A DNA stretch of 43,546 nucleotides, taken from contig JAUZOQ010000020.1 in the NCBI GenBank assembly GCA_030706385.1, positions 1 through 43,546 of the forward strand, written 5' to 3'. The stretch is from Bacteroidota bacterium. GTDB taxonomy: Bacteria > Bacteroidota > Ignavibacteria > Palsa-1295. The position numbers and the translations under genes are program-made. The first letter of the stretch is position 1. Every line of letters starts with the position of its first letter. Shown piece after piece: positions 1 to 43,546 of the stretch. The notes below the pieces were generated by a model. That model had not been told where the DNA came from. It made no database searches and saw only the letters and a program-made list of their open reading frames with translations.

Positions 1-280
1 ATCCGGTGACAATATTCATGCAATAATGCATTCCGTACGTAAAATAAACATAGGAGAATCCAGCCTCGCCGAACATGATCTTATTTCTTTCCGTCATGCC
101 GTGATATGAATGACTGGCCGGATCCGATTGATGATATGCTTCAGTCTCCACGATTCGTCCGATCATTTCTTCATTTCCCAACTTTCGATGAAGATAGGAA
201 CCGAGGAGGTCGCGAGCAACGATTTGCACTTTCCGCTGAAAAAACGAACGCTCAAATCGATCTCCAAATATCTCAGCCAT
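1..280 (-). CDS. DNA-3-methyladenine glycosylase (AAG/MPG family), 3' part cut by window edge
   Basis: Partial gene running off the left edge; about 93 N-terminal codons are visible, read from the ATG at 280-278. The translation begins [14 protein letters not shown] and continues with [36 protein letters not shown] and [15 protein letters not shown]. These are the family blocks of the AAG/MPG monofunctional base-excision glycosylases, which flip out and remove alkylated or deaminated purines. The Glu of VETEAY matches the catalytic general base of human AAG (Glu125, in the corresponding VETEAY block). The start overlaps the end of the upstream DUF255 gene by 8 bases (ATGGCTGA), which suggests translational coupling at the end of a long operon. 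The C-terminal half is not in the window, so integrity cannot be judged. Confidence 0.9.
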
Positions 281-2351
281 TTTTCCAACGGGTCTTTTCA
301 AGAAGATCCTTCAAATCCGACGGCTCAGTAATAGGAAGTTCGCAGGTCCTGTTCGTACAGAAATACACCGTGAGTTTTCCATCTTTGGAAGTAAGACTTT
401 TTGCAAAATCTCCGGCCTGTCCAGTTTGGGTAGAGATCAGGACTTTTCTCGGCAGATAAAATTGAGCCAATTCTCCGCGCATGGTCAGGTAATGATTATC
501 CATGATATCACCTGCAAAAACTATTTCCGATGGAGCATAGTGATGCCATTCCATCGCCACAAGCATTTCAGGCATGGTATATGGATATTTCGCAAGTTTA
601 CCGGCAAAATAGAGTAAGGTACGCTCGGCTTTTTCCTTGAGTTCAGGATTCGCCGTGATAGAATGTAGCCTAAGGAGATTCAGTACAGAGACCGAATTCC
701 CACTTGGCTCCGCACCATCGTAATCATTCTTCGTTCTAATGATGATGTCCGCCGCCTCACGGCTGGTGAAGTAGCCGCCGGATGATTGATCATATAGTTG
801 GGTATCCTGTTCCTGCTGAAGCTGTATTGCATGCTGGAGCCATACCTCATCCAACGATGCTTCGAACAACTCCAAGAATCCCTTTATGAGATAGGCGTAT
901 GTGTCAAGCGTCGCATCGAACCGAGCCTCTCCATCGCGCCATCGATGCAAGAGTTTGCCACCGGTTTCTTCATATAGTTTTTGCCATACGAATGTAGCGG
1001 CACGTACGGCAGCCTCTCGATATCTGGACTCTCCTACTACATCACCGGCTCGAGCCATCGCTCCGATCATCAGTCCGTTCCAGGATGCAAGAATCTTGTC
1101 ATCAAGATGAGGACGAATGCGTTTCGATCGAACGGTGAAGAGCTTCGCCTTCGAAGCACTAATAATTTGTTCGATATTTTCATCTTTTAGACCAAATTCG
1201 ATTGCTGTCTCTTGTATTGAATGCTTTATCGAAATTACATTCTTGGAGTGCTCCCAATTGCCGCTCTCTGTAATTCCATACAGATATGAAAAAATCTTTG
1301 CATGTTCCGCGCCCAAGACTACCGCTATCTCATCCCTCGTCCAAACATAGTAAGTCCCCTCTTCACCTTCAGAATCCGCATCCAGGGCACTGAAGAACGC
1401 GCCCTCGGAGTGCGTCAATTCGCGAAGAACGAAATCGCACGTGGATCGAACGGTATCAGCGAATATCGATTCGCCAGTAATTTGATATGCATCGAGATAA
1501 CTTTCGACGAGCTGAGCCTGATCGTAAAGCATTTTTTCGAAATGCGATACAAGCCAGTAATTATCCACGGAGTACCGATGAAACCCTCCTCCCAAATGAT
1601 CATTTATTCCGCCCAATGCCATTCGTCTCAGAGTTAGAAGAGCCATTTCCTTGGCACGCTCGCTGCCGCTTGTCGAATAGTGGTTGAAGAGGAAATCGAA
1701 TTGCGCCGGTCGCGGAAATTTTGGGGCCGGACCGAAACCACCGTACTCTTCGTCGAACGTACGATCAAAATAATACAAGGCAGCATCGCCAAGTGTTGGC
1801 GAGAGAAGCTTCGTGCCGGAATCATCGGGCGCGGAGTTGCCCGCAATAGTTTGCGTCAGGCCTTCGCTCGAACTGATAAGTTCATCCCGCTTAGTTGCCC
1901 ATAGATCAGTTATTCGCTCGAGTAGCTGCCTAAAGCTCGGTTTTCCATATGCAGGTTTCGGAGGGAAGTATGTCCCACAAAAAAACGGTTTCAATGCAGG
2001 CGTCAAAATGACCGTCATCGGCCAGCCTCCGCTCCCTGTCATCGCTTGTGTAGCGGCCATGTAAATCGCATCGATATCTGGCCGTTCTTCACGATCAAGC
2101 TTGATCGAGACAAAGTGCGAATTAAGATATGCAGCCAATTTTTCATCCTCAAAGCTTTCTCTTTCCATCACATGGCACCAGTGGCATGTCGAATAACCGA
2201 TCGAAAGAAAGATCGGCTTCATTTCCTTACGCGCCTTCTCAAACGCTTCTTCCCCCCAGGCGAACCAATCGACTGGGTTATAGGCATGCTGCAGGAGATA
2301 CGGAGAGCGCTCGTGAATTAGACGGTTTGTCCTACGATCAGTACTGTTCAT
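273..2351 (-). CDS. DUF255 / thioredoxin-domain protein (YyaL, SPATA20 family)
   Basis: A 692-residue protein with the full family architecture. The N-terminal DUF255 thioredoxin-like domain spans about residues 8-165, with the hallmark NPVDW at 26-30 and the CHWCH motif at 56-60 (C56-H57-W58-C59-H60). An alpha/alpha-barrel region resembling N-acylglucosamine 2-epimerases or glycosyl hydrolases follows to the C-terminus. The family is widespread from bacteria to the mammalian sperm protein SPATA20, but its biochemical role is not settled; a redox or chaperone role is only suggested by the fold. No signal peptide is visible, so it is probably cytoplasmic. The ATG overlaps the stop of the upstream glycerophosphodiesterase gene by 4 bases (ATGA), and its own end overlaps the start of the AAG gene. 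Family identity is certain; function is not. Confidence 0.93.
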
Positions 2352-3145
2352 GAAGAATAATTGGAATTACGGAAGGCGATCAACTCACGTGGAATATCCG
2401 TGACTACGGCCTTCGCTCCTTTGTCAATAGCATTCGAGAAATCCTCGGTCGAAGTCGCAGTATAGATGGAAAGAAAGATATTGTGCATCTTGATGTCAGC
2501 AAAAGCCCTTGAGTCAATTTCACTAAGCATACATGCAAATGAAGTAGCATGCGCCAGATGCATGATCTCCGAAGGAAGCATTTCTTCGACGGGTTTCGGA
2601 GTCATTACGGGTGAAATGGAGCGCTCGTTAAAATAGGCAATGATGTCACTGGTCGGACGAATGATCACCGAGAGCGAGTCCCAGGGGAGCGCTTGAACAA
2701 AATCGAAACGAAACGATGAGTAGAGCGAGTATTCATGCATTCCGTATCTTCGGACTAGATCGACCAGAGGGTGAACGAAGCGGCTTGGATGGAAACCGGA
2801 ATAATCCTTCATTTCGATGTTCAGATAGACTTTCCTTGCAGCATGGCGCAGTACCTCTTCGAATGTTGGCAGAGCATCTGAATTTGTCTGCGCAAGAAGA
2901 TCGGAATATGTCCTCTGCCATATTGGCTTCTCATCTTCGTTGGAGAGAGTGGCGTCATGGTGACATATGAGGATATTGTCACTAGTCATCTGCACGTCGA
3001 TTTCGATCATCTCAGCCCCAGTTGCCAGTGCAGCATCGATCGCAGAAATGCTGTTGCCTGCAGCCCCCTGAGAGGTGTCGCCACGATGCGCACAAATCAT
3101 GGGTTTGGATTCAAAGGGGTACTCTTTCAGAGGTAGTAGTGCCAT
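2348..3145 (-). CDS. glycerophosphodiester phosphodiesterase family protein
   Basis: A 265-residue GDPD-family TIM-barrel enzyme, expected to hydrolyse glycerophosphodiesters to glycerol 3-phosphate and an alcohol. Visible motifs are the catalytic HRG at 20-22, the metal-binding pair E48 and D50 in MIEIDV, the second catalytic histidine in ICHHD (62-64), and E111 in NIEMK, the expected third metal ligand. The usual PENT block after HRG is replaced by AGNS (29-32), so the conserved Glu is absent here and substrate preference may differ from UgpQ/GlpQ. There is no signal peptide, which points to a cytoplasmic UgpQ-like form. It starts 4 bases after the fmt stop and overlaps the DUF255 gene downstream, so all are probably one transcript. 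Confidence 0.9.
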
Positions 3146-3149
3146 AAGG

Positions 3150-4097
3150 TCATATAAAGAGATTTCGAGCTCCTCTCAAGAATTCTTCCGTTGTCATCCG
3201 CTTCTTGTTCTCACGCTGAACTTCCAGAAGTTCGACCGGCGTCGTGGACGTCCCGACATATAGACGCCTCTTGTCCTCAGAGACCCGAAATTCGCCGGCT
3301 TCATATTTAATGTGGATATCACCAGGCAGTGCAGAGCGATAGACCTTTAGCTTTTCACTATTCGGCAAAATAGCAATTGCTGTTGGAAAAGGTGAAAGTC
3401 CTCGAATCTTATTGTGAACCTGTTCAGCAGACTTGGAAAAATCAATGATACAATCAGCAGGAAAAATTTTCGGTGCCGGAGTTGCCCCAATACCGGCCTG
3501 CGGATGAGATCGAAGTAAACCATTTGCAAGCCCATGTAGAGTCTCTGAAGCTAACTGCGCTCCCAGGTGCATGAGCCTATCGTGAAGCTCACCCACAGTC
3601 TCATCCGGTCCGATCGGCACAGCTGCTTGTAAAAGGATATTCCCCGTATCGACTTTATTGTCAAGAAGAAAAGTCGTCACACCCGTTCTCGTTTCCCCAT
3701 TCATTATTGCCCAGTTCATCGGCGCAGCTCCTCGGTATTTTGGCAGCAAGGATGTGTGAACGTTGAATGCTCCGAGTCTCGGAATGCTGAAGACTTCGCG
3801 TGGAAGGATCTTGTAAGCAACAATGCAAAAAATATCCGCGTCAAGTGCCCGTAGTTGGGTAACGAAAGTAGGATCGGCAAGTTTTTCGGGAGCTAGTACT
3901 GGAATCCCGAGCTTTTGAGCTGCTTCCTGGACAACTGTAGGTTTCGACTTAAGACCCCGGCCTTGCTGTTTCTCCGGAGTCGTTACGACTGCAACGATCT
4001 GCTCTCCCTCCTTCACCAAATATTCAAGTATGTATGCGGCAAACTCCGGAGTCCCGAAAAAAACGATCCGCAACCCCGATGTATTCAGATCGGTCAA
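3150..4097 (-). CDS. fmt: methionyl-tRNA formyltransferase
   Basis: A 315-residue enzyme that formylates Met-tRNAi using 10-formyl-tetrahydrofolate, the step before bacterial translation initiation. The N-terminal Rossmann formyltransferase domain starts at IVFFGTPEFA (11-20). The catalytic triad is visible: N112 and H114 in FNVH and D150 in NKVDTGNIL. The folate-loop block SLLPKYRGAAP lies at 116-126. The C-terminal OB-like tRNA-binding domain covers about 210-315. Length is standard for Fmt. The start overlaps the stop of the upstream isomerase gene by 4 bases. No def (peptide deformylase), its usual partner, is adjacent; the neighbours are instead a sugar isomerase and a phosphodiesterase. 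Confidence 0.97.
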   Translation of the reverse strand: MTDLNTSGLRIVFFGTPEFAAYILEYLVKEGEQIVAVVTTPEKQQGRGLKSKPTVVQEAAQKLGIPVLAPEKLADPTFVTQLRALDADIFCIVAYKILPREVFSIPRLGAFNVHTSLLPKYRGAAPMNWAIMNGETRTGVTTFLLDNKVDTGNILLQAAVPIGPDETVGELHDRLMHLGAQLASETLHGLANGLLRSHPQAGIGATPAPKIFPADCIIDFSKSAEQVHNKIRGLSPFPTAIAILPNSEKLKVYRSALPGDIHIKYEAGEFRVSEDKRRLYVGTSTTPVELLEVQRENKKRMTTEEFLRGARNLFI

Positions 4098-5170
4098 GCC
4101 AGTTTCGATTTTAACTGGGTGATTACGGGCACGGGACTCGGGTCAACTCCTGCGAGGATTGCCAAATAAAAACTCGTCCAATCGGCAAGAGAGATGAGAC
4201 TGAACATGCGTGCTAGCCGGGTATTGCCTTGCGCGACAACTTCCAGGACTTCAACTCCTTTGCTCGCAAGTACATCGTGCAGTATCGAAAATCTCTTTCC
4301 GATGCGGGGGTGCTCATCCTGGGGAGAACGGAGGAACAGAACCAAAAATCGATCCTGCATATTGTGAGGGAAGTCCCATCCATTGATCTCATTATGATTC
4401 ATTTCCGGTAGGACATTGCCGAAAGCAACATGCTTGCCATTCTCTTGCATCTGCCCGCGCCACCGAATATTCACCGAATCGAAAAGATCGCTTGCCGAAT
4501 AAACGACCGGAATTCTTGAAAACAGCTGATGAGCGAGCATGTTCGCCTGGTTCGATCCAGTCAGATTCGATATGCCATAATCGGAGGAAAGTTTATCGAG
4601 AAGATCTGCAGCATCTTGAATATTCCCGGTTTCACCGGAAGTGAATCCGATTCGTTCAAGGGTAAGCAATACCGGCACGAATGAATAGGCAAGCGCTGCG
4701 CGTGGCTGAAAACCGGTCGGCAATACTATCATTGGTAGCCTATGTTCCGTAGCAAGACTTCCAAGCTTCCCGCCCGTTGTGATGCAGATGATCTTCGCTC
4801 CACATTTTTGAGCCGCTTCAAACATCGACAGCGATTCTTCAGTCGAGCCTGAGTAGCTTGAGGCAATGACCATTGTTTGCTCTCCGGCAAATCCGGGAAG
4901 ATCGTAGGTTCGATTTATTAGAAATGGAACTGATAATTTTGAAAGCAGATATGAACGGGCAAGATCTCCCCCGATCGCAGAACCACCGAGACCGGCGAGA
5001 ATGATATTGGCAAGTTCGTTCTTTTGCGGAAGTGAGGCTCGATCCAACGCTTCGCGTGAACGGATCGAGGCATCACGCAAATGTCCGCCCATTCCGGCAA
5101 TAGCATCTGCCATCTTGGCTTTGTCCAAAGCAAGGATCGAGTCTTTCGAAATCTGAGATGAAAAGCTCAT
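4094..5170 (-). CDS. SIS-domain bifunctional phosphoglucose/phosphomannose isomerase
   Basis: A 358-residue double-SIS protein of the archaeal/bacterial PGI-PMI type, interconverting glucose 6-phosphate or mannose 6-phosphate with fructose 6-phosphate. The first SIS domain shows the phosphate-binding loop GLGGSAIGGDL (about 60-70) and SSYSGSTEE (about 104-112). The catalytic region EMNHNEINGW, with the Glu expected to move the C1/C2 proton, lies in the second half. The protein is much shorter than classical Pgi (about 450-550 residues), as expected for this branch. It likely serves glycolysis or mannose supply for glycans, fitting the DUF2723 glycan-related membrane protein upstream. It begins 78 bases after that gene and overlaps fmt by 4 bases. 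Confidence 0.88.
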   Translation of the reverse strand: MSFSSQISKDSILALDKAKMADAIAGMGGHLRDASIRSREALDRASLPQKNELANIILAGLGGSAIGGDLARSYLLSKLSVPFLINRTYDLPGFAGEQTMVIASSYSGSTEESLSMFEAAQKCGAKIICITTGGKLGSLATEHRLPMIVLPTGFQPRAALAYSFVPVLLTLERIGFTSGETGNIQDAADLLDKLSSDYGISNLTGSNQANMLAHQLFSRIPVVYSASDLFDSVNIRWRGQMQENGKHVAFGNVLPEMNHNEINGWDFPHNMQDRFLVLFLRSPQDEHPRIGKRFSILHDVLASKGVEVLEVVAQGNTRLARMFSLISLADWTSFYLAILAGVDPSPVPVITQLKSKLA

Positions 5171-5248
5171 GTATTTGTGAATTTTAGAGATGGGAGAACA
5201 AACTTAAAATCCCAAAAATCCAATAAATCCGGCAAAGATCTCCATGCA

Positions 5249-7318
5249 TTACTTACCAAGACGTTTTCTCAAAGCTTCATATCTCGAGAAGTTTTCATTC
5301 GTTTGAATCGCAACGTCCTTATCGCGGCCATGAAGCTTCTCGATGTCGAAGCTCATGTCGGGTTCAAATCGTAACGCAAGATCGAGAAATTTTTTCGCCT
5401 CTTCGATTCTTCCGTGCGTGGCCAGGAATTGTGCCCTGTCAGCCAGTGGAAGCGCCTGCAGAAAACGGGCATTGTCAGTGTAATAACTGCGACTGCGATA
5501 ATTCTTATCATTCCATTGAATTGTCGGTAGTGGTACTTCAAAAACCGAATCCTGTTGAAGTAGCCGGTAAGAGAGTCCTGAAGGAAACGGCCTGAAGCTT
5601 GGGGCGAAAAGCGGATCGCGTCGAAGTATCCCATCGGGCGAGAGAAAGATTGGTCGATCCAGATTACGTGAAATGAGTGCCTCTGTAAAATTTCTATATA
5701 GCTCACCCATATGAAGTGTATCGTAAGGCAATCCACGATCGAATAATACAAGTTCGTGCATGAAAGCATCGAGTTCTGGCTCGGCGCGTTTTAGAACTTC
5801 GGGAAATCGCTGGCGAAGATAACTATAGTACCACGGGCGATCACGCATCATTGCACCGTCAATGACGAAGATATCAGGCCGAATGTGTTCTATATGCTGA
5901 AAGTAAAATGCGCCGCTTCCCCAAAAATCCCAGGCTGAAGAGGCGTCCGATATCGAATTGAAAATGATTGCATCTTTGGGCAGGCTATTGAGCATATTCT
6001 TCGTGTAATCTTCCACGAAATAATTACCGCTTTGATCGACTTCCGTGTAATGTTGGAAAATCTGGATCATTGAAAAAACGAGAGTGGCGCCGATCAACAA
6101 GGTTGATAGATCAGCATTGATTTTTTTTCTGATCAATCCTAATAGCCAGACGGCCCCAAAGGTTATGGTGATTCCTGAAGCCACATACGCCGTTAGAAAA
6201 TATGTATCAATATCCACAATATCATAATTCATTGACCATAGAAGGCATCCGAAGAAGAACAAGACTACGAATGGAAGTAGGTGTGCCTTCCCTCTGCCCG
6301 ACGACTTCAGGAGTGCATATAATCCGCAGACCACTAAAATAATACCCAGAAAAGTAAACTCTTCCGGGTATTTTGCCCAGAAATAGGGCCAGTTCTTGCT
6401 CGGAGCATCTTTAGTAAACATCATGATGCTGTACTGGCCACCGGTGAAGTGCTTCCAAAAGGAATGAAGATCTGTTGGGTGTCCCCAATCCATTAAAGGA
6501 TATTGGGAGGCTCGGAGCGGCAAATACAAGTATGGCAGCAAACCGACGAAAAACGGGATCGCCAACTTACCAATGTGAACGAAAGATGGGCGCTTGAAAC
6601 CATTCGCAGCGAAGTACATGTACAGACAGGCAGGAGCAAGTAGTACTGTCGTCATGTGATTGGAGAACGATAACCCCAAGGTCAGGGCAAACAGTATTGA
6701 TTCTTTTCCGAACTTCTCCTTCTCCAATCGAAGCATGCGAAAGAAAAACGTCAGGACGATCGGAAGCATGAAGCAGTGTAAGGGGTAGACTTCTATAGAA
6801 GATGACGTATCCCACCAAGTTGCACTGAATGCCATCGCTAGGCCGGCAAAAATTCCGGCGGCTACAGATTCCATCCTGCGTGCTTCATCTACTACAGGTG
6901 CGACATCGGTCTGTTTCAGTGCACCTTTCTTTCCTTTCTGTACCGGAGGCTTCACCCTTTTCCGATTGAACCAGTACAGATAAAGCTCTGAAACTAAAAA
7001 AACCATTCCGCCGCTTCCTAAAGCGACAAAAAAAGCCGCCATGATATTGAGCCGAAGTACGACGTGTTCGGCAATTGGAAGATGAGCGAAGATATATCCA
7101 ATGAGGCAAAAAATTGGATATCCTGTCGGATGTGCTATGCCTAGAGTTGCACAAACGGTAGAAAGCTCACCGCCGTCAATGAAAGGCACGGCCGGAGCCA
7201 TCGTCTGCAGATAGATCACAAACGAGATAATGAAGACGAGTACTGCGCCGACGCCGGGACGAGTAAGAATCTTTGACATAGAAAGGAGCGGTTCTAGAGG
7301 ATTAGTCTTCGTCGTCAA
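5249..7318 (-). CDS. DUF2723 polytopic membrane protein (TMEM260-like, probable glycosyltransferase)
   Basis: A 689-residue inner-membrane protein. After a short N-terminus a first membrane segment (about 18-35) leads into the DUF2723 signature MAPAVPFIDGGELS and AHPTGYP (about residues 40-68). Roughly ten hydrophobic segments follow to about residue 420, then a soluble C-terminal half that ends in a TPR-like helix. The family is common in Bacteroidota; its eukaryotic relative TMEM260 is an O-mannosyltransferase, and the acidic residues near the first loop resemble GT-C glycosyltransferases. A role in transferring sugar from a lipid carrier to secreted proteins is plausible, since this window is rich in exported proteins, but it is inferred. 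The start overlaps the M20 peptidase stop by 4 bases. Confidence 0.88.
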   Translation of the reverse strand: MTTKTNPLEPLLSMSKILTRPGVGAVLVFIISFVIYLQTMAPAVPFIDGGELSTVCATLGIAHPTGYPIFCLIGYIFAHLPIAEHVVLRLNIMAAFFVALGSGGMVFLVSELYLYWFNRKRVKPPVQKGKKGALKQTDVAPVVDEARRMESVAAGIFAGLAMAFSATWWDTSSSIEVYPLHCFMLPIVLTFFFRMLRLEKEKFGKESILFALTLGLSFSNHMTTVLLAPACLYMYFAANGFKRPSFVHIGKLAIPFFVGLLPYLYLPLRASQYPLMDWGHPTDLHSFWKHFTGGQYSIMMFTKDAPSKNWPYFWAKYPEEFTFLGIILVVCGLYALLKSSGRGKAHLLPFVVLFFFGCLLWSMNYDIVDIDTYFLTAYVASGITITFGAVWLLGLIRKKINADLSTLLIGATLVFSMIQIFQHYTEVDQSGNYFVEDYTKNMLNSLPKDAIIFNSISDASSAWDFWGSGAFYFQHIEHIRPDIFVIDGAMMRDRPWYYSYLRQRFPEVLKRAEPELDAFMHELVLFDRGLPYDTLHMGELYRNFTEALISRNLDRPIFLSPDGILRRDPLFAPSFRPFPSGLSYRLLQQDSVFEVPLPTIQWNDKNYRSRSYYTDNARFLQALPLADRAQFLATHGRIEEAKKFLDLALRFEPDMSFDIEKLHGRDKDVAIQTNENFSRYEALRKRLGK

Positions 7319-8496
7319 ACTTGTGCCAATGATCGCATCGCTAAATATGCCTGCATTGCCATGCCTGTCCTTAATGCTTCTTCATCGATCGTGAAGTGAT
7401 CATTATGGATATCGGCGGTGATCCCACTTTTTTGATTCCGAATTCCGAGACGATAAAACGTGCCTGGTACTTTTTCCAAGTAATAGGCAAAATCTTCAGC
7501 TCCCATAAGACGCTCCGCTTTGAATACTTGATCGCTTCCGAAGAGTTCTCGGGCGCACTCTTCCGCAAAATGGGTTTTTCCCGGTTCATTGCGGAGCACC
7601 GGATAACCCTTGTCGATCAGAACCTCGCAGCTTGCACCTGCTGAAGCACAGATTCCCTCCGTGATCTCCTTGACTCGCGCATGCGCATATTCCCGCCACT
7701 GTTTCGTCATCGAGCGAAGGGTGCCGACAAGCTTGACTTCTTCAGGAATAATATTTGGAGCAAATCCACCGTGAATTGAACCAATTGTGATTACACCTTG
7801 GGAAAATGGGTCAAGGCTTCTGGATACAAGAGTCTGCAACCCTAAGATTACTTGAGCCGCCGTTACGATCGGGTCGGTCGCGAAATGCGGCCGCGCACCA
7901 TGACCGGATTTGCCTTTGATCGTGATGTAAAGTTCATCAGCGCTGGCCATCATCTCACCTTCACAGAATCCAACAGTTCCTGCATCATGCTGGGCAATCA
8001 CATGTAGTCCGTAGATCTCGTCGACACCATCAAGGGCTCCGTCCTGAATCATAAAGGGGGCGCCGCCGGGATTCTTTTCTTCACTGGGTTGAAAGAGAAA
8101 TCGAACTTCGCCATGAATCTCATTCTTTAGTTCGGATAGAATCATCGCAGCTCCCAGCCCGATCGCTGTATGTGCATCATGACCGCATGCATGCATCTTC
8201 CCTTCATTCTTCGAAGCAAAAGGCAAACCCGTCGCCTCTCTGATCGGTAAAGCGTCCATATCGCTGCGCAGTGCCACGGTTTTCCCATTCTTCGTGCCCT
8301 TGAGGGTTCCGATGATTCCCGTTTTAGCGACATGCGATACAACCACTCCCTGCTTTCCTAGAATATCAGAGACAAGTTTGGAGGTCTCATGCTCTTCGAA
8401 TGCTAGTTCAGGATTGGCGTGGATCGCGCGCCGAATCTTAACAACATCATCAAAATACTTGTCGGCAAGATTCCTGATTTTCTTCTGTAATTCCAT
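7315..8496 (-). CDS. M20 family amidohydrolase (N-acyl-amino acid / hippurate hydrolase type)
   Basis: A 393-residue M20D-type zinc amidohydrolase, expected to cleave N-acyl or N-aryl amino acids in the cytoplasm. Metal-binding features are in place: C104 and H106 in HACGHDAH, the general-base pair E139-E140 in QPSEEK, H165 in YGLHV, and the C-terminal HNDHF block. The dimerisation (lid) domain lies between about 180 and 290. Length and order match AmhX/HipO/ILL2-like proteins; exact substrate cannot be told from sequence. It lies 47 bases downstream of the YbbR-like gene and overlaps the DUF2723 gene by 4 bases, so it belongs to the same minus-strand transcript. Confidence 0.92.
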   Translation of the reverse strand: MELQKKIRNLADKYFDDVVKIRRAIHANPELAFEEHETSKLVSDILGKQGVVVSHVAKTGIIGTLKGTKNGKTVALRSDMDALPIREATGLPFASKNEGKMHACGHDAHTAIGLGAAMILSELKNEIHGEVRFLFQPSEEKNPGGAPFMIQDGALDGVDEIYGLHVIAQHDAGTVGFCEGEMMASADELYITIKGKSGHGARPHFATDPIVTAAQVILGLQTLVSRSLDPFSQGVITIGSIHGGFAPNIIPEEVKLVGTLRSMTKQWREYAHARVKEITEGICASAGASCEVLIDKGYPVLRNEPGKTHFAEECARELFGSDQVFKAERLMGAEDFAYYLEKVPGTFYRLGIRNQKSGITADIHNDHFTIDEEALRTGMAMQAYLAMRSLAQV

Positions 8497-8543
8497 ACTG
8501 ATCTTCTATAAATTCTTTCGTATGATCAAAAGCAGATCAAAGA

Positions 8544-9482
8544 CTATTTCCTTCTCACAACGAACTTCACTTCCGGAGGATCGATCGAAAGGATCTCGAT
8601 CCCCTTCGGCGCATCGATCACGGGCTTAACCGCAGAGAGCGAATCAAATCGTGTCGCATCGTAAACAACCTTTGCATGAATGGCGAGTGGATCGAGCTTC
8701 GCAAGCTGATCCACTCCGCCACGAAGAATCACCGAAACACTGCCAGGATCGAGAAGGAGATCTCTATCAAAAGACAGAGCTTCGACAGCAAGAGGAATAT
8801 CCTTGAACGTGCGTTCGGCGATCGCCTCTATCCCAATCCGCACGGTAATTGCATTGGCCGAGACTGAAGTGATCTCGTCCTTCAAGGTATCGGAAATTTC
8901 CAGAGTTCTTGTGAACGTCTCCCGCATATTATGCGCCTTCAACACTTTTGTCGGAAACGAACGAAGTGAGTCGAGGATAATACTTGATCCCTTCACGTTC
9001 ACGAAAACAGGAGCGATCAGAGGATCTCCGACGATCGTATATCCCGATGCCGGCGTTACATCGAGTCGAAGTTCGATCGGAATACGTTTTGTCATCTCCC
9101 GTGAGAACTTGATGCCAAGAGAGTCCGGCACGATCTTAATGAGCTTCACATCGCTCGGCAATGTTGTCGATGTGGCAAGGTCTTCCTTAGTTATGAAAAA
9201 TTTTCCTGTGGCCAGATCTTTAGTATCGCGTTCGGTAAGATCAAGTTTGAACCGCGATTTGGGAGTGAAATTCATCAACATCAGACGCCAGCCTATTCCG
9301 CTGAATCTGGCATGAATACGCTCGGGGAGCTCGGTCGCAACTGCAAAGCCGGTCGGTGAAGTGATCTCCAGAGGGAGATCCATGTCCACTTCATAATTGG
9401 AGGAAAGATGAACATATGTCCATAATAACAAAGCAAAAAAGATCGCTGCCGCTCCAACTCCGATCCTCCGTGCAAGTCCCAC
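8544..9482 (-). CDS. YbbR-like domain protein (CdaR family)
   Basis: A 312-residue protein with an N-terminal membrane anchor (residues about 8-27, VGAAAIFFALLLWTYVHLSS) followed by a periplasmic all-beta region of YbbR-like repeats; VDMDLPLEI and TKRIPIELRLDVTPASGY are typical repeat starts. In Firmicutes YbbR/CdaR regulates the diadenylate cyclase CdaA and the two are normally adjacent; here no cyclase gene lies next to it. The start is GTG (9482-9480), since no in-frame ATG lies upstream near the conserved region. It appears to be the first gene of the minus-strand operon that continues through the M20 peptidase. Assignment is by overall architecture and repeat pattern rather than a catalytic motif. 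Confidence 0.75.
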   Translation of the reverse strand: MGLARRIGVGAAAIFFALLLWTYVHLSSNYEVDMDLPLEITSPTGFAVATELPERIHARFSGIGWRLMLMNFTPKSRFKLDLTERDTKDLATGKFFITKEDLATSTTLPSDVKLIKIVPDSLGIKFSREMTKRIPIELRLDVTPASGYTIVGDPLIAPVFVNVKGSSIILDSLRSFPTKVLKAHNMRETFTRTLEISDTLKDEITSVSANAITVRIGIEAIAERTFKDIPLAVEALSFDRDLLLDPGSVSVILRGGVDQLAKLDPLAIHAKVVYDATRFDSLSAVKPVIDAPKGIEILSIDPPEVKFVVRRK

Positions 9483-9585
9483 CGATGGTTATTTGTAAGT
9501 GTTTATGATATACAAGCCCAAAGTAAACGCAATTTCCTCTAATTCGATTCGTGTCGTTCCGACCTCATTTTGCTTCGATATCGTG

Positions 9586-9628
9586 AAAAAAAAATCATTG
9601 CAGAAATCCAATGGAATCCTGCAATGAT
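9586..9628 (-). terminator. intrinsic terminator of the DUF1800/DUF1501 transcript
   Basis: On the minus strand ATCATTGCAG (9628-9619) pairs perfectly with CTGCAATGAT (9603-9594) across a 15-base loop and is followed by a run of nine T. It lies about 40 bases after the DUF1501 stop and separates this transcript from the YbbR operon. Confidence 0.85.
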
Positions 9629-9667
9629 CTTACCTCACAAGTCTTGAAGCGTAGTCTTGATCGTATC

Positions 9668-11338
9668 CTACTTAGTCAACGTCATCGATCGTGTCTGAGT
9701 CTTTCCGTTAAAAGCGATGCGGCAATAGTACGTACCACTGGGAAGTGCCAGGCCGTCGAAGATGACCTGATTCTCTCCACGGGACCGGTAACCATTAACT
9801 AAGGTCTTCACAAGTGAGCCGCGTCCATCGAATACTTCCAACAGCACCGGGCCACCTTCCGAAAGCGCAAACTTAATTGTGGTTATGCCTGGGAAGGGAT
9901 TCGGTTGATTCTGATACAAATTAAATGCAAGGCTGCCGTTCTGGGAGACACTCATGGGCACGGGATTTCTAATGATGTTCTGCATAGTCCCTGATCCATT
10001 AACCGGGAATTTGAATCCATCGGTCGGTGACTGGAAATCCGAAACAGAAGTGAACTCGGGCTTATTCAAAATCGACTTGCGCAAATAGTCATCAATTCCG
10101 AACCATTGTGTAAGAATCGAAGCATACACCTGGCGGAAATCGAATTGCTCAACGAGGTCACCGTACACATCAAGATCTGCGGCATCCAGTTTCGGATTGT
10201 GCCCATATACCTCGCCGTTAATCTCTTTGCCGAAAAGGAACATCGGAGCTGAAGTACCATGGTCCGTTCCAAGACTTCCGTTCTGGTTCACGCGGCGGCC
10301 AAACTCAGAGTATGTCATTCCGATGACATTATCGGCGACGTTCATATTTTCAATATCCTTTTGAAATAGGGATATTGCTTCGCCAAGATATGTATGGAGC
10401 AAACCCTGACCCTGTGTGGGATCTTTCGTATACTGGCTTACGTGTGTATCGAATCCTCCGAGAGAGACGAAATACACGCGGGTCTGTAAGCCCGCTTTAA
10501 TACACCATGCCACTTTCTGCAGTTGAACGGCAAGAGGATTGGTTGTTGGATAGGTAACGGTATTTTGTGTTGCACCTGGAAGAGCAAAGACATCCTTAAA
10601 CCGCTTCCCGTATTTATCCGATTGTGTCAGAATTCCCCTGACAAATTGCAGTTCATTGCCGGCATTCGTATTGGGTGGCGTGTCATCGGCATAGTTCTGA
10701 GCGGCATTATATTTGCTCGGGTCGATCACTGCAGAGGCCATTACCGATCTGGAACCTTGAAACACCAGTGATGTCGAATAATCAATCGCAATTGCCAGCG
10801 GATCAGGAGAGCTGCCGATGTCGATCGGGTAATTTTCCGGCACTTGGGTTTCGAGATATCGTCCCATCCAACCGGTGAACACAACCAGTTCAGAATCACT
10901 CGCGGAATTCCAAATATCCGTTGCGCGGAAATGCGAGCGGTTCGGGTTCGAATAACCTACGTTTTGCAAGACGGCAAGTTTGCCATCCTTGAACATATTA
11001 TAAAAATCCGTGCCAAGTGGAGGATTCAATGCAAGATCGCCCCGCAATTGAAATGGTGTCAGCAACGCCTTTTCCGATGGGGTATAATATCCGACATCCT
11101 TCCGGTTGATATCGTACTGCGGGTCCTGAAACGGAATAACAGTGTTCAACCCGTCATTACCACCTTGTAGGTTGATCAGGACGAGAACATTGTTCGAATT
11201 GCCCTGCGCATTGAGAAGGACATCGAGAGCCGGCGAACGGCCAAAGGCTTTTCCAGAAAAGAGTCCGCCGATACTAAATGGAACAGCTGCAGCTGCAACG
11301 CCAAGCGGTAAGCTCTTGATGAAATCACGACGTTTCAT
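9668..11338 (-). CDS. DUF1501 protein with twin-arginine leader and T9SS C-terminal sorting domain
   Basis: A 556-residue secreted protein. The leader has a twin-arginine motif, KRRDFIKS at 2-9, a hydrophobic stretch and a cleavage region near AFG (31-33). The DUF1501 domain (sulfatase/alkaline-phosphatase-like fold) carries QGGNDGLN (58-65), GFDTH and the SEFGRR...GTDHGTSAPMF block in the middle. The last 85 or so residues are a T9SS type A sorting domain (NQPNPF, then LPSGTYYCRI near the end), so the mature protein should reach the cell surface. A Tat leader implies folding, possibly with a cofactor, before export. DUF1501 and DUF1800 genes are typically paired in many bacteria but the activity is unknown. 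It lies 16 bases after a DUF1800 gene and ends at a terminator. Confidence 0.92.
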   Translation of the reverse strand: MKRRDFIKSLPLGVAAAAVPFSIGGLFSGKAFGRSPALDVLLNAQGNSNNVLVLINLQGGNDGLNTVIPFQDPQYDINRKDVGYYTPSEKALLTPFQLRGDLALNPPLGTDFYNMFKDGKLAVLQNVGYSNPNRSHFRATDIWNSASDSELVVFTGWMGRYLETQVPENYPIDIGSSPDPLAIAIDYSTSLVFQGSRSVMASAVIDPSKYNAAQNYADDTPPNTNAGNELQFVRGILTQSDKYGKRFKDVFALPGATQNTVTYPTTNPLAVQLQKVAWCIKAGLQTRVYFVSLGGFDTHVSQYTKDPTQGQGLLHTYLGEAISLFQKDIENMNVADNVIGMTYSEFGRRVNQNGSLGTDHGTSAPMFLFGKEINGEVYGHNPKLDAADLDVYGDLVEQFDFRQVYASILTQWFGIDDYLRKSILNKPEFTSVSDFQSPTDGFKFPVNGSGTMQNIIRNPVPMSVSQNGSLAFNLYQNQPNPFPGITTIKFALSEGGPVLLEVFDGRGSLVKTLVNGYRSRGENQVIFDGLALPSGTYYCRIAFNGKTQTRSMTLTK

Positions 11339-11354
11339 AGTAGTTCTTCGATAG

Positions 11355-13097
11355 TTAACAAAGTTGGTAATCTGCGAGTAAAAGTATTTGGTTTGCGATC
11401 TGCCTGAGTCCGGAAAGTTTCTCGGAATCGTTTAGAGATGCCCACTCATAGGTGTTCGGTGGAAGCTGGCTCTTCACGTACTGCAAAGCAGTGGCCGAAG
11501 GCGGTTGGGCGCACAAGTAATTGGCTATTTCACGCAAAAGATCATCGAAGGTGCCGTCGTAATTAGACAATTGCTTGCCCCAACTGGTGACCATATAATC
11601 CCAAAGATCGATCGATTTGTACGAATTGCCGTAGCCATCCTGACCGGTAGCAGGCAGTGAACCCCCTATCAAAAGCGGAGTTGCGATCCTCACATTCCGG
11701 TATGGCAAGGTGACGGTACTCATCCAATTGTGATAACCAGGCCATCCCTTGACATTAGGCGGATTTAGCAGTTCCTGAGATCCGGCGAATGCGAGATCGT
11801 ACAACGTGCCGGCATACAATTCCCCATCGATCGGTGCACCAGGATTGTAAAGTGGGATGTCGAAGGCCCTTAGGACACCAATGAGATATTCGTAAGGCGA
11901 TTTGATCTGCGATCCGATATTCACTTCATCAAAGAAATGCTCGCTCTTCAGAAGAAGGCTAAGAACATCTTTCACATTCCAGTTCACTTTGAACGTATCG
12001 GCAAGTTGTTGAATGATTGCTCTCTGAGCATCGGTCGTAATCTGGTGGTAGACGAAATATTGATAGAATTTTGAGCACATGAACCATGCAATTGCATCCG
12101 CACGCAGCTCGAATATATGATCGATAAGATCCATATCCATGGGTACTCCGGCGGATTCAAGATTGTAATTGCGAAGCTGTCCGTCGTAAATCTTTTGCGG
12201 AGAGCTATCGTGACGGTCGGCATAGAGGGCTACCATCATTTGCGGATCTTCCATATGGATCCGCCAGCCTGTCAGAACGTGCGCGATCGCTTCGACGTCA
12301 TCTTGGGTATAGTTCGGATTTCCATTCTTATCGAGCGGCCCCATCGTGAACAGCTCTTGCAATTCCCGGGCGTAATTTTCGTTCGGAGCAATTCCCGCGT
12401 TCAAGATCCCATCGAGATAAAAGAGCATGGCCGGTGCCACGGTAATATCCTTGACCATTTGCTTAAAATTGCCCCAGGCATTTTGCCTCATATAGGTGAG
12501 ATGGGCATAGAGCATCTGAGGAAAGTAATCTTTTCTGGATTCAATAACAAAATGATTCATCCAGAACAGAGCCATTTTTTCACGCAGCATGACTTCAGGC
12601 TGATGCATTTGCACTGCCCAGTGTGCGCGAATTTTCATATCCGCGTGCAGATAATCAGCCTCAGCAACTTTCGTATCGGTGTACACCGCTGAAAGCGGTA
12701 CGCGAAGCCATGACGGAGGCTGCGGAGGTTCTTGATCGGCTCTTGTTGGGATCGGAGGAACTGTTGGTCGAGTAAGCAAAGAATTATTAAGAAGCGCATC
12801 AACGGTCTGGCCTGGGGTTTTCCCCGTCTGCGGATCGAGAATAGCTTTTAACTCACTTTGCGATGCTCCGAAACCCGCGCGTCGATATAAATGATTGATC
12901 GTGTGTACATCCCAGGGCTGAGCGGAAGTCGGCACCCATTCATTGAGTCCGGTCGAAGTTACAACATTCCGATCACGGTTATTCGTAGATAGAAATAACG
13001 GGGATTCTTGGTGTTGGGCAGATGCTCCGAAAGAATCGGCGGCAATAGCGGTACCGGCAGTAATGCCAATGGATTTCAAAAAGGAACGTCTATTCAT
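11355..13097 (-). CDS. DUF1800 family protein, paralogue 1 (nearest DUF1501)
   Basis: A 580-residue exported protein of unknown function. It starts MNRRSFLKSIG, a twin-arginine-type leader, followed by a hydrophobic stretch ending around ASA. Family blocks are all present: INHLYRRAGFG (about 66-76), the WMNHFVIESRK block near 180, NENYARELQELFTMG (about 240-255), the DDVEAIAHVLTGW helix, and NPPNVKGWPGYHNWMS near 440. It ends LLADYQLC. No T9SS tail is present, so unlike its DUF1501 partner it may stay periplasmic or depend on that partner. A GA-rich ribosome-binding region (AGAGGT) lies upstream of the ATG. With the DUF1501 gene 16 bases downstream it forms the classic DUF1800-DUF1501 pair. 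Confidence 0.92.
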   Translation of the reverse strand: MNRRSFLKSIGITAGTAIAADSFGASAQHQESPLFLSTNNRDRNVVTSTGLNEWVPTSAQPWDVHTINHLYRRAGFGASQSELKAILDPQTGKTPGQTVDALLNNSLLTRPTVPPIPTRADQEPPQPPSWLRVPLSAVYTDTKVAEADYLHADMKIRAHWAVQMHQPEVMLREKMALFWMNHFVIESRKDYFPQMLYAHLTYMRQNAWGNFKQMVKDITVAPAMLFYLDGILNAGIAPNENYARELQELFTMGPLDKNGNPNYTQDDVEAIAHVLTGWRIHMEDPQMMVALYADRHDSSPQKIYDGQLRNYNLESAGVPMDMDLIDHIFELRADAIAWFMCSKFYQYFVYHQITTDAQRAIIQQLADTFKVNWNVKDVLSLLLKSEHFFDEVNIGSQIKSPYEYLIGVLRAFDIPLYNPGAPIDGELYAGTLYDLAFAGSQELLNPPNVKGWPGYHNWMSTVTLPYRNVRIATPLLIGGSLPATGQDGYGNSYKSIDLWDYMVTSWGKQLSNYDGTFDDLLREIANYLCAQPPSATALQYVKSQLPPNTYEWASLNDSEKLSGLRQIANQILLLADYQLC

Positions 13098-13193
13098 AGA
13101 ACTCCATACCTCTCTTGTGAACTACATACTCCCCCAACCGGAGCGATCCAATCTCTAAAGTTTACACAAAAAAGGCAGAAATAATTCATTTGC

Positions 13194-14942
13194 TTAACAA
13201 AGTTGATAATCGGCAAGAAGCATTAGTGCAGTAGCCATCCCTAGGAGCGCCTTCACCTTTGTTGAATCATCTAGTAGATTCCATTCATAGGTTTGAGGCG
13301 GAAATTGACCCTTAATATACTTCAATGCTGTGGCAGAAGGAGTATGGGCGCATAGATATGTTCCAAGTTCGCTCAGCATATCGTCAAATGTGCCTGAGTA
13401 ATTGTCGAATTGTTTTCCCCATTTCACCAGATCGGCCTCCTGAGGAAGATTGATCGGAAGGTGCGCGTTGCCATATCCATCGGTGCCGACAGCTGGCAGC
13501 GACTTATTGCTGAAGACCAGCAGTGTTTCAATTATTCCTCTGTATGGTAAGGTCGTTGTGCTGATCCATGAATGGTAGCCTGGCCATCCCTTCACATTAG
13601 GCGGGTCAAGAAGAATTTGAGATCCTCCGACAGCGTAAAAATAAAGTGAACCCGCGCTAAGCTCATTTATCGGAATCTCAAACGTGCGAAGTAAACCGAT
13701 AAGATGATCGTATGGTGATTTTATCTCCGCTCCTATGTTGGCTTCGTCAAAAAAGTGAGCACTTTTTAGCAGAGCAGAAAGCACAGGTTTCAGCTCCCAG
13801 TTACTCGACTTGAACAAATCAGCCATCGCCCCGATAACAGCCTTCTCGGAATCTCCGGAAACGTCATGATAAACAAAATACTGATACAACTTTGAGCAGA
13901 TATACCAGGCGATCTGATCACCCCGCTGATCGAAAATATGATCGATAAGATCCATATCCATCGAAGCTCCTGAGGCAGTTAAGTTGTACTGCCGTTTCAC
14001 TCCGTCATAGATCTTCTGAAATGACGAATCATGGCGAGTGACCTCGTATTTCGACGGCAGAACATCCGGCGGAGGAGCTTGCGCATCGACAGTCCAACCT
14101 GTCAGAGCATGAGCAATCCCTTCGACATCATCCTGAGTGTAATTTGGATTGCCATTCTTATCTACGACTCCCATCGTAAACAGCTCTTGCAATTCTCGGG
14201 CATAATTCTCATTTGGCGCCGAACCTGCATTGAGAACTCCGTCGAGATAGATAAGCATCGCCGGAGAAATAGTAACATCAGATACCATCTTCTTGAAATT
14301 CCCCCATGCATTTTGCCGGAAATAGGTCAGAAGACTATACATAGACTGTGGATAGTACACTTTTTTCGCCTCAACGACGAAATGATTCATCCAGAAAAGC
14401 ACCAGCTTCTCGCGCAGCATGACTTCAGGCTGGTTCATCTGCACTGTCCAATGGCTACGAATTTTCATATTCGCATTTGCATAATCTGTCTGGATCTTTA
14501 TGGGATCGTTATAGACATATGGAGGCACGCGCAGCCATGCCGGCGGTAATGATGGGGTTTTTCCGTCATCGGCATTACCAGGGATAGGTGGTACCGTAGG
14601 CTGAAGAAGAAGAGAATCCCTCAGCAAATTATCGACAACTTGCGAAGGTGTTTGTACAACTATACCTCTGGTAATCGCATAGATTTCTCCTAAGGTCGCC
14701 CCGAATCCCGCACGACGGTAGAGATGATTGATAGTATGCACATCCCAAGGTTGGGTGGTGGATGGATTCCAAGGTGAGAGATCGGAGGATGCGATTGTTT
14801 CACGACTTCGCGATGGTTGTCTTAAGTGCTCAGAGGGGATTCCGGATGCAACATGTGTAGTGGCAAATGAGTCCGATGCTTCGGATATGGCGGCACCGGC
14901 TGCTGTGACACCGAGAGATTTCAGGAACAAACGTCTATCCAT
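13194..14942 (-). CDS. DUF1800 family protein, paralogue 2
   Basis: A 582-residue paralogue of the neighbouring DUF1800 genes, sharing the leader MDRRLFLKSLG (twin-arginine type), INHLYRRAGFGA, WMNHFVVEAKK, NENYARELQELFTMG, DDVEGIAHALTGW and DPPNVKGWPGYHSWIS, and ending LLADYQLC. The start ATG at 14942-14940 is preceded by GAGGA with a 5-base spacer, a good ribosome-binding site. There is no T9SS tail. The 96-base gap to paralogue 1 could hold a separate promoter, but no terminator is visible between them, so co-transcription with paralogue 1 and DUF1501 is likely. Function is unknown; three such genes beside a single DUF1501 gene suggest local duplication and divergence. Confidence 0.92.
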   Translation of the reverse strand: MDRRLFLKSLGVTAAGAAISEASDSFATTHVASGIPSEHLRQPSRSRETIASSDLSPWNPSTTQPWDVHTINHLYRRAGFGATLGEIYAITRGIVVQTPSQVVDNLLRDSLLLQPTVPPIPGNADDGKTPSLPPAWLRVPPYVYNDPIKIQTDYANANMKIRSHWTVQMNQPEVMLREKLVLFWMNHFVVEAKKVYYPQSMYSLLTYFRQNAWGNFKKMVSDVTISPAMLIYLDGVLNAGSAPNENYARELQELFTMGVVDKNGNPNYTQDDVEGIAHALTGWTVDAQAPPPDVLPSKYEVTRHDSSFQKIYDGVKRQYNLTASGASMDMDLIDHIFDQRGDQIAWYICSKLYQYFVYHDVSGDSEKAVIGAMADLFKSSNWELKPVLSALLKSAHFFDEANIGAEIKSPYDHLIGLLRTFEIPINELSAGSLYFYAVGGSQILLDPPNVKGWPGYHSWISTTTLPYRGIIETLLVFSNKSLPAVGTDGYGNAHLPINLPQEADLVKWGKQFDNYSGTFDDMLSELGTYLCAHTPSATALKYIKGQFPPQTYEWNLLDDSTKVKALLGMATALMLLADYQLC

Positions 14943-14977
14943 AGAGCTCCTCGAATGGGATATGAATCACACAGGTA

Positions 14978-15064
14978 TTACAACGATTCGTTAGTGGGAT
15001 GGTTTCGAATGACACCAACGATCTGGCCAAAAATACGAACATTTTGAGGTCGAACTTCATGATA
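14978..15064 (-). pseudogene. 3' remnant of a lexA-like (S24 family) gene
   Basis: Immediately after, and in a different frame from, the end of DUF1800 paralogue 3, the minus strand encodes YHEVRPQNVRIFGQIVGVIR plus nine residues, then TAA at 14980-14978. This resembles the last strands of LexA repressors, where a 'VRP..V.I.G.VVGVIR' block closes the S24 peptidase domain. Nothing else of the gene remains: the frame is closed by TAA some ten codons upstream, inside the DUF1800 coding region, and no LexA DNA-binding helix-turn-helix is visible upstream of that gene. The remnant supplies the TGA stop of the DUF1800 gene (the bases of CAT GAA read out of frame). The call rests on pattern recognition over about 25 residues, so it is moderate in confidence. 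Confidence 0.55.
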
Positions 15065-16787
15065 GCTGGTAGTCAGCCAATAGCATTATTTCATTTGCCA
15101 GTTGTCGAAGAATTCCGACTCTCTCGCTCGTTGTGATCGTCTGATCGCTCCATTCGTAACTAATGTTCGAAGCGAATTTTGATTTGACATGGGCTAAAGC
15201 TTTCGCCGATGGAGTATGAGCACAGAGATATGTGGCGATCTCGTGAACCAGATCGTCAAAAGCCCCGGCATAGTTTGTAAATGATTGCCCCCATGAGGTT
15301 ACCATTCCATCCAGCAAGAAGATCGGATAATTGTTTTGGCCATAACCATCGACGCCTTCAGCGGCAATATTCCCACCTATAAGTAAGGCCGTTTGTATAT
15401 ATGTCTCGCGGAACGGCAACGTCGTTGCACTGATCCAAGTATGGTAGCCCGGCCAACCTTTTACATTCGGAGGATCGAGCAGCTCTTGCGATCCCGCAAG
15501 GGCGTAGTTATAGAGTGATCCCGCCATGAGTTCCCCTTGCCCATCCGAAGTGTTTTCCGGGAGTAGAATTTCAAATGGCCGTAACAAACCGATGATGTGT
15601 TCATAAGGAGACTTGATCAATGCTCCGATATTTTCCTCATCAAAAAAATGCGAGCTATTGAGAAGCGCAGATAATACCGGCTTTAGCTCCCAGTTGCTTG
15701 CCCGTAACAGATCGGCCATCTCAGAAATGACAGCTTGCTCTATCGCCCCCGAAGTATCGGCATAAACGAAATATTGATATAATTTCGTGCAAATAAACCA
15801 GGCGATCTGTTCGCTTCGCTGCTCAAAAATATGATTGATGACATCTTTGTCCATGGCATCGCCGGAAGCCGTCAAATTATACTGGCGCTCAATATTGTCA
15901 TAGATTACTTGTTTGCTCTGATCATGCAAACCACTATTATAGATCGCCGGCAAAATCTTAGGCGATTGTTGGGTCGTGTCTACCGTCCAACCCGTTAGAG
16001 CATGCGCCAAGCCTTCGACGTCGGACTGAGTGTAGTTGGATTTGCCATTCTTGTCGAATGCTCCCATCGTGAAGAGCTCCTGTAATTCCCTTGCGTAATT
16101 TTCATTCGGTGCCGATCCTGCATTCAATATTCCGTCAAGATAAATTAGCATTGCGGGCGACGTTGTCACATCGGCAACCATCTTCTTGAAATTCCCCCAC
16201 GGATTCTGCCGAAAATAGGAAAGGTAGTCATAGATGCAGATGGGATATTTGACTTTTCTCGCCTCGATGACGAAATGATTCATCCAGAACACTGTCAATT
16301 TTTCCCGAAGCATTGTCTCCGGTTGACACATCTGAACTGTCCAGTGTCGCCGAAGCTCCATGGCAGCATTATTGTATGTGGTTTCCTGCCTTGCCTTTTG
16401 GTAAAGGTCAGTACCGGTATAAGGCACAACGTCCTTCCACTGGAAAGCATACCGAGGATCTGCGGGAAGATAATTTCCGGTAAGGAGTTTGTCGTCGAGA
16501 AGATCATCGATCAGTTCAGACGGAGTTTTCGCAACAGCTGCATTGATCTCCGAAAGGGTTGCACCGAAACCTGCCCTACGGTAGAGATGATTTATCGTAT
16601 GCACGTCCCATGGTTGTGAATGGGAGGGAATCCATGGAGATAGGTCGGAAGAGGCAATTGTCAGACGGCTGCCTTCGGTCTCCGAGTGAAAAAAAGATTT
16701 GGAAAATTTTTCCGCAGCAAACGCATTCGATGAAAAAATTGCCGGGACGGCAAAACTTGCCGATTTCAGAAATGAGCGTCTATCCGT
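15057..16787 (-). CDS. DUF1800 family protein, paralogue 3, with ACG at the start position
   Basis: A 576-residue paralogue (if read from ACG at 16787-16785) of the two downstream DUF1800 genes. The complete leader is present in frame: T-DRRSFLKSASFAVPAIFSSNAFA, aligning with MDRRLFLKS and MNRRSFLKS of its sisters, but the initiation ATG is ACG. An AGAGGA ribosome-binding site sits 6 bases upstream, as in the sisters. The next conventional start in frame is GTG at 16604, inside the conserved DVHTINHLYRR block, which would delete the export signal. All family blocks follow: HLYRRAGFGA, WMNHFVIEARK, NENYARELQELFTMG, DPPNVKGWPGYHTWIS. It ends LLADYQLS rather than LLADYQLC. Either ACG is used as a rare start, or this copy has recently lost its start; a sequencing error is also possible. 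Confidence 0.85.
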   Translation of the reverse strand, partial: TDRRSFLKSASFAVPAIFSSNAFAAEKFSKSFFHSETEGSRLTIASSDLSPWIPSHSQPWDVHTINHLYRRAGFGATLSEINAAVAKTPSELIDDLLDDKLLTGNYLPADPRYAFQWKDVVPYTGTDLYQKARQETTYNNAAMELRRHWTVQMCQPETMLREKLTVFWMNHFVIEARKVKYPICIYDYLSYFRQNPWGNFKKMVADVTTSPAMLIYLDGILNAGSAPNENYARELQELFTMGAFDKNGKSNYTQSDVEGLAHALTGWTVDTTQQSPKILPAIYNSGLHDQSKQVIYDNIERQYNLTASGDAMDKDVINHIFEQRSEQIAWFICTKLYQYFVYADTSGAIEQAVISEMADLLRASNWELKPVLSALLNSSHFFDEENIGALIKSPYEHIIGLLRPFEILLPENTSDGQGELMAGSLYNYALAGSQELLDPPNVKGWPGYHTWISATTLPFRETYIQTALLIGGNIAAEGVDGYGQNNYPIFLLDGMVTSWGQSFTNYAGAFDDLVHEIATYLCAHTPSAKALAHVKSKFASNISYEWSDQTITTSERVGILRQLANEIMLLADYQLS

Positions 16788-16793
16788 AAGAAT

Positions 16794-16799
16794 TCCTCT
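16794..16799 (-). promoter_or_regulatory. ribosome-binding site AGAGGA in front of the ACG codon
   Basis: AGAGGA on the minus strand lies 6 bases before ACG (16787). The sister gene at 14942 has GAGGA 5 bases before its ATG. The retained site argues that initiation originally occurred, and may still occur, at this position. Confidence 0.6.
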
Positions 16800-16808
16800 A
16801 TATGATTA

Positions 16809-17110
16809 ACTATAGACGGGCCACCGAAGAGGACAAGCGCTTCAAACCTGACGGCAAAACTCAAGATCCAGTTCTTCGCTTCTACAGTATTAGTGATTTT
16901 ACACAATTACGATTTTACAAAATAAGAAAAACACCATCAAACTCACTACTGATTGACTACTGATTTTTCAGCAGGTCAGAATCCGATTGAATTCAGAAGA
17001 AATTCAGATTTCTAGCTTAAGGTATGTAGGTATTTACTTCCTCAAAAAGATATGAGCGTTGCTCCTCGACTTGGGATTTACATAGCTAAACAGAACGATT
17101 CCAGACCAAT
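16809..17110. promoter_or_regulatory. divergent intergenic region between DUF1800 paralogue 3 and rmuC, with short direct repeats
   Basis: No credible gene is visible here on either strand. The AT-rich stretch holds two tandem copies of ACTACTGATT (16945-16954 and 16956-16965, one helical turn apart) and two copies of GATTTTACA (16895-16903 and 16911-16919, 16 bases apart). It must carry the promoters of the divergent genes; the repeats could be protein-binding sites. No exact promoter boxes are claimed. Confidence 0.4.
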
Positions 17111-17164
17111 ATGGTTAAAAATATCAGATTTTCAAGTACACTCTTTATCCCGACTAATTATTGT

Positions 17165-18457
17165 ATGGTATTGCTATCTCTTCTTTTGGGAATTCTTGTG
17201 GGCGGAGCAATCGGCTATCTTCTGCAAAGTTCTAGACTTGCAGGTTTAAGAGCGGAAGTGAATCGCTTACCCGTTCTAACCGATCAGATCCAGACCCTTC
17301 AGTCCGAAAATTCCGATCTGCTCGTGCAACTTACGAAAGCCAGATCCGGTCTCGAGAACGAACTAAAAAGATCGCAGGAGTATCTCGCCTTTATTGAAAA
17401 CGCAGAAAAACGATTTGCTGATACATTCGGAAAATTAAGTAAAGAAGCTCTTTCTGAAAACGCAAAGGACTTTCGCGATCTGGCAACATCGGATTTTTCC
17501 TCCAGGCAAGAACATCTCAATGAATTGCTCAAACCGGTGAAAGAGAATCTCACGAAGTTAGAAGAATTCAATCGCGCTCTTGAAGAAAAACGTGCAAGCG
17601 CCTATTCTTCTCTTGAAGCGCACATCACAAGTCTCGTAGAATCTGAGCAATTCTTGCGCACAGAGACTTCTCAACTTGTCAAGGCTTTGAGACAGCCGGC
17701 AGCGCGTGGCACCTGGGGTGAGCAACAACTTCGTAGGATTCTTGAGATCGCCGGTCTGCAGGAGCACCTTCATTTTAACGAACAAGTATCAATGACGATC
17801 GGAGAGAAAAACCTTCGCGCCGATCTCGTGCTTACGATGGCAGACGGTAAACACATTATCGTCGATTCAAAGGCCCCTATTGAGATCTATATGGATGTCG
17901 TTAATGCGGCAACGAAGGAGGAGCAAGCTGAGCGACTCAGATCATTGACACAGAACATCAAGGCATATGCCAAAGACCTGCAGTCCAAAGAGTATTGGAA
18001 ATTCTACGATGATTCTCCCGGTGTTGTTGTGATGTTCATTCCCGGAGAATCCATTCTGAATGCTGCAATGCAGTTTGATCCTACTCTCTGGGACGAGTGT
18101 GTTCACCGCAGAGTCTTGCTTGCAAGCCCGACAACTCTCATTGCAATTCTCTATAGTATTGCTTTCGGCTGGAGACAGGATAGTTTTGAAAAGAACGCTG
18201 AGGAGATACGAAAAGCTGGCGAAGATATTTATTCGCGACTCTCAGTCTTCGCAGAGCACCTGCAGGATCTTGGCAAGCATCTTAGCCGAAGCGTCAGTAA
18301 ATACAATGATGCTATCGGCTCTCTCGATCGGAGTGTTTTGACCAGTGCACGAAGAATGAACGAGCTGGGAATATCGGCCGGAAAAAAAGTCTTGCCTGAA
18401 TTAGTACCAATTGATCCCGAAACACGATCGTCCCAAGCGCCTGAGTTATTATCTTAG
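17165..18457 (+). CDS. rmuC: DNA recombination protein RmuC homologue
   Basis: A membrane-anchored, coiled-coil protein of the RmuC family (430 residues from this start). The N-terminal hydrophobic segment VLLSLLLGILVGGAIGYLL is followed by a long coiled coil (about residues 25-150) and the RmuC nuclease-like core, with RGTWGEQQLRRILE, LRADLVLTMADGKHIIVDSKAP and VVMFIPGESILNAA. The DSK block resembles the catalytic strand of PD-(D/E)XK folds. RmuC limits inversions at short inverted repeats in E. coli. I chose ATG 17165 because it puts the membrane segment at the very N-terminus, as in E. coli; ATG 17111 would add 18 residues. Neither has a strong ribosome-binding site. It is transcribed away from the DUF1800 locus and converges on the TPR gene. 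Confidence 0.93.
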   Translation: MVLLSLLLGILVGGAIGYLLQSSRLAGLRAEVNRLPVLTDQIQTLQSENSDLLVQLTKARSGLENELKRSQEYLAFIENAEKRFADTFGKLSKEALSENAKDFRDLATSDFSSRQEHLNELLKPVKENLTKLEEFNRALEEKRASAYSSLEAHITSLVESEQFLRTETSQLVKALRQPAARGTWGEQQLRRILEIAGLQEHLHFNEQVSMTIGEKNLRADLVLTMADGKHIIVDSKAPIEIYMDVVNAATKEEQAERLRSLTQNIKAYAKDLQSKEYWKFYDDSPGVVVMFIPGESILNAAMQFDPTLWDECVHRRVLLASPTTLIAILYSIAFGWRQDSFEKNAEEIRKAGEDIYSRLSVFAEHLQDLGKHLSRSVSKYNDAIGSLDRSVLTSARRMNELGISAGKKVLPELVPIDPETRSSQAPELLS

Positions 18458-18526
18458 GTCAGGGAGAAAACGGGCGAGTTGGTGGGGACGCTGCATAACA
18501 ATGGAATAATCCGCCAGAACCAGGGA

Positions 18527-19261
18527 TCACTTTACATCTTCCTCTAACTTATCTAACTCTCCCTTTATTTTTTCTATCTGCTCTGCCATTTTATCATTAT
18601 TCTGTTTTTTTGCCGCTGCCAGTGCGCGGTCAAAAAAAGGTTTGGCATCTCTGACAGCTTTTTGCTTGTCGTCAAGGTTTGCACGGATCGTTAATATTCC
18701 TGCGTTGAAGAGGGCATTGATATGCTCGGGGTCATACTGGAGAGCCTTCTTGATTTCTGCAACCGATGCCTTATAATTGCCTGTCGTCTGGGCCAAGACT
18801 AATGCGTAGTCCACTCTCGCATCAACGTCTTCGGGATATTTAGCCAAAAAGTACTCATACTGGGGCTTAGCTTTATCCCATAGTTCTGCTTCGTAGTACA
18901 CATTTGCCAACATCAGATGTGCCTGAGCATCGTTCGGATTAGCAGCAATAACGCCGATCAGGGAATCGGTCAGCGGAGCATACTGCATCCTTTTGGTATT
19001 CAAGTCCGAGGAATCGGCAGTCGGAGCCCCTACTTGGCCCTTATGCGGATCCTCTGTCATAAATTTCTCGGGCGAACGAGAGAAGAAATAGATCCCAAAT
19101 CCTAAAGCAATCGTGAATAGTATTATTACAACCAGAATGGGTTTTCCGAGTTGCGGAGCGATTTTCGGCTCATTTTTCAGCCGTTCCAGGAGAATATCTT
19201 CGATTCGCGTGGATTGGGGTTTGTTCTCGTTCGAAGACGATGCTGATTGATCGGCGCTCAA
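18527..19261 (-). CDS. membrane-anchored TPR-repeat protein
   Basis: A 244-residue protein with a hydrophilic N-terminus (about 40 residues), one transmembrane helix (about 43-65, ILVVIILFTIALGFGIYFF) and a C-terminal tetratricopeptide region. TPR signatures are NPNDAQAHLMLANVYYEAELWDKA, YPEDVDARVDYALVLAQ and DPEHINALFNAGILTI, so about three repeats. The topology suggests a periplasmic TPR scaffold fixed to the inner membrane, resembling the TPR domains of cytochrome c biogenesis proteins (CcmH/CycH-like), but no cytochrome assembly genes lie nearby. It is followed on the same strand by nothing until the rmuC end, and preceded 54 bases upstream by the HU gene. Specific function unknown. Confidence 0.85.
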   Translation of the reverse strand: MSADQSASSSNENKPQSTRIEDILLERLKNEPKIAPQLGKPILVVIILFTIALGFGIYFFSRSPEKFMTEDPHKGQVGAPTADSSDLNTKRMQYAPLTDSLIGVIAANPNDAQAHLMLANVYYEAELWDKAKPQYEYFLAKYPEDVDARVDYALVLAQTTGNYKASVAEIKKALQYDPEHINALFNAGILTIRANLDDKQKAVRDAKPFFDRALAAAKKQNNDKMAEQIEKIKGELDKLEEDVK

Positions 19262-19315
19262 TGTGTCGGATGTTGGGGAATGGGTCGTGAAGAAATCACT
19301 CGCTTTTGGTACGAA

Positions 19316-19609
19316 TTACTTTTTGGACTTCATCTTTTCGTCGATCATCGCACGAAGTTCGCGTGATGGTTTAAAGGTCGGAACGTAGTGAACGTCAAGC
19401 GGTACCGGCTCTCCGGTTCGTGGATTCCGAGCGATCCTCGGTTTCCGTTGTTTGACCTTAAACGTTCCAAAACCCCGAATCTCAAAATGCTCTCCTTCAG
19501 CCAAGGCTTCGGAGATCGTCTTGAAGAACCCATCGACGAGGATTTCCGTCTCAAGTTTGGTCACACCTGTCGCATTTGCGACGCGATTGACGATATCTGC
19601 TTTTGTCAT
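19316..19609 (-). CDS. HU/IHF-family DNA-binding protein
   Basis: A 97-residue histone-like protein starting MTKADIVNRVANATGV. It has the dimerisation helices at the N-terminus, the GFGTFKVKQRKPRIARNPRTG block (about 47-67) with the DNA-intercalating arm RNPRTGE, and the C-terminal VPTFKPSRELR. It binds and bends DNA as a nucleoid protein. The start at 19609 fits the family; the frame is open upstream to 19696 but that extension has no family similarity. Residue length and the arm sequence are slightly closer to the IHF-like branch than classic HU; the two cannot be separated from sequence alone. Expressed upstream of the TPR gene and downstream of a terminator hairpin. Confidence 0.96.
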   Translation of the reverse strand: MTKADIVNRVANATGVTKLETEILVDGFFKTISEALAEGEHFEIRGFGTFKVKQRKPRIARNPRTGEPVPLDVHYVPTFKPSRELRAMIDEKMKSKK

Positions 19610-19691
19610 AACCGCAAAGTGTATTGTTAACTCATTGTAAACAAAGAAAAACCAGTACTCCGTTCGCCCTATTTCACTATAACACAGAAAA

Positions 19692-19721
19692 GGCACCGTC
19701 GGATTCTATTCCGACGGTGCC
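19692..19721 (-). terminator. strong hairpin between the small unknown gene and the HU gene
   Basis: A perfect 12-bp stem (GGCACCGTCGGA, 19692-19703, with TCCGACGGTGCC, 19710-19721; 6-base loop). On the minus strand it is followed by TTTT, about 27 bases after the stop at 19748. Its presence supports a real minus-strand transcript across 19748-20131. Confidence 0.75.
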
Positions 19722-19747
19722 CGTTTTCTCGATTCAAGTAGAACTCC

Positions 19748-20131
19748 CTATTTTTTGCCTTTTCCCTGAGGCAGCTTTCCCTTACCCGGAGGCGTACATG
19801 GCGGTGGCGGCATCATGCCCAGATCTGCCATCATTTTCATGTTGTCATAAAAACCCCAGTGTTCGACCGCCTTACCGTTCGTGCTTTCTTCGTACAAGAA
19901 ACGAGCAGCACGGATGGTAGCGCTAGAAATACTAGTAAATGTTTCGTATTGTGTTTGACGTGCGAGTATGAATTCAATAACTTGAGGCTGCGAATATAAG
20001 AAAAAACAGGATTCTGCTTCCAAAAATATTTGTGCAATTCCGATCGCGGAACGGACACTCTCTAGCAATGCGATTTTGTAAACGAATTGGCGTGAATAAT
20101 ACTCAGTTAGCGGGCTGGCGAGGCAAGCCAA
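19748..20131 (-). CDS. small hypothetical protein with proline/glycine-lysine-rich tail
   Basis: A possible 127-residue protein that I do not recognise. The C-terminal half (ATIRAARFLYEEST, then VEHWGFYDNMKMMADLGMMPPPP and a PGKGKLPQGKGKK tail) looks like genuine coding sequence, and a minus-strand terminator follows 27 bases after its stop. The N-terminal start is uncertain: the first 20 or so residues look poor and the true start may lie further in. An overlapping frame (20058-19837) contains a lipoprotein-like stretch, HLLVFLALPSVLLVSC, so a frameshift or a misread frame cannot be excluded. It is divergent from the transketolase gene. Confidence 0.45.
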   Translation of the reverse strand: MACLASPLTEYYSRQFVYKIALLESVRSAIGIAQIFLEAESCFFLYSQPQVIEFILARQTQYETFTSISSATIRAARFLYEESTNGKAVEHWGFYDNMKMMADLGMMPPPPCTPPGKGKLPQGKGKK

Positions 20132-20217
20132 ACTGAGAACTTAGAATTTTGAATTCTCGCGGACTCTTCTTTTGGAAATATTGTTTTCGCACCTTCGAAA
20201 TCATTTTACTGGACGCA

Positions 20218-21168
20218 ATGGCAGAACTCAAATTTCATATCTATCCGATCGAATCCGGCTTTCACGGGCCCAAGCGTCCGACTCCGAGCCCTGATCTTAT
20301 TGCGAAGTATAACTACGCGAACTTTAAACCTTTCAAGAATTCCAAGCAGAACAGCGACGAATACATTGCAACTGCAGCCAAGGAGATTCGACGAGATATC
20401 ATTCGGTCTCTTGTAGAAGCTAAAAGCGGCCACTCGGGCGGACCACTTGGAATCTCAGATGTTATGGCGACATTATATTTCGGAGGGGTAATGCGCTACG
20501 ACCCGAAACAGCCGTGGATGGAAAGCAGAGATCGCTTCGTCCTTAGTGCAGGGCACATGGCGCCCGTTCTTTATGCAACTCTTGCAAATGCAGGGTTCAT
20601 GGAGAAGAAGGAATTGCTCACGCTCCGCAAACTTAACTCACGCCTTCAGGGCCATCCAGGACGAGATATGGGACTCCCCGGCATTGAAACCTCGACCGGT
20701 TCTCTGGGACAAGGAATGGGAATTGCCGTCGGGATGGCGCTTGCCGATAAATATGTTTCGAAAAATGATCACCGTGTTTACTGTATTACCGGAGATGGCG
20801 AACTTCAAGAAGGCGAAATATGGGAAGCAGCGATGTTTGCATCTCACTGGAAACTTGATAACCTCTGTGTGCTTGTCGATCGTAATCATTGCCAGATAGA
20901 CGGAAGAAATCCGGATGTTATGGAAGTTGATCCAGTTGCCGATAAATGGAAAGCCTTTGGATTCCATACGATCCATATTAACGGACACAGCATCCCTGAA
21001 ATTCGAGCCGCATACGCCGAAGCAAATAGTGTTAAAGAGAAACCCACATGTATCGTTGCTGAAACGTACATGGGGCATCCGATAAGCTTTATGAATGATG
21101 ATTACCGCTGGCATGGCAAACCCCCGAACAAAGAGCAAGCTGAGAAAGCCCTGGCAGAACTGGAATAA
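20218..21168 (+). CDS. transketolase, N-terminal (thiamine pyrophosphate-binding) subunit
   Basis: A 316-residue half-transketolase binding the pyrophosphate and Mg2+ of TPP. Visible features: KSGHSGGPLGISDVMATLYFGG with the conserved His; the GHMAPVLYA block; LQGHPGR; and the TPP motif GDGELQEGEIWEAA ending in VDRNHCQIDG (GDG...N). It catalyses two-carbon ketol transfer in the pentose phosphate pathway only together with the C-terminal subunit encoded directly downstream. I chose ATG 20218 (MAELKFHIYP); an upstream TTG at 20149 would add 23 residues of unlikely sequence. The gap to the partner gene is 9 bases, so the two are made in equal amounts from one transcript. Confidence 0.95.
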   Translation: MAELKFHIYPIESGFHGPKRPTPSPDLIAKYNYANFKPFKNSKQNSDEYIATAAKEIRRDIIRSLVEAKSGHSGGPLGISDVMATLYFGGVMRYDPKQPWMESRDRFVLSAGHMAPVLYATLANAGFMEKKELLTLRKLNSRLQGHPGRDMGLPGIETSTGSLGQGMGIAVGMALADKYVSKNDHRVYCITGDGELQEGEIWEAAMFASHWKLDNLCVLVDRNHCQIDGRNPDVMEVDPVADKWKAFGFHTIHINGHSIPEIRAAYAEANSVKEKPTCIVAETYMGHPISFMNDDYRWHGKPPNKEQAEKALAELE

Positions 21169-21177
21169 AACATTTTC

Positions 21178-22203
21178 TTGAACGACGTGGAAACTACAAC
21201 AAAGACAATCGCGAATAACGAACCACTTGCTTCGACCAACGGAATGAAACCTAAATTTGAACTGCTCGGAAAAAAAGCTACTCGTTTCGGCTTTGGTGAG
21301 GGGCTCGTCACTCTCGGTGAACGGTATGAGAACGTTGTCGTCTTAGGAGGCGATATCACGGGATCGGTAATGACGTCCTATTTTCAAGAAAAATTTCCCG
21401 ACCGTTTTTTCTCCGCCGGCATTATGGAAGCTACGGCAACACTCGTAGCGACGGGACTAGCTCTCAGCGGCAAAGTCCCTTTCTTTGCAAGCTATGGAGC
21501 ATTCGCTGCCTGCCGTAACACGGATATGCTTCGTATCTCGGTTTGCTACAACGACGCGAACGTAAAGATCGGCGGTGGCCATGCCGGAATTTCCGTAGGA
21601 CCCGACGGCGCAACCCATCAGGTGCTTGAGGAGATCGCCATCACACGCACCCTGCCGAACATGACATTAGTCGTTCCCTGCGACTTTACCGAAGCGAAGA
21701 AAGCAACCGTAGCTATTGGCGAGTTTGTCGGACCTGCCTATATCCGATTCGGAAGAACCGATACTCCCATGTTCACGAAGGAGGATACTCCTTTCGAACT
21801 GGGAAGAGCACAAGTATTCCGCGAGGGAAACGATGTAGCGATTTGTGCATGCGGACCAATGGTTTGGGAAGCTCTTGTGGCTGCCGAAGAATTAGCGAAA
21901 GAAGGAATTGACGCTCGGGTTATCAATGTCTCGACGATCAAGCCTCTCGATAACGCAACTCTTATCGCTGCGGCGAAGGAGTGCGGAGCAATCGTCAGTG
22001 CTGAGGAACATCAGATCACTGCAGGCCTAGGCGGTGCGATCGCAGAACTTCTGGTTAAGGAATATCCTGTGCCGATGGAATTTGTCGGGGTTCACGATAC
22101 CTTCGGAGGCTCCGGTGAACCGGATGAACTGATGGCGCTGTTCGGCCTGACGAGTGTCACCATTATTGAAGCCGCGAAAAAAGTCGTCAAAAGAAAATCT
22201 TGA
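21178..22203 (+). CDS. transketolase, C-terminal (pyrimidine-binding) subunit
   Basis: A 341-residue partner of the upstream subunit. It contains the pyrimidine-binding domain, with GIMEATATLVATGLALSGK holding the catalytic Glu that activates TPP and the FFASYGAF and HAGISVGPDGATHQ blocks, and the C-terminal transketolase domain (VINVSTIKPLD, GAIVSAEEHQITAGLGGAIAE). The start is probably TTG at 21178, 9 bases after the partner's stop; ATG at 21244 (MKPKFELLGKKATRFGFG) would remove 22 poorly conserved residues and is a real alternative. A 230-base stretch with no visible gene or clear hairpin follows. Confidence 0.94.
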   Translation: MNDVETTTKTIANNEPLASTNGMKPKFELLGKKATRFGFGEGLVTLGERYENVVVLGGDITGSVMTSYFQEKFPDRFFSAGIMEATATLVATGLALSGKVPFFASYGAFAACRNTDMLRISVCYNDANVKIGGGHAGISVGPDGATHQVLEEIAITRTLPNMTLVVPCDFTEAKKATVAIGEFVGPAYIRFGRTDTPMFTKEDTPFELGRAQVFREGNDVAICACGPMVWEALVAAEELAKEGIDARVINVSTIKPLDNATLIAAAKECGAIVSAEEHQITAGLGGAIAELLVKEYPVPMEFVGVHDTFGGSGEPDELMALFGLTSVTIIEAAKKVVKRKS

Positions 22204-22432
22204 CGTGAGTCTCCGCACGGTCGGATGACGAATATTACCACCTAATAGTCGATAGGAATCCGATCGCCTGGAATCCTCTGAGGCACTTAATCCTCCGCAC
22301 CTACTTACGAACCTAACTACCCTTACCAACTGTTACTTTTGGCTCGATAAACCGTAGTAATTTTACTGATGGTCCCGGTCATAGGTATTTTGCCGCAGAC
22401 GGGACGTTCTATCTTTTCATTTTTCATTTCTT

Positions 22433-24628
22433 ATGGTTAGATATCTAAAATCCATTCGACCAATTGTTTTTGGAATCGGTATTTTTCTTCTTACTGTTGC
22501 CATTGGATATATTTCTTCCACGCTAGCACAAAAGGAAGCCTCGAAGTCCCATACTGCACCTTCTGCAGTCATAAAATCAGCAGCTTCGCCGGTATTGATC
22601 AAGACAACAAAGGAAGAGATTCGCCTCGACGAATTCGAAGAAGCATATCGCAGGATGAATGATAAGGATCCCTACGGTTCGACGCTTGACTCCTTAAAAG
22701 ATTTCATGACGATCTACTCGGATTACCGTCTCAAACTTTTGGAAGCAAAGGAATTGAAACTCGACCAGGATCCGAAGATCCAAAAAGAAATTGAAGGATA
22801 TCGCGCGATGCTGGCAGGTCCATTCGTTTTGGACAAGACGATCACCGAACCGAATGTGCACCGCATTTGGGAACATCGGCAATGGGAAGTCAATGTTGCA
22901 CATTTTCTTGCTGCGATAAAAAATTCAAACGATCCGGCCGACACACTTCGTGCCTACAAGAAAGTCATGAAAGCTCTTGCCCGCATGAATGAAGGTGAAT
23001 CGATCGGAATGGTCGTGCTCAGCCAAAAGGATGCGGAGTATATCGACGATCCTGTGAAGGCGATGAATAAAGAGCATGAGCGCAAAGAGAAAAAAACGCC
23101 TGATAGCACACTTTGGGAGGGTTCAGACGATCACAATAGCGCAAAGATGGGTGGTGAGTTAGGATATTTTACCGGAGGACAAACCGTCCGGCCGTTCGAA
23201 GAAGCAGCTTACTCGCTCAAGGTTGGCGAGTATACAAAAGTCCCGGTTCGTACTCGCTACGGATATCATATCATTCAGCTTCTGGACAAGCATCCTCGCC
23301 TAGGGGGTTTGAAAGTCCATCATATTCTCGTCAGTATGAACAAGTCTATTCTTGGCGCTGATACCATGCGGTATTATCATGACATCGATAGCTTGTACAA
23401 GGCCATCAAGGCCGGCGCAAAATTCGAAGATGTTGCTCGCCAATCCAGCGATGACAAGTTTACTGCCGAGAAGGGCGGCGATCTCGATTTCATCGACCGC
23501 GAAGTGCGGCGTACGGAGAAGCCTTTCGATCAGACAGCATATTCTCTGAAGGACGGTGAAATGTCTGGCATTATTCGTACGTCGAAGGGATATCATATTA
23601 TCCGTCGCGATGGCTCATATCCGCCGAAGACCTACGATCAGGAAAAGGATATGCTCAAGAAATTGTATAAGCAGTATTACTTCATGGACGATCGCGCCCA
23701 GAAGCTCGCTGAGGTTAAGAAACAAAATAATGCCCACATCGAGCAATCATCTGTTAATATATTCATGTCCCGAGTCGATTCTACCCGGACATCTCTTGAC
23801 ACGGGATGGTCAAAGAAATTCACAATGGGTGAGCGGAATCTGGCCTTGTACAAAATTGGCGAAAATACCTGGAACATCGGGTCACTCATCGATTCGCTCA
23901 ATGCGCAACCTGGTGCTGCACTTTCGCGCAACTCAATTCTCGATCTTATCAATAAGGATCTCGATGATGAGGCGATAGCTATCATGGCAAAGGATGTCAG
24001 CAAACGATTCCCTGAGTTCGAAAAGATCATGGCCGATTACAAGAACGGAATCACTCTCTTCGAATTGGAAAACAAACGGATCTGGTCGAAAGTCGTACCC
24101 GATAGTGCAAAAGAACGGAAATACTTCGAGGAACACAAGGCGCGATTCATGTGGCCTGAAAGGGTTGATGTTTCGGAGATCTATCTCTATAACGATTCGA
24201 TTGCGAAGGTTCTTTACAAGAGAATCATAAACGGTGAAAACTTTGACAGCCTGGCCAAGAAATATACTGAGCGTCCTGGCTTTAAAGAGAAAGCAGGGCA
24301 TTGGGGCCTCATGACTAAGGACGAGAATGAAATGTCTAAGAAGGCCTTTAGCTTCACCGTCGATGATGTCAGAGAACCGTTCAGCTTCCAATCGGGATTC
24401 TCGATAGTTAAGCTGAATCGTCGCGTGCCAATAACGGCTAAAACGTACGAAGAAGCGAAACAGGAAGTTGCCAGCCAATATCAGGATGAGCTTTCAAACG
24501 AGTTGCGACTGGAATGGGTAAGTGACCTTCGTAAAAAATACAAGCGCCAGATCAATACGAAAGTCATCGAAGAGGCCTGGAAAGCCCACCACAGTGCAGG
24601 TGGCCAATCGGGCGCAACTTCGGGTTGA
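22433..24628 (+). CDS. multi-domain parvulin-type peptidyl-prolyl isomerase (periplasmic)
   Basis: A 731-residue envelope protein with an N-terminal membrane/signal segment (about 10-30). Three parvulin (PpiC) units can be seen. Unit 1 is about 153-288, with GGELGYFTGGQTVRPFEEAAYSL and RYGYHIIQLLDK. Unit 2 is about 293-394, with VHHILVS, KGGDLDFIDRE and KGYHIIRR. Unit 3, degenerate, is about 565-665, with RVDVSEIYLYND and SGFSIVKLNRR. The SurA/PpiD-like chaperone arms surround them. It probably assists folding of outer-membrane or secreted proteins. The start ATG lacks a Shine-Dalgarno sequence and is preceded by a T-rich stretch. A second parvulin gene follows 135 bases downstream. Confidence 0.9.
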   Translation: MVRYLKSIRPIVFGIGIFLLTVAIGYISSTLAQKEASKSHTAPSAVIKSAASPVLIKTTKEEIRLDEFEEAYRRMNDKDPYGSTLDSLKDFMTIYSDYRLKLLEAKELKLDQDPKIQKEIEGYRAMLAGPFVLDKTITEPNVHRIWEHRQWEVNVAHFLAAIKNSNDPADTLRAYKKVMKALARMNEGESIGMVVLSQKDAEYIDDPVKAMNKEHERKEKKTPDSTLWEGSDDHNSAKMGGELGYFTGGQTVRPFEEAAYSLKVGEYTKVPVRTRYGYHIIQLLDKHPRLGGLKVHHILVSMNKSILGADTMRYYHDIDSLYKAIKAGAKFEDVARQSSDDKFTAEKGGDLDFIDREVRRTEKPFDQTAYSLKDGEMSGIIRTSKGYHIIRRDGSYPPKTYDQEKDMLKKLYKQYYFMDDRAQKLAEVKKQNNAHIEQSSVNIFMSRVDSTRTSLDTGWSKKFTMGERNLALYKIGENTWNIGSLIDSLNAQPGAALSRNSILDLINKDLDDEAIAIMAKDVSKRFPEFEKIMADYKNGITLFELENKRIWSKVVPDSAKERKYFEEHKARFMWPERVDVSEIYLYNDSIAKVLYKRIINGENFDSLAKKYTERPGFKEKAGHWGLMTKDENEMSKKAFSFTVDDVREPFSFQSGFSIVKLNRRVPITAKTYEEAKQEVASQYQDELSNELRLEWVSDLRKKYKRQINTKVIEEAWKAHHSAGGQSGATSG

Positions 24629-24763
24629 GCAAGAGGAGGTTAATCGCTCTGAATCGATACTCCTGATCACGAGATCCTTTCGAGAGAGTCTCTTTGCTCA
24701 GGCACGGACGCGTATATTGCTCTCATTCTGATGCGTTCAGGAGGGTAAGCCCGCACTCACCAA

Positions 24764-26116
24764 TTGAAAACAATTATGTACTTTTGCCGAAAATATTTCT
24801 GCCTCGCCACCTTACTCTTTCTTTGCAGCGGCCCCTTGTTCGCGCAACCGAAGCAGTTGCGCGATGGTGATAAACTTGACGCTGTCATTGCAGTTGTCGG
24901 CAAGTATCCAATCTTAAAATCGACCATCGATGCCCAGCTCCAGCTCGTCTTGATTCAGACCGGTAAGACCGGCGCTTCGCCTGATACTGTTGCGAAACTC
25001 CGTGATCAGATCTTGCAAACGGAAATTGACCAAAAAGTGCTGCTCGTTCGTGCCGAGTCTGATTCAACGATTTCAGCAACAGAGAGTGAGATCGATGAGC
25101 GCCTGAATGATCGTATTAAGCAATACGAGCGTCAATTCGGCTCGCGGGCCGAGATGGAGAAAGCGTTCGGAAAGACTGTTGCAGAAATCAATTCTTCACC
25201 AGAGTTGCGTGACCGCGCCCGTGAATCCATCCTGATCGAAAAATTGCGCGGCGCTAAATTTTCACGCCCCCCCGTTGTCTCCAAGCGGGATATGCAAGAG
25301 TTCTATGCGGAATACAAGGATAGCCTCCCTATGGTTACTGCTCAAGTTGAGCTTGCAACAATAGTGAAGCTCATCAAGCCGGATCCTCTTCAAAAGGAGA
25401 AGATGAAGGCCTTCGCAAAATCACTTGTCGATTCGCTACGTAACGGTGCCGATTTTTCCGTCTTTGCAATGCGCTACTCGCAGCACTCAACTGCAAAGTC
25501 CGGTGGCGATCTCGGCGGCCCATATCCCCGCGGAACATTCCTTCCGGATTTCGAAGCAGCCGCATTCAGACTTCGGCCGGGAGAAATTTCCGATCCGGTA
25601 GAAACAGATCAAGGAATCCATATCATCAAACTTCTTGACCGAAAGGGCGAAGAGATCAAGGTTGCTCAGATTCTCCTCAAGCCTGAAGCGAGCAAAAAAG
25701 GAGAGGATTCGATCCTCTTCCTCATCGAGAGTCTACGCAAGCGAGCACTTAGTGGAGAAGAGTTCGGACGCCTCGCGGCCGAATACTCGGACGATCAGGA
25801 AACCAAAAGTATCGGTGGATCTCTTGGACGGGTTCGCGTCGAAGATCTGGGAGCAGAGCAGCGGTCGGTTATCGATTCAATGCAGATCGGAGATGTATCA
25901 CGCCCGGTAAAGATTTCGTATTCCAGAACGATGACCGGATTTCAGATCGTCAAACTTATCGGTCGTGTTGAACCACACCATCCTTCTCTGGAAAAAGATT
26001 ACCGTGACCTGGAAGCTCTCGCAATGCAATGGAAAATGGCGAAGGACTTTTCGAAGTTTGTTTCCGATGCACGCAAGAGCGTTTATATCGAGATCAGGGA
26101 TCCGAACAAATTGTAA
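24764..26116 (+). CDS. SurA-like periplasmic peptidyl-prolyl isomerase
   Basis: A 450-residue periplasmic chaperone. A signal peptide (hydrophobic 12-27, cleavage after FAQ at about 28) is followed by the SurA N-terminal helical domain beginning LDAVIAVVGKYPILKSTID, the hallmark opening of SurA proteins. Two parvulin domains follow: about 190-295 (SGGDLGGPYPRGTFLPDFEAA, GIHIIKLLDRKG) and about 297-405 (KVAQILLKPE, SIGGSLGRV). It escorts outer-membrane proteins across the periplasm. The likely start is TTG at 24764 (MKTIMYF), with ATG 24776 as an alternative. It sits between another parvulin gene and an M16 peptidase that begins 1 base after its stop. Confidence 0.92.
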   Translation: MKTIMYFCRKYFCLATLLFLCSGPLFAQPKQLRDGDKLDAVIAVVGKYPILKSTIDAQLQLVLIQTGKTGASPDTVAKLRDQILQTEIDQKVLLVRAESDSTISATESEIDERLNDRIKQYERQFGSRAEMEKAFGKTVAEINSSPELRDRARESILIEKLRGAKFSRPPVVSKRDMQEFYAEYKDSLPMVTAQVELATIVKLIKPDPLQKEKMKAFAKSLVDSLRNGADFSVFAMRYSQHSTAKSGGDLGGPYPRGTFLPDFEAAAFRLRPGEISDPVETDQGIHIIKLLDRKGEEIKVAQILLKPEASKKGEDSILFLIESLRKRALSGEEFGRLAAEYSDDQETKSIGGSLGRVRVEDLGAEQRSVIDSMQIGDVSRPVKISYSRTMTGFQIVKLIGRVEPHHPSLEKDYRDLEALAMQWKMAKDFSKFVSDARKSVYIEIRDPNKL

Positions 26117-26117
26117 G

Positions 26118-27380
26118 TTGAATACACCTTCAAATATTCCGTTTTCCGAATACGATCTTGCCAATGGCTTGCATGTTATTCTCTCCCCTTCAGCTCTGCA
26201 GCCCATTGTTTCCGTGAACTTATGGTATCACGTCGGCTCGAAAGATGAAGATCCGTCGAGAACAGGATTCGCCCACCTGTTTGAACACCTGATGTTCGAA
26301 GGATCGGCGAACGTGAAGAAGACCGAGCATTTCAAGTATATTCAAAATGCCGGCGGAACACTGAACGCAACGACGAGCTTCGATCGTACGAATTACTTTG
26401 AGACACTTCCTTCGAATCAGTTAGAACTTGCACTCTGGCTGGAATCGGACCGGATGAACGCTCTTGATGTCAGTCGTGAAAATTTTGAGAATCAGCGAGC
26501 AGTTGTAAAAGAAGAACGACGCCAACGCTACGACAATCAGCCATACGGCAGAACCTTCGAAACGATTCTCCATCACCTGTTTCCTACGAGCGGTTATCAT
26601 TGGGCTACGATAGGATCGATGAAGCACCTTGATGAAACCACGATCGAAGAAGTTCAAACCTTCCATAAGAAATGGTATCTGCCCAACAATGCATCGCTGG
26701 CAATTTCCGGAAATTTTGATACTGACTCTGCCAAGGAATTGATCGAAAAATATTTCGGTGATATTCCCAGAGGTGCAGCCCCGGCTCGGCCGGCGCAACC
26801 CATTACTCGAATCTCCGGCAAGACTAATGTCATCTTGGAGGATGCAGTATCCCTGCCATCGGTTGCTATTGCATTCCAAGGATCAGCTATCTATTCAAAA
26901 GATGATTACGCAATTGATATACTGTCCGATTGTCTTACACATGGTAAGAGCAGCAGACTCCACAAAAGTCTTGTCTATGAACAACAAGTAGCCAAGAGCG
27001 CCTCTGCATATAACCTGTCACTGGAAAAGAGCGGGCTTTTATTCATTAGTTGTGTTGCTCAGTCAGGCGTTTCACCGCAAAACCTTGAATCTGCGATCTG
27101 GAGGGAATTAGGAAGAATTGCTTCTGAGGGAATTACAGATATTGAGCTTGAAAAAGCCAAGAACCATAACATCACCAGTCGGGCGAAAAGAATGCAGCAG
27201 CTCTCGAGCCGGGCAGATTCCCTCCAGCAGGCCTATACCTATACCGGACGGACTGAGACTGCCAATGAGGAACTTGAGATGCTATTAGCAGTCAAAAGGG
27301 GCGATATTGCCTCAATTGCCGCACATATCATGAAATCAGAGGAAGCCGTTGTTCTCCATACTGTGCCAAAACCGTCATAA
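26118..27380 (+). CDS. M16 family zinc metallopeptidase
   Basis: A 420-residue pitrilysin-type peptidase. The inverted zinc motif HxxEH is clear (H53-L-F-E56-H57 in HLFEHLMFEGS), with the third zinc ligand expected at E132 or E133 in VVKEERRQRYDN. The second half is the inactive M16 C-domain (PSVAIAFQGSA, HGKSSRLHKSLVYEQQ). This is a single-repeat ~45-kDa form, like mitochondrial processing peptidase subunits and bacterial PqqL/YmxG relatives, and usually acts as a dimer. The frame is open further upstream inside the SurA-like gene; I took TTG at 26118 because it follows that stop by one base and gives MNTPSNIPFSEYDLANGLHV, a normal M16 opening. No obvious signal peptide with this start. Confidence 0.92.
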   Translation: MNTPSNIPFSEYDLANGLHVILSPSALQPIVSVNLWYHVGSKDEDPSRTGFAHLFEHLMFEGSANVKKTEHFKYIQNAGGTLNATTSFDRTNYFETLPSNQLELALWLESDRMNALDVSRENFENQRAVVKEERRQRYDNQPYGRTFETILHHLFPTSGYHWATIGSMKHLDETTIEEVQTFHKKWYLPNNASLAISGNFDTDSAKELIEKYFGDIPRGAAPARPAQPITRISGKTNVILEDAVSLPSVAIAFQGSAIYSKDDYAIDILSDCLTHGKSSRLHKSLVYEQQVAKSASAYNLSLEKSGLLFISCVAQSGVSPQNLESAIWRELGRIASEGITDIELEKAKNHNITSRAKRMQQLSSRADSLQQAYTYTGRTETANEELEMLLAVKRGDIASIAAHIMKSEEAVVLHTVPKPS

Positions 27381-27630
27381 CCCGGAGTTCAGATCGGTAC
27401 CAAATAGCCGGATAATCAGGCGGAACTATGGAATCATTCGCCCGTCAATCTGTTATACTTAAGGCAAATAACGGTTTCGCATTTGTACTGTGTTTCTTTG
27501 AGAATTGACTTCTGCGTGTCGGTCCGATGTGTTCCCCACCTCGAATCCCATCTGCTGTAAGACTTTCGATCTGATAATCATCTCTACGAACGTAACCACT
27601 TTTTCGTATTTCGTATTTCTTTAGTTTCTA

Positions 27631-27993
27631 ATGATGAAAATCTATATCGGGGGACTTCCCTATCAAACAAGTGAAGAGCAGCTTGCTCAGATCTTTTCAC
27701 CTTATGGTGAAGTAACAAGTGCAAAGATCATCTCAGATCGCGAGACCGGCCGTTCAAAGGGCTTCGGATTCGTCGAAATGACCGATGGTGAAGCAGCAAA
27801 AAAGGCGATTGCCGAATTGAACGAAGCAGAGTTGGGTGGTCGTACGATCACCGTTAACGAAGCTCGTCCGATGGAACAGCGCTCAGGCGGCGGCGGCGGT
27901 GGTCGTGGCGGCTATGGCGGCGGCGGCGGACGTAGCGGTGGCGGCGGTGGTCGCGGTGGCTACAGCGGCGGCGGCGGTGGCGGTCGTTGGTAA
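27631..27993 (+). CDS. glycine-rich RRM RNA-binding protein
   Basis: A 120-residue protein with one RNA-recognition motif (residues about 2-80: RNP2 KIYIGGLP, RNP1 KGFGFVEM) and a glycine-rich tail (about 93-120, GGGGRGGYGG repeats). It resembles the cyanobacterial and Bacteroidota Rbp proteins, single-stranded RNA binders often linked to cold response. ATG at 27631 is followed directly by ATG 27634, either of which could be used. It stands alone, with a 250-base upstream region containing the pyrimidine-rich TTTCGTATTTCGTATTTC just before the start, and ends 23 bases before a strong hairpin terminator shared with the convergent glycosidase gene. Confidence 0.95.
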   Translation: MMKIYIGGLPYQTSEEQLAQIFSPYGEVTSAKIISDRETGRSKGFGFVEMTDGEAAKKAIAELNEAELGGRTITVNEARPMEQRSGGGGGGRGGYGGGGGRSGGGGGRGGYSGGGGGGRW

Positions 27994-28016
27994 ATTATTC
28001 AATTTTTGAATAAGCA

Positions 28017-28050
28017 AAAATGCGGCTCGTCTTTTGGCGAGCCGCATTTT
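28017..28050. terminator. bidirectional intrinsic terminator between convergent genes
   Basis: A perfect 13-bp stem, AAAATGCGGCTCG (28017-28029) with CGAGCCGCATTTT (28038-28050), 8-base loop, with T-rich sequence on both exits. It serves the RRM gene from the left; the TAG stop of the GH20-like gene (28051-28053) abuts it from the right. Confidence 0.92.
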
Positions 28051-30780
28051 CTATTTTAGGATCGTAATCGGTAACGTACCGATGCCTTCAGAGCACCGAA
28101 GCTCGAATATGTACGAACCGGACGGTATGTCAGTAACCTCTAACCTCACCTGACTTGATCCCGCGCTAAGATACTCAGAAGGAAGAGACTTCACCTCCCT
28201 GCCTAACACATCCAATATCCGAAGTTCAACATGCTCAGCCTGAAGAAGGGTGATCTGAATGCTTGTCTCGTCACGAAATGGGTTGGGATAATTTGACAGG
28301 GCAAGCGCCATTCCCTCATTTCCGACTCTCACCTTCTCCTTTGCTGCAGGCATCACGATATAAGTGGGTAGGACTCGTGTCAAGCCTTGCGAATTCGTTG
28401 CAACGAGATCGTATCGGAATCCATTTTGATAAGCGTTAGGAATAGTAGAGGAATAAAGGCTGCCTGCCTGATTTGAGAGTGTATAACTATTGATTAGTTT
28501 TCCGTTCGAATCTACAATATTCATTTTGACCGATGTGATCACATCGGATTTGTCGAAGGGATCGGCAATGACAATCGCCTTCACCTGGAAACTCACCATG
28601 CCGAGAACCGATGTGTCCAAGGGTGTATGCTGAATGTTTGGACCGGCTCCCCACGCGTAGTACGCAAAGGGACGGAGAAAGTTGTAATCGTTGGCCCAGG
28701 TAGTATACATCATTCCGCGAACATTCGAAATACCTTCTTGGGCAATCCGCCAGGCCCTTATTGTCGAAGTGTTTCCGACATCATAATACGGAGAGGTGAT
28801 CTGACTGAATCCCTTCTTCTCGAAGAACTTGAGAGAGGCTTTGGAATTGCCACCGTTCCAATTCACTATAGTGATATCTTTAGGAATATTATTCCAATCT
28901 CCTGTCAGATCTCCATTCACAATATAATAGTTGTCTACCGCATTATGTAACGAATCCACCATGTCGCTCCACATTAAGACCTCAGCTGCCGGACTTTCAG
29001 AACGAATCAGATCGTGACAACGAGTCATATTCTCCGAGAGCAGACTTGCCGGCGACTCATGGCGGTCCACGCAGATCTTGTCATGATTCAAATTCCTGAT
29101 CTCGTCATGCCCCATAAAAAATCGTGCAGGGTGGTAGAGGTTGTTAACGCGGTGTACCTGATCGCTCAAGATCGAATACAAGGTATCTTCAGATAGACAT
29201 GCCACGACACTGCCATTGCCCGAATTATCACTGACGGAAGCGAACGGATGATAGTAGTGGATCTCGATAGTATCACCATTGTGTATGGCACCACCTGGTA
29301 ACCTGCTAAATGTTGGAGGGCTGTGGTACGGGAAGTAGCTATCCTTATGAGCATCGACCCACGGATCGATAATCGTAGCGAAGTCGACTCCTTCAACAAA
29401 GGCGGCACCGGAATTTTTATTCCTAACCGAGATTGGACAGCCTCCTCGTCGAATCACACTTGAAAGCCCGGCTTCGCGAATAGAGAAGTCGTCGAACCAA
29501 ACCGTACCGGACTGACCTCCCCAGACGCCAATGTACAGTCTGACTGATGTATTACCAAGGGTATTGAAATTTACTTCAACCCTTGTCCAACCTGCTGTTG
29601 ACGGGATATCGAGAGCCGTAAATGTCAGCGATTGTCCCGTGCTTCCACCTAAAGCAAGCATTTGAAGATAACCACCCTGCAAGCTTTCTGTCTTTATCCA
29701 TGCGGACATGGAATAGTACTTATCGGAATCGCAGTTCACAAGTGTAGAGAAGCGACAATTGCCCGATGGATTTCCCTGTGTAAAATTCGTACATCGAGCG
29801 CTTGCCGATCCTCCGTGAAAAATTGATTTATCCTGAAAGGTACTGACTCCTGGCCCGTCGTAGAAATTCCATCCGGTAAATTGACCATTCGTACCGATGC
29901 TTTCGAATCCTCCGTTTGCTATTACGACCCGCGCATCCGGGATAAGCCTGCCGGTATCTGCCTCCATAACATACGTGGCTCTTGCGGGCAAGCCTTCGGC
30001 AAGATTCGGATCATTGTAGAGTATGCCGCTGGACCAGCCTAGACCGACGACTCCGGGGATGACTTCGATATTCTCCTTGCCAAGATGGACCTTGAGGGAA
30101 TCGACATTCTGAAAATAATTCGATCCCATCAGTTGAAGGATCGAATATTTAAAATCGTTTTGCTGAATGCCATTGAGTTTGTAAAGCGCCATTGTATCGG
30201 CAATCGCTTCAAGCGCTTTTACCTGTGAGGCTACCAATAGATTATGGCCGGAAAACACCCAACGTGCTTGGTAATCCGGATAATCCCATACATGTGCGCA
30301 TCCGATCGTGATGGTGGAGCCCGAACTGTTGAATAACTGATTGAGAGTCGTGACAGCGTTGAAGACGCCGACGGAATCCGAGCCGGCAACAATCAGCTCA
30401 CTAGGACCAATATCGAGAAGGTAGCCTTCTTCAGGGGGTATATTTTCCCCAGGTGGCATTGCTCCTTTCAAATGTGCCCTAAGAAGTGCGCTTGAATTCC
30501 AACGGCCAAGGACGATCGCCCCCGAGCCGGAGTAGTTTGCAATCGAGATAATTGAAAGCTTAAAACCTTCAAGATTATTTATGTCAGATTGCAGTGCTTC
30601 GATCGCCGCCGACTCCGCTGGAGTCGGAACATCGGGAATAACAAGCTTTGTAGTATCTGTGATTGTGAAAACTCCTACCTTATTCCAGGCAGCCTTAGGA
30701 TATGGATAGATCGAATTGACGTCATGTGCAAATGACGGCGCGGATAGTACGGCAAGAATCAACAAGACTAGTCTATTCAT
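28051..30780 (-). CDS. GH20-like hexosaminidase with inserted carbohydrate-binding module and T9SS tail
   Basis: A 909-residue secreted protein. Signal peptide 1-18 (cleavage after SFA). Residues about 20-165 are a GH20 N-terminal (domain 2-like) fold with EGYLLDIGPSELIVAGSDSVG. The TIM barrel begins at about 170 and shows the active-site Asp-Glu pair D559-E560 in FFMGHDEI and WSDM at 604-607. Between its parts lies an insertion of about 150 residues (284-437, NGGFE...WFDDFSIREAG) typical of a CBM4/9 jelly roll. The last 80 residues are a T9SS sorting domain (LSNYPNPF, IPSGSYIFELR). It probably removes terminal N-acetylhexosamine from glycans at the cell surface; substrate is unknown. AGGAG lies close upstream of the ATG. 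It is the last of three consecutive secreted-protein genes. Confidence 0.8.
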   Translation of the reverse strand: MNRLVLLILAVLSAPSFAHDVNSIYPYPKAAWNKVGVFTITDTTKLVIPDVPTPAESAAIEALQSDINNLEGFKLSIISIANYSGSGAIVLGRWNSSALLRAHLKGAMPPGENIPPEEGYLLDIGPSELIVAGSDSVGVFNAVTTLNQLFNSSGSTITIGCAHVWDYPDYQARWVFSGHNLLVASQVKALEAIADTMALYKLNGIQQNDFKYSILQLMGSNYFQNVDSLKVHLGKENIEVIPGVVGLGWSSGILYNDPNLAEGLPARATYVMEADTGRLIPDARVVIANGGFESIGTNGQFTGWNFYDGPGVSTFQDKSIFHGGSASARCTNFTQGNPSGNCRFSTLVNCDSDKYYSMSAWIKTESLQGGYLQMLALGGSTGQSLTFTALDIPSTAGWTRVEVNFNTLGNTSVRLYIGVWGGQSGTVWFDDFSIREAGLSSVIRRGGCPISVRNKNSGAAFVEGVDFATIIDPWVDAHKDSYFPYHSPPTFSRLPGGAIHNGDTIEIHYYHPFASVSDNSGNGSVVACLSEDTLYSILSDQVHRVNNLYHPARFFMGHDEIRNLNHDKICVDRHESPASLLSENMTRCHDLIRSESPAAEVLMWSDMVDSLHNAVDNYYIVNGDLTGDWNNIPKDITIVNWNGGNSKASLKFFEKKGFSQITSPYYDVGNTSTIRAWRIAQEGISNVRGMMYTTWANDYNFLRPFAYYAWGAGPNIQHTPLDTSVLGMVSFQVKAIVIADPFDKSDVITSVKMNIVDSNGKLINSYTLSNQAGSLYSSTIPNAYQNGFRYDLVATNSQGLTRVLPTYIVMPAAKEKVRVGNEGMALALSNYPNPFRDETSIQITLLQAEHVELRILDVLGREVKSLPSEYLSAGSSQVRLEVTDIPSGSYIFELRCSEGIGTLPITILK

Positions 30781-30822
30781 AGTGATCTCCTAAAACGGCG
30801 CACCCCCAAAATTGCAAAACCG

Positions 30823-33576
30823 CTATCGCAGGATTCGAAGTGCGCTTGTGAGAATTCCTTCTCGCGAATGCAAACGACAATAGTATGTTCCGGATGGCAA
30901 CATACTGGCATCCCAGAGAATGCTGTGCTTGCCTGAGCCATACCAGCCTTGGGCAATAGTGGCAACTTCCTGACCCAGCACTGAGTAGATACTCAAAGTA
31001 ATCTCTCCGGAGCGTGCAAGATCGAAACCGATAGAACTGAGTGATCCGGATGGATTCGGATGAATGGATATAGGCGATACTTGTCGCATGGACTTTTCGC
31101 TTACACTCGATGCCGCCGCCGTTGTAAATTTCCAGACTCCGGAAAATGCAGAAGCCCCGCTCTCGTCAATGGCCTGAACTCGCCAATAAAATGTCGTATT
31201 GCTCTTATTGCTTTCAAAGATATACGAGGTATCGGTAAGCTCAGGAGAAGTAAATACGATATCTGTAAAATCTTCCTTGGAAGAGATCGTAACGATATAT
31301 TTCTTCGCATTCGCAGCGCTATGCCAAAGCAGACTTACGCTGAGTGTAATGTTTGTAGAATCGGTCGGCGGTGCAATTAAATCCACCGATAGAGGTGCAT
31401 GTGAACTCTTCCAAAATTTCAGTATTGCCCTCAATGCCTCAGGTTTGTTTTGCGGCGGAGGGTCGACATGGAGAAGCGCTTCATCGTTCGTTCCGTGACA
31501 GGATGCACAGACCCTTATCTCGCCAGGTTGTGTCGTTACCCAATACCTCTCTCGGACGACAGGAATAAAAGTGCTATCGGTCAGCTCCCATGTTATTGCT
31601 CTGCGAGTAGGAACGAACGCCGCGAATGAGCCATCAGGGGCGATCCTAACGCTATTTTGCTTCTCGCCTGCTAGAGGCGGATTAAAGGTCACGGCAGTAT
31701 CATGCATGAATTCCGCCAGGACGCGACGTCCGGGAATCGGAGTTGGGTTTCCCAACGTCATGCCGCGCAGCTGATCGGCCTGATACAATTCTATGTGGGC
31801 AACATCATAGATCTTTCCGTGTGCATTCGCACTTTCCGTTTCGGAATTATGCACCTTCAGAAAGTATGGCTGTTGATGATCGGAGTTATCGCGGTGCGTG
31901 ATATTCCGCGAGACCAGCATGGCAAGATCATTCTGTTTCAAATAATTTCGAAAGATAAGTTCGTCAACACCTTCTTCAACGAAAACCTGATGCTCCGGCT
32001 GAGCAAGGGTTGAAGAGCGCTTTTGGGGGATCTGACGAGGTCTAACTTCAACAGGATCCAACTCCCATAACGCGCCACTGTAGGTGACAAGAGTATCCGG
32101 ATCCCAATAGCTCACGGTTTTGGATATTCCCGGAGTGATTGCTGAATCTGCTACCCACATCGCACCGGCTTTCTTCATCGTCTTAATTCGGAAATCGTAT
32201 CGAGAAATCGGATGCGATTGCGATCCAATGTTACGATCTCCATGCGTCTCCGGAGCATGAACAGCAAGAAGTTTTCCGTTTGAGAGCGGCAGTGGATTCC
32301 GGTAATGTCCGGAGCTGTTCGGATCTGGCGGAGTTCCTTCGGAGGGAGCTGTCACAGTTGACTTATCGGTAATATAGCTGAATGCCATCTTACTCGGATC
32401 AAGCCGAGGACTCGCAGTTAAGGTTACCAATTGGGCTGATGAGTGCTGATCGAATCCCAAGAAATTTACACCATAGTACGTACCAGGATTTGTCGGATCC
32501 TCGCTTAGTTGTATCAAATTTTGCAGCAGTGTTGAGTCATTTAATCTTCCCGACGTTTGATAATTGAAATCGGTTACATTCGGATCGTCATTGATCGAAG
32601 CCTTGAAAGCTGGCAACAGATCATGCCGGCCTGCGTGATTCAACGTTTCCTCCGAAGTGCCGTCTTCATTGATCTGCCACGGAAAGAATTGATTGAAGAT
32701 GAGACCGTTCAGATTTGTCCCTTTCAGTAAGTCACGGCGAGTGGGCTCCGGTTCGGGGTAGATTTCATCGCGGCTATTTGTGACTACTGCCGACGCGGAT
32801 TCATCGGAATAATTGAACGTCCCATAGTTTGTCAATCCTACAGCATCCTTATCGGCGTTAGGATCGCGCTGCAAATGATCCCATCGGGTGAAGACAATTC
32901 TTCCGTAGCTATCGATCAGCGGGTCGAACGCACCACTCGGACTCACGTTAAGCTGGAAGAGATCGCCTGTTGAAGGATCTAGGCTCCAAAGACCTGTCGT
33001 TGCAGAAAAACCGAATCGCTCGTCAAGAAGTGGGTAGAGATGTGGCTCCCCATTGCGGGGACGATCGGAGGTAAAAATAATTCGATCATCGGTTCCATAG
33101 ATCGGACTGACGTTATTATACTCCGAAGGTTGGTTCGGCACCTTCGTAATTACGGGAGTCTCGTGCTCGCCGATACTGGTCACTTCATAGATCTGCCAAC
33201 GGTATTGCAGCTGCTGGCCTTGTGTTTCCGGAGCACCGACCACCATACTGAATAATGCCTTTGCACCGCTCCAATGAATACTTGGCTGCCGAACGCCAAT
33301 CGACTTCGCTCCCTGAAAACCGCTGACTCCGAATCCTGCACTTTCCGTGAGATTTTTTAGGACTCCATCGGGATAGAGGATATAGAGATCACTTCCCCGC
33401 CCTGCAAATTTTGGATCGGCAAGATGATTCGAAAATGTTGCCGTGATCGTGGAAGAATCTACCGGAATCGGTACCTGAGCTACGAACATGATCGGATTGG
33501 GCAGAACAACGCTCTGGGCACGAGAGATGCCAAAGGCTATCAGGATGACAACGAATGCCTGGATGATGGTCTTCAT
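30823..33576 (-). CDS. secreted PD40 / hydrazine-synthase-alpha-like protein with one CxxCH motif, fibronectin III domain and T9SS tail
   Basis: A 917-residue protein from ATG 33576 (a TTG/ATG 15 bases upstream is less likely). Signal peptide ends near SRAQS. Residues about 45-480 contain beta-propeller-like strands of the PD40/TolB type (DRIIFTSDRPRNGEPHLYPLL, GRIVFTRWDHLQRDP). A later domain carries APDGSFAAFVPTRRAITWEL and a single c-type haem motif, VCASCHG (C690-C693-H694 counted from this start). The arrangement matches secreted proteins annotated by similarity to the middle domain of hydrazine synthase alpha; this does not imply anammox, as no other hydrazine genes are here. A fibronectin III domain (about 735-820) and a T9SS sorting tail (IHPNPS, LPSGTYYCRL) follow. 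Electron transfer or oxidase role is inferred only. Confidence 0.8.
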   Translation of the reverse strand: MKTIIQAFVVILIAFGISRAQSVVLPNPIMFVAQVPIPVDSSTITATFSNHLADPKFAGRGSDLYILYPDGVLKNLTESAGFGVSGFQGAKSIGVRQPSIHWSGAKALFSMVVGAPETQGQQLQYRWQIYEVTSIGEHETPVITKVPNQPSEYNNVSPIYGTDDRIIFTSDRPRNGEPHLYPLLDERFGFSATTGLWSLDPSTGDLFQLNVSPSGAFDPLIDSYGRIVFTRWDHLQRDPNADKDAVGLTNYGTFNYSDESASAVVTNSRDEIYPEPEPTRRDLLKGTNLNGLIFNQFFPWQINEDGTSEETLNHAGRHDLLPAFKASINDDPNVTDFNYQTSGRLNDSTLLQNLIQLSEDPTNPGTYYGVNFLGFDQHSSAQLVTLTASPRLDPSKMAFSYITDKSTVTAPSEGTPPDPNSSGHYRNPLPLSNGKLLAVHAPETHGDRNIGSQSHPISRYDFRIKTMKKAGAMWVADSAITPGISKTVSYWDPDTLVTYSGALWELDPVEVRPRQIPQKRSSTLAQPEHQVFVEEGVDELIFRNYLKQNDLAMLVSRNITHRDNSDHQQPYFLKVHNSETESANAHGKIYDVAHIELYQADQLRGMTLGNPTPIPGRRVLAEFMHDTAVTFNPPLAGEKQNSVRIAPDGSFAAFVPTRRAITWELTDSTFIPVVRERYWVTTQPGEIRVCASCHGTNDEALLHVDPPPQNKPEALRAILKFWKSSHAPLSVDLIAPPTDSTNITLSVSLLWHSAANAKKYIVTISSKEDFTDIVFTSPELTDTSYIFESNKSNTTFYWRVQAIDESGASAFSGVWKFTTAAASSVSEKSMRQVSPISIHPNPSGSLSSIGFDLARSGEITLSIYSVLGQEVATIAQGWYGSGKHSILWDASMLPSGTYYCRLHSREGILTSALRILR

Positions 33577-33642
33577 TGCCAAAGATAACAAACTAAACCC
33601 AAAAATGTCACATCACAGCGGTTCGTTAGCCAAGATTAATCG

Positions 33643-36600
33643 TTAGTTCGCTATCTGGATCGCATGTGAAACTGTTTTTCCATTGAATTGAAGGCGCAAG
33701 AAGTACGTCCCTGCCTGGAGGGCCGTGGCGTCAAGTTCGAATTGATTGTTTCCGGCATTCAGAAATCCTAATCGAATACTCTGAACTTCCCTTCCCAGAA
33801 GATCAAAAATCTTCATGCTCGCAGAGCCGGATTCACTCATGGAACAATTGACTATTGTTTTCGTGGAAAACGGATTTGGAAAATTGGAAATTGTTAAGCC
33901 AGCCTCCCGTGATCGATCACTCACACCACCGGTTAAAAGAAATGCCACCAACCGAGTTTCCGAAAAGGGGCTGCTGCCTCCATCTCCGAATGCTTCAACA
34001 TGCCAAAAATATGATCCGTTAGGAAGTATCGGAGAAAGACTGTAGACAGTATCCGGAGACTTCTCCGAAGTAATTACAACATTCTGAAATTGGGTATCCT
34101 TCGCTATCGTAATTTGATAAGACGTTGCATGTAGTGAAGGATGCCACAAGAAGTTTGGTACATTATCTACATAAAAAGCACCGTCGAGTGGCGATATGAG
34201 TATGGGCGAATCAGGCGCTGGTGTCGGCAAGTCAGTCGTCATAAAATTCCAGGAGCTCGACCATGGACCCGACCCTGCATCGTTAGATGCCGCAACCCGC
34301 CAATAATAGGCCTTACTATTTTGAAGTCCACTAACTACTAAACTCGTCGCCTTGATACCAATACTATCCAAGATAATCCCACTGAAATCCTGGCTCATCG
34401 AAACCTGGACTTCATACGAAGTCGCAGAGGCAACGGCTTGCCATGTAAGCGTAGGATTTGCGGATTGACCGGTGGACTGATCGGCCGGAGATAGTAGTGT
34501 TACCACTCCCGGTTTCGCAATTGTCTGCTTCGTTGTTCCTACCCTCATTCCGTGCCCAAAACTCGATACCCAAACCTCCGTTGTATCATTCGGATTGAAA
34601 AATACTCTCATTGGCTGACGAAATGGGTATGAGGCGACCTGAGTAAAGGTTGGCATTGCATTTCTTGCATTCGTACTGTACCATAAGCCTTCAGTCTCAG
34701 AAGTGAAGTACATGATATTCGGATCGCTGGGCGAGAATGTACAAGATGTCGCACCATCGGGAAGAGTCTTCACTCGTGTCCAGGTAACTCCTGCATTCGA
34801 TGTTTTGTATAATCCGCCAAGTCCGTTTGCAGCGCCTCCCCAACCACTGAATACGCCGGCATACCATGTGTTCTCCGAAGCATCGTAAGGATCGACAACG
34901 ACATCCCGTGTCCAGTATTTCATGCCAGCGTCCGTGCGATCCTGCCAGGACGTTCCGCCGTCAGTGCTGAGAAACACTCCGGAGCTAGCAGTGAAATTCG
35001 ACGTGCGATGGCCGGAAAAGGAAGCAAGTAAATTTCCATTCTTTAGGACTCGAATATCGAGCGGATGCCCTTCAGTTCTCGGAGGATTCGTAAGCTTCGA
35101 CCATGTCGATCCGCTGCCTTGATCGGCATTATGCGTCACATAAATTCCTCCGGACGTACTATTGATAACACTTGCATATAGAGTCTTTGAATCTTTCGGA
35201 TCAGAAGCAAGCCAGATCACCGGATGCCCGAAATCATGTTCAACTTGCCACGATGCACCGTTGTCTGTAGAAAACAAGACTTTACCCTTCCCTCCGTCAA
35301 TGCGGGCATCGGTCAAAGTGGTAGACTGATACATATCATGCACACTCGATGTTGCTCCGTAGACTCGTGCACCGACTTCAAGTACATAATACATTGTGTT
35401 GTCGTTATGCCCGGAGTAGTTAAATCCCCATCTAGCCCCTGCATCGGTAGACCTCGTGCCTTTAATATCCGAAAACGAGCTGAACATATTTGATTGATCA
35501 AGCCATGCAATTTGCCAGCATGTCGTATTCTCTAATCCGACGCTATGGTATGATCTTCCGGTCGGTGTGTTCGATCCCTTAGGATTCTGATCTGCTGCCT
35601 CCACATACGCTGCGTGCCAATCGGTGCCTCCGTTTGAAGTAACATGGGCGAATCCGAGATCAGTGATCACAGCATAGTTCGGATCACCGGGAGCGACGGA
35701 AAACCCCAAAGCATATTCGCCATAACTCCATGCCCTATCACCGCTGGCACCGCTCCAGCCTGTATAGATATTCTGATTATTTGATGTTTGAAAAACACTA
35801 GTCCACGAGGCGCCGCCATTTGTTGTTTTGTAGACGGTCGGTGCACTATTAGTACTCCCGCCGGCAACATAGGCGATGTCAATATTCGTCGGTGACATTG
35901 CCGTAAAGAAAGGAAGTGCCGATGCATCGATCCCACTCTTAGCAACCTGCCAACTTCCTGAACCCCAATCCATCTTGTAGACATTCTTATACGCATCTTT
36001 GTCCGAGCCTGTAATCCCTGCATAGACTTGCGATAATGTCACACAGAAGAATCGTGTCGTCGCCCCCTGCTTTGCACCCGCGAAGCTGACGATGTATTCA
36101 GAAGAAGGAATGCCTGTGAGATTTGCTTTCGTCAAAGTTACTCCCCCGTCCGTCGATGTAAGCACTCCGTCATTCGTGCCAAGGTAAATATTATCGCCAT
36201 CGAAAAATGCTCCGGCAAGGTGAATTCCCGCTCCATTATTGCTTGCCTGATACCGAGTAAAGAACTGATTACCTCCATCCGTCGATGTATAGATAATGCG
36301 GTAGTCGGACATGATAACATGCTGGCTATTATTCGGATCGGCAAAGAGTGAGAAGGCACTACCTGCCGTAGCATCATTCGGAAGCGGCTTCCACGTCGCA
36401 CCTGCATCGGTACTTTTTGAGGGGCGCTGAACATCATTCCCATCAATATTTGAGCCATCGATCGCATAGCGCACATTATTCTTGCAGAACTGTACCGGCG
36501 CCAATTTTTGGGACTGAATCTGCCGAAAGTCAAGGATGCCCCATGACGCCCCAAGATCGGTCGTATGGAATATCTCGCTCATGTCGCAACCGATGTAAAT

Positions 36601-36756
36601 CTCGTGACTATCGTCCGGATTGAAACTGGATGCAAATAATGCCCCTCCGCCTCCGGGTCCACGAGAAGAAAACTGTGCCGGTTGCGAGAAGGCAGATGAA
36701 CTGGTAAAGATGGACAGAAGTACCGTCCCAAGAATGGTAAAACTGTAATTTTTCAT
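33643..36756 (-). CDS. Asp-box (BNR) beta-propeller protein with two fibronectin III domains and T9SS tail
   Basis: A 1037-residue secreted protein. Signal peptide 1-25 (cleavage after AFS). Residues about 28-740 hold at least nine Asp-box motifs (TTDLGASW, STDAGATW, STDGGNQF, TTNGGASW, TSNGGTDW, STDNGASW, STDGGTSW, TSNAGVTW), the fold of sialidases, VPS10-like proteins and GH74 xyloglucanases. Two fibronectin III domains follow (about 755-845 and 850-945), then a sorting domain (SNFPNPF, LQAGTYFLRL). The sialidase Arg triad cannot be confirmed, so the propeller may bind rather than cleave glycans; the opening GGGGALFASSFNPDD and NPNDTTEVWVSS resemble GH74-like proteins. It is the first gene of the three-gene secreted cluster and diverges from the small membrane protein gene. 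Confidence 0.8.
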   Translation of the reverse strand: MKNYSFTILGTVLLSIFTSSSAFSQPAQFSSRGPGGGGALFASSFNPDDSHEIYIGCDMSEIFHTTDLGASWGILDFRQIQSQKLAPVQFCKNNVRYAIDGSNIDGNDVQRPSKSTDAGATWKPLPNDATAGSAFSLFADPNNSQHVIMSDYRIIYTSTDGGNQFFTRYQASNNGAGIHLAGAFFDGDNIYLGTNDGVLTSTDGGVTLTKANLTGIPSSEYIVSFAGAKQGATTRFFCVTLSQVYAGITGSDKDAYKNVYKMDWGSGSWQVAKSGIDASALPFFTAMSPTNIDIAYVAGGSTNSAPTVYKTTNGGASWTSVFQTSNNQNIYTGWSGASGDRAWSYGEYALGFSVAPGDPNYAVITDLGFAHVTSNGGTDWHAAYVEAADQNPKGSNTPTGRSYHSVGLENTTCWQIAWLDQSNMFSSFSDIKGTRSTDAGARWGFNYSGHNDNTMYYVLEVGARVYGATSSVHDMYQSTTLTDARIDGGKGKVLFSTDNGASWQVEHDFGHPVIWLASDPKDSKTLYASVINSTSGGIYVTHNADQGSGSTWSKLTNPPRTEGHPLDIRVLKNGNLLASFSGHRTSNFTASSGVFLSTDGGTSWQDRTDAGMKYWTRDVVVDPYDASENTWYAGVFSGWGGAANGLGGLYKTSNAGVTWTRVKTLPDGATSCTFSPSDPNIMYFTSETEGLWYSTNARNAMPTFTQVASYPFRQPMRVFFNPNDTTEVWVSSFGHGMRVGTTKQTIAKPGVVTLLSPADQSTGQSANPTLTWQAVASATSYEVQVSMSQDFSGIILDSIGIKATSLVVSGLQNSKAYYWRVAASNDAGSGPWSSSWNFMTTDLPTPAPDSPILISPLDGAFYVDNVPNFLWHPSLHATSYQITIAKDTQFQNVVITSEKSPDTVYSLSPILPNGSYFWHVEAFGDGGSSPFSETRLVAFLLTGGVSDRSREAGLTISNFPNPFSTKTIVNCSMSESGSASMKIFDLLGREVQSIRLGFLNAGNNQFELDATALQAGTYFLRLQFNGKTVSHAIQIAN

Positions 36757-36953
36757 AGGCAGACAAACATGAAACTTATAGATGATAATGAGTTACGGCA
36801 TTCAAAGTTACAACAAAATATTCATTTTCTCCAAAAATAAAGAGGACTATAGAGCCTTCTAACTATAGAGAGTTGCATTATCCCGGGAATTTTCATATCT
36901 TCGCAGTGGGGTATACGCTCTTTTCCACTCACAATCAAATTAAGGAGGTTAGT
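36757..36953. promoter_or_regulatory. divergent promoter region with repeated ACTATAGAG
   Basis: This 197-base AT-rich gap lies between the Asp-box protein gene (minus) and the small membrane protein gene (plus). ACTATAGAG occurs twice (36846-36854 and 36862-36870, 16 bases apart). A consensus-like ribosome-binding site, AAGGAGGT (36942-36949), precedes ATG 36954. Exact promoter boxes are not claimed. Confidence 0.4.
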
Positions 36954-37529
36954 ATGATGCGTACGATCGTCGCAGGTTTCTTAGGAGCTGTGGTCATATT
37001 CATGTGGGGATTCCTATCCTGGGCCGTCCTGCCGTGGCATAAGACTACGACACACGGATTCTCGAACGAAGACGCCGTTGTTTCAGCCATGAAATCGGGA
37101 AATGCCGAAACCGGAACATATATGATCCCTGCAATGCCCGATGGCACGGATGCTTCGCAAAAATCACATACAGAAAAAATGAAGAGCGGGCCGGTTGCCA
37201 TCGTACATTACTCGACTACCGGATATGCCGATATGGATATCATGTATCTCCTAAAAGGGTTTCTCGTCTTGTTCGTATCAGCAACGCTTGCCGCCTCACT
37301 CTTAGGGAAACTGTCATGGTCGCTCGCATCAAAATTCGGTGCACGAGTTCGTTTCATTATGACGGTCGGACTCTTCCTCGCCTTTGCTGGTAGGTTAAGC
37401 GACTGGGCATTTCTCGGCTATTCCACAAGCTTCTCGCTCAATCTGGTAGCCGATGATCTGATCGGATGGACTCTTGCAGGCCTTGTCATCGCCTGGAGAT
37501 TCAAACCACTGGTTGCAAAGACATCGTGA
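36954..37529 (+). CDS. small integral membrane protein of unknown function
   Basis: A 191-residue protein starting MMRTIVAGFLGAVVIF. ATG 36954 follows AAGGAGGT by 4 bases, the best ribosome-binding site in the window, so the open upstream frame is not used. It has four hydrophobic segments: about 3-26 (ending in the aromatic FLSWAVLPWH), 104-126, 132-152 and 160-183. Between the first two lies a hydrophilic loop of about 75 residues (ENAETGTYMIPAMP is close to its middle portion) that would face one side of the membrane. I recognise no named domain. It is followed by a hairpin terminator shared with rplT. Confidence 0.85.
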   Translation: MMRTIVAGFLGAVVIFMWGFLSWAVLPWHKTTTHGFSNEDAVVSAMKSGNAETGTYMIPAMPDGTDASQKSHTEKMKSGPVAIVHYSTTGYADMDIMYLLKGFLVLFVSATLAASLLGKLSWSLASKFGARVRFIMTVGLFLAFAGRLSDWAFLGYSTSFSLNLVADDLIGWTLAGLVIAWRFKPLVAKTS

Positions 37530-37564
37530 TGCTTCGTAATGCTATAGATCAGAATTAACTGCAA

Positions 37565-37598
37565 AAAAATACCCGCTGCATATGCGACGGGTATTTTT
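37565..37598. terminator. bidirectional intrinsic terminator
   Basis: An 11-bp stem, AAAAATACCCG (37565-37575) with CGGGTATTTTT (37588-37598), encloses the palindrome GCATATGC. Both exits are T-rich, serving rplT from the right and the membrane-protein gene from the left. Confidence 0.85.
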
Positions 37599-37619
37599 CT
37601 ATCTCAAAAAAGAAAGCGC

Positions 37620-37976
37620 TTACTTTGCCTTCACATTAGCTGCCTTAACCATCGCGGTGAATGCTTCCGGATTACGAACGGCAATATCGGCAAGAAGTTT
37701 GCGATTGACGGTGATCCCGCTCTTTGCAAATCCTCCGATAAGACGTGAATACGTTGTACCATTCTCACGTGCAGCAGCATTAATTCGGATGATCCAGAGC
37801 GCACGGAACTCACGCTTGCGGGCGCGACGATCACGGTATGCGTACTGGCGTGCTTTGTCAACATGATGCTTCGCAACGGTAAGGACGTTGCTGCGCATTC
37901 CAAAAAAGCCTTTAGCGGCTTTAAGCATTTTTTTCTTGCGATGCTTAGACGCAGGTAGGTTCTTAGCTCTTGGCAT
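37620..37976 (-). CDS. rplT: 50S ribosomal protein L20
   Basis: A 118-residue ribosomal protein L20, a 23S rRNA-binding protein needed early in 50S assembly. The lysine/arginine-rich N-terminal tail ([26 protein letters not shown]) and the globular C-terminal half ([18 protein letters not shown]-like block, then [13 protein letters not shown]) match the family at full length. Usually infC and rpmI (L35) precede rplT; here neither does. Instead a structured leader with an apparent terminator lies directly upstream on the same strand, and rpmE (L31) is divergent. This suggests autoregulation by L20 through its own leader, as in the L20 leaders known from Firmicutes. Confidence 0.97.
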
Positions 37977-38004
37977 AGTATGTTTTTCAGATTTTTATTG
38001 TGAT

Positions 38005-38150
38005 AAAAAAGCCGTGTAAGCATCTGAATCCTTTCACCTTACGGTGTCAAGACCGCCATTATGAAGTGGCGCTTAACGCAGCGGGTTTTAGTTAGAGCCG
38101 CAATCAACAGCGTTTTATGGCTTCCGGTTCAGTACTGAGCCAACAGCTCA
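38005..38150 (-). promoter_or_regulatory. structured rplT leader with terminator-like hairpin (possible L20 attenuator)
   Basis: Upstream of rplT the minus strand forms several stems: TGAGC/GCTCA (38150-38136, loop TGTTG), AGCG-type stem at 38083-38070, CGCCA/TGGCG (38071-38054) and CACC-GTAA-GGTG (38046-38035, a GNRA-type loop). CCGTAAG (38044-38038) can instead pair with CTTAC..ACGG (38020-38012), followed by TTTTTT (38010-38005), giving an intrinsic terminator 30 bases before the rplT ATG. The last two hairpins share bases and exclude one another, the logic of an attenuator. Not compared with Rfam; the fold is by eye. Confidence 0.5.
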
Positions 38151-38260
38151 TGCTATCACGGATCAGGGAACAATCCGAGGAACGTGCCGTAAAATAGGGG
38201 TGTTAGTGACTCGCTATATAAATCCGACGGCAAAAATCGTCAAAAACAAGGAAAAATATC

Positions 38261-38506
38261 ATGAAAAAAGGAATACACCCCGATTATCACACCGTTAACG
38301 TGCATTGCGCAGGTTGCAACAATGAGTTTCAGACTCGTTCGACCATTGCCGGCACGATGCTACGCGTAGAAATTTGCTATAACTGCCATCCGTTCTTCAC
38401 GGGAAAGCAGAAATTTGTCGATACTGCAGGCCGCGTTGAGCGCTTCCAGAAGAAATTCGCCAAGTCGATCGCCGATCGCAAAGAAAAAGCCACTTCGGCG
38501 GCCTAA
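38261..38506 (+). CDS. rpmE: 50S ribosomal protein L31 (zinc type)
   Basis: An 81-residue L31 starting [19 protein letters not shown]. Four cysteines (C16, C19, C39, C42, the latter in [14 protein letters not shown]) form the zinc site of the C+ type, implying no need for a zinc-free paralogue here. The C-terminal lysine/alanine-rich tail is longer than in E. coli. It is divergent from rplT with a 284-base gap shared between both regulatory regions, and is closed by its own terminator 23 bases after the stop. Confidence 0.96.
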
Positions 38507-38528
38507 GCCGTTTGAAGTGTTATATTTG

Positions 38529-38556
38529 AAGTCCTGACCTTCCGAGGTCAGGACTT
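38529..38556 (+). terminator. intrinsic terminator of rpmE
   Basis: AAGTCCTGACC (38529-38539) pairs with GGTCAGGACTT (38546-38556) over a 6-base loop, an 11-bp stem continuing into TTTTTCTTTT. It ends 21 bases before the next ATG. Confidence 0.9.
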
Positions 38557-38577
38557 TTTCTTTTGCATCTATTCACT

Positions 38578-39831
38578 ATGACACACACCCAGATAGTCCT
38601 TTTCGAGGACTCTCATGCCCGTGGACTGCTTTTTAAGCCGTTAACCTATACTCGTTCTTTCGCCGAACTTCTTGTCGGATGCTACTCAGGGCTCGAACGA
38701 ATTCAGACCTTTTCCGGCCCCGGCAGTGAGATCGTCTTACATGTTCGTCCTGAACTGACAGCCATCGTACGCAAACGCTTCCCTGAATTTCAAACGAATG
38801 AACTCGCCGAAAATAAGCGAACCGTATTCATCAATGCAAGGCTGCTCATAACCGAACACCTGTTCAACCAATTTACATCTGCTACAGACACACTGTTTCG
38901 ATGGGAAGATCAACCGGAGGAGATCCTGGCATTTAATGTTGCCAACATTCCGAAAGCTATAGCCGACAAAATTAATTCAGGACATCCAATCACCAACGAT
39001 GACTTGAAGCTTACTGAAATACGACTGCCTCGCGCAAAACTCTTCACGTCACTCTGGAACATGGTTAATTCCAATCCTGTCGTGATCCAAAGTGACATCA
39101 AGCGGATCGCTGCGGCCGGAACGCGGATCTTTCAACGAGATCTCCATGCAAATCCCAAAACTGACGTTACCAATATCAAGAACATCTACGCCGCCGAAGG
39201 AGTAAGTTTTGGACGACGCACCTATCTCGATGCAACGGAGGGACCGATCCTGATCGAAGGAAAAGTTGTGATCGAACCGAACGTGACGATCATCGGCCCT
39301 GTAGTCATTCGCTCCGGCACGCTTGTGAAAGCAGGAGCAAAGATCCATCCCGGTGTGACGATCGGACCTGTTTCAAAAGTAGGCGGTGAAATTGAAAATT
39401 CCATTATACAGGGATATTCGAACAAACAGCATGACGGATATTTAGGACATAGCTATATCGGCGAATGGTGTAATCTCGGAGCAGGGACGAATACGAGCGA
39501 TCTGAAAAACGATTATTCGAACGTCACAGTCTCTGTGGAAAATACGAAGATCGAGACAAAATCGCTATTCGTCGGATTGTTGATGGGCGATCACTCCAAA
39601 AGCGCGATCGGCACGCAGTTCAATACCGGCACAGTCTGCGGAGTAAGCTCAAATATTTTCTGCAGCGGCTTCCCGCCTAAGTGGATTCCGAATTTTTCGT
39701 GGTGCGGACCTGAAGGAATGCAAAAGTATCGAACGGAGAAGGCGCTCGAAGTTGCGAAGATCGTCATGGCCAGACGCGGAAAAACGATCTCACCTGAGGA
39801 TGAAGATCTGCTGAAATCTCTGGCGAGCTAA
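38578..39831 (+). CDS. alternative GlmU-type sugar nucleotidyltransferase (TIGR03991-like)
   Basis: A 417-residue protein from ATG 38578. The N-terminal half is a divergent nucleotidyltransferase-like domain opening IVLFEDSHARGLLFKPLTYTRSFAEL-style, typical of the FCB group. The C-terminal half is a left-handed beta-helix with hexapeptide repeats (GPILIEGKVVIEPNVTIIGPVVIR, and the C-terminal CNLGAGTNTSDLKNDY block like GlmU acetyltransferases). It is expected to make UDP-N-acetylglucosamine for peptidoglycan and other glycans in bacteria lacking classical GlmU; this is family knowledge, not shown by the window. A TTG at 38563 would add 5 residues. Its stop codon overlaps the stop of dapA by 3 bases on the opposite strand. 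Confidence 0.85.
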   Translation: MTHTQIVLFEDSHARGLLFKPLTYTRSFAELLVGCYSGLERIQTFSGPGSEIVLHVRPELTAIVRKRFPEFQTNELAENKRTVFINARLLITEHLFNQFTSATDTLFRWEDQPEEILAFNVANIPKAIADKINSGHPITNDDLKLTEIRLPRAKLFTSLWNMVNSNPVVIQSDIKRIAAAGTRIFQRDLHANPKTDVTNIKNIYAAEGVSFGRRTYLDATEGPILIEGKVVIEPNVTIIGPVVIRSGTLVKAGAKIHPGVTIGPVSKVGGEIENSIIQGYSNKQHDGYLGHSYIGEWCNLGAGTNTSDLKNDYSNVTVSVENTKIETKSLFVGLLMGDHSKSAIGTQFNTGTVCGVSSNIFCSGFPPKWIPNFSWCGPEGMQKYRTEKALEVAKIVMARRGKTISPEDEDLLKSLAS

Positions 39832-40736
39832 TTCCCCTCTTCCATCTCTTCAACGACAACTGCTTCGAGTTGCAGAAGGACGTCGCGAACCTTGGTGCGG
39901 CTTTCTTCCTTTATCGGCACGAGAGGAAGCCGGTAATTCTCGCCGATAATGCCCATCATTGCCAGAGCCGATTTGACCGGGCCGGGATTCGATTCGACAA
40001 ACATTACCTTCATCAGATTCAAGAGTTCGAAATGGATCGCCTTCGCTTCCTGGAATTGACCATCCAAAGCAAAGCGTACCATGCGAGAGAATTCGTTGGG
40101 CACTACATTAGAAGTAACGCTGATCACGCCTTTGGCTCCGAGGGCGATCAAGGGAACAGTGAGATTATCCTCGCCCGATAAAAGCCTGAATCCCCGAGGT
40201 GCGTTCGAAATAATTTCCATGCATTGCGAAAGATCTGCACTTGCCTCTTTGATAGCAACGACATTCGGTATTTCGGCACACCGCAGTGTTGTTTCAGCAT
40301 TCATATTCAACCCTGTTCTGCCCGGCACGTTGTAGAGTACAACGGGCAGACCTACATCGGCAACTGCCTTAAAGTGTTCGAAGAGTCCATTCGGAGTCGG
40401 CTTATTATAGTATGGCGTTACGACAAGTCCTGCATCGGCTCCGATATCCATCGCTTCGCGAGTAAATGCGATGCTGGACCGTGTATCGTTCGTGCCCGTT
40501 CCGGCAACGATGAGAGCACGTCCGGCAACATACTCGATCACAAAACGCAAGAACTTCGAGCGCTCCTGAGAGGTCACGGTCGGATTCTCACCGGTCGAGC
40601 CTAACGGCACGATCATTTCCACTCCGCCTGCGATCTGGTAATCTAGCAGGCGCCGAGTAGCTTCGTAGTCGATCTCGCCGTTCGCTAAAAAAGGCGTAAC
40701 GATAGCTGTGCCAGTTCCCCGAATCAGTTTATGCAT
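39828..40736 (-). CDS. dapA: 4-hydroxy-tetrahydrodipicolinate synthase
   Basis: A 302-residue Schiff-base aldolase that condenses pyruvate and aspartate semialdehyde, the first committed step of the diaminopimelate/lysine branch. Visible are the substrate loop PLGSTGENPTVT (about 45-56), the catalytic Tyr in VLYNVPGRTG (about 133-142) and the Schiff-base Lys in VAIKEAS (about 160-166). Its C-terminal helices are of normal length. It starts 1 base after the dapB stop, so dapB-dapA form an operon; the C-terminal EEMEEGN tail overlaps the end of the GlmU-like gene tail-to-tail. Confidence 0.97.
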   Translation of the reverse strand: MHKLIRGTGTAIVTPFLANGEIDYEATRRLLDYQIAGGVEMIVPLGSTGENPTVTSQERSKFLRFVIEYVAGRALIVAGTGTNDTRSSIAFTREAMDIGADAGLVVTPYYNKPTPNGLFEHFKAVADVGLPVVLYNVPGRTGLNMNAETTLRCAEIPNVVAIKEASADLSQCMEIISNAPRGFRLLSGEDNLTVPLIALGAKGVISVTSNVVPNEFSRMVRFALDGQFQEAKAIHFELLNLMKVMFVESNPGPVKSALAMMGIIGENYRLPLVPIKEESRTKVRDVLLQLEAVVVEEMEEGN

Positions 40737-40737
40737 A

Positions 40738-41481
40738 TTAACTATTGTCTCCTAAAATTTCCGTTAGGTGTTCTTCAAATCTGTAAAACCCTTTGCGTCC
40801 GGCGATCCACTCTGCTGCATGGACAGCTCCTAGGGCGAACCCGCGCCGGGATTTTGCCCGATGTGTCAGCTCGATCGCATCTTCTTCCGAATCGAATCCT
40901 ACCGTATGTGTTCCGGTAATAGACCCCGAACGAATAGAGCTGATGAGGATCGATTCAGGCGATGGCGCTTCGCCCTGCTTCAACTGAGCAACAATTTTCG
41001 TCTTCGATTTGAATCCTGAAAGCACTGCTTCGGAGATCCGAAGCGCCGTACCGCTGGGAAAGTCTTTCTTTGTCCGGTGATGGGCTTCCGTGATATAGAC
41101 ATCGTAATCGGCAACGCTGAGTAGCCTCGAAGCATCGGCAACGATCTTCAAGAAGAGATTCACGCCGATAGAAAAATTCGATCCTATCACGCATCCCAAG
41201 TCTGCATCTCCGATCATTTTTCTGACTTTCAGAACATCGCTGTCCCAACCAGTTGTCCCGATCACCATCGGAACATGGGCTTTCGTACAAACTCGAACGT
41301 TCGTTACAACAGTATCGGGCTGTGTAAAATCAATTACAGCATCGGGAGCGTATGACTTCAAAGATTCGGGCGAGAGCATCTTATCGATATCGAAAATTGC
41401 CACGATCTCATGCCCGCGCGATTTTGCAGCCGCTTCGACCTCATGTCCCATTTTGCCGTAACCGGCCAGTGCTAATTTCAT
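40738..41481 (-). CDS. dapB: 4-hydroxy-tetrahydrodipicolinate reductase
   Basis: A 247-residue NAD(P)H-dependent reductase that follows DapA. It shows the nucleotide-binding GYGKMG near the N-terminus (MKLALAGYGKMGHEV), DFTQPDTV, IGTTGW, GSNFSIGVNLF and the catalytic block EAHHRTKKDFPSGTALRI with His and Lys in their usual places. I chose ATG 41481; a TTG three codons upstream is open but less likely. The N-terminus is shorter than in E. coli (273 residues), as in many non-proteobacterial forms. It precedes dapA by 1 base. Confidence 0.97.
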   Translation of the reverse strand: MKLALAGYGKMGHEVEAAAKSRGHEIVAIFDIDKMLSPESLKSYAPDAVIDFTQPDTVVTNVRVCTKAHVPMVIGTTGWDSDVLKVRKMIGDADLGCVIGSNFSIGVNLFLKIVADASRLLSVADYDVYITEAHHRTKKDFPSGTALRISEAVLSGFKSKTKIVAQLKQGEAPSPESILISSIRSGSITGTHTVGFDSEEDAIELTHRAKSRRGFALGAVHAAEWIAGRKGFYRFEEHLTEILGDNS

Positions 41482-41511
41482 AGGATGCAAAAATACGACA
41501 GGGAAAGTGTG

Positions 41512-41559
41512 AAGTCTGAAGTCCTAGATCCGAGGCACTAAGACTGAGCCCTCAGACTT
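41512..41559. repeat. inverted repeat between DUF4159 gene and dapB
   Basis: AAGTCTGA (41512-41519) and TCAGACTT (41552-41559) form an 8-bp stem with a 32-base loop, just after the DUF4159 stop. There is no T-run, so it is a weak candidate terminator or a binding site. Confidence 0.3.
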
Positions 41560-41560
41560 G

Positions 41561-42244
41561 TCAATGCGTTAAAGCCCATACCACAATGTTGGTCCCGAAC
41601 TTCAAGGCCTCTTCTCGCTTCTCGGGCGGATCGTTATGAACTTCAGGGTCGTCCCATCCGTCACTCGGATTCGATTCGTAGGTATAGTAGACGCAGAGCC
41701 TTGTTCCGATGAACAAGCCGAATCCTTGCGGAGGCTTACCATCGTGTTCATGAGTTTTCGGAACACCATTCGGGAATTGGAAATGCGAATGGTAGATCCC
41801 ATGTGTATACGGAAGCTCCTGGAATTCCTGATCCGGAAATACCTTCTTCATTTCGCGGCGGATCGGCTTATCGAGTCCGTAATCGTCATCGATATAGAGA
41901 AAACCACCGGCCTCCAGATATGCATGAAGCCGTTTTGCCTCTGCCTCCGAAAGATCGACATTGCCGTGACCTGTTAAGAATAAGAATGGATAATTAAAAA
42001 TATCATCGCTTGCAATATCCACCCACACATATTCGGGATTGACTTCGATATTCGTATTATTCTTAATAAAACGCAAAAGGTTTGGCTCTTCGGTCGGATC
42101 GTTATACCAATCTCCGCCGCCGGAGTATTTCAGTCGTGCGATCCGAAACTGCGAAGCAGAGCGATTCACCGTTCGGGGGGCTTGGGCATAAATGCTTGTG
42201 GCAGCGAGGATTAGAAATGCCAGTGGTCGTAGAAGTATTCTCAT
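41561..42244 (-). CDS. DUF4159 domain protein (secreted)
   Basis: A 227-residue protein with a signal peptide (1-20, cleavage after IYAQ). The DUF4159 domain covers nearly all of the mature part, with FRIARLKYSGGGDWYND (the family's usual opening), the FLFLTGHGN block, AYLEAGGFLYIDDDYG (a glutamine-amidotransferase-like strand and loop) and HSHFQFPNG. The family is widespread in FCB and planctomycete bacteria, frequently near MoxR/DUF58/von Willebrand gene sets, but those are absent here. Function unknown; periplasmic location is inferred. It is divergent from the E1 gene with 161 bases between. Confidence 0.88.
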   Translation of the reverse strand: MRILLRPLAFLILAATSIYAQAPRTVNRSASQFRIARLKYSGGGDWYNDPTEEPNLLRFIKNNTNIEVNPEYVWVDIASDDIFNYPFLFLTGHGNVDLSEAEAKRLHAYLEAGGFLYIDDDYGLDKPIRREMKKVFPDQEFQELPYTHGIYHSHFQFPNGVPKTHEHDGKPPQGFGLFIGTRLCVYYTYESNPSDGWDDPEVHNDPPEKREEALKFGTNIVVWALTH

Positions 42245-42355
42245 CTATATATAGTACAATACGATGAAGAAGGCATTTGTTCCAGTATCGGCGTCCGGAA
42301 TCTCTCCGAATCGATGCGTTTTACGTCAATCGTGTACCCTAAATCCATTTCAACA

Positions 42356-42385
42356 ATATCACCCGTTTTGTTGTTATATCACCCG
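42356..42385. promoter_or_regulatory. two direct copies of ATATCACCCG upstream of the E1 gene
   Basis: Exact copies at 42356-42365 and 42376-42385 are 20 bases apart (two helical turns), 20-50 bases before the E1 start at 42406. They could be an operator for a dimeric regulator or part of the 5' leader. Confidence 0.35.
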
Positions 42386-42405
42386 CAAAAAATCTTACGT
42401 TATTG

Positions 42406-43546
42406 ATGGCAAAGAAAACCGAAACGGCTGAACCTAAGAAAAAGATCGACATTCCATCCGAATCCGGAGCACGTAAACTTGGCAAGAATGGCCTGAACTT
42501 GCCGTTTTCCAAAGAAGAGATCATTGCCGATTATCGTATCGCCAATCAATCACGTATTGCAAGCGTCCTCGGAAGGCGTGAAGTTCTCACGGGCAAAGCC
42601 AAGTTTGGAATATTCGGCGACGGTAAGGAAGTGGCTCAACTCGCAATGGCAAAAGCATTTCAATATGGTGACTGGCGCGCCGGATACTACCGAGATCAGA
42701 CGTTCATGTTCGCCACCGGTACGAGCGATCTTCAGAAGTTCTTTGCGCAGCTTTATGCTCATGCCGATGTAAGCGCTGATCCCGCTTCGGGCGGTCGAAT
42801 GATGAATGCACACTTTTCCACGCGCAGCCTTCATGCCGATGGCTCCTGGCGCGATCTGATGAAGCTCAAGCACTCTTCACCCGATTTTTCTCCTACAGCC
42901 GGGCAAATGCCGCGCCTTGTCGGGCTTGCCTATGCTTCCAAGCTCTATCGAGAAAATCCCGGTTTGCATGAGATGACCGGATTCAGCGATCATGGCAATG
43001 AAGTTGCCTTCGGCACCATTGGCAATGCAAGCACATCGGAAGGTGTATTTTTCGAAGCGGTTAATGCTGCAGGTGTGCTGAAGATCCCCATGGTCATTAG
43101 TATTTGGGATGATGAATACGGAATCTCTGTCCCTGCCGAATATCAGACGACGAAGAAATCGATCTCGAAAGTGCTTTCCGGATTTGAGGCTGGTAGTGGC
43201 GATGACGGCTATCTCTTCTATGTGGTTAAAGGCTGGGATTATCATGCTCTCTGTGAAGCATATCTATCCGGAGTGCCAAAAGTTCGTGAAAGCCATATAC
43301 CGGCGCTCTACCATATAACGGAGATGACTCAGCCTCAAGGTCATTCGACTTCCGGATCGCAGGAGCGGTATAAATCAAAAGAACGACTTGCCTGGGAAGC
43401 CGAGTATGACTGCAACCGGAAGATGCGCGAATGGATGATCTCGAGTCACGTCATAACGGAGTCCGCGCTTGACCAGATCGAGAAAGAGGATAAGGAAGTT
43501 GTCGATGAGGCCAAGCGCAGAGCCTTCGAAGCATTCTTGAATCCTA
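42406..43546 (+). CDS. thiamine-dependent 2-oxoacid dehydrogenase E1 component, 3' part beyond the window
   Basis: Partial gene, open from ATG 42406 (MAKKTETAEPKKKIDIP) to the right edge, 380 codons. Conserved blocks include GIFGDGKEVAQLAMAKAF, DWRAGYYRDQTFMFATG, GGRMMNAHFSTRSLH and TAGQMPRLVGLAYA. The TPP region is FGTIGNASTSEGVFFEAVNAAG...WDDEYGISVP (about 202-243). This matches the E1 alpha half of the Bacteroidota branched-chain/pyruvate-type dehydrogenases, in which alpha and beta halves are fused into an ~800-residue chain; whether the beta half follows cannot be seen. The classical GDG...N signature reads G206-N207-A208 here and the later Asn position is Asp (D235-D236). A role in oxidative decarboxylation of branched-chain 2-oxoacids is likely, not proven. 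Confidence 0.85.
   Translation, partial: MAKKTETAEPKKKIDIPSESGARKLGKNGLNLPFSKEEIIADYRIANQSRIASVLGRREVLTGKAKFGIFGDGKEVAQLAMAKAFQYGDWRAGYYRDQTFMFATGTSDLQKFFAQLYAHADVSADPASGGRMMNAHFSTRSLHADGSWRDLMKLKHSSPDFSPTAGQMPRLVGLAYASKLYRENPGLHEMTGFSDHGNEVAFGTIGNASTSEGVFFEAVNAAGVLKIPMVISIWDDEYGISVPAEYQTTKKSISKVLSGFEAGSGDDGYLFYVVKGWDYHALCEAYLSGVPKVRESHIPALYHITEMTQPQGHSTSGSQERYKSKERLAWEAEYDCNRKMREWMISSHVITESALDQIEKEDKEVVDEAKRRAFEAFLNP

Follow-up and report, generated by a model that had tools for sequence, protein, structure and literature searches.

Genes encoding DUF1800 and DUF1501 proteins are known as a pair from a predicted operon, in which the DUF1501 partner is described with a twin-arginine motif (PMC5122149). 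Among bacterial start codons other than ATG, GTG and TTG, infC uses ATT and Streptomyces sigR uses GTC, both natural, built-in starts of low efficiency that are repressed by IF3 (PMC5472188), and point mutants of Listeria rsbW with ATA or ATT at the start still make reduced amounts of protein (PMC13068326). A study of close genome triplets followed 61,358 ancestral AUG starts, of which 363 had switched to GUG, 113 to UUG, two to CUG and one to AUU; ACG is absent from its list of switches, but the study used annotated starts, where ACG would be hard to see (PMC5622118).

The tandem DUF1800 locus and its first gene

The window, i.e. the whole analysed stretch of 43,546 nucleotides, contains a locus that resembles the known DUF1800-DUF1501 operon in its PF08811 match, its twin-arginine (RR) leader and the adjoining DUF1501 gene, but departs from the usual form in harbouring three tandem DUF1800 copies instead of one, with ACG at the start of one copy. 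A divergent rmuC-like gene (17111, plus strand) is followed by the three DUF1800 copies in tandem, then by DUF1501 and a YbbR-like gene; the labels rmuC-like and YbbR-like are our own reading of the translations and not the outcome of a profile search. The following features are referred to below:

16806 to 16808, minus strand: in-frame stop TAA closing the frame upstream of ACG (sequence)
16794 to 16799, minus strand: Shine-Dalgarno-like AGAGGA, with the six-base spacer ATTCTT to ACG (sequence)
16785 to 16787, minus strand: ACG codon in the column of the conserved initiator methionine (sequence, alignment, tally of DUF1800 starts)
16710 to 16787, minus strand: predicted twin-arginine export leader TDRRSFLKSASFAVPAIFSSNAFAAE (RR-x-F-L-K, hydrophobic stretch and A-F-A read by eye; aligned with the sisters)
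16602 to 16604, minus strand: GTG at residue 62, the first standard in-frame start, which would remove the leader and keep the domain
15057 to 16787, minus strand: DUF1800 gene (PF08811), 576 residues if begun at ACG, first of the three tandem copies
13194 to 14942, minus strand: sister DUF1800 gene, ATG start, MDRRLFLKS
11355 to 13097, minus strand: sister DUF1800 gene, ATG start, MNRRSFLKS
9668 to 11338, minus strand: DUF1501 gene, the usual operon partner of DUF1800 (63.5 bits, cut-off 27)

The gene carrying ACG, designated DUF1800 paralogue 3 in the earlier note, is the one transcribed first in the operon. It matches the PF08811 profile with 296 bits (cut-off 26.1) over residues 67 to 542, the sisters scoring 273 and 267 bits. 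No relative of its product was found in the PDB by sequence, and a structure model has a mean pLDDT of 60, too weak for a fold search.

DUF1800 also neighbours a DUF1501-like gene in the three closest relatives of the locus. In G001 (same genus) and G009 (same family) a single DUF1800 gene lies between an rmuC-like gene and DUF1501, and in G002 a single copy adjoins DUF1501. The spot between DUF1800 and DUF1501 varies between species; in G001 it is occupied by a repeat-rich ORF of 714 residues (L039:2828-4972), where the window has its extra DUF1800 copies. The DUF1501 protein of the window (9668-11338, minus strand) has both a twin-arginine-type leader, MKRRDFIKS, and a sorting tail for the type IX secretion system (T9SS; TIGR04183, 24.6 bits, cut-off 23). 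This combination is noteworthy because proteins secreted by the T9SS are generally assumed to use Sec for passage across the inner membrane, and by eye the same pairing is present in the G001 homologue.

On its minus strand the window reads TAA (16808-16806), TCA TAT AGA GGA ATT CTT, ACG (16787-16785) and GAT AGA CGC TCA TTT CTG AAA. The earlier note had placed ACG exactly where the two sisters have ATG, which is correct in coordinates, sequence and frame, as are the closing TAA and the AGAGGA six bases ahead of ACG (16799-16794); motif and spacer together represent a suitable Shine-Dalgarno placement for ACG 16787. For the pattern AGGA-N6-ACG-(A/G)AN-(A/C)G the chance expectation is 0.09 occurrences in the window. 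The leader indeed matches those of the sisters codon for codon (TDRRSFLKS compared with MDRRLFLKS at 14942 and MNRRSFLKS at 13097). By eye and by alignment with the sisters, TDRRSFLKSASFAVPAIFSSNAFA displays the N-terminal RR-x-F-L-K, the hydrophobic region and the A-x-A-like cleavage site of Tat substrates, and if translated from ACG the product would be a predicted Tat export substrate. Masking of the start by RNA structure was dropped, the local fold around ACG being ordinary (z -0.77).

Between TAA 16808 and GTG 16604 there is indeed no ATG, GTG or TTG, with the correction that ATT, a start codon in table 11, occurs at 16793-16791; situated one base from GAGG it is badly placed for that site and was rejected as a start. 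An origin of the N-terminus from a frameshifted or overlapping upstream ORF was likewise rejected, the 46-codon ORF at 16906-16766 (minus strand), which overlaps ACG in another frame, being probably a chance occurrence, as the DNA upstream of the gene has no match in the genus relative. Judged from the sequence, no standard start codon accounts for the conserved N-terminus, and a standard gene caller would, as predicted, begin at GTG 16604, the first ATG, GTG or TTG in the frame, and lose the leader. No second copy of the start region was found in a scan of viral contigs.

Start codons of the relatives and state of the coding body

When the ACG gene is aligned with both sisters and eight further relatives, ACG falls in the methionine column ahead of the twin arginine. 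A tally drawn from the DUF1800 loci fetched comprises 34 distinct genes whose RR leader can be recognised, the ACG gene included. The codon at the aligned start is ATG in 27 of them and TTG in one, and five have ATG four or five codons upstream of it; only the window gene lacks a start codon both at the leader and ahead of it, all 33 others having one. The TTG, the only other departure from ATG among leader-bearing relatives with their start at the aligned position, belongs to a DUF1800 gene (L036:806-2545) in a MAG labelled Candidatus Eisenbacteria and 43% identical to the window copy. Comparison with orthologues in related genomes, a check proposed in the earlier note, yields ATG-GAT-AGA-CG at the aligned start of the single-copy genes of G001, G002 and G009, all at the same or a similar locus, and ACG in none of these other species; within the genus the comparison covers two genomes. 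As the comparison shows, ACG replaces the true, conserved initiator codon. In the tree the closest partner of the sister at 14942 is the G001 copy (support 90/95). Among the three sisters the ACG copy sits on the longest branch (0.56, the others 0.43 and 0.23), and the tree gives it no firm exact place.

The pattern AGGA-N4-9-ATG-(D/N)-R-R-x-F-(L/F) has 55 matches in 294 genomes of the class. With ACG in place of ATG six matches are found, the window gene among them, compared with ten for the control codons AAG and AGG (16 for AVG minus the six for ACG). The five other ACG matches are followed by just 12-81 open codons and are not genes, so a Shine-Dalgarno motif, ACG and RR leader ahead of a long frame occur together once in the 294 genomes, in the window gene. 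A wide distribution of ACG-started RR leaders in the class was rejected, since the six matches do not exceed the control level and five are not genes; ACG is not a recurring start in RR-leader genes of the class, and the window case is unique in the sample. Within the own genome, 30 readable loci carry the RR pattern, and eight distinct frames longer than 80 codons start shortly before the motif: six with ATG, the ACG gene, and an unrelated frame with AAA. Because every one of the 33 remaining leader-bearing DUF1800 genes possesses a start and the combination of Shine-Dalgarno motif, ACG and RR leader occurs only once in the 294 genomes, ACG at the leader start is not attributed to chance.

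Counting its stop, the ACG frame extends over 577 codons down to 15057, uninterrupted by stop or frameshift, and the frame is open through all three tandem copies. The gene retains 152 of the 164 residues that are invariant in its five closest relatives (0.93; sister 1 0.90, sister 2 0.97), the start methionine being one of the twelve lost. Where it differs from the sisters, it does so mainly at third codon positions (0.32/0.22/0.61 at positions 1/2/3 compared with sister 2); in the dN/dS analysis dS is saturated. Given 577 open codons and 152 of 164 invariants, frame disruption and relaxed constraint as signs of a pseudogene are absent from the coding body, which is not decaying. Since an old loss of the start should have brought decay and none is seen, the intact body favours a change of very recent date, an ACG that is still in use, or an error.

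Origin of the ACG codon

The earlier note had offered two readings, that ACG initiates or that the start has just been lost with the rest intact. The ACG at a conserved initiator and the intact remainder are borne out; the comparison does not choose between the two, nor does it exclude an assembly error.

The explanation preferred here, to which we assign about even chances of being right, is a real T-to-C change at the start of an intact gene, with little or hardly any exported product arising from ACG and the sisters covering for it. It builds on the observed position of ACG, the conservation of the start and the integrity of the gene. The ancestral start would have been ATG at 16787-16785, and, as the most economical account, one T-to-C transition, recent or tolerated, would have turned it into ACG, either in the genome or in the strain dominating the assembly. 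Ribosome-binding site, leader and the 576-residue protein would all still be in place. Ribosomes should still be able to bind at AGAGGA and initiate with fMet at ACG, albeit inefficiently, and output of the exported protein would fall sharply or almost cease, with the two ATG-started sister genes covering the function. Three points in this account we infer: the base is real, ACG initiates weakly, and the sisters make up for it.

The main rival is an error of assembly or consensus, or an admixed minority strain, in which case the real genome would have ATG and the gene would be normal. We consider this rather unlikely: well-covered short-read assemblies seldom contain consensus substitution errors, and no other damage is seen along the three open tandem copies, even if the whole anomaly amounts to a single-base difference in a gene without decay and the source is a draft genome of 161 contigs and 96% completeness, with a profile typical of a metagenome bin.

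It seems improbable that ACG is a working, naturally maintained weak start through which the output of this copy is held low compared with that of its two sisters. The suitably spaced Shine-Dalgarno motif, the intact leader and the strong constraint on the protein are consistent with such a function, for which rare starts with a low-dose role offer a precedent (infC ATT, sigR GTC; PMC5472188); however, ACG is present in no relative, the same-genus relative being single-copy with ATG, the 294 genomes hold no other real ACG-started RR-leader gene, and a literature search retrieved no natural bacterial ACG start.

Translation now beginning at GTG 16604, yielding a cytoplasmic DUF1800 protein of 515 residues without leader, is highly improbable: although this codon is the first standard start in frame and would leave the domain whole (Pfam match from residue 67, predicted helical core from residue 62), the leader is intact where it would be free of constraint, and GTG 16604 is an unlikely natural start because it has no good Shine-Dalgarno motif (CCATGGGAC) and encodes V62 within WDVHTINHLYRR, a stretch whose amino-acid sequence is conserved in the sisters and G001.

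The anomaly itself is clean and well supported, and its cause is likely an ordinary one. Should the base prove real and ACG be in use, the gene would provide an unusual natural bacterial ACG start and show gene callers cutting export leaders off. If it is a start-loss allele, a duplicate gene would have been caught at the first step of inactivation, still intact, and if it is an error, a single base in a draft genome alters the predicted location of a protein.

Comparison with known non-canonical starts

In having ACG in place of ATG, the gene resembles the ACG starts of chloroplasts and plant mitochondria. In plant organelles many ACG starts are edited to AUG by C-to-U RNA editing, a process we know of at no bacterial start codon. 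With infC, sigR and rsbW the gene shares a codon other than ATG, GTG or TTG at the true start of an intact gene, but those three are backed by experiments, whereas the present case, with the codon ACG, is known from sequence alone. The non-canonical start of the rsbW mutants arose by point mutation, whereas the starts of infC and sigR are built in.
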